The position numbers and the translations under genes are program-made. DNA of 64,000 bases from Teichococcus aerophilus (GTDB lineage: Bacteria; Pseudomonadota; Alphaproteobacteria; Acetobacterales; Acetobacteraceae). Positions 1 through 64,000 of this stretch are shown here, in pieces (the first letter of the stretch is position 1; every line of letters starts with the position of its first letter). Location: positions 62,001 to 126,000 of the forward strand of contig NZ_JACTVA010000008.1 of NCBI RefSeq assembly GCF_014490485.1, read 5' to 3'. The notes under the pieces were generated by a model that worked only from the letters and a program-made list of their open reading frames with translations, ran no database searches and had not been told where the DNA came from.

Positions 1-570
1 CAGCCGGATGAGCCCGTTGGGGAGCACTTCCAGCGGAATGGTGTCGTACTCGCCGCTCCAGGCCGGGGAAGTCCGGGCGAAGCAGGTGCGGGCATCGTGC
101 AGCACGAAGCGGCGGGCGGGGAAATCGATCTCCACCTCCGACGTGCCGAGGAAGTCCGCGCCGATCAGCCCCACCATCGGCAGGCTGCCCGGCCGGCTGT
201 GGGTCATCACCGGCAGGGTCAGCCGCTGCATCTCCCGCTCGCCGATGCGCATCTGCTGCACCAGCGCGTTGCGCTGCTGGGACACGCCGCCGATGCCGCG
301 CGCGGTGGTGTTGCGCATCCGGTCCGGCGGCAGGCGCAGGGCGGCCGCGCTCTCGGCGAACAACGCGGTGGCGGTGGCGCCGGTATCCACCATGAAAGGC
401 AGGCGCGTGCCGTTGATCTCCGCCGGCACCACCGGCTTGCCGCCGGCCAGCGAGATCGGCAGCACATCGCCCTGGCTGAAGTCGCACGGCGTCGCGCAGG
501 CCGCCAGCAGCGCGGACGCCACCAGCACCAACCCGCGCAGGGCCCGCCGCAACCCGGCAGGCCTCACCAC
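1..570 (-). CDS. Retropepsin-like aspartic protease lipoprotein (partial, C-terminus outside window)
   Basis: 190 codons are visible and the frame runs off the left edge. The chosen start is GTG at 570; a second in-frame GTG at 567 overlaps the yaiI stop as GTGA. A hydrophobic leader ends in a lipobox LAAC (Cys about residue 25), so the protein is probably a lipid-anchored periplasmic protein. The clan AA signature FMVDTGAT (catalytic Asp about residue 62) is followed by the flap-like region and GLIGADFLG, as in single-domain retropepsin-like proteases that act as dimers. It is last in a leftward operon after yaiI. The family is clear; the substrate is unknown. Confidence 0.8.
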   Translation of the reverse strand, partial: MVRPAGLRRALRGLVLVASALLAACATPCDFSQGDVLPISLAGGKPVVPAEINGTRLPFMVDTGATATALFAESAAALRLPPDRMRNTTARGIGGVSQQRNALVQQMRIGEREMQRLTLPVMTHSRPGSLPMVGLIGADFLGTSEVEIDFPARRFVLHDARTCFARTSPAWSGEYDTIPLEVLPNGLIRL

Positions 571-1064
571 TCGATTGGCCGCCACAGCGCCACGGGCGGC
601 GATGCCTTGGCGCGGATCGCCGCCTGCAATTCCGTCTCCAGCGCGGAGAGGAAGCGGGATTTGTCGGAACCCTGCATTGGCGCCGGGCCGCGCGTGGTGG
701 CGCCGGTGGAACGCAGATGCTCCGCCACCGCACGCCCGGCCAGGGCACCGCCGATATTGTCGGTGGTCCAGACCGTGCCGTTATGCTTCAGCGCCCGCGC
801 GCCCTTGGCCAGGCAGCGCGAGGCCAGTGGGATATCGGCGGTGACGCAGACATCGTGCTCGCTGATATGCTCGGCGATCCAGTCATCCGCGATATCCGCG
901 CCGGCATCGACGATGACGCGCTTCACCCAGTCCACCTCCGGCAGGCGGATGCCGCGCGCCCCGTTGCTGACGACATGCACGATGAGGCCGAGGCGCTCCG
1001 CCACGCGGAACACCTCGTCCCGCACCGGGCAGGCATCGGCGTCGATATAGACGTCAGGCTTCAA
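564..1064 (-). CDS. yaiI: YaiI/YqxD family protein (UPF0178)
   Basis: A 166-aa protein of full family length. The N-terminal YIDADACPVRDEV with conserved Asp/Cys and the later VTADIPLASRCL and DNIGGALAGRAV segments are diagnostic of the YaiI/YqxD (DUF188) family, a PIN-like fold of unproven function. The start is TTG at 1064, which overlaps the stop of the upstream amidohydrolase as TTGA. That 4-bp overlap implies translational coupling and supports the unusual start codon. The next gene overlaps by GTGA. Cytosolic; no specific role can be read from the neighbours. Confidence 0.88.
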   Translation of the reverse strand: MKPDVYIDADACPVRDEVFRVAERLGLIVHVVSNGARGIRLPEVDWVKRVIVDAGADIADDWIAEHISEHDVCVTADIPLASRCLAKGARALKHNGTVWTTDNIGGALAGRAVAEHLRSTGATTRGPAPMQGSDKSRFLSALETELQAAIRAKASPPVALWRPIEW

Positions 1065-2356
1065 CCGGAGACATCCGCAAGCCAGCGCGTGACCACGGCG
1101 CAGGCACTGGCGAAATCCTCCATCCGCATGGCTTCGTGCGGATTGTGGCTGCCATTCTGGTTGCGAACGAACAGCATGCCAGCCGGAATGCCCGCAGCCG
1201 CGAAAGCCGCCGCGTCATGCCCGCCGCCCGAGGCCATCTCGATATGCCGCACGCCGCTGGCTTCCGCCGCGCGCGCCAACCCGGCCCGCACCTCGGCATC
1301 CATCGGCGAGGCCAGCGAGCCCGTCTCCGGCCCCAGGTCGAACCGCACGCCACGCCGCGCCTCGATCTCCGGCACCAGCACTGCGAGGCGCGCGAAGATG
1401 GCGTCCACGCTGCCCGGGTTCACGCTGCGCACATCCAGCATGAAGTTGGCCTCGCCAGGGATCTTGGTGAAGCCGGCCTCGGCGGTGGTGGCCAGGGTGC
1501 AGAATGTGCAGACCAGCCTGTGGCCCTGCGCCTCCAGCAACGCCCATTCCTCGTCCAGGCCCAACGCCAGCTCCGCCAGCGCGATGGCGGCGTCCCGGCG
1601 GTAGCGGCGCGGCGTGCCGCCGGAGTGGTTGTACTCGCCCAGCACCCGCCCCTGCCGCAGCCGGCGGGAACCGGGAATGCCGGTAACGACGGCGACCGGA
1701 ATCTCCTCCGCATCCAGCACCGGGCCCTGCTCGATATGCAGTTCCAGGAAGGCGGCGGTGTTGTCCGGCGTCAGCACGCGCTCGCCCCGCACGGCGAAAT
1801 CGGGGTCGAAGCCCTCCTCCCGCATGTGGTCGGCGAGCGACCGGCCGGTATCCTGCCGCTTCACCTGCAGCTCGGCCGCCTTCAGCATGCCCAGCGCGCC
1901 ACGGCTGCCGGGGTAGGAGGTGGGGAACCAAGCCCCCGCCTCCTCCGCCCGCGTGGCGATGACGGTGATGTCCCGCGCCGGCTGGAAGCCCGCGCGCTTC
2001 AGCCCGGCCACGGCGGCCAGCCCGGCCAGCACGCCGGCGGCGCCATCGAAATTGCCGCCTTCCTTGACGGAATCCAGGTGGCTGCCCAGCAGCACGCGCT
2101 TCGCCGTGCGGTCGGCACCCGGCAGGGTCATGTACAGGTTACCCACCGGGTCCGCCTGCACCTCCAGCCCCAGCGCCTCGGCTTCCCGCCGCGCCAGGGC
2201 GTGGGCCATCCGCTCACCGGGGCCGTAGGCGTCACGGGTGACGCCCAGACCGTCGGTGCTGTTGGCACGCAGCTCATCGAACATCCGTGACGCCAGATCG
2301 GTATCCGGCGTCAGGTTGCTGCGCACGGCTTCAGACACCGCCGACGACCCCGCCAT
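1061..2356 (-). CDS. M20 family Zn-dependent amidohydrolase (allantoate / N-carbamoyl-amino acid hydrolase type)
   Basis: A 431-aa cytosolic metallo-amidohydrolase. Binuclear metal ligands are visible: GSHLDS (His93), GGNFDGAAGV (bridging Asp104), the RAEE pair near residue 138, LELHIEQGPVLD (His207) and the C-terminal GSHNPHEAM. This set is typical of AllC/HyuC/beta-ureidopropionase enzymes, which hydrolyse allantoate, N-carbamoyl-L-amino acids or ureidopropionate. Sequence alone does not separate these substrates, and no hydantoinase or allantoinase gene is nearby. Its start (ATG 2356) lies 26 bp inside the end of the upstream SDR gene and its stop overlaps yaiI, so it sits in the middle of a tight operon. 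Confidence 0.87.
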   Translation of the reverse strand: MAGSSAVSEAVRSNLTPDTDLASRMFDELRANSTDGLGVTRDAYGPGERMAHALARREAEALGLEVQADPVGNLYMTLPGADRTAKRVLLGSHLDSVKEGGNFDGAAGVLAGLAAVAGLKRAGFQPARDITVIATRAEEAGAWFPTSYPGSRGALGMLKAAELQVKRQDTGRSLADHMREEGFDPDFAVRGERVLTPDNTAAFLELHIEQGPVLDAEEIPVAVVTGIPGSRRLRQGRVLGEYNHSGGTPRRYRRDAAIALAELALGLDEEWALLEAQGHRLVCTFCTLATTAEAGFTKIPGEANFMLDVRSVNPGSVDAIFARLAVLVPEIEARRGVRFDLGPETGSLASPMDAEVRAGLARAAEASGVRHIEMASGGGHDAAAFAAAGIPAGMLFVRNQNGSHNPHEAMRMEDFASACAVVTRWLADVSG

Positions 2357-3119
2357 CGATCAGGTGGATGCGGCCAGTGGTGTAGGCGGCGCGGTCGGAC
2401 GCCAGGAAGGCGCCCATCGGGCCGAACTCGGCGGGCACGCCGTAGCGGCCGGCCGGGATGGTCTTGCTGCGGGCCTCGATAATGTCCTCCGGCGTCTTGC
2501 CGGCCTTCTGCGCGGCACCGGCGGCCAGCTCCACGCTGCGGTCCGTGCGGATGGCGCCGGGGGCCAGGATGTTGCAGGTCACGCCATCGCCGGCCACTTC
2601 CGCCGCCAGCGTCTTGTTCCAGCCGACGATCGCGGCACGCAGGGTGTTGGACAGCGCCAGGTTCGGCAGCGGGTTCACCATGCCGGACGAGCCGATGGCG
2701 ATGATCCGCCCCCATTTCTGCGCCCGCATCGCCGGCAGCACCTGCGTCGCCACCCGGATGGGGGAGAGCACGATGCGCTGGAACCAGGTGGTCAGGTCTT
2801 CCTGCTTGATGTCGGCGGCGGTGCATTGCGGCGGGCCACCATGGTTCAGCACCAGGATGTCAATGCCACCCAGCGCGGCCACGGCCTTCTGCACCAGCGC
2901 GTCCATCTGCTCGCCATGCGCCACGTCGGCCGGGATGCCGACGGCGTTGGCGGCGCCCAGCGCCTTCAGCTCGGCCGCCACTCGGTCCAGGCTAGCCTGG
3001 TCACGGCCGGACACGGCGATGGACACGCCCTCTTCCGCCAGCGCATCCGCCACCGAGCGGCCGAGGCCCTTCGAGCCACCCATCACCAGGGCGCGACGCC
3101 CCTTGAGACCCAGATCCAT
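2331..3119 (-). CDS. Atypical SDR family oxidoreductase lacking the catalytic Tyr/Lys
   Basis: A 262-aa Rossmann protein. It opens with MGGSKGLGRS, an altered TGxxxGxG nucleotide motif, and has NHGG in place of NNAG. The active-site Ser pair (144/145) is present, but the Tyr expected near residue 157 and the Lys four residues later fall in NLALSNTLRAA, where both are absent. This matches the known BKR-like SDR subgroup that lacks a perfect catalytic tetrad. Start ATG 3119 was preferred over an upstream in-frame start because a GGGAG-type Shine-Dalgarno lies just before it. First gene of the leftward operon. Reaction unknown; it may not be a classical reductase. Confidence 0.85.
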   Translation of the reverse strand: MDLGLKGRRALVMGGSKGLGRSVADALAEEGVSIAVSGRDQASLDRVAAELKALGAANAVGIPADVAHGEQMDALVQKAVAALGGIDILVLNHGGPPQCTAADIKQEDLTTWFQRIVLSPIRVATQVLPAMRAQKWGRIIAIGSSGMVNPLPNLALSNTLRAAIVGWNKTLAAEVAGDGVTCNILAPGAIRTDRSVELAAGAAQKAGKTPEDIIEARSKTIPAGRYGVPAEFGPMGAFLASDRAAYTTGRIHLIDGGVVGGV

Positions 3120-3268
3120 TTCTCTTCTCCCACTCTCGCCGTGTGAATCGGCGCGGACGGTGAACGTAACGCCTGGCGAAGGCAAGACCACCCCCCCCTC
3201 TTGGCGAACCGTCCTCCCGCCGCCAAGCTGGGGCGAGGAAACGCCGAGACCGACGGAGAATACCGCCC

Positions 3269-4240
3269 ATGTCCAAGCCCCTGCTGCTGCTGACCCGCCA
3301 CTTCCCCACGGCGGTGGAGGCCCGCGCCGCGCGCGACTACGCCACCATCCCCAACGCGGCCGACACGCCGATGACGGGTGAAGAAATTGCCGCCGCCGCC
3401 GCGCATACCCAGCCCGCCGGCATCCTCTGCGCCGCCGGGGACGCCTTCAACGCCACCACCATCCAAGCGCTGCCGGAGAGCGTGAAGATCATCGCCACCT
3501 TCAGTGTCGGCACCGACCATATCGACCTGCAGGCGGCGGCCTCGCGCGGCATCCTGGTGGCCAACACGCCGGATGTGCTGAGCGTGGCGACGGCCGAGAT
3601 CGCCATGCTGCTAATCCTCTCCGCCGCCCGCCGCGGCGGCGAGGCGGAGCGGATGCTGCGCGCCCGCGAATGGGCCGGCTGGGCGCCGACGCAGCTGATG
3701 GGCGTGACGCTGGAGAACAAGAAGCTCGGCATCCTCGGAATGGGGCGGATCGGCCAGGCGCTGGCGAAGATGGCGCGCGGCTTCGGGATGGAGATCCACT
3801 ACCGCAACCGCAACCCACTGCCGGAGTCCGAGGCCCAGGGCGCCATCTACCATGCCGACGACACCGCCTTCCTGGGTGCGATCGACGTGCTGTCCATGCA
3901 CATCCCGGGCGGGGCGGCGACGCGGCACTGGCTGGATGCGCGGCGGATCGCGCAGCTGCGCCCCGGTTCCATTGTAGTGAATACCGGCCGTGGCTCCACG
4001 GTGGATGACGTGGCGCTGTGCGCCGCACTCGCCAGCGGCCACCTGCGCGCCGCCGGGCTGGACGTCTTCGACGGCGAGCCGCGCATTCATGAAGGTTACT
4101 ACACGACGCCGAGCCTGGTGTTGCTGCCGCATCTGGGCAGCGCCACGGTGGAAACCCGTGACGCCATGGGCTTCCGGGCGCTGGACAACCTGGACGCTGT
4201 GCTGCTGCGGGGCGAGGCGCCGCCCCACCGCGTCGGGTAA
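3269..4240 (+). CDS. D-isomer-specific 2-hydroxyacid dehydrogenase (glyoxylate/hydroxypyruvate reductase type)
   Basis: 323 aa, the usual length. The NAD(P)-binding GMGRIGQA lies near residue 155. The catalytic triad is visible as Arg in VVNTGRGS, Glu in DVFDGEPR and His in LLPHLGSATVETRDAM. The family reduces 2-keto acids such as glyoxylate or hydroxypyruvate to D-2-hydroxyacids in the cytosol. A GGAGA Shine-Dalgarno precedes the start. The gene stands alone, divergent from the SDR operon and closed by an intrinsic terminator. A glycerate kinase and a pyruvate kinase lie 54 kb downstream; a joint glycerate route is possible but not shown. Confidence 0.88.
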   Translation: MSKPLLLLTRHFPTAVEARAARDYATIPNAADTPMTGEEIAAAAAHTQPAGILCAAGDAFNATTIQALPESVKIIATFSVGTDHIDLQAAASRGILVANTPDVLSVATAEIAMLLILSAARRGGEAERMLRAREWAGWAPTQLMGVTLENKKLGILGMGRIGQALAKMARGFGMEIHYRNRNPLPESEAQGAIYHADDTAFLGAIDVLSMHIPGGAATRHWLDARRIAQLRPGSIVVNTGRGSTVDDVALCAALASGHLRAAGLDVFDGEPRIHEGYYTTPSLVLLPHLGSATVETRDAMGFRALDNLDAVLLRGEAPPHRVG

Positions 4241-4268
4241 AGCCGGCCACAGATTGCCAGGGCGTAAC

Positions 4269-4303
4269 GGGCGCCGGCCCTGAGGTCGGCGCCCTTCTTT
4301 TTT
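4269..4303 (+). terminator. Intrinsic terminator of the 2-hydroxyacid dehydrogenase gene
   Basis: GGGCGCCGGC (4269-4278) pairs with GTCGGCGCCC (4285-4294) with one G-T wobble, and is followed by TTCTTTTTT. It lies 29 bp after the stop codon. Confidence 0.85.
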
Positions 4304-4314
4304 CCCGTTTCCAT

Positions 4315-4330
4315 GACTAACCGGATAGTC
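4315..4330. promoter_or_regulatory. Inverted repeat GACTA-N6-TAGTC upstream of the MHS transporter
   Basis: GACTA (4315-4319) and TAGTC (4326-4330) form perfect 5-bp arms around ACCGGA, about 185 bp before the transporter start. The rest of the 4304-4515 gap shows no gene. A regulator binding site is possible, but none is encoded beside it. Confidence 0.3.
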
Positions 4331-4515
4331 CATAAAATTCCCACAACCGGCGACATGACCGGCAGGACCGGTGGCCCACGAGGCCCCGGCGGGAAGGAAA
4401 GTACGTACCAATGAGGATTCCGCAGACCCGATACCGCGCCCCGCGCCCCGGCTGAACGCCGCGGGCGCAAGCACGCCTGCGGACCAAACGCCCGACAAGA
4501 ACCGGAGAGGAACCC

Positions 4516-5856
4516 ATGTCCCAAGCAGAGGCCGGCCTCCATGCCGCGCAGACGCCCCGCAAGGCCGCCCTGGCGAGCTGGATCGGCAGTGCCGTCGAAT
4601 ACTATGACTTCTTCATCTACGGCACCGCCGCGGCGCTGATCTTCCCGAAGATCTTCTTCTCCGCCGCCAACCCGCAGGCCGCCGCCATCGCATCCTTCGC
4701 CACCTTCGGCGTCGCCTACATCACGCGGCCGCTCGGCGCCGTGGCGCTCGGCCATGTGGGGGACAGGTTCGGGCGCAAGAAGGTGCTGACCTTCACGCTG
4801 CTGCTGATGGGCTTCTCCACCTTCATCATCGGCTGCCTGCCCACCTACGACCATGTCGGCATCCTGGCGCCGATCCTGCTGGTGCTGGCGCGGCTGCTGC
4901 AGGGCATCTCCGCCGCCGGCGAGCAGGCTGGCGCCAATTCCATGACGCTGGAACACGCGCCGGCCCACCGCCGCGCCTTCTTCACCAGCTTCACCCTCAG
5001 CGGCACCCAGGCGGGGCTGATCCTGGCCACGCTGGTCTTCATCCCCGTCTCCTGGCTTTCGGAAGCGCAGTTGCTGGCCTGGGGCTGGCGGATTCCGTTC
5101 TTCCTCAGCGTGCTGGTGGTCATCGTCGGCTTCTGGGTCCGCCGCACCCTGCCGGAGACGCCGGCCTTCGAGAAGGAGGAGCGCTCCGGCGCCCCCGCCA
5201 CCGTGCCCGTGGTGGCGCTGTTCCGCACCCAGTGGGCGGACGTGCTGCGGGTGATCTTCGCGGCCCTGGTCTCGGTGGTCAGCACCATCTTCAGCGTCTT
5301 CACCCTCTCCTACGCCGTCAACACGCTGCATATCGACCGCTCGACCATGCTGACGGTGCTGGTGCTGGCCAATGTCGTGGCGCTGGCGGCCATTCCGGCC
5401 TGGGCCATCCTGGCGGACCGCATCGGCCGCAAGCCTGTGTTCATCATCGGGGCGCTGGGCTGCGCGGTGCTGATCTGGCCGTATATCTGGGCCATCAGCG
5501 TGGCGAACATCCCGCTGATCTTCGTGCTTGGCATCCTGCTCTCGGGCGTCGTCTACAGTGCCGCCAACGGCGTCTGGCCGGCCCTGTATGGCGAGATGTT
5601 CGATACCCGCGTCCGCCTCTCCGGCATGGCCATCGGCACGCAGCTTGGCTTCGCGCTGGGCGGCTTCGCCCCCAGCATCAGCGCCGCCCTGCTGGGCCCG
5701 GGGCCGATGGGCTGGGTGCCGGTGGCCGTGTTCACCTCCGTCACCGCCGTCATCGCCGCCATCTCCATCATGACGGCGCGCGAAACCTACCGGACGCCGA
5801 TGGAAGAGCTGGGCGCACAGCCGGAACGCCTCGCCGGCCTGCGCCGCACCGCCTGA
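4516..5856 (+). CDS. MFS transporter, metabolite:H+ symporter (MHS) family
   Basis: A 446-aa inner-membrane protein with about 12 hydrophobic segments. The N-terminus SWIGSAVEYYDFFIYGTAAAL, followed by RPLGAVALGHVGDRFGRKK and RLLQGISAAGEQAGA, is the hallmark of the MHS family (ShiA, ProP, KgtP, citrate and dicarboxylate transporters). The start is preceded by GGAGAGGA. Substrates in the family are small organic acids, betaines or shikimate; the sequence does not decide which. Monocistronic: terminators lie before the promoter region and directly after the stop. Confidence 0.88.
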   Translation: MSQAEAGLHAAQTPRKAALASWIGSAVEYYDFFIYGTAAALIFPKIFFSAANPQAAAIASFATFGVAYITRPLGAVALGHVGDRFGRKKVLTFTLLLMGFSTFIIGCLPTYDHVGILAPILLVLARLLQGISAAGEQAGANSMTLEHAPAHRRAFFTSFTLSGTQAGLILATLVFIPVSWLSEAQLLAWGWRIPFFLSVLVVIVGFWVRRTLPETPAFEKEERSGAPATVPVVALFRTQWADVLRVIFAALVSVVSTIFSVFTLSYAVNTLHIDRSTMLTVLVLANVVALAAIPAWAILADRIGRKPVFIIGALGCAVLIWPYIWAISVANIPLIFVLGILLSGVVYSAANGVWPALYGEMFDTRVRLSGMAIGTQLGFALGGFAPSISAALLGPGPMGWVPVAVFTSVTAVIAAISIMTARETYRTPMEELGAQPERLAGLRRTA

Positions 5857-5894
5857 CGCTGGCGGGCCGCCGGGCAAGCCCAGCGGCCACCGCC

Positions 5895-5939
5895 CAGGCC
5901 CGTCCGCCGCAGAGATGCGGCGGACGGGCCTGGCCTTTT
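5895..5939 (+). terminator. Strong intrinsic terminator after the MHS transporter
   Basis: CAGGCCCGTCCGCCGC (5895-5910) pairs perfectly over 16 bp with 5917-5932 around the loop AGAGAT, followed by GCCTTTT. It sits between two convergent transporter genes, so it may work in both directions. Confidence 0.85.
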
Positions 5940-6004
5940 GTCGGCGGCGTGTTCGGGCGGCACCGTCTCGGGTCATCACGCAGCGGCCTCGCGGCGGCGT
6001 CGCT

Positions 6005-7234
6005 TCACTCGCCGCCGGGTGCATCCGGCGGGCGGCCCGCCAAGAGCTGGCACAGCACCGCCACCATGGCGAAGCCCAGCATGATCAGCGGCATGCTCCA
6101 GGCCACAGGCATGGCGATGGCACCCACCATCGCCGCCCCGCCGGCGCCGATCACCATGTGGATCGCACCCATCACCGCGCTGGCCGTGCCCGCCGCGCCC
6201 TTCACCGAGAGCAGCGCCAGCCCGATGGCCGGCGGCCCCATGAAGCCGACGCCGACCTGGGACAGGACGACGCAGCCGATGGCGCCGAAGGCCGTCAGCA
6301 GCCCGGACGTCGTCAGCCCCAGGAACAGCACTGCCCCCAGCAGCATCAGCGCGATGCCGGCCTGGATGCGGCGGTGGAAGCCCATGCCCAGGCGCGGCGC
6401 CAGCAGGCCGCCGACCAGAAAGCCCATCGGGTAGCAGGCCGTCGCCAGGCTGAGCTGCACCGGGGACCAGCCGAACAGGCCGCCGAACAGGGCCTGCGCG
6501 CCCGCGACCTCGACATACGCGCCACCGAAGGCCGCGCCGGGGATGAGCGTGTAGAGCAGGAAGGGCCGGTTGCCGAGCACGGTGCGGTAGCCGCCCAGAA
6601 CCGCCGCCACGCCACCGCCGGTGCGGTTCCGGTGCGTCTCCGGCAGCGCCCAGAGCGTCGCCACCAGCGCCGCCAGCCCGGCCGCCACACTGACCGCCAG
6701 CGCGGCGCGCCAGCTGGAGGAACCGGCGATGGCACCGCCCATGATCGGCGCCAGACCCGGCATGACGGCCATGGCCAGCGTCAGCAGCGACATGGCGCGC
6801 AGGAAGTGGTCGCCCACATAGCGGTCCCGCGCGATGGCACGCGGCAGCGCCAGCCCGGCGCTGGCCCCCAGCCCCTGCATCAGCCGGGCGACCAGCAGCA
6901 TGGCGCCATGGGTGGCGAAGGTCGCCGCCAGGCTGGCCAGCACGTACAGTACCAGCCCCGCCAGCAGCACCGGCCGCCGCCCCACCCGGTCCGACACCGG
7001 GCCGACCACCAGTTGCCCGAACGCCAGCCCGGCCAGCACGGCGGACATGATCACCCCCGCCGAGCCGGCACCGAGCCCCATCTCCACCGCGATGGTGTTG
7101 AGCGAGGGCACGACGATGTTCGTCGCCATCTGACCGAGGGCGGTCAACGACATCAACAGCAGCAGCGCGCCGGCCGTGGCCGGGCCGGAATCCTCCCGGC
7201 CTGCTGGCGGCGCCCCTGGGGTGGGTGGGGTCAT
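6005..7234 (-). CDS. MFS drug efflux transporter, Bcr/CflA family
   Basis: A 409-aa protein with about 12 membrane segments. The first transmembrane segment has the Bcr/CflA-like ATNIVVPSLNTIAVEMG, followed by the MFS motif A region GPVSDRVGRRPVLLAG and RLMQGLGASAGLALPRAIARD. Such proteins expel drugs or metabolites by proton antiport. ATG 7234 is preferred over the in-frame ATG at 7309 because AAGGA lies at the right distance. It is divergent from a LysR gene, the likely regulator, with a 124-bp shared intergenic region holding a palindrome at the LysR start. Confidence 0.87.
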   Translation of the reverse strand: MTPPTPGAPPAGREDSGPATAGALLLLMSLTALGQMATNIVVPSLNTIAVEMGLGAGSAGVIMSAVLAGLAFGQLVVGPVSDRVGRRPVLLAGLVLYVLASLAATFATHGAMLLVARLMQGLGASAGLALPRAIARDRYVGDHFLRAMSLLTLAMAVMPGLAPIMGGAIAGSSSWRAALAVSVAAGLAALVATLWALPETHRNRTGGGVAAVLGGYRTVLGNRPFLLYTLIPGAAFGGAYVEVAGAQALFGGLFGWSPVQLSLATACYPMGFLVGGLLAPRLGMGFHRRIQAGIALMLLGAVLFLGLTTSGLLTAFGAIGCVVLSQVGVGFMGPPAIGLALLSVKGAAGTASAVMGAIHMVIGAGGAAMVGAIAMPVAWSMPLIMLGFAMVAVLCQLLAGRPPDAPGGE

Positions 7235-7345
7235 GATGGGTCCTTGGTCGCATCCGGGGGTCGCGTCCGGCGGGAACGCGCGGCATGCCGCATCGCACAA
7301 AGTGGACAAGCGGCGGCGTGTCCAATAGTGATTGCCGCTGCCCTT

Positions 7346-7360
7346 ATAAGCCTGGCTTAT
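7346..7360. promoter_or_regulatory. LysR-type palindrome overlapping the lysR start codon
   Basis: ATAAGCCTGGCTTAT is a perfect 15-bp inverted repeat around a central T and contains the T-N11-A signature of LysR operators (T7347, A7359). Its right end includes the A and T of the regulator ATG, so binding would cover the translation start. Confidence 0.65.
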
Positions 7361-8234
7361 GCAAAACCTCGAACTTCGTCATCTGCGCTGCCTCGTCGCG
7401 ATCGACGAGGAGCGGAATTTCAGCCGCGCTGCGTCGCGCCTGGGCATGACCCAGCCCGCCATCAGCCAGCTCCTGAAGCGGATCGAAGATCTGGCGGGCC
7501 ACCGGCTGGTGAAGCGCAGCCGCGCCGCCGTCATCCTGACGCCGCTGGGTGAGGACGTGGTGCGGCACGCCCGCAAGGCGGTTCTGGCAGTGGACCGCGC
7601 CCTGGCGGAAGCGGGCCGAAACCTACGTGGCGAAAGCGGCCGCCTGCGGGTCGGGCTGAGCGTGCCGTCCCTGCATGGCGGCATACCCGCCCTGATCCGC
7701 CGCTTCCGCGCCGAGCGCCCCGGTATCACGGTGGAGATGAGCATTGTCTCCAGCCAGGCGCAGCCAGCGGAGCTGCTGGCCGACCGGATCGACGTCACCT
7801 TCGGCACCGTCGCCTACCCGCACGAGGCACTGGCGCATGACTTCATCGGCGAGGAAGCGATGCGGGTGGTGCTGCCGCGCTGGCACCGGCTGTCCGCCCT
7901 CCCCCGCATTCCGCTGGGCGAGTTGCGGGAGGATGCCTGGATCCTGCCCCCAGCGGAGTTGTCGCTGCGGCAGGAGATGGAAGGGCATTTCCGCCAAGCG
8001 GGCTTCAGCCCGCGCCTGGTGGTGGACAGCATGGACTTCGCCGCGACCTTCGGCCTGGTGCTGGCGAATACCGGCGTCGCCCTGGCCGCCGAGAGCTTCC
8101 GCGACTTCGCTGGCCCCGACCTGGTGCTGATCCCAATCGAGGGCGCCGAGCCGCGGCTGCGCCACTATCTCAGTTACCGGGTTGAAGAGGCACTACCCTC
8201 CGTCGCCGCCTTCCTGGCCATCGCCCGGCACTGA
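7359..8234 (+). CDS. LysR family transcriptional regulator
   Basis: 291 aa with the classic layout: winged HTH at about residues 4-63 (FSRAASRLGMTQPAISQLLKRIEDLAGHRLVKR) and a C-terminal periplasmic-binding-like effector domain. No Shine-Dalgarno precedes the ATG; the upstream bases are instead an operator-like palindrome, so the mRNA may be leaderless or very short-leadered. It is divergent from the Bcr/CflA exporter, which it probably controls together with its own gene. Effector unknown. Confidence 0.9.
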   Translation: MQNLELRHLRCLVAIDEERNFSRAASRLGMTQPAISQLLKRIEDLAGHRLVKRSRAAVILTPLGEDVVRHARKAVLAVDRALAEAGRNLRGESGRLRVGLSVPSLHGGIPALIRRFRAERPGITVEMSIVSSQAQPAELLADRIDVTFGTVAYPHEALAHDFIGEEAMRVVLPRWHRLSALPRIPLGELREDAWILPPAELSLRQEMEGHFRQAGFSPRLVVDSMDFAATFGLVLANTGVALAAESFRDFAGPDLVLIPIEGAEPRLRHYLSYRVEEALPSVAAFLAIARH

Positions 8235-8252
8235 ATGCGCCGCTGGGCACCC

Positions 8253-8846
8253 TCAGCTCTGGCGCGGCGCCAGCCAGGCGCCGATCAGCCGGTCCGCATT
8301 CTCCGCCACCGCGCCCGCCGGCCCGCCGATGCCGAACAACTGGCCGGAGACATAGGCACCCTCGATCAACAGCAGCAGGCCATCGCCCAGCGCATCCGCA
8401 TCGGTGGCGCCCATCTCCGCGGCCATGCCGCGCAACCGGGTCCGCAGCGTGCGCTTGTTGGCCTCGCTGACCTGCCGCGCCGGGTGTGCGTGGTCCGGAT
8501 ACTCCACCGCCGCGTTGGTCATGCCGCAGCCACGGTAGTTCTCGGACGTGGCGCGCAACGCGACGCCCCGCAGGAAGGCGATGATCTGCGCGCGGGCATC
8601 GCCCGGATGCGCCGCCACCGCCTCATCGAAGCGCTGCCAGAACCGTGCCTCGTAGTCGCGCAGGTAGCAGGCGGCCAGCTCGTCCTTGGATGAGAAATTC
8701 CGGTACAGGCTGGGCTTCGTCACCCCGGCCCGCGCCACGATCTCATCCACCCCCACGGCGCGGATGCCGATGCGGTAGAACAGGTCGCTCGCGGTTTTGC
8801 GGATGCGCTCGGCAGCATTGGGCGGCTTGGGCGACGTGACGGACAT
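8253..8846 (-). CDS. TetR/AcrR family transcriptional regulator
   Basis: 197 aa. The N-terminal TetR HTH is at about residues 10-57 (TASDLFYRIGIRAVGVDEIV, then GVTKPSLYRNFSSKDEL), followed by a helical ligand domain. ATG 8846 was chosen because the HTH begins at the normal distance from it; the open frame extends much further upstream but without protein character. It is divergent from the MFS gene at 8919 with only 72 bp between them, and that spacer holds a palindrome. The simplest reading is a repressor of the exporter, relieved by a ligand. Confidence 0.87.
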   Translation of the reverse strand: MSVTSPKPPNAAERIRKTASDLFYRIGIRAVGVDEIVARAGVTKPSLYRNFSSKDELAACYLRDYEARFWQRFDEAVAAHPGDARAQIIAFLRGVALRATSENYRGCGMTNAAVEYPDHAHPARQVSEANKRTLRTRLRGMAAEMGATDADALGDGLLLLIEGAYVSGQLFGIGGPAGAVAENADRLIGAWLAPRQS

Positions 8847-8872
8847 GATCGAAATGAAGCTCTTGACGATGT

Positions 8873-8884
8873 TACCGATCGGTA
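8873..8884. promoter_or_regulatory. TetR-type operator palindrome
   Basis: TACCGATCGGTA is a perfect 12-bp palindrome in the middle of the 72-bp divergent region. A partial copy, GTACCGGT, lies at 8904-8911. ACCGRYCGGT-type sites are common targets of TetR/AcrR repressors. Confidence 0.6.
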
Positions 8885-8918
8885 CGAAAGATAACGCCGC
8901 AACGTACCGGTCAGTCAC

Positions 8919-10196
8919 ATGAGCATAATCCGTCGCCGGCCCTTTGGCCAGAACTATGCCTTCGTCGTCATCGGCGTCATCTTCCTGGCGCTGCTGGCCG
9001 CGGCGGGCCTGCGCTCCACCCCCGGCGTGCTGATCCTGCCGCTGGAGCAGGCCTTTGGCTGGGGCCGCAGCACCACCGCGCTCTCCGCCGGCATCGGCAT
9101 CTTCCTGTACGGCATGGTCGGTCCCTTCGCGGCGGCGCTGATGGCCAGCTTCGGCCTGCGCCGCACCGTGCTCTCCGCCCTGGCGCTGATGGCACTCTCC
9201 ACCGGCGCCAGCGCCTTCATGACGCAGCCCTGGCACCTGGTGCTGACCTGGGGCGTCATGTCCGGCATCGGCTCCGGCGCCGTGGCCATCGTGCTGGGCG
9301 CCACCATCGTGAACCGCTGGTTCGTCTCGAATCGCGGGCTGATGATGGGCCTGCTGACCGCCAGCACCGCCACCGGCACCCTGATCTTCCTGCCGGCATT
9401 GGCTTGGCTGGCGCAGTCCGGCGGCTGGCGGCCGGTGGTCATCACCGTCTCCATCGTCGCGGCCTGCATGATCCCGCTGGTGTGGCTGCTGGTGCCGGAA
9501 CGCCCCTCTGACGCTGGGCTGGTGCCCTATGGCACGCCGCCCGGCACCGTGCCCGCCGAGCAGAAGCGCACCGGCATCCTGGCTTCCGCCTTCGGCAGCC
9601 TGGCGCGCGCCGCGCGGACCCGGGCCTTCTGGTACCTGTTCGCCACCTTCTTCGTCTGCGGCTTCACCACCAACGGCCTGGTCGGCACCCACCTCATCGC
9701 GCTCTGCGGCGACATGGGCATCCCGGAAGTCCGCGCCGCCGGGTTGCTGGCGCTGATGGGGATCTTCGACCTCGTCGGCACCACGCTATCCGGCTGGCTG
9801 ACCGACCGCTACGACCCCCGCAAGCTGCTGTTCATGTATTACGGCCTGCGGGGGCTCTCGCTGATCTACCTGCCCTATTCCGATTTCTCCTTCTACAGCC
9901 TCAGCATCTTCGCGATCTTCTATGGTCTGGACTGGATCGCCACCGTGCCACCCACCCTGCGGCTGGCGACCGAGGCCTTCGGTGAGCGCGATGCCCCCGT
10001 GGTGTTCGGCTGGATCGCCGCCGGGCACCAGATCGGCGCCGCCACCGCCGCCTTCCTGGGCGGGCTGCTGCGGGACACGCAGGGCGACTATCTGGGCATG
10101 TTCATCTTCGCCGGCATGACCGGGCTGGTGGCAGCCGGCATCTCGCTGGCCATCCGTCGCGGCCCGGCCACCAGCGCAGCCACCGCTGCGGCCTGA
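8919..10196 (+). CDS. MFS transporter (oxalate/formate-antiporter-like)
   Basis: A 425-aa protein with about 12 hydrophobic segments. The N-terminal RSTPGVLILPLEQAFGW, then IFLYGMVGPFAAALM and ATIVNRWFVSNRGLMMGLL, resemble the OFA/monocarboxylate-type MFS proteins. The C-terminal half keeps GWLTDRYDPRKLLFMYYGLRG (MFS motif A equivalent). It is transcribed away from the TetR gene that shares its promoter region. Substrate unknown. Confidence 0.85.
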   Translation: MSIIRRRPFGQNYAFVVIGVIFLALLAAAGLRSTPGVLILPLEQAFGWGRSTTALSAGIGIFLYGMVGPFAAALMASFGLRRTVLSALALMALSTGASAFMTQPWHLVLTWGVMSGIGSGAVAIVLGATIVNRWFVSNRGLMMGLLTASTATGTLIFLPALAWLAQSGGWRPVVITVSIVAACMIPLVWLLVPERPSDAGLVPYGTPPGTVPAEQKRTGILASAFGSLARAARTRAFWYLFATFFVCGFTTNGLVGTHLIALCGDMGIPEVRAAGLLALMGIFDLVGTTLSGWLTDRYDPRKLLFMYYGLRGLSLIYLPYSDFSFYSLSIFAIFYGLDWIATVPPTLRLATEAFGERDAPVVFGWIAAGHQIGAATAAFLGGLLRDTQGDYLGMFIFAGMTGLVAAGISLAIRRGPATSAATAAA

Positions 10197-10315
10197 GCAA
10201 CCGACCCGGGCCGCGCTGCCGACCACGGCAGCCCGGCCCGGCGCTTGCCCTGCCCTGGACAATCGGTCACGCGCTCCGCACTCTCGGCGCGCACGACATC
10301 CCGGGGCGCCCCCAC

Positions 10316-10957
10316 ATGCTGTTCGATTTCACCACGCTCCCGACGCGGGAACGCTACAAACTGCTGGTTGCCACCGTGGTGCCGCGGCCGATCGCCTGGG
10401 TCGTCACCCAGGACGAAGCCGGCGTCACCAACGCGGCGCCCTTCTCCTTCTTCAATGCCCTGTCCAGCGACCCGCCCATCCTCGGCGTCAGCATCGGCGA
10501 TTCGCCGCGTGGGCCGGGGGACAAGGACACGCTGGCCAACATCAAGGCCACCGGCCAGTTCGTCGTCTGCCTGGTGTCCGAGCGCACGGCGCACGCCATG
10601 AACATCACCGCCACCGACCTGCCGCCGGAGGTGGACGAGCTGGCCGAGGCCGCGCTGACGCCGGTACCCAGCACCAAGGTGAAGCCACCCCGCATCGGCG
10701 AGAGCCCGGTGGCCTTCGAGTGCGAGCTGTTCCAGCTGGTGCCGCTGGGCGGCAACATCCTGGTGCTGGGCAAGGTGCTGGCCATGCACGTGCATGACGA
10801 CTGCGTGGAAGATGCGGCGAAGAACTACATCGACACGCCGAAGCTGGAGTTGATCGGCCGCATGCACGGCCGGGGCTGGTACGCCCGCACGGCGGAAATG
10901 ATCGACATCCCGCGCATCACCCTGGCCGACTGGGCCGCCAACAAGGGTGGCGGCTGA
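10316..10957 (+). CDS. Flavin reductase family protein (FMN-binding split barrel)
   Basis: A 213-aa cytosolic protein. VVPRPIAWVVTQDEAGVTNAAPFSFFNALS and the later PRIGESPVAFECELF are standard for the flavin reductase-like/DUF447 split-barrel group that binds FMN or reduces free flavin with NAD(P)H. A second member of the family is at 61618-62247. It follows the MFS gene by 119 bp and ends at a strong terminator. No partner monooxygenase is adjacent, so its role is open. Confidence 0.85.
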   Translation: MLFDFTTLPTRERYKLLVATVVPRPIAWVVTQDEAGVTNAAPFSFFNALSSDPPILGVSIGDSPRGPGDKDTLANIKATGQFVVCLVSERTAHAMNITATDLPPEVDELAEAALTPVPSTKVKPPRIGESPVAFECELFQLVPLGGNILVLGKVLAMHVHDDCVEDAAKNYIDTPKLELIGRMHGRGWYARTAEMIDIPRITLADWAANKGGG

Positions 10958-10980
10958 GCGGGCGGCAGGAAGCGCAAACA

Positions 10981-11016
10981 GAAAGGGCCGGGGAATGTCT
11001 TCCCCGGCCCTTTCGT
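10981..11016. terminator. Bidirectional intrinsic terminator
   Basis: GAAAGGGCCGGGGAA (10981-10995) pairs perfectly with 11000-11014 around the 4-nt loop TGTC. The A/T flanks suit termination on both strands, and it lies between two convergent genes. Confidence 0.85.
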
Positions 11017-11032
11017 ATTCAGGTGATGCCGC

Positions 11033-12103
11033 TCAGTTGCCGCCGGCCACGGCGCGCAGGCGGGGTGCCTTGGCGTTCGCGGCGTCGATCAGCTCCTGGT
11101 ACAGGTCCACATAGTCCTGGGCCATGCGGCGGGCGGTGAAGCGCTCGTCGAAGCGGGCACGCACGCGGGCGCGGTCCAGCGTCGCGATCTTCTTCACGGC
11201 TTCCAGCGCCTGCTCCTCGCTCTCGACGATGAAGCCGGTCACGCCGTCCTCCATCACCTCGGGCACCGAGCCGTCGCGGAAGGCGATGACAGGCGTGCCG
11301 CAGGCCATCGCCTCGATCATCACCAGGCCGAACGGCTCCGGCCAGCGGATCGGGAACAGCAGGGCATGCGCGCCGGAGAGGAAGGCGGGCTTCTGCTCGT
11401 CGTTGATCTCACCGATGAACTCGACATGGCCGGTGGTCAGCAGCGGCTTGATCTCGTTCTCGAAATACGCCTTGTCGGCGTTGTCGACCTTCGCGGCGAC
11501 CTTCAGCTTCACGCCGGCGGCGGCGGCGATGCGGATGGCGCGGTCCAGCCCCTTCTCCGGCGACACGCGGCCGAGGAAGGCGAAGTAGCCACGCTCAACG
11601 TCCAGCGGGCGCAGGCGGTCGGCCGGCATGCCGTGCAGCACGGTGCGCGCCCAGTTCAGTTGCGGGATCGGCCGGCGCTGGTGGTCGGAGATCGAGACGA
11701 ACGGCGTCTGCGCATAGGTGCCGTAGATCTCGTTGAACTCGGGCAGATCCAGGCGGCCGTGCAGCGTGGTCAGGAACGGCACGCGCTGGCGGCTCAGCAG
11801 GCCCAGCGGGAAGTAGTCGATGTGGGAGTGGATGACATCGAACTCATCGAAGCGGCGGGCGACCTGCTCCACCATCTTCATGTAGTGGGCCACCCAGTCC
11901 TTCACGGTCGGGTCCAGGCGCAGAGCCTCCGGGCGCATCGCGGCCAGCTTGGCGCTGGTCACGGAGTCACCGCTGGCAAACAGGGTCACGTCATGCCCCA
12001 TCGCCACCAGTTCCTCGGTCAGCGAATGCACCACACGTTCGGTCCCGCCATACAGCTTGGGCGGGACGGCTTCGAACAGCGGGGCAATTTGCGCGATACG
12101 CAT
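11033..12103 (-). CDS. Glycosyltransferase family 4 (GT-B fold)
   Basis: 356 aa. The N-terminal domain starts at ATG 12103 with MRIAQIAPLFE and KLYGGTERVVHSL (glycine-rich acceptor loop). The C-terminal donor domain begins at about residue 175 with FLGRVSPEKGLDRAI and carries the GT4 E-x7-E element in RWPEPFGLVMIEAMACGTPVIAF. Such enzymes move sugars from nucleotide donors onto lipids, polysaccharides or other sugars at the cytosolic face. An AAGGGAT Shine-Dalgarno supports the start. Divergent from otsA, so a role in trehalose or a related compatible solute or surface glycan is possible but unproven. Confidence 0.87.
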   Translation of the reverse strand: MRIAQIAPLFEAVPPKLYGGTERVVHSLTEELVAMGHDVTLFASGDSVTSAKLAAMRPEALRLDPTVKDWVAHYMKMVEQVARRFDEFDVIHSHIDYFPLGLLSRQRVPFLTTLHGRLDLPEFNEIYGTYAQTPFVSISDHQRRPIPQLNWARTVLHGMPADRLRPLDVERGYFAFLGRVSPEKGLDRAIRIAAAAGVKLKVAAKVDNADKAYFENEIKPLLTTGHVEFIGEINDEQKPAFLSGAHALLFPIRWPEPFGLVMIEAMACGTPVIAFRDGSVPEVMEDGVTGFIVESEEQALEAVKKIATLDRARVRARFDERFTARRMAQDYVDLYQELIDAANAKAPRLRAVAGGN

Positions 12104-12367
12104 GCAACGCGATCCCTTGATATGGCCGCCGTGAGAATCCGGCGCCCAGCTATTCGGGCGCGCGGCAGGTTCCGGGTGATCTGGCCGATTGGTGAAGTAC
12201 ATCTGTACCCAGTGGCGAACCTAGTTTTTGAATATGGCTGAAATATGGGCCTTTCGCACCGCGGCGAAGAAATGCGCCGCCCACGGAATTGTCCCGCCCC
12301 CGGCTCAATTCTGCCCGAATTGGCCGCCCCTATGCGGCCTTCAGAGAACCGCCCAGGGCAAACCCCC

Positions 12368-13777
12368 ATGTCCCGCTTGATCGTCGTCTCCAACCGCGTC
12401 GCCCCGATCACCGAGGGGGAGCCCACGGCCGGTGGCCTGGCCGCGGGCGTGATGGATGCGCTGCGCCAGAAGGGCGGCCGCTGGTTCGGCTGGAGCGGCA
12501 ACGTGGTGCCGGACATGGTGACGCCACCGCTGCCGGTGGTGGAGCAGCGCTCCGGCCCCATCAGCCTGTACACGACGGACCTGAACCAGCGGGATTACGA
12601 CGCCTACTACAAGGGCTTCTCCAACGCCACGCTGTGGCCGGTGTTCCATTACCAGACCGACCTCGCCCATTTCGACTGGGCGGAGTTCGAGGGCTACCGC
12701 CGCGTCAACCGCCACTTCGCGGACAGCCTGCAGGCGCTGATGGCGCCGCAGGACGTGGTGTGGGTGCACGACTACCACCTGCTCTGCCTGGCGGAGGCGT
12801 TGCGGGCCCAGGGGGCGCGCAACCGCATCGGCCTGTTCCTGCACATCCCCTTCCCCGCCCCCGCCGTGCTGATGAACATCCCCGCGCATGCCGAGTTGAT
12901 GGCGGCGATGTGCCACTACGACCTGATCGGCTTCCAGACCGAGTCCGACCGCCTGGCCTTTGCCGACTACGTGCTGCGGGAGATGGGCGGCGAGGCCCTG
13001 CCGGGCGGCGTGCTGGCGGTGGGCGGCCACGCCATCCGCACCGGCGTCTATCCCATCGGCGTGCATGTGGACATGCTGCGGCAGGAAGCGGCAGCCGCCG
13101 CTGACAGTGCCCAGGTGCAGGCGCTGCGCGCCAGCCTGGGCGGCCGCGCCCTGATCATGAGCGTGGACCGGCTGGACTACTCCAAGGGCCTGCCACAGCG
13201 CTTCACGGCTTACGAGCGCTTCCTGGCCGACAACCCCGGCTGGCACCGCAAGGTGGAATTCACCCAGATCGCCGTCCCCTCCCGCTCCGACGTGCATGCC
13301 TACCAGGAGATCCGGCGGGAGCTGGAGGGCGAGGCCGGCCGCATCAATGGCCGCTTCGCCGAGCTGGACTGGACGCCGCTGCGCTACCTGAACCGCAGCT
13401 TCGCGCGGCGGGACCTGATGCCGCTCTACGCCGCCGCGCAGGTCGGGCTGGTCACGCCGCTGCGGGATGGCATGAACCTCGTCGCCAAGGAATTCGTCGC
13501 GGCGCAGGACCCGGCGGACCCGGGCGTGCTGGTGCTCTCCCGCTTCGCCGGCGCGGCGCGGGAGCTGGATGCCGCCTTGCTGATCAACCCGCATGACGAG
13601 GCCGGCACCGCCGCCGCGCTGGAGCGCGCCCTTTCCATGCGGCTGGAGGAGCGGCGGGAGCGCCACGCGGCGATGATGGCGGTGATGCGCCACAACAGCC
13701 TGGAGCGCTGGCGCGACCGGTTCGAGTGCGACCTGCGCAACCCGGCCAGCCTGGAGCACGGCGCCTCGGCTGCCTGA
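12368..13777 (+). CDS. otsA: Alpha,alpha-trehalose-phosphate synthase (UDP-forming)
   Basis: 469 aa, the normal OtsA length. GT20 motifs are present: SNRV near the N-terminus, the glycine loop TAGGLAAGVMDAL, the WVHDYHLLCLAEAL block, LHIPFPA, the SVDRLDYSKGLPQR phosphate/UDP site and PLRDGMNLVAKEFVAAQ. It makes trehalose-6-phosphate from UDP-glucose and glucose-6-phosphate. ATG 12368 is the family start; the frame is open further upstream. No otsB phosphatase gene lies nearby, which is unusual for this pathway. The 264-bp gap to the divergent glycosyltransferase probably holds both promoters. Confidence 0.93.
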   Translation: MSRLIVVSNRVAPITEGEPTAGGLAAGVMDALRQKGGRWFGWSGNVVPDMVTPPLPVVEQRSGPISLYTTDLNQRDYDAYYKGFSNATLWPVFHYQTDLAHFDWAEFEGYRRVNRHFADSLQALMAPQDVVWVHDYHLLCLAEALRAQGARNRIGLFLHIPFPAPAVLMNIPAHAELMAAMCHYDLIGFQTESDRLAFADYVLREMGGEALPGGVLAVGGHAIRTGVYPIGVHVDMLRQEAAAAADSAQVQALRASLGGRALIMSVDRLDYSKGLPQRFTAYERFLADNPGWHRKVEFTQIAVPSRSDVHAYQEIRRELEGEAGRINGRFAELDWTPLRYLNRSFARRDLMPLYAAAQVGLVTPLRDGMNLVAKEFVAAQDPADPGVLVLSRFAGAARELDAALLINPHDEAGTAAALERALSMRLEERRERHAAMMAVMRHNSLERWRDRFECDLRNPASLEHGASAA

Positions 13778-13854
13778 GGCCGCGCAGTTCACAGCCCTGT
13801 TGGAGGCGCTTTCACCCCCTAGGCGCGATTCCGGCGGCAAGGCAGATTGCCGCC

Positions 13855-14424
13855 ATGCGCATCTATTTGGCCGGCCCCGATGTCTTCCTGCCCGACGCCG
13901 CCGCGATGGCTGTGGCGAAGAAGGCCATCTGCGAGCGGCACGGGGCCACCGGCGTCTTCCCCACCGACCTGGCGGCGGATGCCGGCGAGGCGCCGGACCG
14001 CTTCATGCGCATCTATCTGGGCAACGAGGCGCATATGCGCGCCTGCGATGCCCTTGTCGCCAACCTCACCCCATTCCGTGGCCCCTCCGCCGATGCCGGC
14101 ACGGTGTACGAGCTGGGCTTCATGCGGGCGCTGGGCCGGCCGATCTACGGCTACGCCAACACAGCCGAGCCGTTCCGGGAGCGCACGCTGGCCTTCCTTG
14201 GCCCCGCCGCGCGCCAGCGCGCGGACGGCGACTGGACGGATGCCGAAGGCCTGCACCTGGAGGATTTTGGCCTGCACGACAACCTGATGATCGATGGCGG
14301 CATCCTCGCCGCCGGCGGCCGCCTCATCACCCGCCAGGTGCCCGCGGAGCGGCGCTGGAGCGACCTGGAAGGCTTCGAGGCCTGCGTCGTCGCCCTCTGC
14401 CAGGGCGGCCGCGCCGCCAGCTGA
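13855..14424 (+). CDS. Nucleoside 2-deoxyribosyltransferase-like protein
   Basis: 189 aa. It begins MRIYLAGPDVF and has the family nucleotide and active-site features: IYLGNEAHMRACDALVANLTPFRG followed by PSADAGTVYELGFMRALGRPIYGY, where the Glu in the DxGTxxELG stretch is the expected nucleophile. Members transfer deoxyribose between bases or hydrolyse nucleotides (DNPH1 type). ATG 13855 was chosen over in-frame upstream starts because homologues begin at MxIYLAGP. A possible housecleaning nucleotide hydrolase; substrate not determined. Confidence 0.86.
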   Translation: MRIYLAGPDVFLPDAAAMAVAKKAICERHGATGVFPTDLAADAGEAPDRFMRIYLGNEAHMRACDALVANLTPFRGPSADAGTVYELGFMRALGRPIYGYANTAEPFRERTLAFLGPAARQRADGDWTDAEGLHLEDFGLHDNLMIDGGILAAGGRLITRQVPAERRWSDLEGFEACVVALCQGGRAAS

Positions 14425-14522
14425 AGCGTGGCCTCAGGGCGGCCGGAATCGGTGCCGCGGCGCTGGCCGGGGCTGCCGGACTGCGCCACAACAGGATGAA
14501 GCCCATCTGGGAAGGAAACCAC

Positions 14523-14561
14523 ATGCCGAACCGGACGCTGCCCGTCCTGCCCCCGCGCTGA
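14523..14561 (+). CDS. 12-codon upstream ORF with strong Shine-Dalgarno, before the MFS_3 gene
   Basis: ATG 14523 is preceded by GGAAGGAAA at good spacing and encodes MPNRTLPVLPPR, then TGA at 14559-14561. The MFS gene starts 2 bp later (ATG 14564) and has no good ribosome site of its own. This looks like a coupling or leader peptide, proline-rich at its end; alternatively it could be the true start followed by a frameshift. Confidence 0.4.
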   Translation: MPNRTLPVLPPR

Positions 14562-14563
14562 GC

Positions 14564-16162
14564 ATGGCGAAGGCCACTTCCTCCACCTTCTCGCCGCTGC
14601 GCCACCCGGCCTTCCGCCTGCTCTGGATCGCCAGCCTCGCCAGCAACACCGGCATCTGGGTGCAGAATACCGGGGCGGGCTGGCTGATGACCAGCCTGGC
14701 GCCCTCCCCCATCATGGTCAGCCTGGTGCAGGCGGCGTCCATGCTGCCGGTATTCCTGCTGGCGCTGCCGGCCGGTGCCTTCGCGGATATCGTCGACCGG
14801 CGGAAGCACCTGATCCTGGCGCAGGCCTGGATGTGCGCCATGGGCGCGCTACTTTGCCTGCTGACCGCCCTGCACATGATCGGGCCGTGGGGCCTGCTGG
14901 CGCTGACCTTCGCCATCGGCGCCGGCAGCGCCATGAACTCGCCCGCCTGGCAGGCCACGACGCCCGAGCTGGTGCCGCGCAGCGACCTGACCCAGGCGAT
15001 CGTGCTGAACGGCATCGGCTTCAACCTCTCCCGCGCCGTGGGGCCGGCGCTGGGGGGCTTCATCATCGGGCTGGGCGGCACCCAGGCGGCTTTCGCCTTC
15101 AACGCGGTGTGCTTCCTGGTGCTGATCATGGCGTTGGTGGCCTGGAAGCGTGAGGCACCCCGCAGCGCCCTGCCCAAGGAACATTTCCTGTCCGCCATGC
15201 GGGCGGGCGTCCGCTACGTGGCGGCGGCGCCGGCGCTGCGCGCCACCATCCTGCGCGCCGTGACCTACTTCTTCTTCGCCGCTGCCATGTGGGGGCTGCT
15301 GCCGCTGGTGGTGCGCAGCCGGCTGGGACTGGGGCCGGAAGCCTTCGGCATGCTGCTGGGCGCCATGGGCGTTGGCGCCGTCGGCGGCGGCATGATGCTG
15401 GGGCGGATGCGGGATGTACTCTCCCGCGGCACCACGGTGTTCCTGGCCACCATCATCGGCTCGGCCGCGCTGATTTTGCTGGGGGTGGCCACGCACTGGG
15501 CGCCGGCCGCGCTGGGCATGCTGCTCTACGGCGTCTCCTGGATCACGGCGTCCTCCACCATGCAGGCCAACGCGCAGCTCTCGGCGCCGGCCTGGGTACG
15601 GGCGCGGGCCATCGGCATCTACCAGCTCTGCTTCTTCGGCGTGCTGGCGCTGGGCTCGGCGCTGGCCGGCTGGCTGGGCGACTATGTCGGCGTGCAGGTG
15701 GCGCTGGTTTCCTTCGGCCTGGGTGGCCTGCTCTCCGGCATCGCCGTGCGCCGGTGGCACCTGGATGGGCCCACACCCATCCCCGCCCCCGCCACCGCCA
15801 TCCCGCAGCCGGAGGCCCCGGCGCCGGAGCTGGCGAACCTGCTGGCCCGGGGCCGTGACCGGGTGCTGGAAGGCGTGCGCTACCGCATCGACCCCGCCGA
15901 CCGCACCGCCTTCCTGGCCGCCATGGCCGAGGTGCGGCGCGTCCGCCTGCGCAGCGGCGCCCTGTGGTGGCGCCTGTATGACGACGTGGCCCACCCGGAA
16001 TACTGGGCCGAGTTCTGGGCGGTGGAGAGCTGGACCGAACACCTGCGCGAGATGCACAGGCTGGAGCCGGAGGACCGCGCCATCATCGCCCGCGCCACCG
16101 CCTTCCACCGGGGCGATACCCCGCCCGAGGCCTCCCGCTACATCGCGCAGGACCCGCAATAG
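14564..16162 (+). CDS. MFS_3 family exporter with C-terminal soluble domain
   Basis: 532 aa, longer than usual. Residues 1-400 form a 12-segment MFS transporter of the EntS-like MFS_3 group (SNTGIWVQNTGAGWLMTSL, ADIVDRRKHLILAQ, NSPAWQATTPELVPR). After a Pro/Ala-rich linker at about 405-425, a roughly 100-residue soluble tail follows (RYRIDPADRTAFLAAMAEVRRVRLRSGALWWRLYDD and the Trp-rich EYWAEFWAVESWTEHL), resembling ferredoxin-like ABM domains seen on some MFS_3 proteins. Probably exports a small molecule such as a siderophore; substrate unknown. Translation may depend on the short ORF just upstream. Confidence 0.85.
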   Translation: MAKATSSTFSPLRHPAFRLLWIASLASNTGIWVQNTGAGWLMTSLAPSPIMVSLVQAASMLPVFLLALPAGAFADIVDRRKHLILAQAWMCAMGALLCLLTALHMIGPWGLLALTFAIGAGSAMNSPAWQATTPELVPRSDLTQAIVLNGIGFNLSRAVGPALGGFIIGLGGTQAAFAFNAVCFLVLIMALVAWKREAPRSALPKEHFLSAMRAGVRYVAAAPALRATILRAVTYFFFAAAMWGLLPLVVRSRLGLGPEAFGMLLGAMGVGAVGGGMMLGRMRDVLSRGTTVFLATIIGSAALILLGVATHWAPAALGMLLYGVSWITASSTMQANAQLSAPAWVRARAIGIYQLCFFGVLALGSALAGWLGDYVGVQVALVSFGLGGLLSGIAVRRWHLDGPTPIPAPATAIPQPEAPAPELANLLARGRDRVLEGVRYRIDPADRTAFLAAMAEVRRVRLRSGALWWRLYDDVAHPEYWAEFWAVESWTEHLREMHRLEPEDRAIIARATAFHRGDTPPEASRYIAQDPQ

Positions 16163-16273
16163 GGCCTTTGCGCTTCGCCGCTCGCTAGCGGGTACACCGG
16201 CCGTGGGCGTGCGGGGCCGGCCACGGCCGGGGCCCAGCATCCCGGCCAGCACGCATCAGCCATTCTTGAGCTT

Positions 16274-16296
16274 GGCAGGGCTTGGCAAACCCTGCC
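16274..16296 (+). promoter_or_regulatory. Hairpin in the 191-bp gap upstream of dps
   Basis: GGCAGGG (16274-16280) pairs with CCCTGCC (16290-16296) around a 9-nt loop, overlapping a tandem GCTTGGCA pair (16270-16277 and 16280-16287). It could be a weak terminator of the MFS_3 gene or a dps leader element. Confidence 0.3.
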
Positions 16297-16353
16297 CGGC
16301 AACTCTCATCTACCGGGTGGCGTTAGACGCGCCAGAGAATGGAGACCGAGACC

Positions 16354-16845
16354 ATGGCCCTTCGTAAGTCCCGCAACGATGTTGGCGAGAACGCCAAGAA
16401 GACCTCCATCGCCGTCCTGAACGGCGTGCTGGTCGACAGCATCGACCTCACCCACTGCGTCCGCATGGCCCACTGGACCATGCGCGGCCCCAACTTCATC
16501 GGGCTGCACACGATGCTGGAGACGTTCTACAACGATCTCTTCGCCACGACCGACGACATCGCCGAGCGCTTGGTGCAGCTGGGCGGCACGCCGGACGGCA
16601 CCAGCCAGCTGATCGCCGAGAAGACCCGCCTGAAGGCCTACCCGCGCGACGTGACCTACACGCTGACGCATGTGGCCGAGCTGGCCGACCGCTTCGCCGC
16701 CAATGCCAAGGCGGTGCGCGAGGGCATCGACACCACCGACGAGGCCGGCGACGCCGACACCGCCGACCTGCTGACCGAGCTCTCCCGCGACCTCGACAAG
16801 AAGCTGTGGATGCTCGAGGCGCATATCGAGAACGTCGAGAAGTAA
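16354..16845 (+). CDS. dps: DNA starvation/stationary-phase protection protein Dps
   Basis: 163 aa, ferritin-like. The diagnostic stretch RMAHWTMRGPNFIGLH is followed by ETFYNDLFATTDDIAERL, which supply the His and Asp/Glu residues of the inter-subunit ferroxidase site. Dps dodecamers oxidise and store iron and shield DNA during stress. ATG 16354 is preceded by GGAG; an alternative ATG 15 bp upstream has a poorer ribosome site. Monocistronic, with a terminator-like hairpin 9 bp after the stop. Confidence 0.93.
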   Translation: MALRKSRNDVGENAKKTSIAVLNGVLVDSIDLTHCVRMAHWTMRGPNFIGLHTMLETFYNDLFATTDDIAERLVQLGGTPDGTSQLIAEKTRLKAYPRDVTYTLTHVAELADRFAANAKAVREGIDTTDEAGDADTADLLTELSRDLDKKLWMLEAHIENVEK

Positions 16846-16854
16846 TCCGCTTCG

Positions 16855-16877
16855 CCCGGGGCACCGCGTGCCCCGGG
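16855..16877 (+). terminator. Terminator-like hairpin after dps
   Basis: CCCGGGGCAC (16855-16864) pairs with GTGCCCCGGG (16868-16877) around a 3-nt loop. The T-run is weak (TTGCGATT). Confidence 0.5.
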
Positions 16878-16932
16878 TTGCGATTCACCCCCCTCCGCCG
16901 CTACCGTGCGGCTCGAGGGGTGTGAACAAGGC

Positions 16933-18906
16933 ATGAACGATCTGTTCGGTGGCAAAGGCGGCAAGGCCCCTGCGCAAGCGACGTATTCCGCCAAGGACAT
17001 TGAGGTCCTTGAGGGGCTGGAGCCAGTACGGCGCCGGCCTGGCATGTATATCGGCGGCACCGACGAGAACGCCCTGCACCATCTGGCGGCGGAAGTGCTC
17101 GACAACGCCATGGACGAGGCGGTGGCCGGCCACGCCGACCGCATCGAGATGACGCTGGAAGCCGGCAACGTGCTGGTGGTGCGTGACAACGGGCGCGGCA
17201 TTCCGGTCGACCCGCATCCGAAATTCCCGAAGCTGTCGGCGCTGGAGGTCATCCTCACCACGCTGCATTCGGGCGGCAAGTTCTCCGGCAAGGCTTACGA
17301 TACCTCGGGCGGTCTGCACGGCGTCGGCAGTTCCGTCGTCAACGCGTTGTCGGAGCTGATGGAGGTGGAGGTCGCGCGCGACCGCACCCTGTTCACCCAG
17401 AGCTACGCGCGCGGCAAGCCGCTGACCAAGCTGAAGAATGCCGGTGCCGTGCATAACCGGCGGGGCACCACCATCCGCTTCAAGCCGGACCCCGAGATCT
17501 TCGCGACGATGCAGTTCTCGGCTGCGCGGCTGTTCAAGCTGTGCCGGTCCAAGGCCTATCTGTACCGTGGCGTCGAGATCCGCTGGGCCTGCGACCCGGC
17601 GCTGATCAAGGATGAGACGCCCAGCAACGCCACCCTGCACTTCCCTGGCGGCCTCTCCGACTTCCTGGCCATGGCGGTGGAGGGGCAGGCGACCGTCATC
17701 CCCACCCCCTGGGCCGGGGACGCGACCTTCCCGAACGGTGCCGGCCGCGCCGAATGGGCGGTGACGTGGCAGGAGCGCGGCGACGGCTTCCTCAACACCT
17801 ACGCCAACACCATCCCCACCCCCCAGGGCGGCACACATGAAGCCGGGCTGCGGGCGGCGCTGGTCAAGGGCCTGCGCGCTTATGGCGAGCTGAAGAAGGA
17901 AAAGCGCGCCGGCAACGTGACGGCCGAGGACGTCTTCGGCGGCCTGGCCGGTATGCTCTCGGTCTTCATCCGGGAGCCGCAGTTCCAGGGCCAGACCAAG
18001 GACCGGCTGACCAGCCCGGAAGCCGCCAAGCTGGTGGAAGCCGGCCTGCGCGACCATTTCGACCACTGGCTGGCCGGCGACCCCGCCCGGGCCGACAACC
18101 TGCTGGCCTTCGCCATCGAGCGGGCGGAAGACCGAATCCGCCGGCGGGAGCAGAAGGACACGCCGCGCAAGACCGCGACGCGCCGCCTGCGCCTGCCCGG
18201 CAAGCTGGCCGATTGTTCCCGCGAGGCCGCCGAGGGCACCGAGCTGTTCCTGGTGGAGGGCGATTCCGCCGGCGGTTCCGCCAAGCAGGCGCGGGACCGG
18301 GAGACGCAGGCGGTGCTGCCGTTGCGCGGCAAGATCCTGAACGTCGCCTCCGCCAGCGCCGACAAGCTGCGGCAGAACCAGGAGCTGAAGGACCTGATCG
18401 AGGCGCTGGGCTGCGGCGCCGGGGACCGGTTCGACATCGCCCGCCTGCGCTACGCCCGCATCATCATCATGACCGATGCCGATGTGGACGGCGCGCATAT
18501 CGCCACGCTGCTGATGACCTTCTTCTACAAAGAGCTGCCGGAGCTGGTGCGCCAGGGCCGGGTGCATCTGGCGCGGCCGCCGCTGTACCGACTGGCCGCC
18601 GGCGGCAAGACCGTCTACGCGATGGACGATGCGGAACGGGAGAAGCTGCTGAAAAAGGCCTTCAAGCCCAACCAGAAGGTCGAGGTCAGCCGCTTCAAGG
18701 GCCTGGGCGAGATGCCGGCGGCGTCCCTGAAGGAAACCACGATGGACCCGAAGCGGCGCACGCTGCTGAAGGTGATCCTGCCCCCCGAGGAACGTGCCGC
18801 GACCGCCGAACGGGTGGAGGAGCTGATGGGCCGCCGCCCTGAACTGCGCTTCCGCTTCATCCAGGATAACGCCGCCAAGCTGGACCTGGAGGAAGTGGAC
18901 GCCTGA
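16933..18906 (+). CDS. parE: DNA topoisomerase IV subunit B
   Basis: 657 aa. The GHKL ATPase domain shows VLEGLEPVRRRPGMYIGGT, EVLDNAMDEAV and the ATP lid GGLHGVGSSVVNALS. The transducer follows, then the TOPRIM domain with LVEGDSAGGSAKQARDR and the metal DxD in IIIMTDADVDGAHI. The C-terminal LARPPLYRL and SRFKGLGEMP complete the fold. Length and TOPRIM details fit alphaproteobacterial ParE rather than GyrB. With ParC it decatenates daughter chromosomes. Start ATG 16933 (AAGG upstream) was chosen over an in-frame GTG at 16906. Confidence 0.92.
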   Translation: MNDLFGGKGGKAPAQATYSAKDIEVLEGLEPVRRRPGMYIGGTDENALHHLAAEVLDNAMDEAVAGHADRIEMTLEAGNVLVVRDNGRGIPVDPHPKFPKLSALEVILTTLHSGGKFSGKAYDTSGGLHGVGSSVVNALSELMEVEVARDRTLFTQSYARGKPLTKLKNAGAVHNRRGTTIRFKPDPEIFATMQFSAARLFKLCRSKAYLYRGVEIRWACDPALIKDETPSNATLHFPGGLSDFLAMAVEGQATVIPTPWAGDATFPNGAGRAEWAVTWQERGDGFLNTYANTIPTPQGGTHEAGLRAALVKGLRAYGELKKEKRAGNVTAEDVFGGLAGMLSVFIREPQFQGQTKDRLTSPEAAKLVEAGLRDHFDHWLAGDPARADNLLAFAIERAEDRIRRREQKDTPRKTATRRLRLPGKLADCSREAAEGTELFLVEGDSAGGSAKQARDRETQAVLPLRGKILNVASASADKLRQNQELKDLIEALGCGAGDRFDIARLRYARIIIMTDADVDGAHIATLLMTFFYKELPELVRQGRVHLARPPLYRLAAGGKTVYAMDDAEREKLLKKAFKPNQKVEVSRFKGLGEMPAASLKETTMDPKRRTLLKVILPPEERAATAERVEELMGRRPELRFRFIQDNAAKLDLEEVDA

Positions 18907-18983
18907 GGCCGGCGCGACGCTGGCCTGCGCCAGAGGCGGCAACCGACGCGGATGTCCAGTTCCGCGCCAGTTCTTCAGGCGGC

Positions 18984-19004
18984 GGAACGCGGAAGCGGCG
19001 TTCC
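18984..19004. terminator. Hairpin between convergent parE and GH65 genes
   Basis: GGAACGC (18984-18990) and GCGTTCC (18998-19004) form a 7-bp stem with a 7-nt loop in the 105-bp convergent gap. No clear T-run; a possible bidirectional transcription stop. Confidence 0.3.
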
Positions 19005-19011
19005 ACCCTCC

Positions 19012-21411
19012 TCACTGCGCCGCGTCAGGCAGCGCATCCACGGCCCTGGACGGGATGGCGAGGCTCGCCCCCGGCGCCAGGTCATCGCTGCCGCCGAGGT
19101 GGCGGACCGCCACCGGGGCCGGGTTGGCCCCGTCAGCCTCGATCCTCAGAGTCTTGCCGTCCCAGAGCAGGGTGAACCGCCCGTGGCGGCATACTTGGCG
19201 GAAGGTGATGCCGCGCAGGCCGGGCGGTGGGTTGGGGCAAAGCTGAAGCCCTGCCTCTTCCACCCGGAAGCCGAGATAGTGGCGCTGCAGCACATCCAGC
19301 GCCCCCGCCATGGCGCCCAGATGCGCGCCATCGCCTGAGGTCGTCGGCCCGGACGGATCGTGCTCCGCCTCCAGCGTCGTCTTGAAGCATTGCCAGGACC
19401 GCTCGGGGTCGAAGGAACTGAGGGCACCGGCGCAGACGAGTTCCGACAGGCTCGAATCATGCGACATCCGGGCCAGATCCTCGGCCGCGGTGCGCTGCAT
19501 ATCCGCGCTGGTGACGCGGTAACCCAGCCGATCGAGCGTCTCGTCGAGTTGCCCATGGGACAGCAGGTAGGGCAGCATCAGCGTGTCGGCCTGCTTCGCC
19601 AGGGCGTACCGGTTGATGTCGTCGCCCCTGGCTTCCATGAGCCAGTCAGGCCGCTGCCCGGGGGCCTCGTCCTCCAGCTCCTCGGGGCTCAGCGGGATCA
19701 GGCGGTCGAACCCCGCGAAGGGCAGCAGCGTGCCGTCAGCGGCGAACTCGACGCACAGGCGCCGGCTGACCCGGTCCCAATGCCGCAACTCGGCGTCATC
19801 GACCCCGAGGCGGCGTTCCAGCATCCGCCTCGCCTCGGCCGGCAGCCGGTCCAGCAATTCCAGTGCGCGTGCCAGCGTCCAGGCCGCCATCACGTTGGTG
19901 TAGCTGTTGTTCCGCAGGCCGGGTACCTCCGCGCCCGGATAAGCGGTGTGGTACTCGTCCGGCCCGACGATGCCGGCGATATCGAAGCGATCCTCCTTCG
20001 CGTTGTAGCGCGCGATGCTGCCCCAGAACCGGGCGACCTCCAGGAGGATCTCCGCGCCTTCGTGGTGTAGGAAGGATTCGTCACCGGTGCAGAGGCAGTA
20101 GTTCCAGACATTATAGGCCACGGCGGAGGCGATGTGGCGCTGCAGGTTGGTGTTGTCCCGCATCCAGCGGCCGGAGAGCGGGTTCCACTGGAAGCGCGGC
20201 GTATGTTCTCCACCGTCGCTCGCGCTTCGCCAGGGGAACATGGCGCCACGGAAACCCGCGGCTGCGGCACTTGCCCGCGCATCATCCAGCCGGCGGTAAC
20301 GGTAGAGCAGCAGCGACTTAGCGAGCTCCGGGAAATGCGAGGTGAGATAAGGCAGAACGAGCATCTCGTCCCAGAAGATCTGGCCCCGATAGGCCTCCTG
20401 CCACCCCCGTGAGGGGAAGCCGAGATCATGGCCCAGCACGTGCGACGAGACGGTCTGCAGGATGCGGAATTCGGCCAGGCGAAGCGCGATGGCCAGGTCG
20501 GGCGTCTCGGCCTCGATATATGCGTGTTCGGACAGCGCGGCCCATCCCTGCCGGTGCGCCGCCAGCAGGTCGTCAAAGCGCCCCGCATCGCGGACCAGGG
20601 CCAGCGCGCGCTCCGTCCCCTCCGCGCCGGTTGCCATGGCCATGGCTTTCTCGACCGCGATCCCATCGTCGGGGACGTCGCAGAAGAAGCGCTCCTCGGC
20701 CCCTGCCCCATCGCCTTGGCGCTGGTGCGCTTCGTAGCGGCCGTTGAAGATCTCGGTGCGCGCGGCGACGGCGATGGTGATCGCGGATTGCGATGTACGG
20801 GCGGTGACGCACCCGACCCCCGACTCCAGCACCGTGCCGGAGACGTCGATGAGATGCTGGCTGCTGAAATGCTTCAGGCAGGCCACGCGGTCATTGGCGA
20901 CGCGCCCATCGATGGCCGAGCATAGTTCGATACGGCCGCGCCAGTTCTGTGGCCGGATCTCCAGCCGCAGCGCCATGAGCTCGGGTTCGGCCATGCTGAC
21001 AAAGCGGATTTCCTTCAGCGCGGTCCGGCGCCCTTGGCCATCCTCGACCACGAGGTTCCGCGTCGCGACGCCAGAGGCGGCATCGAGGGCATGGCGGTAG
21101 GACAGGACCCGCATGTCCTCCAGCGCGAACCATTTCGGCTCGCCAGCATGCCGGAAGGTCAGGAAGGTGGGGTTGGGCAGGTTGACGACGGACTCGTTCC
21201 ACACCTCCTGCCCCTCGATCCGGTCCGGCAGGCGGTTGTAGAGTCCGGCACGATAGAGGCCCGGGTAATGCACGTCGCCCGCCTTTGCCCAGGGCACCGC
21301 CGAGCGCAAGGACAACAGCCCGTTCCCGAGCGTGAGGAGCGCTTCGCGCCTCGCCTCGTCCTCCGGGTCATAACTCTCGAAAGCGGAGGTCGCGGGGAGT
21401 TCAAACCCCAT
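19012..21411 (-). CDS. Glycoside hydrolase/phosphorylase family 65 protein
   Basis: 799 aa. It has the GH65 order: N-terminal beta-sandwich with EALLTLGNGLLSLR and NRLPDRIEG, then the (alpha/alpha)6 barrel with RGQIFWDEMLVLPYL, the catalytic-acid motif IVGPDEYHTAYPG followed by NNSYTNVMAAW, and KQADTLMLPYLL. GDGAHLGAMAG corresponds to the phosphate-binding loop of the phosphorylases. Members phosphorolyse trehalose, maltose, kojibiose or nigerose; which one is not readable here, though otsA 7 kb away makes trehalose plausible. ATG 21411 is chosen; a GTG 26 codons upstream (21489) is possible. No beta-phosphoglucomutase gene is adjacent. Confidence 0.85.
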   Translation of the reverse strand: MGFELPATSAFESYDPEDEARREALLTLGNGLLSLRSAVPWAKAGDVHYPGLYRAGLYNRLPDRIEGQEVWNESVVNLPNPTFLTFRHAGEPKWFALEDMRVLSYRHALDAASGVATRNLVVEDGQGRRTALKEIRFVSMAEPELMALRLEIRPQNWRGRIELCSAIDGRVANDRVACLKHFSSQHLIDVSGTVLESGVGCVTARTSQSAITIAVAARTEIFNGRYEAHQRQGDGAGAEERFFCDVPDDGIAVEKAMAMATGAEGTERALALVRDAGRFDDLLAAHRQGWAALSEHAYIEAETPDLAIALRLAEFRILQTVSSHVLGHDLGFPSRGWQEAYRGQIFWDEMLVLPYLTSHFPELAKSLLLYRYRRLDDARASAAAAGFRGAMFPWRSASDGGEHTPRFQWNPLSGRWMRDNTNLQRHIASAVAYNVWNYCLCTGDESFLHHEGAEILLEVARFWGSIARYNAKEDRFDIAGIVGPDEYHTAYPGAEVPGLRNNSYTNVMAAWTLARALELLDRLPAEARRMLERRLGVDDAELRHWDRVSRRLCVEFAADGTLLPFAGFDRLIPLSPEELEDEAPGQRPDWLMEARGDDINRYALAKQADTLMLPYLLSHGQLDETLDRLGYRVTSADMQRTAAEDLARMSHDSSLSELVCAGALSSFDPERSWQCFKTTLEAEHDPSGPTTSGDGAHLGAMAGALDVLQRHYLGFRVEEAGLQLCPNPPPGLRGITFRQVCRHGRFTLLWDGKTLRIEADGANPAPVAVRHLGGSDDLAPGASLAIPSRAVDALPDAAQ

Positions 21412-21731
21412 GGCGGGCGCCCCGTCCACGATGGGCGCTCGCCACTCCACTGGCCGAGGGCGTCCGCTTGCGGCGGAGGCTGGCGACACCCGGCGGGAAG
21501 CTGAGACTCCAGCGACGATCAGAACTTCGCAAACCCAGCGGGCCAGCCATCATCGCTCATCTGCTCCGTTACAGCCGGAGAGAAACGGTAAAATGGCCAA
21601 AAAGTTACGGGCCATTCATATTGAGCGGTGACGCGGGCATCGTGCGGGGGGAGCTGCCCCTGAGATGGTCAAGACCGTACCGGCGAGGCCTTGGTTCCGC
21701 CGCGAAGACCTTGACTGCTCATGGGTCCCCT
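21412..21731. other. 320-bp intergenic region, no gene seen
   Basis: It holds the upstream region of the GH65 gene and the 3' side of the MFS gene. AATGGCC (21592-21598) and GGCCATT (21610-21616) form a 7-bp inverted repeat that might be an operator or weak terminator. No convincing ORF, tRNA or T-run was found. Confidence 0.5.
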
Positions 21732-22976
21732 TCAGCCAGCATTCCCCGGCGCGGTCCTCGGCCAGAGATGCGCGCGCCATGCGACCAGTACCAGCAACGT
21801 CGCGACGATGCCCGCCACGCCATAGACCGCCGTGGTCGCCGGAAAGCCCAGCCAGCCGATGAGCGGACCGGAGCAGAGCAGCCCGATCGGCAACCCGTAC
21901 ACCGCCAGCGTACGCATCCCCATCACCCGGCCGCGCAACGCGGGCGGCGTACCACGCAGCAACAGCACCGACATCGGCAGCAGGCACAGCATCTGCGCCA
22001 TCCCGATCAACGGCAGCAGCACCAGGCCGCCACGAAGGCTTTCCACCTGGCCGAACAGGATGACCAGCCCGTGCCAGACGACGCTGAACACCAGCATCAT
22101 GCGCGCCGGCTGCGCCGACCGGCCCAGGCGGCTGACGATCAGCGAGGCCAGGATGCCGCCCCCCGCCACCGCCGCGACCAGATAGCCAAGCCCCGCCTGG
22201 GTGGTGCCATAGACGTCCCGTGCCACGTAGGGCAGCAGGCCCAGCGTGAACGGATAGGCGGTCAGGTTGATCAGGAAGGCCATCAGCATGGCGGCCAGTT
22301 GCGGCGGCGCCTGCCACACGGCCCGCGCCGCCTCCCACAAGCCACGCAGCGGCGACGGCGCTGCCACCGTGGTCCCGTGTTCCGCCGCGCGTGTCGCGCT
22401 GACGCCGAGTGTCAGCAGCATGCCCAGCACGTAGAACGCCACCACCATGCCATAGGCCTGCGCCATGCCCAGGACGGCGACGATGCTTGCCCCGGCCAGG
22501 GCGCCACCGACGCGCGCGAGGTCCGAGGTGATGCGGGACAGCCCGATGGCGCTGGTCAGCCGCTCCTCCGGCATCGTCTCGCCGATCAGCACATTGCGGA
22601 TGCCCATGTCCGAAGGACGGACCAGCCCGGCGAGGCCCGCCACCACCAGCGCCAGCAACGGCGTCAAGCTACCGGTCAGCAGCAGCGCCGCCAGGACCGC
22701 CGCCAGCAGCGCGTAGGCCGCCCGCATCAGGCACATGACGTTGCGGTGCCCGAAGGCATCGCCCGCCAGGCCGAAGAACGGAGCGATCAACGTCCCCAGG
22801 AATTGCAGCGAGCCGAAGACCGTGACCAGCAGCACGGATTGCGTCTGAACCACGATGTACCAGCCGAGGATCAGGGTCTCCATCTCGAAGGCCCAGGAGG
22901 TCATCAAGTCCGCCGACCACTGGAAACGGTAACTCCGGATCGCGAAGGGCGATCCGGCGCGGCGCGTCGCGCTCAT
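21732..22976 (-). CDS. MFS transporter, MFS_3/EntS-like
   Basis: 414 aa with about 12 hydrophobic segments. SPFAIRSYRFQWSADLMTSWAFEMETLILGW at the N-terminus and APFFGLAGDAFGHRNVM (motif A position) resemble the transmembrane effector/enterobactin exporter group. Start ATG 22976 matches the family; upstream in-frame ATG 23054 and TTG 23078 are possible, the former with GAGGGG directly against it. It lies between the GH65 and SMP-30 genes, all leftward but with gaps over 200 bp, so co-transcription is uncertain. Substrate unknown. Confidence 0.83.
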   Translation of the reverse strand: MSATRRAGSPFAIRSYRFQWSADLMTSWAFEMETLILGWYIVVQTQSVLLVTVFGSLQFLGTLIAPFFGLAGDAFGHRNVMCLMRAAYALLAAVLAALLLTGSLTPLLALVVAGLAGLVRPSDMGIRNVLIGETMPEERLTSAIGLSRITSDLARVGGALAGASIVAVLGMAQAYGMVVAFYVLGMLLTLGVSATRAAEHGTTVAAPSPLRGLWEAARAVWQAPPQLAAMLMAFLINLTAYPFTLGLLPYVARDVYGTTQAGLGYLVAAVAGGGILASLIVSRLGRSAQPARMMLVFSVVWHGLVILFGQVESLRGGLVLLPLIGMAQMLCLLPMSVLLLRGTPPALRGRVMGMRTLAVYGLPIGLLCSGPLIGWLGFPATTAVYGVAGIVATLLVLVAWRAHLWPRTAPGNAG

Positions 22977-23225
22977 CCAGCCGTGGCCGGACGGGCGCGG
23001 CGGCGCGGAGGCTCTGTTGTCCCGGTCACGGCGGTTCCTCTTTTCCGCCAGCATCCCCTCGAAGTTACGTGGCGGCAACCCCGCGAACCAGCGCAGGGGG
23101 ACGCACCAACCGGGGCGGGCCGATCATCGTCATGCGCCCGCCTGCATCGGCATCGGCGACGCCACCTTCACTCGGGCCGCCGTCGGCTGCGGCCATGCGC
23201 GATCCCTCTCAGCGAAGCGGCACGC

Positions 23226-24245
23226 CTACCAATGGACCATCGGCAGCCCCGGGACAGGTGAGCGGAAGCACGGGATACGGTCGCCGCGAAGGCTGCCGAT
23301 AGAGACGGTCCGGAGGTCGGGCCCGCCGAACGTCACGCTGGCAAACCAGGGCGCGATGGCGCCGCCGCAAGCCAGCATGAGCTGGGAGGTGGCTGCGTCC
23401 CGCGCGAACGCCTCCATCAATGTCCGGCCGGCCTCGCTGCCGCGGTCATCGTCAAGGATGATCCTGAGGTCGCCGTCCGGCGTGATGGCGAAGATGCGGT
23501 CCGTCATCACATGGGTGCCCCAGAGATTGCCATGGGCATCGAAGGCGATGCCGTCGATGAACGCCCCGTGGTCGGACGGCCCGAAAGTCTCGCGGCCGGT
23601 GAGGCTGCCATCCTCGTGCACGCGCAGGCGGGTGACGCGGCGGGCGCAGGTCTCGGCCACGTACAGCCACTCCTCCCGCGCATCGAGCCGGATCTCGTTG
23701 GTGAAATGGAAGCCATCCGCGACGATGCGCAGCCGCCCCTGGTCGTACAGGGCGATGAAGCCATCGACGATGGAGGGGCTCATCGCCCGCATCCAGTTCT
23801 TCGTCCGGGTGGAGACGGTGATCCAGAGCCGGTCGCGGCTGTCGCGCAGCACGAAGTTCACCTTGCCGATCGGCTCGCCGTCGATGGCATCGACCAGCAC
23901 CTGCGTCTCACCATCGCGGGTCATCAGCTCCAGCCGGTCGGTACCAAAATTCGAGATGACGATGTCGCCGTTGCGGGCAAAGGCCAGGCCATTCGGCAGG
24001 GTGCCGGTGACGAAGCGCGCCTCCTCGTCCGTCGCCTGCGCGAAGGTGCTGCGCGCGCGCTGGGTGACCAGGCGCTGGCTGCCATCCGGGCGGATGTGCA
24101 CGACGCCACCCCGTGCGTCGGCCGCCCAGAGGGAGCCATCGCGCTCGGCCAGGATGCATTCCGGGCGCTGCAAGCCCGCCCCGACATAGGTGATAGCAGA
24201 GGGATCGACGGTGAAGCCGTCGATGGGGTTGGGGGTGCGGCGCAT
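23226..24245 (-). CDS. SMP-30/gluconolactonase/LRE family protein
   Basis: A 339-aa six-bladed beta-propeller. Visible repeats include ERDGSLWAADARGGVVHI, LPNGLAFARNGDIVISNFGTDRLEL and FIDGIAFDAHGNLWGTHVMTDRI, with the acidic and Asn residues of the divalent-metal lactonase site (E in RPECIL; N in LPNG and TNE; D in FIDG). Such enzymes open sugar lactones. AAAGG precedes the ATG. Downstream of a Bug-type binding-protein gene on the same strand, suggesting a catabolic cluster for an acid or lactone, but the substrate cannot be named. Confidence 0.85.
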   Translation of the reverse strand: MRRTPNPIDGFTVDPSAITYVGAGLQRPECILAERDGSLWAADARGGVVHIRPDGSQRLVTQRARSTFAQATDEEARFVTGTLPNGLAFARNGDIVISNFGTDRLELMTRDGETQVLVDAIDGEPIGKVNFVLRDSRDRLWITVSTRTKNWMRAMSPSIVDGFIALYDQGRLRIVADGFHFTNEIRLDAREEWLYVAETCARRVTRLRVHEDGSLTGRETFGPSDHGAFIDGIAFDAHGNLWGTHVMTDRIFAITPDGDLRIILDDDRGSEAGRTLMEAFARDAATSQLMLACGGAIAPWFASVTFGGPDLRTVSIGSLRGDRIPCFRSPVPGLPMVHW

Positions 24246-24416
24246 GCGGGCCTTTCAGAAGCCGCACCTGCCGCCGCCCGCCCGCTGCACGGATGCAGCG
24301 GACCCTCGGCGGCGTCGTCGGGGCAGCCACGGTGCTTTGCCTGTGGAGGCGTTGCTTTCGGTGATGCGCACCGGAGGCCAGCCCTATGCGGACCAGCCGG
24401 GCGCGGGGTGGCGGCG

Positions 24417-25397
24417 TCACTCCACCCGGATGTTGTTCTCCTTGACGACCTTGCCCCAGATCTTCGCATCCTCGACCAGGAAGTCCCGGAAGTCAGCCGG
24501 CGTGCCACCGGCCGGAACCAGCCCCAGTTCGCGCAGCTTGGCGCGGAACTCATCGGATTTGATGATGCCGTCGGAAAGGGTCGCGATCTTGTCGACGACC
24601 TCCGCCGGCGTTCCGCGCGGTGCGAGCACGCCGTGCCAGGAATCACCCACAAAGCCCGGCAGCGTCTCGGCGACCGTCGGCACCTGGGGCAGCGCATCGA
24701 CGCGGCGGGGGCCCGAGACGGCCAGGGCCCGCACGGCACCCACCTCGATCTGCGGGATTGCGGTGGTGGTGGGGTCGAACAAAAGGTCGATCCGCCCCGC
24801 GACCAGGTCGTTGAGCACGCCATCCCGGTAGGGAACGTGGGTCATCGTGATGCCCGCCTCGTTCAACAGGCGCGCCAGCGCGACATGCGTCCCCTGCCCG
24901 ATGCCGTAGCTTCCATACGTCATCGCCCCCGGCCGCGCCTTGGCCGCCTCGATCAACTCCCCCAGTGTCTTGATCGGTGAGTTGCCCGGAACGAGCAGGA
25001 CATACGGCACCGACAGCACGCGGATCACCGGGACAAGGTCCTCCGGCTTGTAGGACAGGTTGCTGTAGATGAAAGGATTGATGGAGAGCGTGTTGTTGAC
25101 GGCGTAAAGCAGCGTGTAGCCGTCCGGCCGCGCCGTCGCGACGGCCTGTGCGCCGATGCTCGTGCTGGCGCCGGCGCGGTTCTCGATCACCACCGGCTGG
25201 CCCATGGCCCTGGAGAGCCGCTCCCCCAGCAGGCGGGCGATGACGTCCGGCGAGGAGCCAGGCCCGAACGGCACGACCAGCCGCACCGGCCGTGTCGGGT
25301 AGGCCGCCTGAGCCTGCGCCAGCGACGGCAGCGCGGCACCGACCAAAGCCGCTGTGCCCAGCAGCATCGTTCGGCGGGATAGTGAAATCCTTTGCAT
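24417..25397 (-). CDS. Tripartite tricarboxylate transporter substrate-binding protein (Bug family)
   Basis: 326 aa. A signal peptide with SRRTMLLGTAALVGAALPSLAQA (Tat-like twin Arg) is followed by the Bug signature YPTRPVRLVVPFGPGSSPDVIARLL, VENRAGASTSIGAQAVA, then HVPYRDG and DSWHGVLAPRGTP. These periplasmic proteins bind carboxylates for TctAB-type carriers. No tctA/tctB is in the window, as is common for orphan Bug proteins. GGGAGG lies 6 bp before the ATG. The upstream region carries a duplicated GAAGCATCTTC element. Confidence 0.88.
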   Translation of the reverse strand: MQRISLSRRTMLLGTAALVGAALPSLAQAQAAYPTRPVRLVVPFGPGSSPDVIARLLGERLSRAMGQPVVIENRAGASTSIGAQAVATARPDGYTLLYAVNNTLSINPFIYSNLSYKPEDLVPVIRVLSVPYVLLVPGNSPIKTLGELIEAAKARPGAMTYGSYGIGQGTHVALARLLNEAGITMTHVPYRDGVLNDLVAGRIDLLFDPTTTAIPQIEVGAVRALAVSGPRRVDALPQVPTVAETLPGFVGDSWHGVLAPRGTPAEVVDKIATLSDGIIKSDEFRAKLRELGLVPAGGTPADFRDFLVEDAKIWGKVVKENNIRVE

Positions 25398-25459
25398 AGT
25401 TCCCTCCCATTGATGGAATCCCGCATTCTGGCTTGGCGGCGCGGTGCGGGTTGTCAGCT

Positions 25460-25470
25460 GAAGCATCTTC
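25460..25470. promoter_or_regulatory. GAAGCATCTTC element, copy 1
   Basis: An 11-bp palindromic element (GAAG-CAT-CTTC) lies 63 bp upstream of the Bug gene start. An identical copy is at 25513-25523, 53 bp away centre to centre (about five helical turns). Probably a regulator site. Confidence 0.45.
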
Positions 25471-25512
25471 CGTTCGCACAGGCTTACTGCGGATGCTCTG
25501 CCGTGTTGTTTA

Positions 25513-25523
25513 GAAGCATCTTC
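25513..25523. promoter_or_regulatory. GAAGCATCTTC element, copy 2
   Basis: Second identical copy of the element at 25460, between the Bug gene and the stop of the cyclase gene. No regulator gene is immediately adjacent on this side; the TetR gene at 26602 or another regulator could bind. Confidence 0.45.
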
Positions 25524-25559
25524 ACTCCATCGGATGATTCCACCTGATGGAGGACTGCT

Positions 25560-26342
25560 CTAGTCGGCGAGGATGGCCACGGCCCGCGTCCAGCCCGCGG
25601 AGGCGGCGCGCACCTTCACCGGGAAGCAGCACACGGTGAAGCCGGTCGGGGGCAACGCTTCCAGATTGTGGAGCTTCTCGATCTGGCAGTAGCCGCGCAC
25701 CATTCCGGCGCGATGGCCTTCCCAGATGATGGAGGGGTCGCCCGTCTCATCCCAGCGGCGCCGGGTGTGCACGAAGGGCGCGTCCCAGGACCAACCGTCC
25801 GTGCCGCAGACGCGCACGCCCCGCTCGGTGAGGTAGAGCGTCGCCTCCTGCCCCATGCCGCAGCCGCGCGAGACGTAGTCTGGCTGGCCGTAGGCCTGGC
25901 CGGCGGCGGTGTTGACCACCACGATGTCACCGGGCGAGAGGACGTGGCCGATGCGCGTCAGCTCGGCCTCGATCTCCGCCGCCGACACCACATGGCCGTC
26001 CGGCAGATGGCGGAAGTCCAGCTTCACGCCAGGGCCGAAGAACCAGTCGAGCGGCAGTTCGTCGATCTTCGCGGCGGGAAGGCCGCCATCCATCGTTGAA
26101 TGGTAGTGGTAGGGAGCGTCCACATGCGTCCCGTTATGGGTCGACAGCTGCACCTTCTCGAGCGCCCAGCCTTCGCCATTCGGCATCTGCTCGGGCCGCA
26201 GCCCGGGGAAGAAGCTGACGATGTCGCCCGCCGTCTCCGCATGCGCGTGGTACTCGACGGAAGGCCCCATATTTGGCGGGTCGGCGTAGGGCGTGTTCTC
26301 CAGCGGCACCGAGATATCGATGAACCGGCCGGCGCGCATCAT
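25560..26342 (-). CDS. Cyclase family protein (kynurenine formamidase-like metal-dependent hydrolase)
   Basis: 260 aa. The family pattern STHNGTHVDAPYH (HxGTHxDxPxH metal motif) lies at about residue 60, with an early ISVPLENTPY and the later VVNTAAGQAYG and GCGMGQEATLYLTERGVRVCGTDGWSWD. Such enzymes hydrolyse formylkynurenine, cyclic amides or isatin-type substrates. Two adjacent ATGs (26342, 26339) could start it; the first overlaps the stop of a 33-codon ORF as ATGA. Divergent from a TetR gene, which probably represses this small operon. Confidence 0.86.
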   Translation of the reverse strand: MMRAGRFIDISVPLENTPYADPPNMGPSVEYHAHAETAGDIVSFFPGLRPEQMPNGEGWALEKVQLSTHNGTHVDAPYHYHSTMDGGLPAAKIDELPLDWFFGPGVKLDFRHLPDGHVVSAAEIEAELTRIGHVLSPGDIVVVNTAAGQAYGQPDYVSRGCGMGQEATLYLTERGVRVCGTDGWSWDAPFVHTRRRWDETGDPSIIWEGHRAGMVRGYCQIEKLHNLEALPPTGFTVCCFPVKVRAASAGWTRAVAILAD

Positions 26343-26440
26343 GCTGCACTCGCGCGCGAAGCGATTAGCCAGATTGCGGCGCCTTCCACCACAGCATGCG
26401 TCACCTGGGCGTGGATGATCTGCCTTGGACTGGCTGCCAT
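26339..26440 (-). CDS. 33-codon ORF with strong ribosome site, coupled to the cyclase gene
   Basis: ATG 26440 is preceded by GAGGAGGAGA at ideal distance, one of the best Shine-Dalgarno sequences in the window. The frame encodes 33 residues (MAASPRQIIHAQ... to ...IASRASAA) and ends in TGA overlapping the cyclase ATG as ATGA. A hydrophobic patch (AAIWLIAS) sits near the end. It could be a leader peptide, a true small protein or the remnant of a longer gene. I do not recognise it. Confidence 0.5.
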   Translation of the reverse strand: MAASPRQIIHAQVTHAVVEGAAIWLIASRASAA

Positions 26441-26491
26441 CGCCGTCTCCTCCTCGTATTGCCCCGCCTGGTTTTGATCGGGTAGGCTTAT

Positions 26492-26505
26492 CGGTCGGAC
26501 GACCG
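26492..26505. promoter_or_regulatory. Inverted repeat CGGTCG-GA-CGACCG (putative TetR operator)
   Basis: Perfect 6-bp arms with a 2-bp spacer in the divergent region between the small ORF/cyclase and the TetR gene. A second, related palindrome lies 5 bp away. Confidence 0.5.
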
Positions 26506-26509
26506 TCTT

Positions 26510-26521
26510 GGACGAACGTCC
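26510..26521. promoter_or_regulatory. Inverted repeat GGACG-AA-CGTCC (putative TetR operator)
   Basis: Perfect 5-bp arms. With the overlapping GGACGACCGTCTT at 26497-26509 it also forms an imperfect 13-bp direct repeat, suggesting cooperative binding of the neighbouring TetR protein. Confidence 0.5.
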
Positions 26522-26601
26522 TAATTCTAGGGAGTGGCCAGCTCGTTGACAAGCACGCGTTCGGCACCCGTTTTCACCGCGTGCCAGGAGAGAGCTTGCA
26601 G

Positions 26602-27273
26602 ATGACCGAGGCGCCGACCCGCGATCGCATCCTGGACGCGGCCGAACGGCTCTTCGCCGAACGTGGTGGCGAGGACGGGGCTTCGATGCGGGATCTCGCC
26701 GCCGCCGCCAGCGTGCGCCTGTCCCAGCTCAGCTACCATTTCGGGTCCAAGGAAGCGCTGTACCGGGCCGTCTTCACCCGCCGCGCCAGCGCGCTCGCCC
26801 AGGCGCGCGAGGATGCGCTCCGCGAGGCGCTCTCCCAACCGGCCCCGACGATCGGGGATGTCATGTCCGCTTTCATTGGGCCGTCGGTGCGGCAGCGGCT
26901 GACCGGGGGCGCCCAAGGCGCGGCCTTCGCGCTGCTGACGGCGCGCGAGGCCGTCGACCCGCGCGAGGCGGCACGCGGCGTCCTGGCCGAGCATTTCGAC
27001 CCGACCGCCGCACGCTTCATCGCAGCACTTTCCAGCCTGTACCCGGGCGCGACGCGAGCGGCCGCGGCGGAAGCCTATTTCTTCGCGGCCGGCGCGCTGG
27101 TGATGACCACCATGACCGGCGGCAGAATCTCGCGCCTCCTGGGCGCGGAGTGCGCGCCCGAGCTGAACGCGCAGGACGCCGCTTCCCTCGTGCAGCGCCT
27201 CACCGCCTTCTGCGCGGCAGGGGCCGAGGCCGTGCTGCGCGCCCCGAAGGACGCGCGTTCACCTTCCGGCTGA
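26602..27273 (+). CDS. TetR family transcriptional regulator
   Basis: 223 aa. HTH at about residues 6-52 (TRDRILDAAERLFAERG, then VRLSQLSYHFGSKEALYRAVF), followed by a helical ligand-binding domain with a C-terminal region resembling the CerR/YbiH-type TetR_C group. ATG 26602 was chosen because the HTH starts right after it and AGGAG lies upstream. It is divergent from the cyclase operon and two palindromes stand between them; control of the cyclase and of itself is the natural reading. Confidence 0.87.
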   Translation: MTEAPTRDRILDAAERLFAERGGEDGASMRDLAAAASVRLSQLSYHFGSKEALYRAVFTRRASALAQAREDALREALSQPAPTIGDVMSAFIGPSVRQRLTGGAQGAAFALLTAREAVDPREAARGVLAEHFDPTAARFIAALSSLYPGATRAAAAEAYFFAAGALVMTTMTGGRISRLLGAECAPELNAQDAASLVQRLTAFCAAGAEAVLRAPKDARSPSG

Positions 27274-27422
27274 CACGCACTTCCAGACTGCGCCATCCAG
27301 CAACTCCGGCATTCGCGCCTTGGCGATACATCCGAGGACGAGCTGCTGCTGGCGGCCTCGCCCGCGGCTCCGCGATCTCGGCGTCACGGTGTTGGCGCGG
27401 CAGCCGGCTTCGCTACCGGCGC

Positions 27423-28019
27423 TCAGTCCCTGGCCACCAGCAGGCCAGCGGCCAGGCACCGGAAGGCCTCCACGGCCCTGGCCAGCACGGCGCGCGGATC
27501 GTTGCTGGCCGCGATCCAGAGCGCGGCATTCAGCGCGGCACCATTCAGCAGCCGGGAAGCGGCTTCCGCATCCACCGGCTTCACCACCCCTTGCGCGATC
27601 AGCGCCTCGACGGTCTCGATCGTCGCCCGCAGGCAGCTGTTCTGGCTCGGCCACTGCGAGGGATCACCCAGTACGGCCGGGCCATCGAGCAGCACCACGC
27701 GCTGTACCTCCGGCTCCAGCGCCATCTCGATATAGGCAGCGCCTTCGGCCAGCAGGCCTTCCCAGGCGCTGTCAGCCTGGCTGCCGATGGCATGCGCCCG
27801 GGCTGCCATCTCCTCATCGATCTGATTCACCACGGCCTGAAGCAGGCCGCGTTTGTCGCCAAAGTTGTGGTAGAGCGCGCCGCGCGTCAGCCCGACCTCG
27901 GCCGTTAGATCGTCCATGGAGGCCGCTGCGTAGCCCTTCTCGGCAAACGCCGCGCGGGCAGCGCGCACCAGCTTGGCCCGGGTCTCCTCCACCATCTCGG
28001 CACGGCGTTTCGGCGGCAT
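27423..28019 (-). CDS. TetR family transcriptional regulator (of the divergent Rid gene)
   Basis: 198 aa. The HTH (RAARAAFAEKGYAAASMDDLTAEVGLTRGALYHNFGDKRGLL) is at about residues 17-60, and the C-terminal ligand domain resembles TetR_C groups seen beside efflux or Rid genes. AAGGATG lies before ATG 28019. The 178-bp divergent region to the Rid-family gene holds three copies of an ACATACG-type palindrome, making autoregulation and control of the Rid gene very likely. Confidence 0.88.
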   Translation of the reverse strand: MPPKRRAEMVEETRAKLVRAARAAFAEKGYAAASMDDLTAEVGLTRGALYHNFGDKRGLLQAVVNQIDEEMAARAHAIGSQADSAWEGLLAEGAAYIEMALEPEVQRVVLLDGPAVLGDPSQWPSQNSCLRATIETVEALIAQGVVKPVDAEAASRLLNGAALNAALWIAASNDPRAVLARAVEAFRCLAAGLLVARD

Positions 28020-28038
28020 CCTTGCATCCTTCAGACAA

Positions 28039-28055
28039 ACATACGCTGCGTATGT
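28039..28055. promoter_or_regulatory. TetR operator, copy 1 (perfect palindrome)
   Basis: ACATACGCTGCGTATGT: perfect 8-bp arms around a central T, 20 bp upstream of the TetR start codon. Confidence 0.75.
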
Positions 28056-28061
28056 TAGTTG

Positions 28062-28078
28062 ACATACGCAGCGTATGC
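28062..28078. promoter_or_regulatory. TetR operator, copy 2
   Basis: ACATACGCAGCGTATGC differs from a perfect palindrome only at the last base. Its left end overlaps a consensus -35-like TTGACA (28059-28064). The centre lies 23 bp from copy 1. Confidence 0.7.
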
Positions 28079-28091
28079 GTCGATGGTATTC

Positions 28092-28108
28092 ACATACGGA
28101 GCGTATAT
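28092..28108. promoter_or_regulatory. TetR operator, copy 3
   Basis: ACATACGGAGCGTATAT is a weaker copy whose centre lies 30 bp from copy 2. It contains TATATT (28104-28109), a -10-like hexamer toward the Rid gene. Confidence 0.6.
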
Positions 28109-28197
28109 TAACCGCAGGATGCTTCGTGAATCCACCCGCCCGCGCCGGCCAACGAAGCAGTGCCCGCAGGCCAGCGCCCCGTGAAAGGAACCAACCC

Positions 28198-28596
28198 ATG
28201 GCTCAGAACGAAGCGATCTTCCCCGCCAACCGGCACGCCCTCTACGACGCCCACAAATACTCGCCCGCCATCCGCTCGGGCGATCTCCTGTTCGTCTCCG
28301 GCCAGGTCGGCGCCCGGCCGGACGGCACGCCGGAGCCGGATTTCGCCCGGCAGGTGCAGCTGGCCTTCGACAGCGTGCTGGCGGTACTGCAGGCGGCGGG
28401 ATGCACGTTGGCCGATGTGGTGGACGTGACCTCTTTCCACACCGACCCGGCCCAGCAAATGGAGACCTTCATGGCCGTCCGGTCGCGCATCATCGGCGAG
28501 CCGCCTTACCCGAACTGGACCGCCGTCGGTGTCACCTGGCTGTCGGGCTTCGATATCGAGATCAAGGTCATCGCCCGCGTCCCCGAAGGGCGCTGA
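28198..28596 (+). CDS. Rid family (YjgF/YER057c) protein lacking the catalytic Arg
   Basis: 132 aa, single Rid domain. SGDLLFVSGQVGARPDG, TLADVVDVTSFHTD and the C-terminal DIEIKVIARVP fit the family. Enamine/imine deaminase RidA needs an Arg in the YPARS segment (Arg105 in E. coli). Here the aligned YPNWTAVGV has Trp at that place, so 2-aminoacrylate deaminase activity is unlikely and the protein belongs with the non-archetypal Rid groups. AAAGGA precedes the ATG. Its promoter region is shared with the TetR gene and carries three operators. Confidence 0.87.
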   Translation: MAQNEAIFPANRHALYDAHKYSPAIRSGDLLFVSGQVGARPDGTPEPDFARQVQLAFDSVLAVLQAAGCTLADVVDVTSFHTDPAQQMETFMAVRSRIIGEPPYPNWTAVGVTWLSGFDIEIKVIARVPEGR

Positions 28597-28624
28597 GCCG
28601 AACCCCAATCGTCCGGGCACCGGC

Positions 28625-29545
28625 TCAGCCAGCCTCCGTGGCGGATGCCGCGTCGTGCTTGGCCTGCCGCGTCGCCCGGGCCCGCTCCAGGGACGCCGCC
28701 TTGCGGCGTTCCTCCCGCAGGACGTCGATGGTCGGTTGCCACCAGCCGCGCTGTAGGTCGGCCGGTTCCGCTGGCGTCCGCGCGGGCCAGGCCTGAACCA
28801 ACTCGGCATGGCTGGGCCGGCGCCAACCGGCCCAGACCAGATCCGCCGCGCCGACATCGGAATAGAAGCGGGCGGCGATGGCAGGCTCCACCACCTCCCC
28901 CGTCACCGTCTCGATCACCACGCATCCCAGATGGGTCATCACGACCCGGTCTGGCGGCGGCAGCGCATCCGCCGGTACGGGATAGCGGTGGCGGCGATGC
29001 TCCGCGGCTTCCTCACGCTTCTCCAACTGCCCGGGGTCAGCCTTGCGGCTCTCGGCACGCTTACGCCGTTCCTCCGGCTCGGCTTGCCGGGCCGCAGCCT
29101 CGATGGCGGGCCAGTGCTTCTGCAATGCTTCATAGGACCGGAACGGCACACGCCAGGCCTTCGATGCCGGGTCCCACCACGCCCAGGGCACCAGACGCAG
29201 TTCAGCGATGACGGTGCGGGAATACGGCGTCCGCACCATCAGGTCTTCGGCGATCTCCAGGTAGGGGCTCGCAATCGGCTCGAAGGTGAAGGCATCGCGG
29301 CCGCGCTGGTCGGCATAGGCCAGCACGCCGGACCACTCGCGGCTCATCCACTTCGTCAGGCGCTGTTCCGCACGCTTGCCGGGTACGAACCAGGCCCGCA
29401 GATCGTCGCGCCAGCGCGCATTCGGGAAGGCTTCGCGGAAGCGCTCCACGGTCATCCGGTCATAGGGAAACGCCGCCGTCGCGCCGGGTGCGCCCTCGCC
29501 GTCTTCCTGCTGCCTGGCGGTGAATTCCGTCGTTGCCTCGGTCAC
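28625..29545 (-). CDS. Uncharacterised protein with HARP-like segments
   Basis: 306 aa from a GTG start with AAGGAGGA upstream, so expression looks real. Residues 28-55 (TVERFREAFPNARWRDDLRAWFVPG) and 100-135 (SRTVIAELRLVPWAWWDPASKAWRVPF) both follow the HARP pattern (hydrophobic helix, then WDPxxKxWxVP) found in SMARCAL1-type annealing helicases and in some small bacterial proteins. A charged helical stretch rich in Arg/Glu follows (about 150-185), then a unique C-terminal part. Not a known enzyme. Two HARP-like units suggest nucleic-acid binding, an inference only. Confidence 0.7.
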   Translation of the reverse strand: MTEATTEFTARQQEDGEGAPGATAAFPYDRMTVERFREAFPNARWRDDLRAWFVPGKRAEQRLTKWMSREWSGVLAYADQRGRDAFTFEPIASPYLEIAEDLMVRTPYSRTVIAELRLVPWAWWDPASKAWRVPFRSYEALQKHWPAIEAAARQAEPEERRKRAESRKADPGQLEKREEAAEHRRHRYPVPADALPPPDRVVMTHLGCVVIETVTGEVVEPAIAARFYSDVGAADLVWAGWRRPSHAELVQAWPARTPAEPADLQRGWWQPTIDVLREERRKAASLERARATRQAKHDAASATEAG

Positions 29546-29766
29546 CCGTGGTGTCCTCCTTGCCCAGCAGAGCGCGGCACGCCCGCCGCTGGCAACCCCG
29601 ACCTAGCGCCCTCGGTCCGCCGAAATCGTGGGGCAGCACTCTCCGGCCACCTCGACCAAAACGCGCCGATGGATGAACACAGCAACAGCTCAGTGGTCCG
29701 CGTCGCCACGCAAAAACCGGGCGCCGCAATCTGGACATATCATTCTAGAACGCTCAATCTATTTGT

Positions 29767-30378
29767 ATGGTCCGAACCGCCCGCTTCTCCGCTGAGCACT
29801 TCGTCGACGCCGCCATCGCCCTCGTCGCCGAAGGTGGGCCGGGTGCGGCGACCATGCAGGCCATTGCCCGGCGCGTCGGGGCGCCCACCGGCTCGATCTA
29901 CCACCGGTTCGACTCCCGCTCCGCCATTCTCGCCGCCGCCTGGAACGCCAGCTACGGCTCGCTGGCCAGGCTGTTGGTGCCGCTGCTGCAAGCCGGCCGG
30001 CCGCGCGAGGCCGCCCTGGCGCTCATCCCCTGGGCGGGCGAGGACCGGCCCCGCGCCCGGTTCCTGCTGCTGCACGAGCCCGTCGCCCTGTTCGAGGACG
30101 CCCCGCCGCCCGAACCGCTGCGGCAGGCGATGGAGCAGTTGGAAGCCGAGATGGACCAGGCCTTCCGCGCCTGCATCGCCCGCTTCGGCGACGGCACCAT
30201 CCGGGACGAGGACCTGTCGCGCGCGAAGTTCCTGATCTTCGACGCGCCCATCGCCATTCTCCGCCCGCATCTGCTGGCGGAAGCCCCCATCCCCGCCTTC
30301 GCCGGCCAGATGATGGCCGAGCTGCATGCGGGCCTGCCCTTCGCCGGCGCCCGCGCCGGGACCACCCACGCGGCCTGA
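29767..30378 (+). CDS. TetR family transcriptional regulator
   Basis: 203 aa. HTH at about residues 7-52 (EHFVDAAIALVAEGGPGAATMQAIARRVGAPTGSIYHRFDSRSAIL), with a diverse C-terminal domain. No Shine-Dalgarno is seen before ATG 29767. The upstream bases contain TAGAACG and TCTA (29746-29761), a degenerate TAGA-N8-TCTA repeat that could be its operator. It ends 30 bp before map on the same strand, but no divergent target gene is close; the target is unknown. Confidence 0.85.
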   Translation: MVRTARFSAEHFVDAAIALVAEGGPGAATMQAIARRVGAPTGSIYHRFDSRSAILAAAWNASYGSLARLLVPLLQAGRPREAALALIPWAGEDRPRARFLLLHEPVALFEDAPPPEPLRQAMEQLEAEMDQAFRACIARFGDGTIRDEDLSRAKFLIFDAPIAILRPHLLAEAPIPAFAGQMMAELHAGLPFAGARAGTTHAA

Positions 30379-30408
30379 GCCGCCCTCCTACGGATTGCTA
30401 CAAACGCC

Positions 30409-31215
30409 ATGAACGACATCGTCGACGAGCGGCCGGTCAAGCTGCACACCCCCGAAGATTTCGCCGGCATGCGCGCCGCCGGCAGGCTGGCGGCCGCCAC
30501 GCTGGACATGGTGACCGCGCATGTACGCGCCGGCATCACCACCGCGGAGCTGGACCGGCTGTGCCACGCCTTCATCGTGGAGCACGGCGCCGTACCGGCC
30601 TCCCTCGGCTACCAGGGCTACAGCCACGCCACCTGCATCTCGCTCAACCACGTCGTCTGCCACGGCATTCCCGGGGAGCGGGCACTGATGGAAGGCGACA
30701 TCCTCAACATCGACCTCGCCGTGATCGTCGATGGATGGCACGGGGATAGCAGCCGCATGTACACGGTTGGCAAGATCGGCACCCGCGCGGCACGGCTGAT
30801 CGAGGTGACGTACGAGGCGATGATGCGCGGCATCGCGGCCGTGCGGCCCGGCGCCACGCTGGGCGATATCGGCTTCGCGATGCAGAGCCATGCCGAGGCC
30901 GCACGCTTCAGCGTTGTGGAGGATTTTTGCGGCCACGGGCTCGGCCGCGTCTATCACGACGCGCCGAACGTGCCGAATTACGGGCAGGAAGGCACTGGCC
31001 TGGCGCTGCACCCCGGCATGTTCCTGACCATCGAGCCGATGGTGAATGCCGGCCGCTGCGACGTGAAGGTGCTCAGCGACGGCTGGACCGCCGTAACGCG
31101 CGACCGCAGCCTCTCCGCGCAGTTCGAGCACAGCATCGGCGTCACCGAGGATGGATACGAGATCTTCACCCTCTCTCCCGCCGGGTTCGACAAGCCTCCC
31201 TACAAGACGGCGTAG
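30409..31215 (+). CDS. map: Methionine aminopeptidase, type I
   Basis: 268 aa. The pita-bread fold shows the substrate His in NHVVCHGIPG and the metal ligands Asp and Asp (NIDLAVIVDGWHGDSSRMY), His (CGHGLGRVYHDAPNV), Glu (FLTIEPMV) and Glu (SAQFEHSIGV). Removes the initiator Met from nascent proteins. Short upstream gap after a TetR gene. The only map copy in the window and of normal length. Confidence 0.93.
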   Translation: MNDIVDERPVKLHTPEDFAGMRAAGRLAAATLDMVTAHVRAGITTAELDRLCHAFIVEHGAVPASLGYQGYSHATCISLNHVVCHGIPGERALMEGDILNIDLAVIVDGWHGDSSRMYTVGKIGTRAARLIEVTYEAMMRGIAAVRPGATLGDIGFAMQSHAEAARFSVVEDFCGHGLGRVYHDAPNVPNYGQEGTGLALHPGMFLTIEPMVNAGRCDVKVLSDGWTAVTRDRSLSAQFEHSIGVTEDGYEIFTLSPAGFDKPPYKTA

Positions 31216-31221
31216 CGCGGG

Positions 31222-31803
31222 TCAGCGGCGCGGCGGCGTCAGCAGCACCGGGTGCGCTTCCAGCGCCGGTGCGGCGACGGCGTGGACGGGGTAGGTGGAA
31301 ACCCGGCCGCTCACCACTTCCAGGTCCCAGTCGCCGCCCAGGCTGCTGGGGCCGGTGCGGTCGTCCGATGCGGCGACATCGCGGGCCAGGGCGCGGGATA
31401 GCGCGGCGACGAAGCGGCCACCGACGGCGCCCTGGCCGATCTCGCATCCCCACAGCAGCAGCGCGCCACCGGGGGCCAGGCCATCGCCCAGCCGCGCCAG
31501 GTCGGCCGCACGCCCGCCCAGCATGTCCATCTCCAGCGTCACGCTACCCAGGCGCAGGCGGCCGGGCGCGCCGTGGTCGGCGATATGGATGGCGGCCAGT
31601 GGGCCAAGCTCGCCGGCAACCTCGGCGATCTGGGTGAGGCCGTCCCGCGCCGTGTCCAGCAGCAGCACGGCGACGCCGGGCTCGGCGGCGGCCAACAGCG
31701 ATGGCCACCCCTCCAGGCGCGGGTCGAGAACAAGCAATTGGGTCGAGGTTTCGGCAGGCTTCTGCATCGCGGCGGCTTTCCCGTTTTGGGTCATTCTCAT
31801 CAT
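31222..31803 (-). CDS. Free-standing DUF4347 domain protein
   Basis: 193 aa consisting of little more than one DUF4347 domain: LLVLDPRLEGW, VLLLDTARDGLTQIAEV, HIADHGAPGRLRLG, LLLWGCEIGQG and DVAASDDRTG followed by the closing GGDWDLEV. This domain normally forms the N-terminus of very large cadherin-, filamin- or RTX-type surface proteins and has a caspase-like (CHAT-related) look, with His in ADHG and Cys in WGCE at the expected dyad positions. Here it stands alone, without a signal peptide or adhesin. GGAAAGGAT supports ATG 31803. Function unknown. Confidence 0.78.
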   Translation of the reverse strand: MMRMTQNGKAAAMQKPAETSTQLLVLDPRLEGWPSLLAAAEPGVAVLLLDTARDGLTQIAEVAGELGPLAAIHIADHGAPGRLRLGSVTLEMDMLGGRAADLARLGDGLAPGGALLLWGCEIGQGAVGGRFVAALSRALARDVAASDDRTGPSSLGGDWDLEVVSGRVSTYPVHAVAAPALEAHPVLLTPPRR

Positions 31804-31884
31804 GGGCCAGCCATCCTTTCCAAACCGTCAACTGCGATGCGGAATTCGCCAGGGCCGTGCCGGGTTGCAGTGGCGGCGCGCAAC

Positions 31885-31908
31885 CGGCATGGCTGTGCCG
31901 CCATGCCG
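31885..31908 (+). promoter_or_regulatory. Hairpin upstream of the tupB-like gene
   Basis: CGGCATGGC (31885-31893) pairs with GCCATGCCG (31900-31908), loop 6 nt, ending 14 bp before the start codon. It could affect ribosome access or be an operator. Confidence 0.35.
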
Positions 31909-31922
31909 CACGCACCCGCCTG

Positions 31923-32612
31923 ATGAACGACGTCACCGAAGCCACCCGCCTCGCCCTGGGCCTGATCCTGCATGGCGATGCCGAGGTGGCGCAGATCATC
32001 CTGCTCTCCCTCCGCGTCTCTGGCAGCGCGGCACTGCTGGCCTTCGTACTGGGACTACCGGTGGCGGCCAGCCTGGTCATCGCCCGCTTCCGCGGGCGCA
32101 ACACGCTGCTGCTGCTGTTCAACGCTGCGCTCGGCCTGCCGCCGGTCATCGTCGGGCTCGTGTGCTACCTGCTGCTCTCACGCAGCGGCCCGCTGGGCGC
32201 CCTGGGCTGGCTGTTCGCGCCCAGCGGCATGGTGCTGGCGCAGACCATCCTCTCCTTCCCCATCGTCGTCGCGCTGGCCAGCCGCGCCTTCGCGCCGCTG
32301 TGGCACGACCACCGCGATGCCCTGGCGATCGACGGCGCCAGCTTCCGCCATTGCATGTGGCAGTTGTTCCGCATGGCCCGCCCGCCACTGGTAACCGTGT
32401 TCCTGGCAGCCTTTGGCCGCGCCATCGCCGAGGTCGGCGCCATCCTGGTGGTCGGCGGCAATATCCGCGGCGAGACCCGCACCATGACCACGGCGATCGC
32501 GCTGGAAACCCAGAAGGGCGATCTGCCGATGGCGCTGGCTCTTGGCGGCGTGCTGCTGCTGCTGTGCCTGGGCGTCAGCATGGTGACGCTGCTGCTGGGG
32601 CGGCGCACCTGA
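31923..32612 (+). CDS. Orphan tungstate/molybdate-type ABC transporter permease (TupB-like)
   Basis: 229 aa with about 5-6 membrane segments. The EAA-loop region ALAIDGASFRHCMWQLFRMARPPLVTVFLAAFGRAIAEVGAILVVGGNIRGETRTMTTAI closely fits TupB of the TupABC tungstate importer. Neither a binding protein (tupA) nor an ATPase (tupC) is adjacent: the next gene on the right is an opposing LysR gene. moaD/moaE (42.5-43.2 kb) and a separate ABC ATPase exist in the window, but a link is speculative. Either its partners are elsewhere or the system is broken. Confidence 0.8.
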   Translation: MNDVTEATRLALGLILHGDAEVAQIILLSLRVSGSAALLAFVLGLPVAASLVIARFRGRNTLLLLFNAALGLPPVIVGLVCYLLLSRSGPLGALGWLFAPSGMVLAQTILSFPIVVALASRAFAPLWHDHRDALAIDGASFRHCMWQLFRMARPPLVTVFLAAFGRAIAEVGAILVVGGNIRGETRTMTTAIALETQKGDLPMALALGGVLLLLCLGVSMVTLLLGRRT

Positions 32613-32660
32613 AGCCAATCTGCTGCCAGACAGCCGGAATGCGCAGGTGCCCCGCTCCGG

Positions 32661-33566
32661 CTAGAGCTCCGCGCCCAGTTCCATGATCGCTTCCCGCAAC
32701 CAGCGATGTGCCGCATCGCCGTCCCGGCGCGGGTGCCAGACCTGCTGGAACGCAAAGCCGGGGATGGCGAAGGGCGGCGGGAAGACCCGCAATCCCTCCG
32801 CCTCCGGCCGCGCCGGCAGGATCCGCCGGGCGACGGTCAGCACCAGGTCGGTCCCCGCCACCACGCGCGTCGCCGGCCCCCAATGCGGCAGCACCAGCGC
32901 GACGTGGCGGCTGCGCCCGATCGCGGCCAGGGCGAGGTCCACCTCCTTCGGCATATCCGGCCGCAGCGCCACAGAGGCGTGCGGGCGGGCCAGATAGGCC
33001 TCCAATTCCACGGCGGCCGGCGTGGCGGCATCGGCGACGCAGACGAACTCCTCCTGGAACAACGTCTGGCAGTGCAGGCCCTGCGGTGCATCGGGGCAGA
33101 CGGCCAGCGCCAGGTCGATCTCACCTTCCATGACCTGGGAAAGCATGCCCTCCCGCCCCGTCTGGCTGATCATCAGGTCGATGCCGGGCGCCTGCCGCCG
33201 CAGCCGCCGCATCAGCCCCGGCAGCAGCACGGCCGAGCCGTAGTCGGACATCGCCAGCCGGAACACCCGCCGCGCCGTGGCCGGGTCGAACCTCGAAGGC
33301 CCCAGCAGCTGCCGCATCCGGTGGAGCGCCTCGGAGAGTTGCGGCGCCAGTTCCAAGGCCCGCGCGGTCGGCTGCAACTGGCCGGCGCGACGCACCAACA
33401 AAGGGTCGCCCAGCAAGGCGCGCAGCCGGCCAAGCGCGTGGCTGACCGCCGGCTGGCTCTTGTTCAGCCGGGTGGCGGCGCGGGAGACATGACGCTCCGC
33501 CAGCAGGGCCTCCAGCACCACCAGCAGGTTCAGATCGACACTTTGCAGGCTATTCATTCGGTGCAT
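32661..33566 (-). CDS. LysR family transcriptional regulator (NodD/NahR-like)
   Basis: 301 aa. The HTH starts at DLNLLVVLEALLAERHVSRAATRLNKSQPAVSHALGRLRALLGDPLLVR, the NodD/NahR-type N-terminus, followed by the effector domain. In-frame ATG 33557 (MNSLQSVDLN) is an equally good start. Divergent from the YdcZ-type transporter gene, with a short inverted repeat between them. Target and effector unknown. Confidence 0.86.
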   Translation of the reverse strand: MHRMNSLQSVDLNLLVVLEALLAERHVSRAATRLNKSQPAVSHALGRLRALLGDPLLVRRAGQLQPTARALELAPQLSEALHRMRQLLGPSRFDPATARRVFRLAMSDYGSAVLLPGLMRRLRRQAPGIDLMISQTGREGMLSQVMEGEIDLALAVCPDAPQGLHCQTLFQEEFVCVADAATPAAVELEAYLARPHASVALRPDMPKEVDLALAAIGRSRHVALVLPHWGPATRVVAGTDLVLTVARRILPARPEAEGLRVFPPPFAIPGFAFQQVWHPRRDGDAAHRWLREAIMELGAEL

Positions 33567-33577
33567 GGTATGCGGAC

Positions 33578-33591
33578 GAAATCCGAATTTC
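33578..33591. promoter_or_regulatory. Inverted repeat GAAAT-CCGA-ATTTC in the lysR/ydcZ divergent region
   Basis: 5-bp arms 12 bp upstream of the LysR start and 59 bp before the transporter start; a possible regulator site. Confidence 0.3.
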
Positions 33592-33649
33592 CATCAGCAG
33601 GGCGGATAATCTACCCAGCCTGGCACCCACGACCTGATCGGGAAACGAC

Positions 33650-34123
33650 ATGCCCAGCACCACGCCTCTCCTCGCCGCCGCCTTGCTGGCCGGGGCCGCC
33701 GTACCCTTCCAGGCCGGGGCCAACGCGGCGCTCGGGCGGCTCATCGGGCATCCGCTCTGGGCAACGCTGGTGTCCCTGACCGTCAGCATCGCGTTGTTGA
33801 TTCCGGTCATGCTGGCATTCCGCCTGCCCTTCCCGGCCATCGGGGATGCCCTGAAGGGCCCATGGTGGGTCTGGGCCGGCGGCGCGGCCGGGGTGCTCTA
33901 CCTCACCGCCGCGCTGCTGCTGACGCCCAGGCTGGGGGCGGCGGGCTTCATCGTCGCCGTCATCGCCGGGCAGATCGTCGCCTCTCTGGCCATCGACCAT
34001 TTCGGCCTGGTGGGGCTGCCGGCCAGGCCGGTCGCGCCGATGCGGCTTCTGGGCGCGGCGCTGATCATCGGCGGCATGGTGGTGACGCAATGGGCCAGCC
34101 AGGCCAGCGCCACCGCGCGCTGA
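33650..34123 (+). CDS. YdcZ/DUF606 family DMT-type membrane protein
   Basis: 157 aa with five hydrophobic segments. GAAVPFQAGANAALGRLIGHPLWATLVS and WWVWAGGAAGVLYLTAALLLTPRLGAA are typical of the DUF606 (YdcZ) group in the drug/metabolite transporter superfamily. Probably an exporter or half of a paired exporter; some members need a partner, none of which is here. Divergent from a LysR gene that probably controls it. Confidence 0.85.
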   Translation: MPSTTPLLAAALLAGAAVPFQAGANAALGRLIGHPLWATLVSLTVSIALLIPVMLAFRLPFPAIGDALKGPWWVWAGGAAGVLYLTAALLLTPRLGAAGFIVAVIAGQIVASLAIDHFGLVGLPARPVAPMRLLGAALIIGGMVVTQWASQASATAR

Positions 34124-34150
34124 TGGCCGCGCCCTGCCAGCCCGGCGGGC

Positions 34151-34175
34151 AGCCTGCCCACCGCCCGGGCAGGCT
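34151..34175 (+). terminator. Hairpin after the YdcZ gene
   Basis: AGCCTGCCC (34151-34159) pairs with GGGCAGGCT (34167-34175), 9 bp with a 7-nt loop, 28 bp after the stop. No T-run follows, so intrinsic termination is uncertain. Confidence 0.4.
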
Positions 34176-34304
34176 GGGTCGCGGTGGCGGTGCCCACACC
34201 GCAGAAGCCCAGCCCCGTGGCCCTTCCGCAACGCTTCCGCCCCGCGTTAGGCTGCTGGCCTGGGTTGGCCCGCGCGCCGCCCTCAGGCCCCTGGGAGACG
34301 ATTC

Positions 34305-35270
34305 ATGCTGAACCGCCGCAACCTGCTTGCCACCGCCGCCACCGGCATGGCCGGCGCCCTGGCTGCCCCGCATGTCGCCCGGGCGCAGGCCATGCCCAAG
34401 ATCACCATCGGCATGTCCGGCTGGACCGGCTTCGCGCCACTGACGCTGGCCGAGCAGGCCGGCCTGTTCAAGGCCGCAGGCGTCGAGGTCGAGACCAAGT
34501 TCGTGCCGCAGCGGGAGCGCAACCTGGCCCTGGCCGCCGGCGCGCTGAACTGCGTGGTCACCACCGTGGACACCATGATCCTCTGGGGCAGCACCATGCC
34601 GCTGGTGCAGGTGCTGGTGCTCGACAAGTCCAAGGGCGGCGACGGCATCGCCGTGCGGCCGACCATCGGCGGCTGGTCCGACATGAAGGGCAAGACCTTC
34701 GCGGTCGATGGCGCCGGCACGACGCCCTACTTCGTGCTGGCCTACATGCTGCGGGAGAACGGGCTGTCCATCAAGGACGTGCAGACCGCGACCCTGGCGC
34801 CGCAGCCGGCCGCCCAGGCCTTCGTCGCCGGGCAGTTCGACGGCTGCTCCACCTACGAGCCCTACCTCTCCTCCATCCGCGGCATCAGCGCCACGCAGGG
34901 CCGCATCCTGGCGACGACGACGGACTATCCCTGCGTGGTGGACACCCTGGCCTTCACGCCGGATTTCGTGGCCAAGAACGAGGGCGCCGTCCGGGCCGTC
35001 ATCAAGGGCTGGTACGACGCCCTGGCGATGATCAAGGCCGAGCCGGAGAAGTCGTTCGAGATCATGGGCAAGCGCGTCAACCAGTCCGGCGAGGCCTTCA
35101 AGGCCAGCGCCGCCTTCATCGAGTGGCAGGACGCCGCGATGAACAAGGCCTATGTCGGCGGCGACCTGCAGGCCTTCATGGGCAAGGCGCTGGAAGTGCA
35201 GAAGGAGGCCGCCGTCGTCCGCACCGCGCCGGACCTCGCCAAGCTGCTGGACACCCGCTTCGTCGCCTGA
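34305..35270 (+). CDS. ABC transporter substrate-binding protein (nitrate/sulfonate/taurine type)
   Basis: 321 aa. The signal peptide with NRRNLLATAATGMAGALAAPHVARAQA is Tat-like. The mature part is an NMT1/SsuA-like periplasmic binder (IGMSGWTGFAPLTLAEQAGLFKAAGVEVE, then KGKTFAVDGAGTTPYFVLAYML). First gene of a three-gene importer operon with permease and ATPase. Candidate ligands in the family are taurine, alkanesulfonates, nitrate, pyrimidine precursors or riboflavin; none can be singled out, and no desulfonating enzyme is adjacent. Confidence 0.88.
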   Translation: MLNRRNLLATAATGMAGALAAPHVARAQAMPKITIGMSGWTGFAPLTLAEQAGLFKAAGVEVETKFVPQRERNLALAAGALNCVVTTVDTMILWGSTMPLVQVLVLDKSKGGDGIAVRPTIGGWSDMKGKTFAVDGAGTTPYFVLAYMLRENGLSIKDVQTATLAPQPAAQAFVAGQFDGCSTYEPYLSSIRGISATQGRILATTTDYPCVVDTLAFTPDFVAKNEGAVRAVIKGWYDALAMIKAEPEKSFEIMGKRVNQSGEAFKASAAFIEWQDAAMNKAYVGGDLQAFMGKALEVQKEAAVVRTAPDLAKLLDTRFVA

Positions 35271-35280
35271 TGCCAGAGTG

Positions 35281-36054
35281 ATGGAACCGCTCAAGCCAGT
35301 CTCCGCCGGTGCCCGGGTCGTCCTGGGCATCGGCTTCTTTGTCCTGTTCATCGGGTTGTGGGCCGCCGTCACCTATGGCGGCGTGGTGCAGCCGCTGTTC
35401 CTCGCCTCGCCGGGCGCGGCGCTGGCGGCAGGCATCTCGCTGTTCACCGAATACAACTTCCTGGGTGACATCGGCATGACGGTATGGCGCGTGCTGGGCG
35501 GCTTCGTGCTGGCCGCCGTCATCGCCGTGCCGCTTGGCCTGATGATGGGCGCCTACAAGGGGGTGGAGGCGTTCTTCGAGCCCTTCATCTCCTTCGCCCG
35601 CTACCTGCCGGCTTCCGCCTTCATCCCGCTGCTGATCCTGTGGGCGGGGGTGGGAGAAGCGCAGAAGCTTTCGGTCATCTTCCTCGGCAGCGTGTTCCAG
35701 ATCGTCATCATGGTCGCCGTCATCGCCGGGGCCACGCGGGTGGACCTGGTGGAGGCCGCCTATACGCTGGGCGCGCGCAGCCGTGGCATCCTGCGCCGCG
35801 TCATCATCCCCTCCGCCGCGCCGCAGGTGATGGAGGCGCTGCGCCTGGTGCTCGGCTGGGCCTGGACCTACGTCATCGTCGCCGAGCTGATCGGCGCGCA
35901 GAGCGGCATTGGCCACATGATCATGGACAGCCAGCGGCTGCTGGATACCGGGCAGATGATCTTCGGCATCGTCGTCATCGGCATCATCGGCCTGGTCACC
36001 GACTTCCTGTTCAAGGCGCTGAACCGGCGCCTGTTCCGCTGGGCGGCGCTCTGA
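35281..36054 (+). CDS. ABC transporter permease (SsuC/TauC-like)
   Basis: 257 aa with about six membrane segments. The cytosolic EAA loop is visible as VDLVEAAYTLGARSRGILRRVIIPSAAPQVMEALR, the contact with the ATPase. Starts 10 bp after the binding-protein stop; its stop overlaps the ATPase ATG by one base (TGATG). Confidence 0.9.
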   Translation: MEPLKPVSAGARVVLGIGFFVLFIGLWAAVTYGGVVQPLFLASPGAALAAGISLFTEYNFLGDIGMTVWRVLGGFVLAAVIAVPLGLMMGAYKGVEAFFEPFISFARYLPASAFIPLLILWAGVGEAQKLSVIFLGSVFQIVIMVAVIAGATRVDLVEAAYTLGARSRGILRRVIIPSAAPQVMEALRLVLGWAWTYVIVAELIGAQSGIGHMIMDSQRLLDTGQMIFGIVVIGIIGLVTDFLFKALNRRLFRWAAL

Positions 36055-36845
36055 TGGTCCTGACCATTCGCGGGCTGACCCGCACCTTCCCCGGCCAGGG
36101 CCGCACCGCGCCGACCCTGGCCCTGCAGCCGACGGACCTGGACGTCGCGCCCGGCGAGTTCGTCTCCATCCTCGGCCCGTCAGGCTGCGGCAAGTCCACC
36201 CTGCTGCGCATCGTCGCTGGGCTGGACCGGCCGAGCGGTGGCACCGTAACCCTTGGCGGCCGGCAGGTGACCGGGCCAGGGCCGGACCGTGGCATGGTGT
36301 TCCAGTCCTACACCTTGTTCCCCTGGCTGACGGTGCGGCAGAACATCGAGTTCGGCCTGCGGGAGCGGAAGCTGCCGGAGGCGCAGATCCGCGAGATCTC
36401 GGAGAAGTTCATCGCCCGCACCGGGCTGCGGGGGTTCGAGAACCACTGGCCGCGCCAGCTCTCCGGCGGCATGCAGCAGCGCACCGCCCTGGCCCGCGCC
36501 CTGGCCAACGACCCCGAGATTCTGCTGCTGGACGAGCCCTTCGGCGCGCTGGACCACCAGACGCGGGAGCTGATGCAGGAGTTGCTGCTGGAAGTGTGGG
36601 GCGCCGACAGCCCGGAAGCCCGCAAGACCGTGCTGTTCGTCACCCACGATATCGACGAAGCCATCTTCCTGGCCAACCGCGTGCTGGTGATGTCCGCCCG
36701 CCCGGGCCGGGTGAAGGCGGAAGTGCCGGTGCCCCTGCCCTACCCGCGCGACTGGACGGTGAAGACCAGCCCGGTCTTCGCCGAGTTGAAAGCCCGGCTG
36801 ATGGCGGAAATCCGCGAGGAAGTCCGCAAGGCCGCGATCGGCTGA
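36054..36845 (+). CDS. ABC transporter ATP-binding protein (SsuB/TauB-like)
   Basis: 263 aa. Walker A GPSGCGKSTLL, Q-loop VFQSYTLFPW, signature LSGGMQQRTALARAL, Walker B ILLLDEPFGALD and H-loop VTHDIDEA are all intact. The C-terminal VPVPLPYPRDW is typical of nitrate/sulfonate/taurine-type ATPases. Powers the importer encoded by the two genes before it. A GC hairpin follows at 36850-36882. Confidence 0.92.
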   Translation: MVLTIRGLTRTFPGQGRTAPTLALQPTDLDVAPGEFVSILGPSGCGKSTLLRIVAGLDRPSGGTVTLGGRQVTGPGPDRGMVFQSYTLFPWLTVRQNIEFGLRERKLPEAQIREISEKFIARTGLRGFENHWPRQLSGGMQQRTALARALANDPEILLLDEPFGALDHQTRELMQELLLEVWGADSPEARKTVLFVTHDIDEAIFLANRVLVMSARPGRVKAEVPVPLPYPRDWTVKTSPVFAELKARLMAEIREEVRKAAIG

Positions 36846-36849
36846 GGCA

Positions 36850-36882
36850 GCGGGGCCGGGGAGCATGATCCCCCGGCCCCGC
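36850..36882 (+). terminator. GC-rich hairpin after the ABC importer operon
   Basis: GCGGGGCCGGGG (36850-36861) pairs perfectly with CCCCGGCCCCGC (36871-36882), loop 9 nt, 4 bp after the stop. Followed by TTCC only, so termination may be partial. Confidence 0.6.
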
Positions 36883-36933
36883 TTCCTGCGCGCCCCCTGG
36901 ACGCCACGCGAGGCCTCCCCCACTCTCGCCCCC

Positions 36934-37707
36934 ATGCCGATTTCCGATTCGATCCCCCGCGTCGCCCTCGTCACCGGCGGCGCCCGCCGGCTGGGCCGCG
37001 CCAGCGCCCTGGCCCTGGCCGGCGCTGGCTTCGACATCGCCATCCATCACCGGGATAGCCGGGAGGACGCGGAAGCGACCTGCCAGGCCGTGCAGGCACT
37101 GGGCCGCCGTGCCGTGATGCTGCACGCCGACCTGGCGGCGGAGGCCGAGGTGGCACGGCTGATCCCGGATGCCACGGCGGCGCTGGGGCCGGTCGGCGTG
37201 CTGCTCAATAACGCCTCCACGTTCGAGCGGGATGAGTGGCACGACGCGACCCGCGAGAGCTGGGACCTACATATCGAGCCCAACCTGCGCGCACCTTTCG
37301 TGTTGATGCAGGCCATGGCCACCGCGCTGCCGGAACACGCCACCGGCGTCGTCATCAACATGCTGGACCAGCGTGTGTGGTCCCTGACGCCGCATTTCGT
37401 CAGCTACACCGTCTCCAAGGCCGCGCTGTGGGCGCTGACCCAGAGCATGGCGCTGGCGCTGGCGCCGCGCATCCGCGTCAATGGCATCGGTCCCGGCCCG
37501 GCCATGCCGAGCACGCGGCAAAGCCCGGAACACTTCGCCCAGCAATGCGCCAGCGTGCCGCTGGAGCACGGCACCAGCGCGGCCGAGGTGGCCGAAGCCG
37601 TGCTGGCCATCCTGCGCCTGCCGGCGATGACGGGGCAGATGATCGCGCTGGATGGCGGCCAGCACTTGCAATGGGCCCCCTCCCAGGGGCAAAGCCTGCC
37701 GGAATGA
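36934..37707 (+). CDS. SDR family oxidoreductase, pteridine reductase/FolM-like
   Basis: 257 aa. It has the arginine-bearing nucleotide motif VTGGARRLGRA typical of NADPH-using pteridine reductases, NNAS, and an active site in which Asp (NMLDQR) replaces the usual Ser before SYTVSK, the D-x12-Y-x3-K pattern of PTR1-type enzymes. It ends in an ATGA overlap with folB, so a role in tetrahydrobiopterin/monapterin or folate metabolism (dihydromonapterin or dihydrofolate reduction) is well supported. ATG 36934 chosen by homology. Confidence 0.85.
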   Translation: MPISDSIPRVALVTGGARRLGRASALALAGAGFDIAIHHRDSREDAEATCQAVQALGRRAVMLHADLAAEAEVARLIPDATAALGPVGVLLNNASTFERDEWHDATRESWDLHIEPNLRAPFVLMQAMATALPEHATGVVINMLDQRVWSLTPHFVSYTVSKAALWALTQSMALALAPRIRVNGIGPGPAMPSTRQSPEHFAQQCASVPLEHGTSAAEVAEAVLAILRLPAMTGQMIALDGGQHLQWAPSQGQSLPE

Positions 37708-38105
37708 TCAGCTACACTCCCGATGCCGCCTCCGGCCTGCGGCGGGTCTTCATCCGTGGCCTCGACGTGCAGGCGCGCCTGGGCATCTACCCGCATGAGG
37801 AAGCGCCGCAACGCGTCCTCATCGATATCGAGTTGCTGGTTCGGGACGACGCGGCGCCGCATGGCACCGGCGCGGACCGGCTGGACCGGGTGGTGGATTA
37901 CGAGGCCGTGGTGAAGCGCGCCCGCGCCACCGCGACCGGCGAGCATGTCCGCCTGGCCGAGACCCTGGCCGAGCGGATCGCCCTGGGAGCGCTGAAGGAC
38001 CTGCGGGTGCTGAAGGTGCGGGTGACAGTGGAGAAGCCCGAGGCCTTCGCCGACGTGACCGGTGTCGGCGTGACCGTTGAGCGCGTGCGGCAGTTGACAT
38101 CGTGA
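37704..38105 (+). CDS. folB: Dihydroneopterin aldolase
   Basis: 133 aa. RVFIRGLDVQARLGIYPHEEAPQRVLIDIEL is the canonical N-terminus (the conserved Glu is in the HEEAPQR stretch), followed by DRVVDYEAVVKRA and the conserved Lys in VRVTVEKPEAF. Cleaves dihydroneopterin to 6-hydroxymethyl-dihydropterin in folate synthesis. Translationally coupled to the upstream SDR gene (ATGA). The 920-bp repeat-rich non-coding region follows. Confidence 0.92.
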   Translation: MISYTPDAASGLRRVFIRGLDVQARLGIYPHEEAPQRVLIDIELLVRDDAAPHGTGADRLDRVVDYEAVVKRARATATGEHVRLAETLAERIALGALKDLRVLKVRVTVEKPEAFADVTGVGVTVERVRQLTS

Positions 38106-38227
38106 AATCATCCACCGCGGCAAAATACTGGCGCGGCTGAGTTTTTTCACTGAACCGTCATCTGGGGCTTGACAGGCCCGGGCCCTTGAAATCGCAAGGT
38201 TCTTCGTGAAAACAATAGGTTACGTAT

Positions 38228-38246
38228 TTGCCCAAACTCTGGGCAA
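38228..38246. repeat. Nested inverted repeat at the left of the repeat-rich interval
   Basis: TTGCCCA (38228-38234) and TGGGCAA (38240-38246) pair around AACTC, nested inside GTTAC (38219-38223) and GTAAC (38253-38257). It lies in the AT-richer stretch just left of the first 70-bp repeat. Confidence 0.6.
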
Positions 38247-38317
38247 CATTGTGTAACGGGCAGATGACAGCCGTTTTCCGGCGTTGGCCCACCTGTCCTC
38301 CACAGAGTTTTCCACAG
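38247..38317 (+). repeat. ~70-bp direct repeat, copy A
   Basis: Shares with copy B the order CATTGT, ATGACAGCC, TTTTCCGGC, CTCCACAGAGTT and TCCACAG. It overlaps the left part of module 1. Confidence 0.75.
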
Positions 38318-38330
38318 CTTCGGTGAACAA
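38300..38330. repeat. DnaA-box-like module 1
   Basis: CCACAGAG (38300), TTTTCCAC (38308-38315), 7-bp spacer, GTGAACAA (38323-38330). The second and third blocks are inverted relative to each other. Confidence 0.7.
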
Positions 38331-38461
38331 CTCCCGCCCTTCGGGCAGCGCTTCGATGTTGCGGAAGCGTGGCGTCTTCCTGCCCGCATCCTGAGCACAG
38401 GCGGTGTGCGGCGGCGGCGGCAGACTATCCCCGCTGGTGGTGCGGCTTACCGGTGAGGTAC

Positions 38462-38492
38462 CCACAGACCTATCCACGAAATCGGTGGACAA
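38462..38492. repeat. DnaA-box-like module 2
   Basis: CCACAGAC (38462), CTATCCAC (38470-38477), 7-bp spacer, GTGGACAA (38485-38492). Same spacing as module 1. Confidence 0.75.
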
Positions 38493-38542
38493 CTCCCAGG
38501 CCGGCCCGAGCGCCGACCAAGCCCTCATGCCGATCCGCGAGC

Positions 38543-38559
38543 CATGCATCGAATGCATG
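38543..38559. repeat. Palindrome CATGCAT-CGA-ATGCATG
   Basis: Perfect 7-bp arms around CGA in the middle of the repeat-rich interval, between modules 2 and 3. Possible protein-binding site; no known match. Confidence 0.55.
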
Positions 38560-38660
38560 ATGCCATGCCCGGACGGGGCCGGCCCGGTGAAGGCAGCCTT
38601 ATGCGCTCCGAGGATACGCGTGGTGAAAACAGGGGCTCTTTCCGATCCCCCCGTCCCTGC

Positions 38661-38691
38661 CCACATTCTTATCCACTGAAACGGTGGACAA
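38661..38691. repeat. DnaA-box-like module 3 (best match)
   Basis: CCACATTC (38661), TTATCCAC (38669-38676), 7-bp spacer, GTGGACAA (38684-38691). TTATCCACT matches the DnaA box at 8 of 9 positions. Confidence 0.75.
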
Positions 38692-38890
38692 GATTTCGCT
38701 TGGTGGAGTCCCAAAACCTGCTTCGAGCTGGCCAAAACCGGCCCATTGCCACAATTCATCCACCGCCGCCCGGCACCGCCTGAAAGCGACCTTTCGTCAA
38801 TGGAAATGCTGCACTTGACGGCCCGTTGCACGGAAGGAAACTTCTATCTTGTTGATTTTGTTCGCTTCATCCTTATGCTCAAACCGTAAG

Positions 38891-38964
38891 CATTGTCGTA
38901 TGAATGGCGGATGACAGCCATTTTCCGGCCATTGCCCCCGTGCGCTCCACAGAGTTGTCCACAG
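38891..38964 (+). repeat. ~70-bp direct repeat, copy B
   Basis: Second copy of 38247-38317, about 645 bp downstream, again preceded by an AT-richer stretch (38836-38890). Confidence 0.75.
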
Positions 38965-38977
38965 GCCCCGTGGAAAA
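38947..38977. repeat. DnaA-box-like module 4
   Basis: CCACAGAG (38947), TTGTCCAC (38955-38962), 7-bp spacer, GTGGAAAA (38970-38977). TTGTCCACA matches the DnaA box at 8 of 9 positions. It lies 48 bp before the uvrC start. Confidence 0.75.
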
Positions 38978-39025
38978 GCCTAGCAACCCCTTGAGCCAGC
39001 TTGCTGTGCGTGATTGATCCTGCCC

Positions 39026-41146
39026 ATGTCCGCCCCTGACTCCCCCCCTGCCCCCGGCCTCTCCTCCGACGAAACGGGGGAAGCCTCGCCCATCCAGGGC
39101 GTCGCGGTGATCGAGGCGGCGCTGGTCCACATGCCGGCGGCGCCGGGCGTGTACCGCATGCTCGATGCCAAGGGGGATGCCCTCTATGTCGGCAAGGCGC
39201 GCAACCTGAAGAAGCGCGTCGTCGCCTATACGCAGATCGGGCGGCTGCCGGAGCGGCTGCGCCGCATGGTCTCCGGCACCCGCAAGATGGAGATCGTGAC
39301 CACGGGCAGCGAGGCAGAGGCGCTGCTGCTGGAGGCCAACCTGATCAAGCGGCTGCGGCCGCGCTACAACATCGTCCTGCGGGACGACAAATCCTATCCG
39401 TGGCTGCTGCTGACGGAGGACCACGACTACCCGATGATCGGCAAGCACCGGGGCGAGAAGCGGAAGGGCGCCAGCTACTTCGGCCCCTTCGCCAGCGCCT
39501 GGGCCGTCAACCAGACCATCACGGCCCTGCAGCGCGTGTTCCTGCTGCGCTCCTGCCGGGACACGGTGTTCTCGGCGCGGGACCGGCCCTGCCTGCTCTA
39601 CCAGATCAAGCGCTGCTCGGCCCCCTGCGTGGACCGCATCAGCAAGGACGACTATGCCGGGTTGATCAAGCAAGCGAAGCAGTTCCTCTCCGGCGAGACA
39701 CCCAGCATCCAGAAGAACCTGGCCGCCGAGATGGAACAGGCGGCCGAGGCGCTGGAGTTCGAGCGTGCGGCCAGCATCCGGGACCGCATCCGGGGCCTGA
39801 CGCATATCCAGGGGCAGAACAGCATCAACCTGGAAGGCGTGGGCGATGCCGACGTGGTGGCGCTGCACCAGCTGGCCGGGCAGTCCTGCGTCCAGGTGTT
39901 CTTCTTCCGCGGCGGCCGCAACAACGGCAACCGCAGCTTCTTCCCCAGCCACGCCAAGGATGACGCGGCACCGGACGAGGTCCTGACCGCCTTCCTCTCC
40001 CAGCTCTATGACGACCTGCCGCCGCCGCCGCTGGTGCTGCTCTCCCACGACCTGCCCGAGGCCGGGCTGATCGGGGAGGCGCTGAGCATCAAGGCGGGAC
40101 GCAAGGTGGAGCTGCACCGGCCGCAGCGCGGCGAGAAGCGCGCCGCCGTGGACCACGCCGCGACCAACGCGCGGGAGGCGCTGGAACGCCACCTGGCCGA
40201 GAGCACTGCCCAGGGCGCCCTGCTGGACGGCGTCGCCACCCTGTTCGACCTGCCGGAACCGCCGAAGCGGATCGAGATCTACGACAACAGCCATATCCAG
40301 GGCAGCAACGCCTATGGCGTGATGGTTGTCGCCGGGCCGGACGGCTTCATGAAAGGTGCCTACCGCAAATACGCCATCCGGGGCGAGAGCGGGCTGGTGC
40401 GGAACCCGCGTGGCACCCCCCAGGCCGCGCCGCTGGAAGGCGGCGGCATCGTCAGCGCCGAGGATGGCGAGGTGGTGATGCTGCCCGGCATGGGCGAAGG
40501 CCGCTCCCCCCTGCCCGGCACCATCGGCCAGGCACCGGCCAGGCCGCCCCGCGCCGGCGGCGGCTCCCGTGCCGCCAGTGGCGGCGGCGACGATTTCGCG
40601 ATGATGCGGGAGGTGTTCGAACGGCGCTTCGGCAAGGCGCTGAAGGAGGACCCGACGCGGGATGGCGAGGGCTGGCCGGATTTGGTGCTGATCGATGGCG
40701 GCGCCGGCCAGCTTTCCTCCGCCCGCGCGGTCATGGCGGAGCTGGGGCTGGAGGACCTGCCGATGGTCGCCGTGGCCAAGGGGCCGGACCGCGATGCGGG
40801 GCGCGAATGGTTCTACCGGGAAGGCCATGCGCCGATCCAGCTCCCGCCACGCGACCCGGTGCTGTACTACCTGCAACGGCTGCGGGACGAGGCGCACCGC
40901 TTCGCCATCACCACCCACCGCGCCGGCCGTTCCAAAAGTTTAACGCGCAGCGAGTTGGACGAGATCCCCGGCGTCGGTTCCGCCATCAAGCGGCGGCTGC
41001 TGAACCATTTCGGCTCTGCCCGCGGGGTGCGGCAGGCCGGGTTGAGCGACCTGAACAACTGCCCAGGCATCGGTCCGGCGATGGCGACCCGCATCCATGA
41101 GCATTTCCACCCTGGCGCAAGCGGGCCGAATTCGGCAAAGGGCTGA
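39026..41146 (+). CDS. uvrC: UvrABC system protein C (excinuclease subunit)
   Basis: 706 aa, longer than the usual 600-620. Order: GIY-YIG nuclease ([26 protein letters not shown], about 42-120), Cys-bearing segment (RCSAPC), UVR motif ([21 protein letters not shown]), RNase H-like 5' nuclease ([20 protein letters not shown] and [15 protein letters not shown]) and tandem HhH at the C-terminus ([25 protein letters not shown]). About 65 Gly/Pro-rich residues (about 453-520) are inserted in the RNase H-like domain. Makes both incisions in nucleotide excision repair. ATG 39026 preferred over an upstream TTG (39014). Confidence 0.94.
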
Positions 41147-41170
41147 GGCAGAGCGTGATAGGGTACTGGC

Positions 41171-41782
41171 TTGCCGACTGATCTGCCCAACCTGCTGACC
41201 ATCTCCCGCATCGCCGCGATCCCGCTGCTGGTGCTGCTGGCGGCGCTTCGCACGCCGGTTGGGGATGCCGCGGCCTGCGCCGTCTTCGCCATCGCCGCCA
41301 TCACCGACTATTTCGACGGCAAGATCGCGCGGGAGCGGAAGCTGATCTCCGCCTTTGGCCGCATGCTGGACCCGATCGCGGACAAGCTGCTGGTCGGCTC
41401 CGCGCTGATGCTGCTGGCGGGGCTGGAGCGGCTTTCCCCGCTCGGCCTGCTGCCCGCCATCGTCATCCTGCTGCGGGAGATCCTGGTCTCCGGCCTGCGC
41501 GAGTTCCTGGCCGGGCTGTCCGTCGGCCTGCCGGTGACGCGGCTGGCGAAGTGGAAGACCGGCATGCAGATGGCGGCGCTCGGCACCCTGCTGGCCGGCG
41601 ATACCGGCGCGCGGGTGCTGGGCCTCGGCTTCCTGCCGGTCAGCATGCTGGGGGAGGCCATGCTCTGGGCCGCCGCCGTGCTCACCCTGGTCACTGGCTG
41701 GGACTACCTGCGGGCCGGCCTGCGCCATGCGGAGGAGCAGGATGTCGCCCGCTCCGCCGGGGAAAACCTGCCGCCTTCGTAG
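41171..41782 (+). CDS. pgsA: CDP-diacylglycerol-glycerol-3-phosphate 3-phosphatidyltransferase
   Basis: 203 aa with several membrane segments. It begins with a TTG start 24 bp after uvrC; LPNLLTISRIAAIPLL is the usual N-terminus, which supports the TTG. The CDP-alcohol phosphotransferase motif DG-x2-AR-x8-G-x3-D-x3-D is exact in YFDGKIARERKLISAFGRMLDPIADK. Makes phosphatidylglycerol-phosphate at the inner membrane. uvrC-pgsA is a common proteobacterial pair. Confidence 0.92.
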   Translation: MPTDLPNLLTISRIAAIPLLVLLAALRTPVGDAAACAVFAIAAITDYFDGKIARERKLISAFGRMLDPIADKLLVGSALMLLAGLERLSPLGLLPAIVILLREILVSGLREFLAGLSVGLPVTRLAKWKTGMQMAALGTLLAGDTGARVLGLGFLPVSMLGEAMLWAAAVLTLVTGWDYLRAGLRHAEEQDVARSAGENLPPS

Positions 41783-41784
41783 GC

Positions 41785-41819
41785 CCGCATCTTGAGGGAG
41801 ATGCGGCGCGACCGCATCT
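41785..41819 (+). promoter_or_regulatory. Three-element switchable hairpin between pgsA and the lipoprotein gene
   Basis: CCGCATCT (41785-41792), AGATGCGG (41799-41806) and CCGCATCT (41812-41819). The middle element can pair with either outer copy (loops TGAGGG or CGCGA), giving two mutually exclusive stems. No T-run follows. It may be a processing or termination element, or an attenuator-like leader. Confidence 0.45.
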
Positions 41820-41946
41820 TCATCGCAGGGGCGGTTCCGCGCCGGAACGCAACGCCCACGCCTTTGTTAATCGCATGATTGGCGCTTCCCGGTGTTTCCA
41901 CCGCAAGCGATCATGCGCTGGAATTCTCGTTTGTCAGGAGTCGATA

Positions 41947-42495
41947 ATGGGCAAGCCCCGGATGGCGTTGCGGTTGACGGCAGTGGGCGCCCTGGCGGCG
42001 TTGGCCGCCTGTGCCGGCCGCCCGTTGGAAGCACCGGTGGACAGCCTGACGGTGGCCCGCGTGATGGGGCAGCCGGTCGAGGTCGATCCGCTGCTGCCGG
42101 TTGCCGGCAGCGTCTGGCCGAGCGCATCGGATGAAGAGCGCCGCGGCACCATCGGCAACCCCGATGCGGTGATCCGGCCGGACCAGCAGAATGACCGGCC
42201 GCCGCCGCTGCGCCGGGGCAGTTCCACCCCGCCGGCCCTGCCGCCGGTGACGGATGCCTATCCCGGCCTGCGCCAGCCGGCGCCGCCGCCCGCCCCGGTC
42301 TATGCCCCGCCCGCCCGTGCCGATGGCCGCGTGATCCCAACGCCGCAAGGCCCGGCCATCACCACCGGCGGTGGCCCCGGCTACGCCACCTACACGACAC
42401 CGGACGGTGCCACCGGCATCGCCGTGCCCCAGGGCTCCACCACGACGCTGATGGATGCCGATGGCCGCGTGCGGCAGGTCCCGACGCCGCGCTGA
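41947..42495 (+). CDS. Proline-rich lipoprotein of unknown function
   Basis: 182 aa. A clear lipoprotein signal, LTAVGALAALAAC (Cys about residue 22), follows a strong AGGAG. The mature part is low-complexity, rich in Pro, Gly and Thr (PPPLRRGSSTPPALPPV, QPAPPPAPVYAPPAR), ending in a short TYTTPDGATGIAVPQG region. Probably anchored in the outer or inner membrane and exposed to the periplasm. It lies between pgsA and moaD; I do not recognise a domain. Confidence 0.75.
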   Translation: MGKPRMALRLTAVGALAALAACAGRPLEAPVDSLTVARVMGQPVEVDPLLPVAGSVWPSASDEERRGTIGNPDAVIRPDQQNDRPPPLRRGSSTPPALPPVTDAYPGLRQPAPPPAPVYAPPARADGRVIPTPQGPAITTGGGPGYATYTTPDGATGIAVPQGSTTTLMDADGRVRQVPTPR

Positions 42496-42499
42496 CGCC

Positions 42500-42751
42500 A
42501 TGGAAGTCCTATATTTCGCCTGGGTGCGGCAGAAGGTCGGCTTGGGGTCGGAGCGTGTCTCCCCCCCACCCGCCGTCACTGATATCGGCGGGCTGATGGA
42601 CTGGCTGAGCAGCCGCAGCGCCGGCCATGCCGAGGCTTTTGCGCATGGCAAGCAGATCCGCGCTGCCGTGAACCAGGAATTCTGCACGCGGGACCACCCT
42701 GTCCGCGCCGGCGATGAAGTGGCGTTCTTTCCACCCGTGACCGGCGGCTGA
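42500..42751 (+). CDS. moaD: Molybdopterin synthase sulfur carrier subunit
   Basis: 83 aa beta-grasp protein ending in the diagnostic FFPPVTGG; the C-terminal Gly-Gly is thiocarboxylated and donates sulfur to the MoaE reaction. MEVLYFAWVRQKVG is a normal MoaD start. It lies 5 bp before moaE, forming the two-subunit molybdopterin synthase operon. Confidence 0.92.
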   Translation: MEVLYFAWVRQKVGLGSERVSPPPAVTDIGGLMDWLSSRSAGHAEAFAHGKQIRAAVNQEFCTRDHPVRAGDEVAFFPPVTGG

Positions 42752-42756
42752 GCGGC

Positions 42757-43203
42757 ATGGCCACCATCCGCGTCCAGGAAGCGCCGTTCGATGTGGCGGC
42801 GGAGACCGCCGCCCTGTCGGCCGGACGGGTGGATGTGGGCGGCATCGCCAGCTTCCTCGGCCTCTGCCGGGCCGATGACGGGTTGGCGGCGCTGGTGCTG
42901 GAACATTATCCCGGCATGACCGAGCGCGCCCTGGCCGGCATCGTGGCCGAGGCGGAGGGCCGCTGGCCACTGACCGGCTGCACCGTCATCCACCGCGTCG
43001 GCCGCATCCTGCCTGGGGAGCCGATCGTGCTGGTGCTGGCTGCCAGCCGCCACCGCACCGCCGCGCTGGAAGCCTGCGCCTTCCTGATCGACTGGCTGAA
43101 GACCGGCGCGCCGTTCTGGAAGCGCGAGGAATTCGCCGACGGCCAGTCCCGCTGGGTCGAAGCCCGCGCCAGCGACGACGCCGCCGCGGCGAAATGGGGT
43201 TGA
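42757..43203 (+). CDS. moaE: Molybdopterin synthase catalytic subunit
   Basis: 148 aa. VGGIASFLGLCRAD, LVLEHYPGMTERAL, HRVGRILPGEPIVLVLAASRHR and the catalytic Lys region WLKTGAPFWKREEFADG are all family hallmarks. Converts precursor Z to molybdopterin with MoaD. The stop lies 10 bp inside the next membrane-protein gene. Confidence 0.93.
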   Translation: MATIRVQEAPFDVAAETAALSAGRVDVGGIASFLGLCRADDGLAALVLEHYPGMTERALAGIVAEAEGRWPLTGCTVIHRVGRILPGEPIVLVLAASRHRTAALEACAFLIDWLKTGAPFWKREEFADGQSRWVEARASDDAAAAKWG

Positions 43204-44540
43204 AGGCGCTTCTCGCCATCCTGCTGGGCGGGCTGATGCTGGTCTGGCCCGCCTTCCTCAACGGCTACCCCATCCTGTTCAGCGATACCGGCGCCTTCCT
43301 GGCGCAGACGGTGCAGCCTCTCATGATCTGGGACAAACCCTGGATCTACGGCCCCCTGCTGCACGCTTTCCACTGGGGCATCAGCCTGTGGGGGCCGCTG
43401 CTGGCGCAGGGGCTGGTGATGGCCCACCTTCTGTGGCTGACGCAGCGGGCGGTGCGCGGCCATGCCACGCCTGGCGCGCACCTGTTGCTCTGCCTGGCGC
43501 TGGCGCTGCTGACCGCCCTGCCCTGGGTGACCGCGCTGCTGATGCCGGATGCACTGACGCCGATGGTGGCGCTGTGCCTGTACCTGCTCGGGCTGGGGCG
43601 GGCTTCGCTGTCCCGGCGGGAAGTGGCCTATCTGCTGGTGCTGTGCACGCTGTCCATCGCCGCGCATCTCTCCCACTTGCCGTTGGCTGCGGCGCTGGTC
43701 GTGGCCACGGCATTGCTGGCACGGCGGTTGTGGCCGGTGCTGCGCGTGGTGGCGCCGCTGGTGCTGGCGGTAGGGCTGCTGCTGGGCACCAACTGGGTCG
43801 GCCATGGGCGGCTGTCGCTCTCCCCCTACGGCTCCACCTTCCTGCTGGCACGGATGATCGGGGACGGCACCGCCGCCCGTACCATCGAGGCACGTTGCCC
43901 GCAATCTGGCTGGTATCTCTGCGCCTGGGCCGGGCGGCTGCCGGCGGATAGCGACGACTTCCTCTGGCTGCCGGACAGCCCGTTGAACCGGGACGCCAAC
44001 GGCAACGCCATCTTCCTCGGCGGGGCCCGGCTGGCACCGGAAGCGCGTCAGATCGTCGCTGAGACGATCCGGCGGGAGCCGGTCGGCGTCGCCTGGGCCG
44101 CGCTACGGAATTTCGGCCGGCAGTTGCTGCTGGCCGGGGTGGGCGACACGCTGGGGCGGGACAATCTCGGCACCGCCGCCCGCCCCAGGCTGGAGCAAGG
44201 CTTCGGCCCGGCCGAAGTGGCGCGCTACGACGCTGCTGCCCAGGCGCGGGACCTGCTGCCGGGCCGCGCCGCGCCGTTCCTGTGGCCTTACGCGCCGGTG
44301 CTGCTGCTGGGTATGGCCGGGCTGGCCGTCATGGCGTGGCGGCTGCGCGGGGCGCCGCAGGCCTTCGCATTGTTCCTGTTCGTCGCCGTGGCGGCCAATG
44401 CCTTCGCCACCGGGGCGCTGTCCAAGCCGCACCACCGGTACCAGGCGCGCATCGCCTGGTTGCTGCCCTTCGGCGTGGCCGTGCTGGCCCTGCCGCGCCG
44501 GCCCGTGGTGGCGTCACCCCCGGCGGCCATCGCCGCCTAG
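43194..44540 (+). CDS. Multi-pass membrane protein of unknown function
   Basis: 448 aa with about ten hydrophobic segments and a soluble loop at roughly 225-330. The early WPAFLNGYPILFSDTGAFLAQT and the periplasmic-like GWYLCAWAGRLPADSDDFLWLPDSP are reminiscent of uncharacterised GT-C-like membrane proteins, with an acidic pair in the first loop, but I cannot name the family. Its ATG overlaps moaE by 10 bp, so it is co-translated with the molybdopterin genes, though nothing in it suggests molybdenum chemistry. Confidence 0.75.
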   Translation: MGLKALLAILLGGLMLVWPAFLNGYPILFSDTGAFLAQTVQPLMIWDKPWIYGPLLHAFHWGISLWGPLLAQGLVMAHLLWLTQRAVRGHATPGAHLLLCLALALLTALPWVTALLMPDALTPMVALCLYLLGLGRASLSRREVAYLLVLCTLSIAAHLSHLPLAAALVVATALLARRLWPVLRVVAPLVLAVGLLLGTNWVGHGRLSLSPYGSTFLLARMIGDGTAARTIEARCPQSGWYLCAWAGRLPADSDDFLWLPDSPLNRDANGNAIFLGGARLAPEARQIVAETIRREPVGVAWAALRNFGRQLLLAGVGDTLGRDNLGTAARPRLEQGFGPAEVARYDAAAQARDLLPGRAAPFLWPYAPVLLLGMAGLAVMAWRLRGAPQAFALFLFVAVAANAFATGALSKPHHRYQARIAWLLPFGVAVLALPRRPVVASPPAAIAA

Positions 44541-44708
44541 GGAGACCACCTGGCCGAGCCCTATCGCCCAATGCCAGTCCGCCCGCCACAAGGAGCAGCC
44601 CACGATCAACCAGGGCAGTTCCAGAAATGGGTTTCCAAAGGCCTCAGGCTTTTGGCGGGGAGAGTTCGAGACGGGCCGAGCCCCTCTCAAGCCGCAGAAG
44701 AAACCCGG

Positions 44709-45656
44709 CTAGCCAAGTGCATCCGGCAGGCTCGCCACCGCCGGCCCGGGCTTCAGGCGGCGTGGGCGCATGAACAGGCGGGTGATCTCCGGGTGGCTAC
44801 CTTCCACGGCCAGGGTCAGCTCGGCGGCGGCGCGTTCCACCTCCTCGCCGTTCAGGTCGTCGCGGAAGTCGATGGTGATGGCCAGCAGCACCTCGCGCGG
44901 GCCGAGCTGCATGCTCAGCATTTCGTCCACCGCCGCCACGCGCGGGTCGGCCGCCAATACCGCGCGGACATCGGCCAGCGAGCGGCGGGAGGCGGATTCA
45001 CCGGTCAGCAGGCTCAGCGTCTCCCGCGCCAGGAACACCGCGGTGCCGACGAGCAGCACGCCGATGATGACCGAGGCCACGCCGTCCAGCGCCGGCATCT
45101 CCAGCCATTGGGACAGGGCAACGCCGATGATGGCAATGAACAGGCCGAACAGCGCCGCCGAATCTTCCAGCAGCACGGCGAACACGCTGGGGTCCTTGCT
45201 GGCACGGATAGCACCCCAGAGCGGCTCGCCCAGATGCATGCTGCGGAACTCGCGCAGCGCCACGCGGAAGGAAAAGCCCTCGAACACGATGGCCAAGCCC
45301 AGCACCGCGTAGTTCACCCAGGCATTCCGCATCGGCTCGGGCGCCGAGATCTTGTGGATACCCTCGTAGATCGAGAAGGCGCCGCCCAGCGAGAAGATCA
45401 GCAGGGCGACGACGAAGGCCCAGAAGTACAACTCCATGCCGTGGCCGAAGGGGTGGTCCGGGTCGGGCGGCCGCGCGGCACGGCGCAGGCCCAGCAACAG
45501 CAGCCCCTGGTTGCCGGTATCCACCGCCGAGTGGATGGCCTCGCTGAGCATGGCGGAGGAACCGGTATAGGCCGCCGCCGCGAATTTCGTGACCGCGATG
45601 GCAAGGTTGCCCGCCAGCGCCGCGTAGATGACCTTGCGGGAGCCGCTGCTCGCCAT
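44709..45656 (-). CDS. Cation diffusion facilitator (CDF) family transporter
   Basis: 315 aa with six membrane segments and a cytosolic C-terminal domain. The metal site is visible in MLSEAIHSAVDTGNQ and later VLLEDSAALFG (HxxxD and the DxxxD-equivalent), and DHPFGHGMELYFWAF is the conserved family loop. Exports Zn2+, Fe2+ or related divalent ions; the variant pattern resembles the ZnT9-like branch. ATG 45656 has AAGGA upstream. Next to corA, giving two metal transporters side by side but with a repeat between them. Confidence 0.88.
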   Translation of the reverse strand: MASSGSRKVIYAALAGNLAIAVTKFAAAAYTGSSAMLSEAIHSAVDTGNQGLLLLGLRRAARPPDPDHPFGHGMELYFWAFVVALLIFSLGGAFSIYEGIHKISAPEPMRNAWVNYAVLGLAIVFEGFSFRVALREFRSMHLGEPLWGAIRASKDPSVFAVLLEDSAALFGLFIAIIGVALSQWLEMPALDGVASVIIGVLLVGTAVFLARETLSLLTGESASRRSLADVRAVLAADPRVAAVDEMLSMQLGPREVLLAITIDFRDDLNGEEVERAAAELTLAVEGSHPEITRLFMRPRRLKPGPAVASLPDALG

Positions 45657-45669
45657 GGCCGTATTCCTT

Positions 45670-45735
45670 GGAGCGTGACCGCCCGCGGTGGGGCCACCGG
45701 AAAGCATGGGTCACAGGGTCAAACGGGGCCCTGGC
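45670..45735 (+). repeat. Dispersed ~65-bp intergenic repeat, copy 1
   Basis: Begins GGAGCGTGACCGCC, then GGTGGGGCCACCGG, AAAGCATGGGTCACA and GGTCAAAC. A diverged member of the family best seen at 46858-46982. Confidence 0.5.
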
Positions 45736-45834
45736 GCGTGATCGTCGCAGAGGCCGCACGCATCGGCCGGTGGCGAACCCGCGCCGAGGCGTGGTGCCGT
45801 GCAGAACCCGGGCTGGCCACCTCGGGTTGCAGCG

Positions 45835-46803
45835 CTACAGCCAGCCGGCCTTGCGGAAGCGGGAATAGAGGAAGCCGCAGACCGCCACGATGACTGCCAC
45901 CGTCATCGGGTAGCCATACGCCCATTTCAGTTCCGGCATATTTTCGAAGTTCATGCCATAGAGGCCGGCGATCGCGGTCGGCACTGCCAGGATGGCGGCC
46001 CAGGCGGCCAGCTTGCGGGTAATGACGCTCTGCTGCTGCTGCTCGATCAGCAGCCCCAGCTCGAACACCGAGCGCAGCACATCCCGCAACCCGCCGACCT
46101 GGATCTCCACCCGCTTCACATGGTCGTTCACGTCGCGGAAATAGTGGCGCATGTCGGCGTCGATGCAGGGCAGGTCCAGCTTCTCCAGCTTGCCGCTCAT
46201 CTCCTGCATCGGGCCCAGGATGCGGCTGAACCGCATCAGGTGCCGCTTGTGGCGGAAGATGCGCTGGATCTCGTCCTTGGTCAGCGGGCATTCTAGGGAG
46301 CGGCTCTCCAGCGCCAGCACCTCTTCCTCGATCGCCTCGATGATCGGGGTGTAGCCGTCGACGATGAAGTCCAGCACGCCGTGCAGCACGAAGTCGACGC
46401 CATGCTTCAGCCGCTCAGGCGCCGCCTCCAGTTGGTTGCGCAACTTGGTATGGGCGCGGGCGGAGCCGTGCCGGACGGTGATGATGAAGTTGCGGCCGAC
46501 GAAGATGGCGGTCTCGCCATAGAGGATCTCGCCATCCTCCAGCCGCGCGGTGCGGGCGACGACGAAGAGCTGCTCGCCGTACACTTCCAGCTTGGGCAAC
46601 TGGTGGGCGGCCAGCGCGTCCTCCACCGCCAGCGGGTGCAGGCCGAAGCGCTCGGCCAGCTCCCGCAGCTCGCCCTCGGACGGCTCGAACAGCCCGATCC
46701 AGACGAACTCGCCGGAATCCAGCCGCCAGCGCGCCTCCGGCGGGCGGGAGGGGTCCGGAACGGCGCAGCCATCCCGGTAGATCGATGCGGCGACAACGCT
46801 CAT
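45835..46803 (-). CDS. corA: CorA family magnesium/divalent cation transporter
   Basis: 322 aa. A large N-terminal cytosolic funnel domain is followed by two C-terminal membrane helices; the pore signature GMN with its loop reads YGMNFENMPELKW at about residue 276. The C-terminus ends in basic residues. Forms pentameric Mg2+ (or Co2+/Ni2+) channels. Start ATG 46803 with GGGGAGA upstream. A tandem copy of the dispersed repeat lies in its upstream gap. Confidence 0.92.
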   Translation of the reverse strand: MSVVAASIYRDGCAVPDPSRPPEARWRLDSGEFVWIGLFEPSEGELRELAERFGLHPLAVEDALAAHQLPKLEVYGEQLFVVARTARLEDGEILYGETAIFVGRNFIITVRHGSARAHTKLRNQLEAAPERLKHGVDFVLHGVLDFIVDGYTPIIEAIEEEVLALESRSLECPLTKDEIQRIFRHKRHLMRFSRILGPMQEMSGKLEKLDLPCIDADMRHYFRDVNDHVKRVEIQVGGLRDVLRSVFELGLLIEQQQQSVITRKLAAWAAILAVPTAIAGLYGMNFENMPELKWAYGYPMTVAVIVAVCGFLYSRFRKAGWL

Positions 46804-46857
46804 CCAACCGTCTCCCCGCTGAACCGGGCCGGCGTGTTCGTGCCGGCCCCGGCGATA

Positions 46858-46919
46858 GTGCGTGATCGCCTGAGGTGGAAGCACCGCAAGGCGTGAATCA
46901 CGTGATCAAACAAAGACCT
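46858..46919 (+). repeat. Dispersed ~65-bp intergenic repeat, copy 2
   Basis: GTGCGTGATCGCC, GGTGGAAGCACCG, then GTGAATCACGTGATCAA with a perfect ATCACGTGAT core (46897-46906), ACAAAGACCT. In tandem with copy 3. Confidence 0.75.
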
Positions 46920-46982
46920 GGAGCGTGATGGCGTAAGGTGGGATCACCGAAAGCCTGAATCACGCGACCAGACAAAGGCGTT
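46920..46982 (+). repeat. Dispersed ~65-bp intergenic repeat, copy 3
   Basis: GGAGCGTGATGGCG, GGTGGGATCACCG, CTGAATCACGCGACCA, ACAAAGGCG; directly follows copy 2. Confidence 0.75.
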
Positions 46983-47020
46983 GAGCATGGTGCGTGAACG
47001 AAGGCGAACGCATCATGCTC
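46983..47020 (+). repeat. Hairpin closing the tandem repeat array
   Basis: GAGCATGGTGCGT (46983-46995) pairs with ACGCATCATGCTC (47008-47020), 13 bp with one G-T wobble. A related hairpin follows copy 4. Confidence 0.65.
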
Positions 47021-47067
47021 CAGTACCAGCCAGTGTGTGTCCGAGACGTGAAGCGGCGGTTAAAGCT

Positions 47068-48399
47068 TCAGCCGGCTGCCTGCACCAGCCGCTGCTCCGC
47101 CCGCTCCCGGCCAATCAGGGGCAGGAACAGCTTCAGCTCGGGCCCATGCTCCTCCCCCGTCAGGGCAAGGCGCAGAGGCAGGAACAACGCCTTGCCCTTG
47201 CGCCCGGATGCAGCGCCCAACGCGCGGGTCCAGGCGCTCCAGGTCGTCTCGTCCCATGGCGCGGGCGGCAGGGCGGCCAGGGCGGCGCGCAGGAACTCGG
47301 CCTGGTCCGGCTGGGGCGGGATCTCCGGCGCGCCGGTAGCGATGTCGTGCCAGTCCCGGGCCTCGGACATCAGGTCCAGGTTGCCGCGCACGGCCAGCCA
47401 GAAGGCCTCGTCGGCGCCCTCCGGCAACTGGGCCTTCACCTGCTCGAAGCTCAGGCCGTGCAGGTAGCGGCGGTTCAGCGCCAGCAGTTGCGTCGGGTCG
47501 AACCGCGCTGAGCTCTTGGAGAGTTTGTCCAGCGCGAAGCCGGCCACAAGCTGCGCCGGCATGCCCGCCACCGGGTCCTGCGAGGAGCCCAGCGCCGCCA
47601 GGTACCCGGCCAGCGCCGCCGGCTCGATCCCATCCCGCCGCAACTGCCGCAGGCCCATGGAGCCGATGCGCTTGGACAGCTGGCTGCCATCCGCATCCGT
47701 CAGCAGCGGCAGGTGCGCGAAGTCGATCCGCCCCGGGCGCATGCCCAGCGCTTCCATGATGTCGATCTGCACGCCGGTATTGGTGACGTGGTCCTCACCG
47801 CGGATGACGCCGGTGATGGCGGTATCCAGGTCGTCCACCACCGAGGTGAAGGTGTAGAGGAACGACCCGTCGGCCCGGATCAGCACCGGGTCCGAGATCG
47901 GCGGCAGCTTCACCGCGCGATGGCCGAGGACATGGTCCTGCCACTCCACCGTGCGCGGGGAGAGCTTGAAGCGCCAATAGGGCTTCTTGCCGTTGGCGAT
48001 GGCGCGTTCCAGCTGCTCCGCCGTCATCTGCAGGGCGGCGCGGTCATAGACCGGGGGGCGGCCCTGGCGCTGGCGCTGCTCCCGCTTGAAGCGCAGCTCC
48101 TCCTCGCTCTCCAGGCAGGGGTAGAGGCGGCCATCGGCCTTCAGCCGGGCGGCGGCGGCCTCATAGGCCTCCAGCCGCTCGGTCTGGGCGAAGCTCTCAT
48201 CCCAGTCCAGGCCCAGCCAGCGCAGGTCTTCCTCGATCGCCGTGGCGTATTCGGGCTTGGAACGCTCGGTATCCGTGTCGTCGAAGCGGAGCACGAAGGT
48301 GCCGCCGGACTTGCGCGCCACCAGCCAGTTGGCCAGGGCCACGCGCGCATTGCCCACATGCAGGTAGCCCGTCGGGCTGGGGGCGAAGCGCAATTTCAT
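47068..48399 (-). CDS. gltX: Glutamyl-tRNA synthetase
   Basis: 443 aa. Class I signature HIGH appears as SPTGYLHVGNAR and KMSKS as SQLSKRIG. VLRFDDTDTERSKPEY and GVIRGEDHVTNT are the canonical catalytic blocks; the C-terminal anticodon domain is all-helical. Length and motifs suit one of the two GluRS forms common in alphaproteobacteria (discriminating or tRNA-Gln-charging cannot be told). ATGA overlap with the upstream small gene places it last in a four-gene operon. Confidence 0.92.
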   Translation of the reverse strand: MKLRFAPSPTGYLHVGNARVALANWLVARKSGGTFVLRFDDTDTERSKPEYATAIEEDLRWLGLDWDESFAQTERLEAYEAAAARLKADGRLYPCLESEEELRFKREQRQRQGRPPVYDRAALQMTAEQLERAIANGKKPYWRFKLSPRTVEWQDHVLGHRAVKLPPISDPVLIRADGSFLYTFTSVVDDLDTAITGVIRGEDHVTNTGVQIDIMEALGMRPGRIDFAHLPLLTDADGSQLSKRIGSMGLRQLRRDGIEPAALAGYLAALGSSQDPVAGMPAQLVAGFALDKLSKSSARFDPTQLLALNRRYLHGLSFEQVKAQLPEGADEAFWLAVRGNLDLMSEARDWHDIATGAPEIPPQPDQAEFLRAALAALPPAPWDETTWSAWTRALGAASGRKGKALFLPLRLALTGEEHGPELKLFLPLIGRERAEQRLVQAAG

Positions 48400-48785
48400 T
48401 CGGCATCCTCCGCGTCGTCGTCTTCATCGCGGCGGGGGTCCAGCACGCGCCAGTTGCGCTCCTCCGGGTCCTCCACCTTGTTCGCCGCGAAGTCGCGGAT
48501 CTCGGTGCCGCTGGTCCAGCCCTGGCCGTCCTGGCTCACCACTTCCGCGTCCTCGCCGAAGGCGAACCAGGCTTGCAGCACATCCTCCGCGCCCATGCCC
48601 TTCGCCCGGCAGCGCTCGATCGAGTCGCGCACGTAGCGGCGGGCAAAGGCGTTGGCCTGCACCAGCGTGGGGAAGCCGCGGATGGTCTCCACCGGCTCGG
48701 CGCCATTGCCGCCGGAGAGGTCACGGATACGGACGGCAAAGCCGCCCTCGGGCGAGAAGAGGTTTTCGTCGAAGGAACCGCTCAT
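48396..48785 (-). CDS. Conserved small acidic protein of unknown function
   Basis: 129 aa. An N-terminal FAVRIRDLSGG, a central FPTLVQANAFARRYVRDSIERCRAKGMGAEDVL and a strongly acidic C-terminal tail (DPRRDEDDDAEDAE). No known domain recognised; it looks like a small cytosolic accessory protein. It overlaps both neighbours by ATGA (NadE-like upstream, gltX downstream), so its expression is tied to gltX. Confidence 0.72.
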   Translation of the reverse strand: MSGSFDENLFSPEGGFAVRIRDLSGGNGAEPVETIRGFPTLVQANAFARRYVRDSIERCRAKGMGAEDVLQAWFAFGEDAEVVSQDGQGWTSGTEIRDFAANKVEDPEERNWRVLDPRRDEDDDAEDAE

Positions 48786-50239
48786 GAGGCTGGGTCAGTA
48801 AATCCATGGGTCAGGGGGGCGTGGCGATCTCGCCACCGGCCGAGCGTCATGCCCGGGGAAGCCTGCTGCCGCTTGTACCCGCCCCGGTGCATCCTGCGCC
48901 AGAGAGCGCTGGCCATCGATAGGTCGGCGCCCCGCGCCGCCAGGGCGCCGGGGGTCTGGCCGCGATCGGCCAGGGCTTGCAGGACGGCGTCGGCGTCGCT
49001 GCCCGGCGCCACCGCCGCCACGTCGAGGCCGCGCCAGCGGGCCAGGGCGTGGGCCTCGTTGGCATACAGGCCTTTCAACGGAGCGAAGCCGCCAGGGGTC
49101 GAGGCCTCGCCCAGCAGCCAGGCGGTGCGGTCGAAGCCGGGCAACAATACCTCACCCCGCGCCTCGGCCAGGGAAAGCAGGATGGCATCGCGCAGCCGGC
49201 GCGCGGCCTCCGGTGCCTCGCAGCCCGGCACGGCGATGGTAGGCACGCGCTGCCAGGCGAGGCCGAGGCGGATGGCGGCGTCCGGCGACGCGTCCTCCGG
49301 GACCAGGGCCCGTACCCGGCTGGTGCCGAACGCGTCCGCCGCCAGCGCCAGCACCAGCGCCGCACCGACACCACCGTCCAGCGGCACGGCAGCGCCGGCA
49401 AAGCCGTTCCTGGACACGTGATCGGCGAGGCCGAACGTCAGCAGGCGCCAGAGCCGCTCCTCCCCCGCCATGGCAGCCGGCAGAGGCTGGGGCGCGCAAT
49501 GCCAGCCTTCCACCTCCCGCTGCCACGCGGCCACTGCCAGCGCATCGCCCATCTCGGGCAGGCGCAGGGCCAGGGAGCGGTCGGCATTCAACACGAAGCC
49601 GCCGCCGGCATAGACATCCTCGTCCTGCCCGCCCCACTGGCCGGCCCAGGCCAGCGGCAGGCCGGTTTCCACCACGCGCGCCACCGCCAGGTCGATCTCG
49701 GGCACTGTATCGGCCACGCCGGCGGACGTGGCGCCGGGGCAGAGCAGCAACTCAGCGCCGGATTCCGCCAGGGTCTCCGCCACGCTGGGGTCAGCGAGGT
49801 CGGCGCCGGTCATCAGCCCCAGGCGGATGCCGTGGAAGGCGACCGGGCCAGGTGCCGGGCCAGGCTGGAAGAGGCCGTCCCGTTCCGGCACCGCGTGGCG
49901 GGCGCGGCGGGCCAGGATGCGGCCCTCCCCTAACAGGAAGGTCGTGTCGTAAAGCGCACCGGCCTCCAAAGCCGGCGCGCCCACCAACAGGGCCGGGCCA
50001 CCATCGGCCGTGGCGGCGGCCAGTTCGGCCAGCGCGGCGTCGCAGGCGGCGCGGAAGCCGGCATCCCGGGCGAGGTCCCGCGCCGGATGGCCACAGAGCG
50101 AGGCCTGGGGCGTCAGCAGCAGCGCCGCCCCCTGGCCCGCTGCCTCCGCCCGCATGGACAGAATGCGCGCGGCATTGGCGGGCAACGCACCCAGATGCGG
50201 GTTCAGTGCTGCCAGAGCGAGGTTCAGGCGTTGGCTCAC
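48782..50239 (-). CDS. NAD+ synthetase-like pseudoenzyme (degenerate NadE)
   Basis: 485 aa with the two-domain NadE plan: an N-terminal nitrilase-like glutaminase domain (LALAALNPHLGAL at the start) and a C-terminal synthetase domain ending in GGYKRQQASPGM. Both active sites are altered. The triad Glu-Lys-Cys reads Gln45 (TPQASLCGHP), Arg114 and Gly145 (LGLMTGADLA), and the ATP loop SGGxDS reads DGGVGA near residue 287. The overall fold and FAPLKGLYANEAHALARW are kept, as is an intact reading frame, so a non-catalytic role is likely. GTG start overlaps the DUF805 stop as GTGA. Confidence 0.8.
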   Translation of the reverse strand: MSQRLNLALAALNPHLGALPANAARILSMRAEAAGQGAALLLTPQASLCGHPARDLARDAGFRAACDAALAELAAATADGGPALLVGAPALEAGALYDTTFLLGEGRILARRARHAVPERDGLFQPGPAPGPVAFHGIRLGLMTGADLADPSVAETLAESGAELLLCPGATSAGVADTVPEIDLAVARVVETGLPLAWAGQWGGQDEDVYAGGGFVLNADRSLALRLPEMGDALAVAAWQREVEGWHCAPQPLPAAMAGEERLWRLLTFGLADHVSRNGFAGAAVPLDGGVGAALVLALAADAFGTSRVRALVPEDASPDAAIRLGLAWQRVPTIAVPGCEAPEAARRLRDAILLSLAEARGEVLLPGFDRTAWLLGEASTPGGFAPLKGLYANEAHALARWRGLDVAAVAPGSDADAVLQALADRGQTPGALAARGADLSMASALWRRMHRGGYKRQQASPGMTLGRWRDRHAPLTHGFTDPAS

Positions 50240-50655
50240 GCCGGCGGCGCCGGCAAGGCCTCGCGATAGTCGGGCTGGCCGCGCAGGCAGCCCAGTACCA
50301 GCGCGATGACAATGCCCAGGCCGGGAATGAGGACCAGCAGGGCCCACCAGCCGCTCTGCCCCAGGTCGCGCCAGCGCTTGGCGGCGCCGGCCAGCATCGG
50401 TACCCACAGCAGCACCATGGCCAGCTGAATGGCGCCGCTCCAACGGGCGCTGGCGGATGCCAGGTCCTGCATGGCGGTAAGCCCGTCCTGGCCGGGATCG
50501 TCCAGCGCCATCAGCGTCATCTGGCCCAGGCTCTGCGTGATCAGCGTCATGATGAGGAAGGACAGGATCATCTGCGCCCCGCCCACCGGGATGAGGTAGC
50601 CGAACCAGTAGGTATGGCGCCCGATGCGCCCACGGGGGCTGAGCCAGCGTTTCAC
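50236..50655 (-). CDS. DUF805 membrane protein
   Basis: 139 aa from a GTG start with GAGG upstream. RWLSPRGRIGRHTYWFGYLIPVG is the DUF805 opening, and AKRWRDLGQSGWWALLVLIPGLGIVIALVLGCLRG its close, with about four membrane helices. Function unknown in the family. First gene of the operon leading to gltX. Confidence 0.87.
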   Translation of the reverse strand: MKRWLSPRGRIGRHTYWFGYLIPVGGAQMILSFLIMTLITQSLGQMTLMALDDPGQDGLTAMQDLASASARWSGAIQLAMVLLWVPMLAGAAKRWRDLGQSGWWALLVLIPGLGIVIALVLGCLRGQPDYREALPAPPA

Positions 50656-50690
50656 TCGGTCGTCCTCATCGTCATCCGGCCGAGTTGGCC

Positions 50691-51602
50691 TCAGCTGGGG
50701 CGGCGCGCAACCCCCAGCACCATGCCGGCCGAGACCAGGAGGACGCCCAGCAGCCCCACCCAGCCCAATGGTTCCCCCAGCAGCGGCCAGGCGGCCAGCG
50801 CCGCCAGGGCGGGCGTCAGCGCGGTGACGGTAGTCGTGCGGGCGGCGCCCAGGGCGTTCACGGCCCGGGTGAACAGGAAGCCGGCCACCACTACGGCGAA
50901 CAGCCCGTGATAGACCATCTGGAACGCCACGGCGCCGAGCGGGGCCTCCGCCAGGCGGCTGGGCAGGAACAGCCACCAGACCGGCAGGTAGAGAAACACC
51001 GGGTAGAGCGCCAGCGCCGTGGTGGCCGCCACCGCCTGAACACGCCAACGGCGGATCAGCAGCGTGAAGCTGGCCCAGGAGCAGCAGCCCAGCAGGAACA
51101 GCACATCTCCCCGCCAGGCCCCGGGGTGGGAGCCGAACGTATCCGCCGCCAGCAGCCCGATGCCGATGCCGACCACGGCCAGGGACACGACCTTCTGCCG
51201 GTCCCACCCCTCGCCAAAGAACAGCGTGGCGAGGCCGGCGGTGACGAAGGGCAGCAGCCCGGTCATGAACACCGCGCCATGCGCGGTCGGCGCGAAGGTG
51301 AAGCCGGCATAGGAGGCCAGGGGGAAGCCAAAGGCGGCGCCCGCCATCAGCCCGAGGACACGCAGCGGCGGGATGCGGGGCCAGCCAAAGGCCGCCACCA
51401 GTGCCAGCCCGACCAGGAAGGCACCGGAATAGCGCAGCGCCGCCACGTCCCACGGCGTGAAGGGCTGCGTGGCCGAGAGGCGGGAGGCCAGCAGGAAGCC
51501 CGTCCAGACCAGCACGACGCCGACGGCGCAGAGCAGACCGGTCAACCGCTCCCTGGCAGGGGAGGCGATCGAGCCGGGGGCGGCAGGGGCTGGGCTGGGC
51601 AT
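50691..51602 (-). CDS. EamA family (DMT superfamily) transporter
   Basis: 303 aa with about ten membrane segments in two EamA repeats (VVLVWTGFLLASRLSATQPFTPWDVAALRYSGAFL; then VNALGAARTTTVTALTPALAALAAWPLLGEPL). Probably exports amino acids or other metabolites. Start ATG 51602; further in-frame starts upstream lack family character. The stop lies 36 bp before the DUF805 start. Confidence 0.87.
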   Translation of the reverse strand: MPSPAPAAPGSIASPARERLTGLLCAVGVVLVWTGFLLASRLSATQPFTPWDVAALRYSGAFLVGLALVAAFGWPRIPPLRVLGLMAGAAFGFPLASYAGFTFAPTAHGAVFMTGLLPFVTAGLATLFFGEGWDRQKVVSLAVVGIGIGLLAADTFGSHPGAWRGDVLFLLGCCSWASFTLLIRRWRVQAVAATTALALYPVFLYLPVWWLFLPSRLAEAPLGAVAFQMVYHGLFAVVVAGFLFTRAVNALGAARTTTVTALTPALAALAAWPLLGEPLGWVGLLGVLLVSAGMVLGVARRPS

Positions 51603-51811
51603 GCGGCAGCATAACCTTGAGCGCCGGGCCTTGCCCATCGGGCCCCACGACAATGAGGGTTGCGTGATTTTACCGCCGGCCATGGCAGACTCGGTGGCTT
51701 GCCTCTTGCGGCGGCATTTCGCGCTGCGATATCCATATGTTGGTGGTGGACCTCTCCGCTTCCCCAATCAGAGGTGTCCCGCACCGCTCCAACCAGGAAG
51801 GAGGTGCCACG

Positions 51812-52315
51812 ATGTCCGGACTGCAGACCGTAGACCGAGACCGTTCCGTCAACCCGCTTGACGTCCTGGAACAGATCGTCACAGCGAATGAGTGGAATTT
51901 CGATCGCCGCTCGGATGGCGAGATGGCGGCCGAGGCACCCGGCAAGTGGTGCAATTACGGCATGTTCTTCTGCTGGTCGCAGGATATCAGCGCCATGCAC
52001 TTCACCTGCGCCTTCGACCTGAAAGTACCGGCCACCCACCGCCAGAAGCTTTACGAGCTGCTGGCCCTGGCCAACGAGAAGCTGTGGATCGGCCATTTCG
52101 GCATCGATAGCGAGGATGGCGGGCCGGTGTTCCGTCACGCCGTGCTGCTGCGCGGCGCCCGCGGTGCCAGCGCCGAAAGCCTGGAGGACATGATGGACAT
52201 CGCCATCACCGAGTGCGAGCGCTTCTACCCCGCCTTCCAGTTCGTCCTGTGGGGCGGCAAGTCGCCCGAGGAAGCGCTGCAGGCCGCCATGCTGGATTGC
52301 GTGGGCGAGGCATGA
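51812..52315 (+). CDS. YbjN domain-containing protein
   Basis: 167 aa. NPLDVLEQIVTANEWNFDRRSDGEMAAEAPGKWCNYGMFFCW and FPTLVQ-free acidic/aromatic layout fit YbjN (type III chaperone-like fold, sensory regulator family). A perfect AAGGAGG lies before ATG 51812. It overlaps proC by ATGA; this YbjN-proC pairing is common in alphaproteobacteria, but the YbjN role remains unclear. Confidence 0.87.
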   Translation: MSGLQTVDRDRSVNPLDVLEQIVTANEWNFDRRSDGEMAAEAPGKWCNYGMFFCWSQDISAMHFTCAFDLKVPATHRQKLYELLALANEKLWIGHFGIDSEDGGPVFRHAVLLRGARGASAESLEDMMDIAITECERFYPAFQFVLWGGKSPEEALQAAMLDCVGEA

Positions 52316-53127
52316 GCCACGCCGCTTTGCCGTCCCTGCTGCTGATCGGTTGCGGCAAGATGGGCGGCGCCATGCTGGAAGGCTGGCTGGAACAGGGCGT
52401 GGAGCAGGTGGTGGTGGTGGAGCCCTATGCGGGGGCCACCGCCGCCTTCGCCGGCCGCGTCACCACCGTTGATAGCGTGGAGAAGGTGCCGGCGGGGTTC
52501 AGCCCCGCCGCCATCATCCTGGCCACCAAGCCGCAACAGGCCGAAGCCGCCCTGCCCGGCTGCGCGCGCTTCGCGCAGGCCGGCGCGCTGTTCATCTCCG
52601 TCATGGCGGGCAAGACCGTCGCCGGCATGACCGGGATGTTGGGTGGGGATGCGCGGGTGGTGCGGGCCATGCCCAATACCCCCGCCGCCGTCCGCCAGGG
52701 CTTTACCTGCTGCTTCGCCGGTGAAGGCGTCACTACCGTGCAGAAGGCCCTGGCCGATGCGCTGCTCTCCGCCGTGGGCGAGGTCGCCTGGGTGGAGGAT
52801 GAAGGGTTGATCGACCCGGTCACCGCCGTCTCCGGCGGCGGCCCCGCCTATGTCTTCCTGCTGGCCGAGGTGCTGGAACAGGCGGCGATCAGCCAGGGCC
52901 TGCCGAAGGACCTGGCGCGGCGGATGGCGCGGCGCACCGTCGCCGGCTCCGGCGCCCTGCTGGCGGCCAGCGAGCTGGATGCCGCCCAGCTCCGCATCAA
53001 CGTCACAAGCCCCAAGGGCACCACCGAGCGCGCCCTCAACGTGCTGATGGCCCCCGATGCCTGGCCGAAGCTGATGGAAGAAGCCATCGCGGCCGCGACC
53101 GCACGGTCGCGCGAATTGGCGGGCTGA
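52312..53127 (+). CDS. proC: Pyrroline-5-carboxylate reductase
   Basis: 271 aa. N-terminal Rossmann domain with LLIGCGKMGGAMLEGWL, then VRAMPNTPAAVRQGFTCC and the C-terminal all-alpha domain carrying VSGGGPAYVFLLAE and RINVTSPKGTTERAL. Performs the last step of proline synthesis with NAD(P)H. Coupled to ybjN by ATGA. Confidence 0.94.
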   Translation: MSHAALPSLLLIGCGKMGGAMLEGWLEQGVEQVVVVEPYAGATAAFAGRVTTVDSVEKVPAGFSPAAIILATKPQQAEAALPGCARFAQAGALFISVMAGKTVAGMTGMLGGDARVVRAMPNTPAAVRQGFTCCFAGEGVTTVQKALADALLSAVGEVAWVEDEGLIDPVTAVSGGGPAYVFLLAEVLEQAAISQGLPKDLARRMARRTVAGSGALLAASELDAAQLRINVTSPKGTTERALNVLMAPDAWPKLMEEAIAAATARSRELAG

Positions 53128-53187
53128 TCGGCGCTTCCGGCGCGGTTGCCTCTGGTCAAACCGCCCGGAAGCACCAAACTGCGCTGC

Positions 53188-53793
53188 ATGAGCGACAGCA
53201 CGACCTCCCCCGATACCGCCCTGTTCGACGCCTTCTGGAAGCTGGTGGCCGAGCAGGGCTGGCACCGCCTGACCCTGAACGCCGTGGCGGCCGAAGCCGG
53301 CATGAGCCTGGCCGAGCTGCGGGAGAAGGTGCCGCACAAGGGCGCCCTGCCCTGCCTGTTCGCCCGCTCCGTCGACCAGGCCGTACTGAGCGGCACCCCG
53401 GCCACCAGCACCGGCACGGCGCGGGATCGGTTGTTCGATGTGCTGATGCAGCGCATCGACGTGCTGCAGCCGCACCGGGACGGGCTGATCCGCATGGGCA
53501 AGGAGATGCGGACCGACCCGCTGCTGGCGCTGATGCTGGCGCCGCAAATGGCGGCCTCGATGTCCTGGATGCTGGAGGCGGCGCGGATCGACACCAGCGG
53601 CATCACCGGCGCGCTGCGGGTGAAGGGGCTCTGCGCCGTCTGGATCGCCACGCTGCGGGCGTGGGAGCAGGACGAGGGCGCCGATCTCGGCCAGACCATG
53701 GCCGGGCTGGACAAGGCGCTGGACCGGGCGGAACAGGTGGGCCGCACCCTGCGCCTGACGACGGACGAGGACACCGCTCCCGCCACGCCGTGA
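53188..53793 (+). CDS. TetR/COQ9-like protein
   Basis: 201 aa. The N-terminus has a TetR-like HTH (FDAFWKLVAEQGWHRLTLNAVAAEAGMSLAELREKV), while the C-terminal VKGLCAVWIATLRAWEQDEGADLGQTMAGLDKALDRAEQ resembles the lipid-binding COQ9 family, which shares the TetR fold. Both names are used for such proteins; a ubiquinone-related role would be COQ9-like, DNA binding would be TetR-like, and the sequence does not settle it. ATG 53188. Confidence 0.82.
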   Translation: MSDSTTSPDTALFDAFWKLVAEQGWHRLTLNAVAAEAGMSLAELREKVPHKGALPCLFARSVDQAVLSGTPATSTGTARDRLFDVLMQRIDVLQPHRDGLIRMGKEMRTDPLLALMLAPQMAASMSWMLEAARIDTSGITGALRVKGLCAVWIATLRAWEQDEGADLGQTMAGLDKALDRAEQVGRTLRLTTDEDTAPATP

Positions 53794-53799
53794 GGCCAG

Positions 53800-53900
53800 G
53801 GCGTGGTGGCCTGGGGTGGAATCGCCGGGAGACGTGAATCCTGCGATGAAACAAAAGCATGGAGGGTGCGCGGCGAAGCTGCGGGACCAGAGCACGCTCC
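53800..53900 (+). repeat. Dispersed intergenic repeat, copy 4, with closing hairpin
   Basis: GGGCGTGGTGGCC, GGTGGAATCGCCG, GACGTGAATCCTGCGATGAA, ACAAAAGCAT, then GGAGGGTGC (53861-53869) pairing with GCACGCTCC (53892-53900). Confidence 0.65.
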
Positions 53901-53983
53901 AGGCGCCGCATCATGAGAATGTCTTCCGCTCCCCCGGCGAAGAGGTCTAGGCTGGCCTGATAAGCCAGATAAGGGAAACGCCG

Positions 53984-54463
53984 TTGTCCGATACATCCAG
54001 TCCAGGCGCGGGCGGCTCAGGCTCGGGCGGCCGCTCGCCGGGGAACGACATCATGCGCCTCCTCTCCGACTTCCGCCTGCCGGCCATGCCGGACGTGGAG
54101 AGCCTCGCCGCTGCACAGCGCCGGAATTTCGAAGCGCTCTCCGCCGCCAACCGCGTGGCGCTGGAAGGCGCGCAGGCGGTGGCCAAGCGGCACATGGAAA
54201 TCCTGCAGCAATCAATGGCCGAGCTGACGGAAGCGGTGCGCGCCGCCTCCTCCACCACCGGCTCGCCGCAGGATAAGGCGACCAGCCAGGCAGAGCTGGT
54301 GAAGGCCACCTATGGCCGCGCCGTGGCGAACATGCAGGAGATCTCGGACCTCATCCAGAAATCGAACGGGGAGGCTGTCTCCCTGCTCAACCGCCGCTTT
54401 GCCGAAGCGATGGACGAGGTGAAGACGCTGATGGCCAAGGCCAGCACCCCGCCCAAGGCGTAG
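53984..54463 (+). CDS. Phasin family protein
   Basis: 159 aa from a TTG start with AAGGGAAA well placed upstream; an internal ATG (54053) is possible. A Gly/Ser-rich N-terminus is followed by the amphipathic phasin helix region (NFEALSAANRVALEGAQAVAKRHMEILQQSMAELTEAV) and an Ala-rich helical tail. Phasins coat polyhydroxyalkanoate granules or act as coiled-coil stress proteins. No PHA synthase is nearby. Confidence 0.82.
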   Translation: MSDTSSPGAGGSGSGGRSPGNDIMRLLSDFRLPAMPDVESLAAAQRRNFEALSAANRVALEGAQAVAKRHMEILQQSMAELTEAVRAASSTTGSPQDKATSQAELVKATYGRAVANMQEISDLIQKSNGEAVSLLNRRFAEAMDEVKTLMAKASTPPKA

Positions 54464-54505
54464 CGCCGCCCGGCAGGCCAGCCCACGCGCGGGCTGGCCG
54501 CCTGC

Positions 54506-55855
54506 TCAGGCCGGTAGCCGGACCCGGGCGCGCAACCCGCCCAACGGGCTGCTCGCCAGGGTGATATCCCCGCCATGCGCGCGCGCGATATCCCGCGCGA
54601 TGGCCAGCCCCAGCCCCGTTCCGCCATCCGAGAAGCTGGCGAAGGGCTTGAAGGCATCCTCCCGTACATCCTCCGGAATGCCCGGGCCATCGTCGTCGAC
54701 GGTGATCTGCACCCATTGCGTGCCGGCGCGGGCACCGTCCGCCCGTGGCACTTCCTCCAGCGCCACGACGATACGGGCAGCGTGGCGGCGGGCATTGTCC
54801 AGCAGGTTGCCCAGGCAGCGCCGCAGCGCATCCACCCGCAGCGGCAGCACCAGGGAATCCGGTGCCTCCACCTCCAGCGTCGCGCCGTCCTTCGGTGCGC
54901 GGGCGGCGAGGTCCCGCACCAGGTCGGCCAGGTCGGCGGGCTGGGACTGCTCGGTACCCTCCCCGCGCGCGAAAGCCAGATAGGTGGCGATCAGCCGCTC
55001 CATCTCGGCCACGTCCTCGATCATGGCAGAGGCGTCGTCCTCCGTCCCCGCCGGCAGCATGGCGATGCCCAGGCGCAGGCGCGTCAGCGGCGTCCGCAGG
55101 TCGTGGCTGATGCCGGCCAGCATCTCCGTCCGCTGGTTGATGAAGCGGCGGATGCGGCCCTGCATCTGGTTGAAGGCCGCCGCTGCCTGCCGCACCTCGG
55201 CCGCGCCTTCCGGCTTGATGGCGCCGTGCTGCCGGCCGATGCCGAAGGCCTCCGCCGCGCTGGCCAGACGGCGGATGGAGCGCACCTGGTTCTTCATGAA
55301 CAGCGCCGCCACCAGGAACAGCAGCAGCGAGGTGCCGACCATCCAGATAACGAACAGGTACAGCGTGCCGAAGAACAGCCGCTTCCGGGGCGCCTCCACA
55401 TGCAGCACGCCATCCGGCAACTGCACGCGGATGATGACGCTGCGCGGATCGGTCTGCCAGTCGGTGTCGAAGGGTAGTCGCATGCGCTCGCCCAGAGCCT
55501 GCACCAGGTCACCCTCCAGCGGCAGGATGGGCAGCCAGCCCTGGCGGAAGCCGCCGGCGGACATGGTGGCCCCACGCTCGAACGCCAGGGAGAGGTCGAA
55601 GCGCCAGGCGGCCTCGTGGAAGATCCAGCCACGGTCCTCCTCACTGGGGAAGCGCATCATCAGTTCGGTGACCATGCCGACATCGCCGGCGACGCCGCCC
55701 GCCAGCCGGCGGGAGATGACGTCCAGATGCCCGCCATAGAACAGCTGCAAGGCGACGCCCTGCAGAATCAGCAGCGGCAGCAGGATGATCAGCAGGGTGC
55801 GGCCAAGCAGCCCGCGCGGCAGCAGGCCACGGATCAGGCGGGCGATGCGCTTCAT
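54506..55855 (-). CDS. Two-component sensor histidine kinase (EnvZ-like)
   Basis: 449 aa. Layout: an N-terminal TM helix (about 18-40), a periplasmic domain (about 41-165), a second TM, HAMP (RSIRRLASAAEAFGIG), the dimerisation/phosphoacceptor H-box ISHDLRTPLTRLRLGI, N-box LLDNARRHA, G1 DDDGPGIP and G2 GTGLGLAIARDI. Partner of the OmpR-type regulator 8 bp upstream. The set resembles the petP/petR region of Rhodobacter, with a kinase added. Signal unknown. Confidence 0.88.
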   Translation of the reverse strand: MKRIARLIRGLLPRGLLGRTLLIILLPLLILQGVALQLFYGGHLDVISRRLAGGVAGDVGMVTELMMRFPSEEDRGWIFHEAAWRFDLSLAFERGATMSAGGFRQGWLPILPLEGDLVQALGERMRLPFDTDWQTDPRSVIIRVQLPDGVLHVEAPRKRLFFGTLYLFVIWMVGTSLLLFLVAALFMKNQVRSIRRLASAAEAFGIGRQHGAIKPEGAAEVRQAAAAFNQMQGRIRRFINQRTEMLAGISHDLRTPLTRLRLGIAMLPAGTEDDASAMIEDVAEMERLIATYLAFARGEGTEQSQPADLADLVRDLAARAPKDGATLEVEAPDSLVLPLRVDALRRCLGNLLDNARRHAARIVVALEEVPRADGARAGTQWVQITVDDDGPGIPEDVREDAFKPFASFSDGGTGLGLAIARDIARAHGGDITLASSPLGGLRARVRLPA

Positions 55856-55863
55856 CGGCCGGC

Positions 55864-56571
55864 TCAGGCGCCGGGCCGCAGCACGTAGCCGCGGTGGCGG
55901 ATGGTCTGCAGGAAGCGCGGCTCGCGCGGGTCGGGCTCGATCTTGCGGCGCAGGCGCGTGACCTGCACGTCGATCGCGCGCTCCCCCGCCTCCGGCGTGC
56001 CAAGGGCGGCGGCGATCTCTTCCCGCGTCAGCACGTCCCCGGCGCGGCGGGCCAGGGCGGAGAGCAGCGCGGCCTCCCCCCCGGTCAGGCGCTGGGTGCC
56101 GTCCTGGCCGCGCAGCTCGCCCCGTTCCGGGTCGAACCAATGGGGGCCGAGCTGCACTGGCGCCATCGGCAGGCCGGAGGGTGCGGCCGGCGCGGCGCGC
56201 TTGAGGATGGTGCGGATGCGCAGCGCCAGCTCACGCGGGTCGAAAGGCTTGGCCAGGTAGTCGTCGGCACCGCGCTCGAACCCCGCGATACGGTCATCTG
56301 GGGCGCCGGCGGCGGTCAGCATCAGGATCGGCACCTCATGGCCGTCGCGCCGCAGGCTCTCGGTCAGGTCCAGGCCCGATTCGCCCGGCATCATCACGTC
56401 CAGCACCAGCAGGTCGAAGGACATGCTGGCCAGGGCCTGCCGCGCCGCCGTCGCATCCGCCGCAGCGCTGACGCGGAAGCCCTGCTCGGAGAGGAAGCGC
56501 TGCAGCAGGTTGCGCAGCCGGGCATCGTCATCCACCACCAGCAGGTGGGCCGGCGGCATCGCGGTTTCCAT
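55864..56571 (-). CDS. OmpR family response regulator (PetR-like)
   Basis: 235 aa. Receiver with the acidic pair in VVDDDARLRNL, the phosphoacceptor Asp in LLVLDVMMPGESG, Thr in MLTAAG and Lys in YLAKPFDPRE. The winged-helix output domain reads LTGGEAALLSALARRAGDVLTREEIAAAL and ends RGYVLRPGA. Its ATG overlaps the MarR stop (TGATG). Likely regulates metabolic or respiratory genes, as PetR does, but the target here is not shown. Confidence 0.9.
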   Translation of the reverse strand: METAMPPAHLLVVDDDARLRNLLQRFLSEQGFRVSAAADATAARQALASMSFDLLVLDVMMPGESGLDLTESLRRDGHEVPILMLTAAGAPDDRIAGFERGADDYLAKPFDPRELALRIRTILKRAAPAAPSGLPMAPVQLGPHWFDPERGELRGQDGTQRLTGGEAALLSALARRAGDVLTREEIAAALGTPEAGERAIDVQVTRLRRKIEPDPREPRFLQTIRHRGYVLRPGA

Positions 56572-57131
56572 CAGGCGACACTCCTCGAAGGGCCGATCGG
56601 CAGGCCGGTGCCCTGGGCCGGTTCGGCACGGTCCAGTTGCGCACGGGCCTCGGCCCCCATCAGTCCGCGCATGACGCGGCGGAAGCCCTCCACCGCCACC
56701 GGCCCGGCCTCGCGGTAGGCCCGCATTACCCATTCGCGCTGCCGCTCGAACAATTTCCGCTCCAGCTCCTGGCCCTTGGGCGTCAGGGAGAGCAGCCGCT
56801 GGCGACGGTCGTTGCGGCCATGCGCCTGCACCACGTAGCCATCCTCGATCAACGGCGTCAGCACGCGGCCGAGGGACTGCTTGGTGATGCCGAGGATGGA
56901 CAGCAGCTCCCCCACCGTGATGCCGGGGCGGCGGCCGACGAAATGCAGCACGCGGTGATGCGCGCGGCCCATGTTGATCTCGGCGAGCAGGGCATCGGGG
57001 CCGGCCGTGAAGTCCCGATAGCCGAAGAAGAGCAGGTCCTGGGCCAGCCGCAATTCCTCCTCCCTCAGGAAGAGGAGTTGGCGGCCGGCCCCCATGGGCT
57101 TGCTGTCAGGCGTATCGGACATGGATGGCAT
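56571..57131 (-). CDS. MarR family regulator (PetP-like)
   Basis: 186 aa. The winged HTH includes EINMGRAHHRVLHFVGRRPGITVGELLSILGITKQSLGRVL and the beta wing GRNDRRQRLLSLTPKGQELE. First gene of the MarR-OmpR-kinase operon. Start uncertain: ATG 57131 (chosen), ATG 57122 or GTG 57161. Divergent from ilvE, and the AT-rich 105-bp gap holds a TTGACA-type promoter. Confidence 0.85.
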   Translation of the reverse strand: MPSMSDTPDSKPMGAGRQLLFLREEELRLAQDLLFFGYRDFTAGPDALLAEINMGRAHHRVLHFVGRRPGITVGELLSILGITKQSLGRVLTPLIEDGYVVQAHGRNDRRQRLLSLTPKGQELERKLFERQREWVMRAYREAGPVAVEGFRRVMRGLMGAEARAQLDRAEPAQGTGLPIGPSRSVA

Positions 57132-57154
57132 GCTCGGTTTTTGGGTCAGTCTTG

Positions 57155-57183
57155 TTGACACATTAAACGATAAATTTTACGGT
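57155..57183 (+). promoter_or_regulatory. Putative sigma70 promoter of ilvE
   Basis: TTGACA (57155-57160) with a 17-bp spacer to TACGGT (57178-57183), about 55 bp before the ilvE start. The spacer is AT-rich, uncommon in this genome. Confidence 0.45.
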
Positions 57184-57236
57184 CTGGCTTCTAAACGCAA
57201 TTATGTTGCGCAAGAAAGCCCCGAAGGATAACGCAC

Positions 57237-58133
57237 ATGGCCCTGGTTCCTTTCGACGACCGCGACGGCTGGATCTGGCTCGATGGTGAGATGGTTCCGT
57301 GGCGCGACGCGAAGCTTCATGTCCTGACCCATGGGCTGCATTATGGCAGCGGAGTGTTCGAGGGCGAACGGGCCTATGGCGGAAACATCTTCAAGCTGCA
57401 TGAGCATACCGGCCGCCTGATCGCCTCCGGCCAGATCCTGGGCTTCAACATCCCATGGACCGCGGAAGAGATCGATGCCGCATGCATCGATGTGCTGGCC
57501 CGCAACAACCTGACCGACGCCTATCTGCGCCCCATCGCCTGGCGGGGGACGGAGATGCTGGCGGTCTCCGCCCAGCAGACGAAGATCCATCTGGCCATCG
57601 CCGCCTGGGCCTGGCCCAATCTGTTCGGCAACAACCGCATGAAGGGCGTGCGGCTGGGCATGGCGCAATGGCGGCGGCCGGCGCCGGATACCGCGCCGAC
57701 GGCCAGCAAGGCCTCCGGCCTGTACATGATCGGCACCCTGTCCAAGCACGCGGCGGAGGCCGAGGGCTACGACGACGCGCTGATGCTGGATTACAAGGGC
57801 GACGTGGCCGAGGCCACCGGGGCCAACGCTTTCTTCGTCTTCGATGGCGAAGTGCATACGCCGACCCCCACCTGCTTCCTGGATGGTATCACCCGCCGCA
57901 CGGTGATGAAGCTGGCCATCAACCGCCAGATGAAAGTGGTGGAGCGGACCATCCGGCTGGAGGAGCTGAAGGACGCGACCGAAGTGTTCCTGGCCGGCAC
58001 CGCCGCCGAAGTGACACCGGTCCGCTGCATCGGCGCGCAGACCTACACGCCCGGCCACATCACCCAGACCCTGCTGGACGACTACGAAGCCCTGGTGCGC
58101 AAGACGCCCGAGGAAGTCAGCCGGATCGCCTGA
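57237..58133 (+). CDS. ilvE: Branched-chain amino acid aminotransferase
   Basis: 298 aa, fold-type IV PLP enzyme. HGLHYGSGVFEGERAY opens it; the PLP Lys is in the PTASKASGLYMIGTLSKH segment; GYDDALMLDYKGDVAEATGANAFFV and the C-terminal EVFLAGTAAEVTPV are family blocks. Transaminates Leu, Ile and Val. AAGGA upstream. A terminator follows. Confidence 0.93.
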   Translation: MALVPFDDRDGWIWLDGEMVPWRDAKLHVLTHGLHYGSGVFEGERAYGGNIFKLHEHTGRLIASGQILGFNIPWTAEEIDAACIDVLARNNLTDAYLRPIAWRGTEMLAVSAQQTKIHLAIAAWAWPNLFGNNRMKGVRLGMAQWRRPAPDTAPTASKASGLYMIGTLSKHAAEAEGYDDALMLDYKGDVAEATGANAFFVFDGEVHTPTPTCFLDGITRRTVMKLAINRQMKVVERTIRLEELKDATEVFLAGTAAEVTPVRCIGAQTYTPGHITQTLLDDYEALVRKTPEEVSRIA

Positions 58134-58182
58134 GGCCAACCCACGACGGCTGCATCACGCTGGCCGCCGGGGCCGAGACGCA

Positions 58183-58210
58183 AAAAGGGACCCTGAGGAG
58201 GGTCCCTTTT
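58183..58210 (+). terminator. Intrinsic terminator of ilvE
   Basis: AAAAGGGACCC (58183-58193) pairs with GGGTCCCTTTT (58200-58210), a compact hairpin with built-in A/T flanks, likely bidirectional before the KGG gene. Confidence 0.8.
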
Positions 58211-58259
58211 CATCAGTCACGCGCCCACCACGCGGAGCGCGGCGGGTTAGGCCAGATGG

Positions 58260-58472
58260 CTAGCGCTGGCCGCCCTTCTTCCCGGCCTCGGACGCCTTCT
58301 GGCGGTCCTGCGCGAAGTTGCCCGGGTTGCCCTTGCCGGAATCCTGGCTGTGCTGGGCGCCACCCTGGCCGCCATGGCTATGCTGGCCGCCTTTCTTGCC
58401 CGCTTCGGACGCCAGCTCGCGGTCCTGCGCGAAGCCCTGCTTGCCGCTGCCCTGCTGCTTGTTCTGGGTCAT
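58260..58472 (-). CDS. KGG-repeat stress-induced protein (GsiB/YciG-like)
   Basis: 70 aa, extremely hydrophilic. Two copies of the KGG motif, FAQDRELASEAGKKGGQ (about 14-30) and FAQDRQKASEAGKKGGQ (about 53-69), separated by a His/Gln/Gly-rich linker. Such proteins resemble plant LEA group 1 and general-stress proteins that protect against desiccation. AGGAGGAA lies upstream of ATG 58472. Confidence 0.87.
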   Translation of the reverse strand: MTQNKQQGSGKQGFAQDRELASEAGKKGGQHSHGGQGGAQHSQDSGKGNPGNFAQDRQKASEAGKKGGQR

Positions 58473-58618
58473 CTCTCTGTTCCTCCTGTTGTTGCTTCAG
58501 GCACGTTCCAGGGTGAACCTCCGGCACTGACCCAGGTTCCGGCAGCCCACCTTCCCCCATCCCGCCCCACAGGCCACAATGGCGGCGAACCGGCGCCAAA
58601 GCAGGAGAAACGGCTGGC

Positions 58619-59905
58619 ATGACCTGGGATGACACGACCGCGCGAGCGACCCTGCGGCGGCTGTTCGACATCGCCATCCGCGCAGCGGACCCCCGCGCCA
58701 TCCTGGCGGCGCACCTGCCGGAACGGCCGAAGGGGCGCGTCATCGTCATCGGCGCCGGCAAGTCGGCCTCGGTGATGGCGGCGGCGGTGGAGGAGGCCTG
58801 GCCGGATGCGGATCTCTCCGGCCTCGTCGTCACCCGCTACGGCCATGCGGTGCCGACCCGGCGCATCGAGACGGTCGAGGCTTCGCACCCCGTGCCGGAC
58901 GCGGCTGGCGAGGCGGCGGCGCGGCGCATCCTGGCCCTGATGCAGGGGCTGACGGCGGATGACCTGGTGCTGGCGCTGATCTCCGGCGGCGGCTCCGCCC
59001 TGCTGGCGCTGCCGGATGGCGGGCTGACCCTGACGGACAAGCAGGCGGTCAACCGCGCCCTGCTGGCCAGCGGCGCCACCATCCAGGAAATGAACTGCGT
59101 CCGCCGCCACCTCTCCGCCATCAAGGGCGGCCGGCTGGCAGCGGCGGCGCACCCCGCGCGGGTGGTGACGCTCGCTATCTCCGACGTGCCGGGGGACGAG
59201 CCCAGCGTCATCGCTTCCGGCCCCACCGTGCCGGACCCCACCACCTTCGCAGAAGCCCAGGCCATCCTGGCGCGCTACGAAGCCGAGGTCCCGGCGGCCG
59301 TCGCCGCGCATCTGGCGGACGCGGTGGAGGAGACCCCCAAGCCGGGCGACCCGCGTTTGGCCCGGGCCGAATTCCGCATGATCGCCACGCCGCAGATGGC
59401 GCTGGAGGCTGTGGCGGCCGAGGCGAAGGCCATGGGCCTGCCAGCCCTGCTGCTGGGCGACGCGCTGGAAGGCGAGGCCGCCGTGCTCGGCACCGTGCTG
59501 GCCGGCATCGCCCGCAGCGTGCGCAGCCATGGTCACCCGCTGCCGGCGCCCTGCTTGTTGCTCTCGGGCGGCGAGACCACGGTGACGATCCGCCCCGGCA
59601 CCCCCAAGGGCGGGCGCGGCGGGCGCAATTCCGAGTGCCTGCTGGGCTTCGCCGTGGCTGCCGCCGGCGCGCCGGGCGTCTGGGCGCTGATGGGTGATAC
59701 CGATGGCATCGATGGATCGGAGGACAATGCTGGCGCCATTGTCACGCCGGACACCCTGGCGCGGGCCCGTGCGGCGGGTCTAGACCCTCGGCTGAGCTTG
59801 TCTTCACACGACAGTTACGGGTTGTTCGCTAGCTTAGGCGACACCATCGTCACAGGGCCGACGCTGACGAACGTCAACGACCTGCGTCTGGTGCTGATTG
59901 CCTAG
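58619..59905 (+). CDS. Glycerate 2-kinase (MOFRL/GckA-TtuD type)
   Basis: 428 aa. IVIGAGKSASVMAAAVEEAW, the HPVPD motif, LALISGGGSALLALP and the MOFRL C-terminal domain with LLSGGETTVTI, GGRGGRNSECLLGFA and ALMGDTDGIDGSEDNAGAI are diagnostic. Phosphorylates D-glycerate to 2-phosphoglycerate. It precedes pyruvate kinase by 206 bp, like ttuD/ttuE in tartrate-glycerate pathways. Confidence 0.92.
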   Translation: MTWDDTTARATLRRLFDIAIRAADPRAILAAHLPERPKGRVIVIGAGKSASVMAAAVEEAWPDADLSGLVVTRYGHAVPTRRIETVEASHPVPDAAGEAAARRILALMQGLTADDLVLALISGGGSALLALPDGGLTLTDKQAVNRALLASGATIQEMNCVRRHLSAIKGGRLAAAAHPARVVTLAISDVPGDEPSVIASGPTVPDPTTFAEAQAILARYEAEVPAAVAAHLADAVEETPKPGDPRLARAEFRMIATPQMALEAVAAEAKAMGLPALLLGDALEGEAAVLGTVLAGIARSVRSHGHPLPAPCLLLSGGETTVTIRPGTPKGGRGGRNSECLLGFAVAAAGAPGVWALMGDTDGIDGSEDNAGAIVTPDTLARARAAGLDPRLSLSSHDSYGLFASLGDTIVTGPTLTNVNDLRLVLIA

Positions 59906-60111
59906 GGTATATCCAAGTCAGGCGGAATCGCCTGCCCAGTGGAGATGCTCGCAAGAACAAGAAGCGGGAGTCTGGCGGGTGAGCCTCTGCGAACCTGACA
60001 GGCTCCAGACCTGACTTTGACCGCGTAAGCCACGTCCCCGGTTGAAACAACCTTCGACGATCGCGCCTCAACCCGGCAAAAACCGCCGGGGCCGCCGAAA
60101 AGGATAATGAC
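59906..60111 (+). promoter_or_regulatory. Structured leader between glycerate kinase and pyruvate kinase genes
   Basis: Three stem-loops: CAGGCG/CGCCTG around GAAT (59919-59934); a two-part stem GTCTG plus GAGCCT with AGGCTC plus CAGAC (59970-60010); and CCCGGC/GCCGGG (60072-60090) just before the AAAAGGA ribosome site. No T-runs. It may be a regulatory leader, a promoter with structured 5' end, or a processing region. Confidence 0.4.
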
Positions 60112-61545
60112 TTGCCGCCGCGCATCCCCCTCCGCCGTCGCCGCCGCACGAAGATCGTCGCCACCCTGGGTCCGGCCAGCTCCACGCCGGAGGTGATCGA
60201 GCGCCTGTACCGCACGGGCGCCGACGTGTTCCGGCTGAACTTCAGCCATGGCAGCCACGAGGACCACGCGCAGCGCATCGGCATCATCCGCGCGCTGGAG
60301 AAGAAGGTGGGCCGCCCCATCGGCATCCTGGCCGACGTGCAGGGCCCCAAGCTGCGCGTGGGCCGCTTCCAGGCCGGGCGGGTGCAGTTGCAGACCGGCC
60401 AGTCCTTCCGCCTGGACATGAGCGCCACGCCCGGTGACGTGCGCCGCGTGCAGTTGCCGCACCCCGAGATCATCGAGGCCGCGCGCATCGGCACCACCCT
60501 GCTGCTAGATGACGGCAAGCTGCGCCTGCGCGTGGTGCACAAGCGGGACGACCACCTGGAGACCGAGATCCTGGTGGGCGGCGCGCTGTCCGACCGCAAG
60601 GGCGTCAACGTGCCGGACGTGCCGCTGAATATCCCGGCCCTGACCGTGAAGGACCGCGCGGACCTCGACTTCGTGTTGCCGCTGGGCATCGAGTATATCG
60701 GCCTCTCCTTCGTCCAGCGGCCGGAAGACGTGGCCGAGACCCAGGCCATCGCCGATGGCCGTGCCTGGGTGATGGTGAAGCTGGAGAAGCCGCAGGCGGT
60801 CGAGAACCTGGAAGGCATCATGGCGCTGACCGATGCCGTGATGGTGGCGCGTGGCGACCTCGGCGTGGAAATGCCGCCCGAGGAAGTGCCGCTGATCCAG
60901 AAGCGCATCGTCCGCATGGCGCGGGAGCTGGGCAAGCCGGTGGTCGTCGCGACCCAGATGCTGGAAAGCATGATCTCCTCGCCCTCCCCCACCCGGGCCG
61001 AGGCGTCGGACGTAGCGACGGCGGTGTTCGACGGCGCCGACGCGGTGATGCTCTCCGCCGAGAGCGCCGCCGGCCAGTTCCCGTTCGAGGCGGTGAACAT
61101 GATGGACCGCATCCTCTCCCGCGTGGAGCAGGATTCGGGCTGGCGCCAGCTGACCAATGCGGCGCGGCCGGAGCCGCAGAAGACCTCCGCCGGCGCCATC
61201 TCCACCGCCGCGCGCCAGGTGGCGGAGACGATCGACGCCAAGACCATCGCCACCTTCAGCTCCACCGGCTCCACCACTCTGCGCGTGGCGCGGGAACGGC
61301 CGTCCAGCCCCATCCTGGGCCTGACGGCCAGCGAATCCACCGCGCGCCGCATGGCCGTGGTGTGGGGGGTGCACCCGCTGCTGTCGCAGGAGCCGAACAG
61401 CATGACCGACATGGTCAACAAGGCGGTGCGCGCCGCGGCCTCCGAAGGCTTCGCGGAGAGTGGGGACGAGATCGTCGTCACCGCCGGCGTGCCATTCGGC
61501 ACGCCGGGCACGACCAACGCGCTACGCGTGGCGACGGTGAAGTAA
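60112..61545 (+). CDS. pyk: Pyruvate kinase
   Basis: 477 aa from a TTG start with AAAAGGA upstream. TKIVATLGPASS begins the A domain; RLNFSHGSHEDH, DVQGPKLRVG, the K in VMVKLEKPQAVENL, the metal motif VMVARGDLGVEMP and VATQMLESMI are intact. The C domain has the STGSTTLRVARERP effector region. Converts PEP and ADP to pyruvate and ATP. Downstream of glycerate kinase and closed by a strong terminator. Confidence 0.94.
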   Translation: MPPRIPLRRRRRTKIVATLGPASSTPEVIERLYRTGADVFRLNFSHGSHEDHAQRIGIIRALEKKVGRPIGILADVQGPKLRVGRFQAGRVQLQTGQSFRLDMSATPGDVRRVQLPHPEIIEAARIGTTLLLDDGKLRLRVVHKRDDHLETEILVGGALSDRKGVNVPDVPLNIPALTVKDRADLDFVLPLGIEYIGLSFVQRPEDVAETQAIADGRAWVMVKLEKPQAVENLEGIMALTDAVMVARGDLGVEMPPEEVPLIQKRIVRMARELGKPVVVATQMLESMISSPSPTRAEASDVATAVFDGADAVMLSAESAAGQFPFEAVNMMDRILSRVEQDSGWRQLTNAARPEPQKTSAGAISTAARQVAETIDAKTIATFSSTGSTTLRVARERPSSPILGLTASESTARRMAVVWGVHPLLSQEPNSMTDMVNKAVRAAASEGFAESGDEIVVTAGVPFGTPGTTNALRVATVK

Positions 61546-61549
61546 CCTG

Positions 61550-61587
61550 CCGGGGCGCGGGCGTCGGCCGCCCGCGCCCCGGTTTTT
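61550..61587 (+). terminator. Intrinsic terminator of pyruvate kinase
   Basis: CCGGGGCGCGGGCG (61550-61563) pairs perfectly with 61569-61582 around TCGGC, followed by TTTTT. Confidence 0.88.
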
Positions 61588-61617
61588 CCAACCGCGAGAC
61601 CAGAGATACAGGGCGGC

Positions 61618-62247
61618 ATGACGGACCAGGGCGATACGCATTTCTACGAACCCACCAAGGGCCACGGGCTGCCGCACGACCCGTTCAACGCCATCGTCGG
61701 CCCACGGCCGATCGGCTGGATCTCCACGCGCGGTGCCGATGGCTCGGTCAACCTGGCGCCCTACAGCTTCTTCAACGCCTTCTGCTACACGCCGCCCATC
61801 GTCGGCTTCTCGACCACCGGAATGCAGAAGGACAGCCTGCGCAACGCGCGGGAAACCGGCGAGTTCGGCTGGAGCCTGGTGACGCGTGGCCTCTCCGAGG
61901 CCATGAACGCCACCTGCGCGCCCGTCCCCTACGGCACCGATGAGTTCGAGCTGGCGGGGCTGACCAAGGCCCCCTCCCGCCTCATCCAGGCGCCGCGCGT
62001 GGCGGAAAGCCCGGCCAGCTTCGAGTGCAAGGTGACGCATATCGTCGACCTGAAGGGCCATGACGGCCGCCCCGCCCAGGGCTGGCTGGTCATCGGCGAA
62101 GTGGTCGCGGTGCATATCAACCGTAGCCTGCTGAAGGACGGCATCTACGACACCTTCAACTCCGGCGTCGTCCTACGCGGCGGCGGACCTTCCGCCTACG
62201 CGGCGATCGACCCGGACAACCGGTTCGACCTGATCCGCCCGCGCTGA
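61618..62247 (+). CDS. Flavin reductase family protein
   Basis: 209 aa, second family member in the window. VGPRPIGWISTRGADGSVNLAPYSFFNAFCYTPPIVGFS and SRLIQAPRVAESPASFECKVTH fit the FMN-binding split-barrel flavin reductase group. Cytosolic; likely binds FMN. It stands alone after the pyk terminator; partner unknown. Confidence 0.86.
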   Translation: MTDQGDTHFYEPTKGHGLPHDPFNAIVGPRPIGWISTRGADGSVNLAPYSFFNAFCYTPPIVGFSTTGMQKDSLRNARETGEFGWSLVTRGLSEAMNATCAPVPYGTDEFELAGLTKAPSRLIQAPRVAESPASFECKVTHIVDLKGHDGRPAQGWLVIGEVVAVHINRSLLKDGIYDTFNSGVVLRGGGPSAYAAIDPDNRFDLIRPR

Positions 62248-62553
62248 ACGCTACGGGGCTTATCGGGGGTTGGTAAGGGAAGGCCGGGGAAGGAATTCTC
62301 CAGGCTCCTCCTTTATTTCTGCGAGTCTGGTGTGGCGCTTCGGGGCTGGGAGCATGCGCCTGTGATGGTTCTAAATGTTGGCTGCGCCGGCTGAACCGTC
62401 AGCCGACGAGGGTCCAGGACCGCACCCCGGCCGCGCTCCATCTCGGGGGCAACCTCTTAGCGGCCACACCAGCAAACTCGAAAAATGCAAAGAAGGGGTC
62501 CGGGGAATTCCTGCCCCGGCCTTTTCCTGGCCTTCAACCCCAAAGGCGCCCTT
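62248..62553. other. 306-bp intergenic region
   Basis: Convergent gap with no gene. GGCTGA-ACCG-TCAGCC (62389-62404) is a perfect 6-bp inverted repeat of unknown use. The right end holds the terminator of the TPR gene. Confidence 0.5.
62500..62519 (-). terminator. Terminator of the TPR protein gene (leftward)
   Basis: CCGGGG (62500-62505) and CCCCGG (62514-62519) form the core stem; read on the minus strand it is followed by CCTTCTTT and ATTTTT. Confidence 0.55.
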
Positions 62554-63129
62554 TCAGGTCGCCTGTCCCTCGACCTTCTGGCGCAACAGGCGGATGCGGC
62601 TTTCCGCGCCGACCATTTTCGGGTGGATCGCCAGCGCGGCCTGCAGGCTGCGCAGGGCGCCCGGCAGGTCGCCGCTCTGTTCCTGGATGCGGGAAAGCAG
62701 GTCCAACGCATCGAACCGCCTCGGCTCCAGCACCAGTGCCTGGCGGACGTCCCGGACGGCGGCGGCGTTGTCGCCGGTGGCGGAGAGGGCGGCGGCACGC
62801 AGAAGCCAGGCATCGGTGAAGTCGGGCTGCAGCACCAGCGCGGCGTCGAAATCCTCGACCGCGTCGGCATCGGCATCGGCTTCCAGATTGCGGCTGCCGC
62901 GTTGCATCAGCAGCACCACGGCGGGCGAGGCCGCCTGCATCCAGAGTGCGCGGATGCGGCCTTCCAGCGCCTGCGCGGCCGTTGGGTCAGGGGCCTTGGC
63001 CAGGGAGTCCAGCAGGCGGTCCAGCTCCGCCCGCCGCGTCGCGGCATTGGCGGGCGGGTTGCCCTGGGCGGACGCCAACACGGGTGGCGTGCAGGCCAGG
63101 GCGGCAAGGAGCAGGATTCCGGCGCGCAT
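62554..63129 (-). CDS. TPR repeat protein, exported
   Basis: 191 aa. The N-terminal MRAGILLLAALACTPPVLASAQG is a signal peptide (a Cys in LAACT-like context could mark a lipoprotein, but the cleavage fits type I better). Then helical repeats of TPR type: AVEDFDAALVLQPDFTDAWLLRAAALSATGDNAAAVRDVRQAL and LEPRRFDALDLLSRIQEQSGDLPGALRSLQAALAIHP. Periplasmic scaffold or assembly protein; partner unknown. ATG 63129 chosen because the signal peptide starts there. Confidence 0.82.
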   Translation of the reverse strand: MRAGILLLAALACTPPVLASAQGNPPANAATRRAELDRLLDSLAKAPDPTAAQALEGRIRALWMQAASPAVVLLMQRGSRNLEADADADAVEDFDAALVLQPDFTDAWLLRAAALSATGDNAAAVRDVRQALVLEPRRFDALDLLSRIQEQSGDLPGALRSLQAALAIHPKMVGAESRIRLLRQKVEGQAT

Positions 63130-63343
63130 GGCCCAAGGGTGTGGCGCCGCACCCAGCGGAAGCAAGCGGAATTTGCCGCTTGGGCCCTTCCCGGACATCG
63201 CAGCCGCTGGAGATGAGGCTGCCACCGCTCCTACCACTGCGACGCTGATGCCAGCCCAGTGCCGGGACACAGGGCCACGCCACCGACCGATTCGGCGCGG
63301 AACAAGCATTCGCAGGCGGTGCACCAGGGCTCGCAGGCAGCTC

Positions 63344-64000
63344 TCAGACGATGTCCTGCCGCAGTTCGGCCAGGGCGGCCTCCAGCTGCGCCATGCTGAA
63401 CGGCTTGCTGAGGAAGCCGACGCGCCCTTGCAGTTCCGCCGGCAAGGTCACGCCCGCGGCGGCATAGCCGGTGGAAATCATCAGTGGCAGGGACGGCAGG
63501 CGGTGCCGCACCTCCACCCCCAGCGCCAGGCCGCTCATGCCTGGCAGGGTGATGTCGGTGATCAGGATCGAGGGCACGATGCCCTGGGCCAGCCGCGCCA
63601 GCGCCTGCTCGGCCGTTTCCACCCCTTCGGCCTTGAAGCGCAGTTCCTCGAGCATCTGCTCCAGGCTCATGCGGATCATCATGTCGTCCTCGACCACCAG
63701 CACCAGGCTGCCGGTCGGCCAGCCATGGGCGGCCGGCAGGCGGGCGGCGGCGGGCACCGGCGCCAGGGCGGAGAGGCCGGGCGGCATGGAAGGCATATCC
63801 GCCGGCGAGCCAAGCACGCGGCGGACACGGCGGGCCAGTTCCTCGCGCCGGTAGGGCTTGCTGAGCAGCAGCACATCCGCATCCAGCCGGCCGTCATGGA
63901 TGATGGCGTTGGCGGTGTAGCCGGAGGTGTAGAGCACCTTCAGGCTGGGCAGCAGCGCCTGCGCCCGCCGGGCAAGGTCCCTCGTCTTCACCGGGCCGGG
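63344..64000 (-). CDS. Hybrid sensor histidine kinase, C-terminal receiver domains (partial)
   Basis: 219 codons are visible; the N-terminus lies off the right edge. The first part is the end of a receiver domain (LKVLYTSGYTANAIIHDG, then LLLSKPYRREELARRVR), followed by an Ala/Pro linker and a complete second receiver with VVEDDMMIRMSLEQML, phosphoacceptor Asp in SILITDITLPGMSG, Thr in MISTGYA and Lys in FLSKPFS. Two receivers at the C-terminus are typical of hybrid kinases with a phosphorelay. Confidence 0.85.
   Translation of the reverse strand, partial: PGPVKTRDLARRAQALLPSLKVLYTSGYTANAIIHDGRLDADVLLLSKPYRREELARRVRRVLGSPADMPSMPPGLSALAPVPAAARLPAAHGWPTGSLVLVVEDDMMIRMSLEQMLEELRFKAEGVETAEQALARLAQGIVPSILITDITLPGMSGLALGVEVRHRLPSLPLMISTGYAAAGVTLPAELQGRVGFLSKPFSMAQLEAALAELRQDIV

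Follow-up and report, generated by a model that had tools for sequence, protein, structure and literature searches.

Four DnaA-box-like cores between folB and uvrC

The window, that is, the whole 64-kb stretch of Teichococcus aerophilus DNA analysed here, carries an array of DnaA-box-like sites in the intergenic interval between folB and uvrC. Its features are given below, with negative distances counted upstream from the start of the core concerned.

38106..39025, plus strand: folB–uvrC intergenic interval, lying between the folB and uvrC frames and holding the entire array
38108..38116, plus strand: candidate upstream DnaA box TCATCCACC (7/9), at −188 from core 1; relatives often have a box at this place
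38210..38222, plus strand: IHF-type site AAACAATAGGTTA, one mismatch to WATCAANNNNTTR, at −86 from core 1
38228..38246, no strand assigned: palindrome TTGCCCAAACTCTGGGCAA, at −68 from core 1, matching TTGCC-N9-GGCAA in full; the Fis consensus also fits its inner 15 bp
38296..38330, plus strand: DARS-like core 1 (box III 38296–38304, box II 38308–38316, inverted box I 38322–38330)
38458..38492, plus strand: DARS-like core 2, a bare core with a Fis-consensus match at −63
38657..38691, plus strand: DARS-like core 3, a bare core
38845..38857, minus strand: reverse-oriented IHF-type site TATCTTGTTGATT, one mismatch, at −98 from core 4
38875..38893, no strand assigned: degenerate palindrome ATGCTCAAACCGTAAGCAT, four mismatches, at −68 from core 4
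38943..38977, plus strand: DARS-like core 4, immediately upstream of uvrC
39026..41146, plus strand: uvrC, with its ATG at 39026 (the ORF list starts at TTG 39014); in relatives the gene is preceded by the element

Four modules had been predicted on the plus strand at 38300, 38462, 38661 and 38947 (first base of CCACA), and all of them are confirmed with their 8-bp step and 7-bp spacer; the arrangement of two direct boxes and a third, inverted one is likewise seen in the sequence of each. Every core is a 35-mer in which box III, 3 bp, box II, 5 bp and the inverted box I follow one another: TCCTCCACA-gag-TTTTCCACA-gcttc-GGTGAACAA in core 1 (start 38296), GTACCCACA-gac-CTATCCACG-aaatc-GGTGGACAA in core 2 (start 38458), CTGCCCACA-ttc-TTATCCACT-gaaac-GGTGGACAA in core 3 (start 38657) and CGCTCCACA-gag-TTGTCCACA-ggccc-CGTGGAAAA in core 4 (start 38943). 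While the fixed geometry of the predicted motif holds, its uniform GTGG does not, and neither does a T at the start of box II. Because module 1 has GTGA and module 2 a C as the first base of its box II, a search of the whole window genome with the strict 27-bp pattern retrieves modules 3 and 4 alone. Core 1 is accompanied by a full set of sites (outer box at −188, IHF-type site at −86, palindrome at −68); cores 2 and 3 have neither an IHF-type site nor a palindrome at the kept places.

Scored against the consensus DnaA boxes, with at least 5/9 demanded of every box and a total out of 27, each of the four cores agrees at 21 positions. By the same rule no other site in the 64-kb window reaches 18/27, and none of 1000 dinucleotide shuffles of the interval yields a site at ≥20/27. 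A background of 80 stretches of 20 kb (1.6 Mb), taken from five family genomes and from contig C97 of the window genome so that none spans the uvrC core, holds no site at ≥20/27 and two at 19. The proposal that these DnaA-box-like sites are selected for a binding geometry is strongly supported at the sequence level. A 679-aa open frame on the minus strand (window 38879–40918) runs antisense to uvrC and core 4, and is apparently a by-product of high G+C.

The cores share the geometry of E. coli DARS1 and DARS2

In E. coli, the DnaA-reactivating sequences (DARS) return the initiator protein DnaA to its active form through a core of three sites. In strain MG1655, the DARS1 core in the bioD–uvrB interval reads TAATACACA-tgg-TTATCCACA-ggaat-AGTGGATAA (24/27), and the DARS2 core in the mutH-side interval reads TTCTTCACA-act-CTATCCACA-gaaaa-GGTGAATAA (22/27). 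Box order, box orientations and the 3-bp and 5-bp gaps are identical in the window modules, whose 21/27 lies below both. Passages of a 2017 review (PMC5742627) describe the DARS1/2 cores as three boxes with equal spacing, box I being opposite to boxes II and III, and name the head-to-head DnaA contact on boxes I and II as a prominent DARS feature.

Upstream of the E. coli DARS2 core we find IHF-like 13-mers at −87 and −71, with one mismatch each and 3 bp apart, the same separation that a passage of the DARS2 paper gives for IBS1-2. An inverted box lies at −185, an additional, weak IHF-like 13-mer at −413 and further boxes at −304 and −431. Some 300 bp from the DARS2 core there is another site with the geometry of a DARS core (20/27; L254:3452–3486).

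The core is conserved before uvrC

A search for the pattern in related genomes had been suggested as a check, and it finds the core conserved at uvrC in close relatives. The strict pattern TTNTCCACA-N6-GTGGA is present in 110 of 150 family genomes; in 99 of these 110 a strict core stands just upstream of the uvrC protein match, at a distance of 4–406 bp, and the uvrC-linked family sites are on the uvrC strand without exception (102/102). Class-wide, 75 of 192 genomes searched have the strict pattern. Among the 69 with a listed uvrC place, a tally that leaves out six strict-core genomes without one, 59 have the core 24–632 bp before the uvrC match, again always on the uvrC strand (59/59). All but three of these linked genomes (56/59) lie outside the window's family, under 42 family labels by hand count. 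The reversed pattern, our control, gave 3 hits in the family scan and 9 in the class scan (hand counts). Titled organisms with a core before uvrC include Komagataeibacter xylinus, Roseomonas oleicola, Asaia astilbis, Acetobacter sacchari and Paracoccus alkenifer.

When family loci were instead taken by uvrC homology (26 from the homology search and 20 hand-picked), 38 of the 46 held a site at ≥20/27. Most other family loci examined have a single core. Across 101 cores, selected for box match, box III is weak, with strong conservation limited to its last five bases.

The element is not universal, since the strict pattern is absent from 40 family and 117 class genomes, 11 of 110 family genomes and 10 of 69 in the class have their strict core away from uvrC, and a looser core makes up for this only in part: it occurs at ≥20/27 in the 1 kb upstream of uvrC in 7 of 20 class genomes picked for lacking the strict pattern (one of these stretches, at a contig end, has 508 bases). 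The family genomes with a strict core off uvrC are G098, G180, G059, G080, G102, G068, G021, G111, G092, G081 and G019. Among the seven of these 11 that were looked at, G092, G019, G021 and G081 have a looser core at uvrC as well as the strict core elsewhere, and G098, G102 and G068 have no uvrC core at ≥20/27.

A wider layout of fixed distances

The surroundings of the core were compared in 37 loci, namely 17 of 20 family loci, retained for a core at ≥20/27, and 20 other-family loci chosen for the strict core. In the alignment of the 17 family loci, the core is preceded by a box TTGTCCAC, an IHF-type site and TGC....GGCAA, and the same upstream layout is found in the 20 other-family loci. An exact IHF consensus lies at −85 to −88 in 14/37 loci (block-shuffle mean 0.04), rising to 23/37 with one mismatch allowed (mean 0.39). 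The palindrome TTGCC-N9-GGCAA, with at most two mismatches, is positioned at −67 to −69 in 30 of the 37 (mean 0.06), and the box TTNTNCACA at −179 to −205 in 19 (mean 0.07). These distances within the element are kept, whereas anything from 4 to 632 bp separates the core from the uvrC match.

The Fis consensus is also matched at −65 to −67 in 23/37 loci (block-shuffle mean 0.08), mostly on the same bases as the palindrome. An HTH_8 search recognised no short Fis protein in eight genomes, that of the window included, and every HTH_8 (Fis-type) match in them sits in an open frame of at least 176 aa; since open frames are upper bounds on protein length, this leaves some room for a short Fis.

At the sequence level, the likeness to DARS2 extends to this layout. 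The IHF-like sites at −87/−71 in DARS2 correspond in position to putative IHF sites at −85 to −88 in the alphaproteobacterial loci, and the outer DnaA box at −185 to one at about −188. The shared IHF-site distance is meaningful because a 5-bp shift of IBS1-2 leaves only partial DARS2 activity, according to a passage of the DARS2 paper. Both elements are intergenic and distant from oriC, as judged in relatives for the uvrC element. They differ in their neighbour (mutH for DARS2, uvrC here) and in the number of cores, which is four in the window. Where DARS2 has its second IHF-like site, the uvrC element has TTGCC-N9-GGCAA at −68, and its putative counterpart of the Fis sites FBS2-3, without which DARS2 is not active, is a fit to the Fis consensus. 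DARS1 has the core geometry and a UvrABC gene as neighbour in common with the uvrC element; however, its core is opposite to the uvrB strand whereas the alphaproteobacterial core is on the uvrC strand, and the 300 bp on its box III side are without an IHF-type site (≤1 mismatch).

Cores of the same build in other Proteobacteria

An exact 19-letter pattern scan of titled genomes returned at least 115 stretches, mostly beta- or gamma-proteobacterial among the matches listed; the set is biased by its selection towards near-perfect cores and should not be read as a census. Nearby frames were clustered, and the resulting gene-neighbour groups were named from one representative each by Pfam. Among the matches listed, at least 29 loci lie beside a priA-type gene (28/29 on the same strand) and at least 13 beside xseA, 12 of which also adjoin an exbB-type gene. 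At least 10 loci each are beside gltA, a HemN-type gene and uvrC, and at least one is beside uvrB. For the survey of flanking sites, cores within 330 bases of a stretch end were dropped. Again among the matches listed, the reverse IHF consensus occurs at −100 to −91 in 8/29 priA, 5/13 xseA and 12/47 other cores, and the priA, gltA/HemN and other loci repeatedly carry boxes at −190 to −161, which the 13 xseA loci lack. Across these loci (L138–L252), the same build apparently persists next to differing gene neighbours.

The replication origin probably lies elsewhere in relatives

A chromosomal replication origin, one reading offered by the original prediction, would account for the cluster of DnaA boxes, and two features are in line with it: the G+C of the interval is lower than that of its surroundings, and the GC skew in the window changes locally from about −0.03 to about 0 near 39–40 kb. 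The position of parS in relatives points the other way. An exact parS pattern was found in 17 of 30 genomes, and distances were measured in nine closed or near-closed family genomes with one clear parS cluster on the uvrC contig and a known length of that contig. Left out were the window genome (parS on another contig), G068 (five scattered parS matches, no core at uvrC) and G147, G151, G157, G158, G174 and G183. In the nine genomes, uvrC is 0.24–1.45 Mb from parS. Expressed as a hand-worked fraction of the way to the opposite pole, this is 0.18 in G130, 0.22 in G164, 0.49 in G064, 0.80 in G096, 0.85 in both G029 and G187, 0.90 in G167, 0.995 in G083 and 0.997 in G061, hence at least 0.49 in seven of the nine.

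GC skew, sampled in ten stretches each from G083, G130, G167 and G187 and more finely near parS, agrees with this placement. The negative-to-positive switch of G083 falls at ~1.80–1.82 Mb, with parS at 1.82 Mb and uvrC at 0.73 Mb. In G130 it is at the contig start, with parS at 11–15 kb and uvrC 0.24 Mb from parS. It lies within about 0.1 Mb of parS in G167, where uvrC is 1.45 Mb from parS, and within about 0.25 Mb in G187, where uvrC is 0.83 Mb away; in G083 and G187, uvrC is near the opposite skew switch. The same-genus genome G007 (20 stretches) has a weak skew, and its uvrC (2.995 Mb) is on the falling limb, nearer the maximum than the minimum. The GC-skew check that had been suggested, run here in relatives, puts the skew minimum of these four genomes near parS and away from uvrC. 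rRNA genes, tried as a further marker of the origin, gave no match in any of nine genomes, perhaps because such stretches are withheld from the set. Near parS, too, the search for a dense DnaA-box cluster came up empty, with no more than 3 boxes per 400 bp, a point in favour of an origin at the interval. Even so, for the draft window genome, judged by relatives in which parS and the skew switch lie elsewhere, an oriC at the interval is unsupported. We reject it and give it next to no probability.

Among eight genomes searched for dnaA, three (G083, G167 and G187) have the gene 13–81 kb from uvrC and far from parS and the skew minimum, where dnaA is not usually found; in G130 about 0.42 Mb separates it from uvrC.

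A probable DnaA-reactivating element and its alternatives

Outside E. coli and its kin, no settled route of ATP-DnaA regeneration is known to us. In a passage of a 2014 paper, the DARS2 core is said to be conserved specifically among E. coli-related gamma-proteobacteria, as is Fis (PMC4245941). The 2017 review, in the corresponding passage, refers to E. coli-proximal beta- or gamma-proteobacteria (PMC5742627), and a 2023 review to DARS1/DARS2-like sequences conserved in many proteobacterial species, with alphaproteobacteria unnamed in the passages concerned (PMC10380432). A literature search on DARS, DnaA and Alphaproteobacteria led to a DARS passage that concerns E. coli and V. cholerae. No report of a DnaA-reactivating element at uvrC was found in the freely accessible papers searched, a result that falls short of establishing absence from print.

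We interpret the interval as probably a DnaA-reactivating element of the DARS2 type that has grown to four cores in the window, because the core geometry is that of DARS1 and DARS2 and because box, IHF-type site and palindrome keep fixed distances in relatives from across the class. Counting against it are the weak box III, the lower score of the window cores, the mismatch in the window's IHF-type site, the want of a recognised Fis and the incomplete conservation of the element. Of the readings in the original prediction, the origin falls away on the evidence from relatives, and the control element fits best, with its module now named as a DARS-core build.

A different reading of the same sites is that DnaA and IHF switch uvrC with the cell cycle and have no effect on DnaA itself, perhaps extending to the downstream pgsA-, moaD- and moaE-type genes. 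The core is on the uvrC strand wherever the two are linked, and such an invariable gene neighbour and strand also fit control in cis. From E. coli, one paper reports raised uvrB transcription in a dnaA mutant (PMC6015884), and the DARS1 core is located between bioD and uvrB. However, the orientation to the gene is reversed at that very uvrB, the core-to-uvrC distance is variable against the kept internal distances, and cores of the same build adjoin other genes in beta- and gamma-proteobacteria. Such a reading would moreover have to put down to coincidence both the exact DARS spacing and the agreement of IHF-type site and outer box with their positions in DARS2. We consider such exclusive control of uvrC unlikely; regulation of uvrC besides a DARS role is possible, the two not being exclusive.

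A still lower probability attaches to DnaA titration or a datA-like function, in which the boxes would sequester DnaA or, with IHF, promote ATP hydrolysis. The minimal datA of E. coli consists of boxes 2, 3 and 7 and one IHF site in the passage of the review devoted to it (PMC5742627), and the uvrC element resembles it, compared by description only, in having DnaA boxes and a putative IHF site outside oriC. The box-like sites are indeed clustered, 13 such 9-mers falling within 870 bp of the window, and an IHF-type site separates the outer box from the core. Set against this, a stated feature of DARS is just such a head-to-head core, with gaps of 3 and 5 bp, and most other family loci examined, having one core, could titrate little DnaA. 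According to a passage of PMC12371093, the titration boxes of E. coli are concentrated around oriC, whereas uvrC lies about halfway or further to the opposite pole in most of the genomes measured above.

The complementarity of boxes II and I could in principle also reflect a structured RNA or a terminator, and module 3 does fold better than most shuffles (z −2.5; 4/200 shuffles as good). Modules 1, 2 and 4 fold no better than shuffles, though, and in a set of 101 distinct cores, chosen by box match, a standard base pair occurs in only 50 at pair 3 and in 12 at pair 9. An RNA would also leave box III and the outer sites without an explanation, and the stretch 36000–41500 has no Rfam match at gathering scores. 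With three of the four modules folding like shuffles, the pairing not kept and no Rfam match, we reject an RNA element as very improbable.

For the DARS2-type element, we envision a sequence of steps modelled on E. coli. ADP-DnaA would occupy boxes III and II as a tandem pair and box I in head-to-head orientation. The DNA would be bent, and the DnaA oligomer altered, by IHF and by a second, palindrome-bound protein in place of Fis. ADP would then be released, and the apo-DnaA could rebind ATP. The resulting ATP-DnaA could start the next round at the distant oriC. More tentatively, and as a candidate that we hold with less than even confidence, the second protein may act on TTGCC-N9-GGCAA and replace Fis within an ancient alphaproteobacterial composite element before uvrC. 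Elements of the same build beside repair or replication-restart genes (priA, xseA, uvrB, mutH) in other proteobacterial lines would then link DnaA activation to repair, and the genus would raise the dose with its four-core array. The DARS pattern before uvrC is a testable candidate for how Alphaproteobacteria re-arm replication: the roughly 220-bp fixed element, found in many alphaproteobacterial families and carrying a conserved palindrome, can be deleted and assayed at once.

Probable duplication and core number in the genus

The 60-bp left flanks of modules 1 and 4 share 41/60 ungapped positions, and the three other module pairs compared share 15/60, 16/60 and 21/60. With left flanks shared to this degree, modules 1 and 4 look like old duplicates of one larger element; the earlier judgement that the modules point to selection rather than recent duplication is half right, and modules 2 and 3 are bare cores. 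Judged by anatomy and shared flanks, the array points to whole-element duplication with bare cores in between. In the genus, an ancestral single element upstream of uvrC would have been duplicated, with bare cores arising between the copies, and up to four cores would probably mean a higher dose.

Core numbers were scored in 16 of 17 genus genomes (the exception, G015, is 71% complete and gave no match), in stretches mostly chosen by similarity to the window interval. They range from one to four sites at ≥20/27 per fetched stretch, and this series within one genus amounts to a ready-made natural dose experiment. Four such sites are present in five genus genomes, the window genome included.
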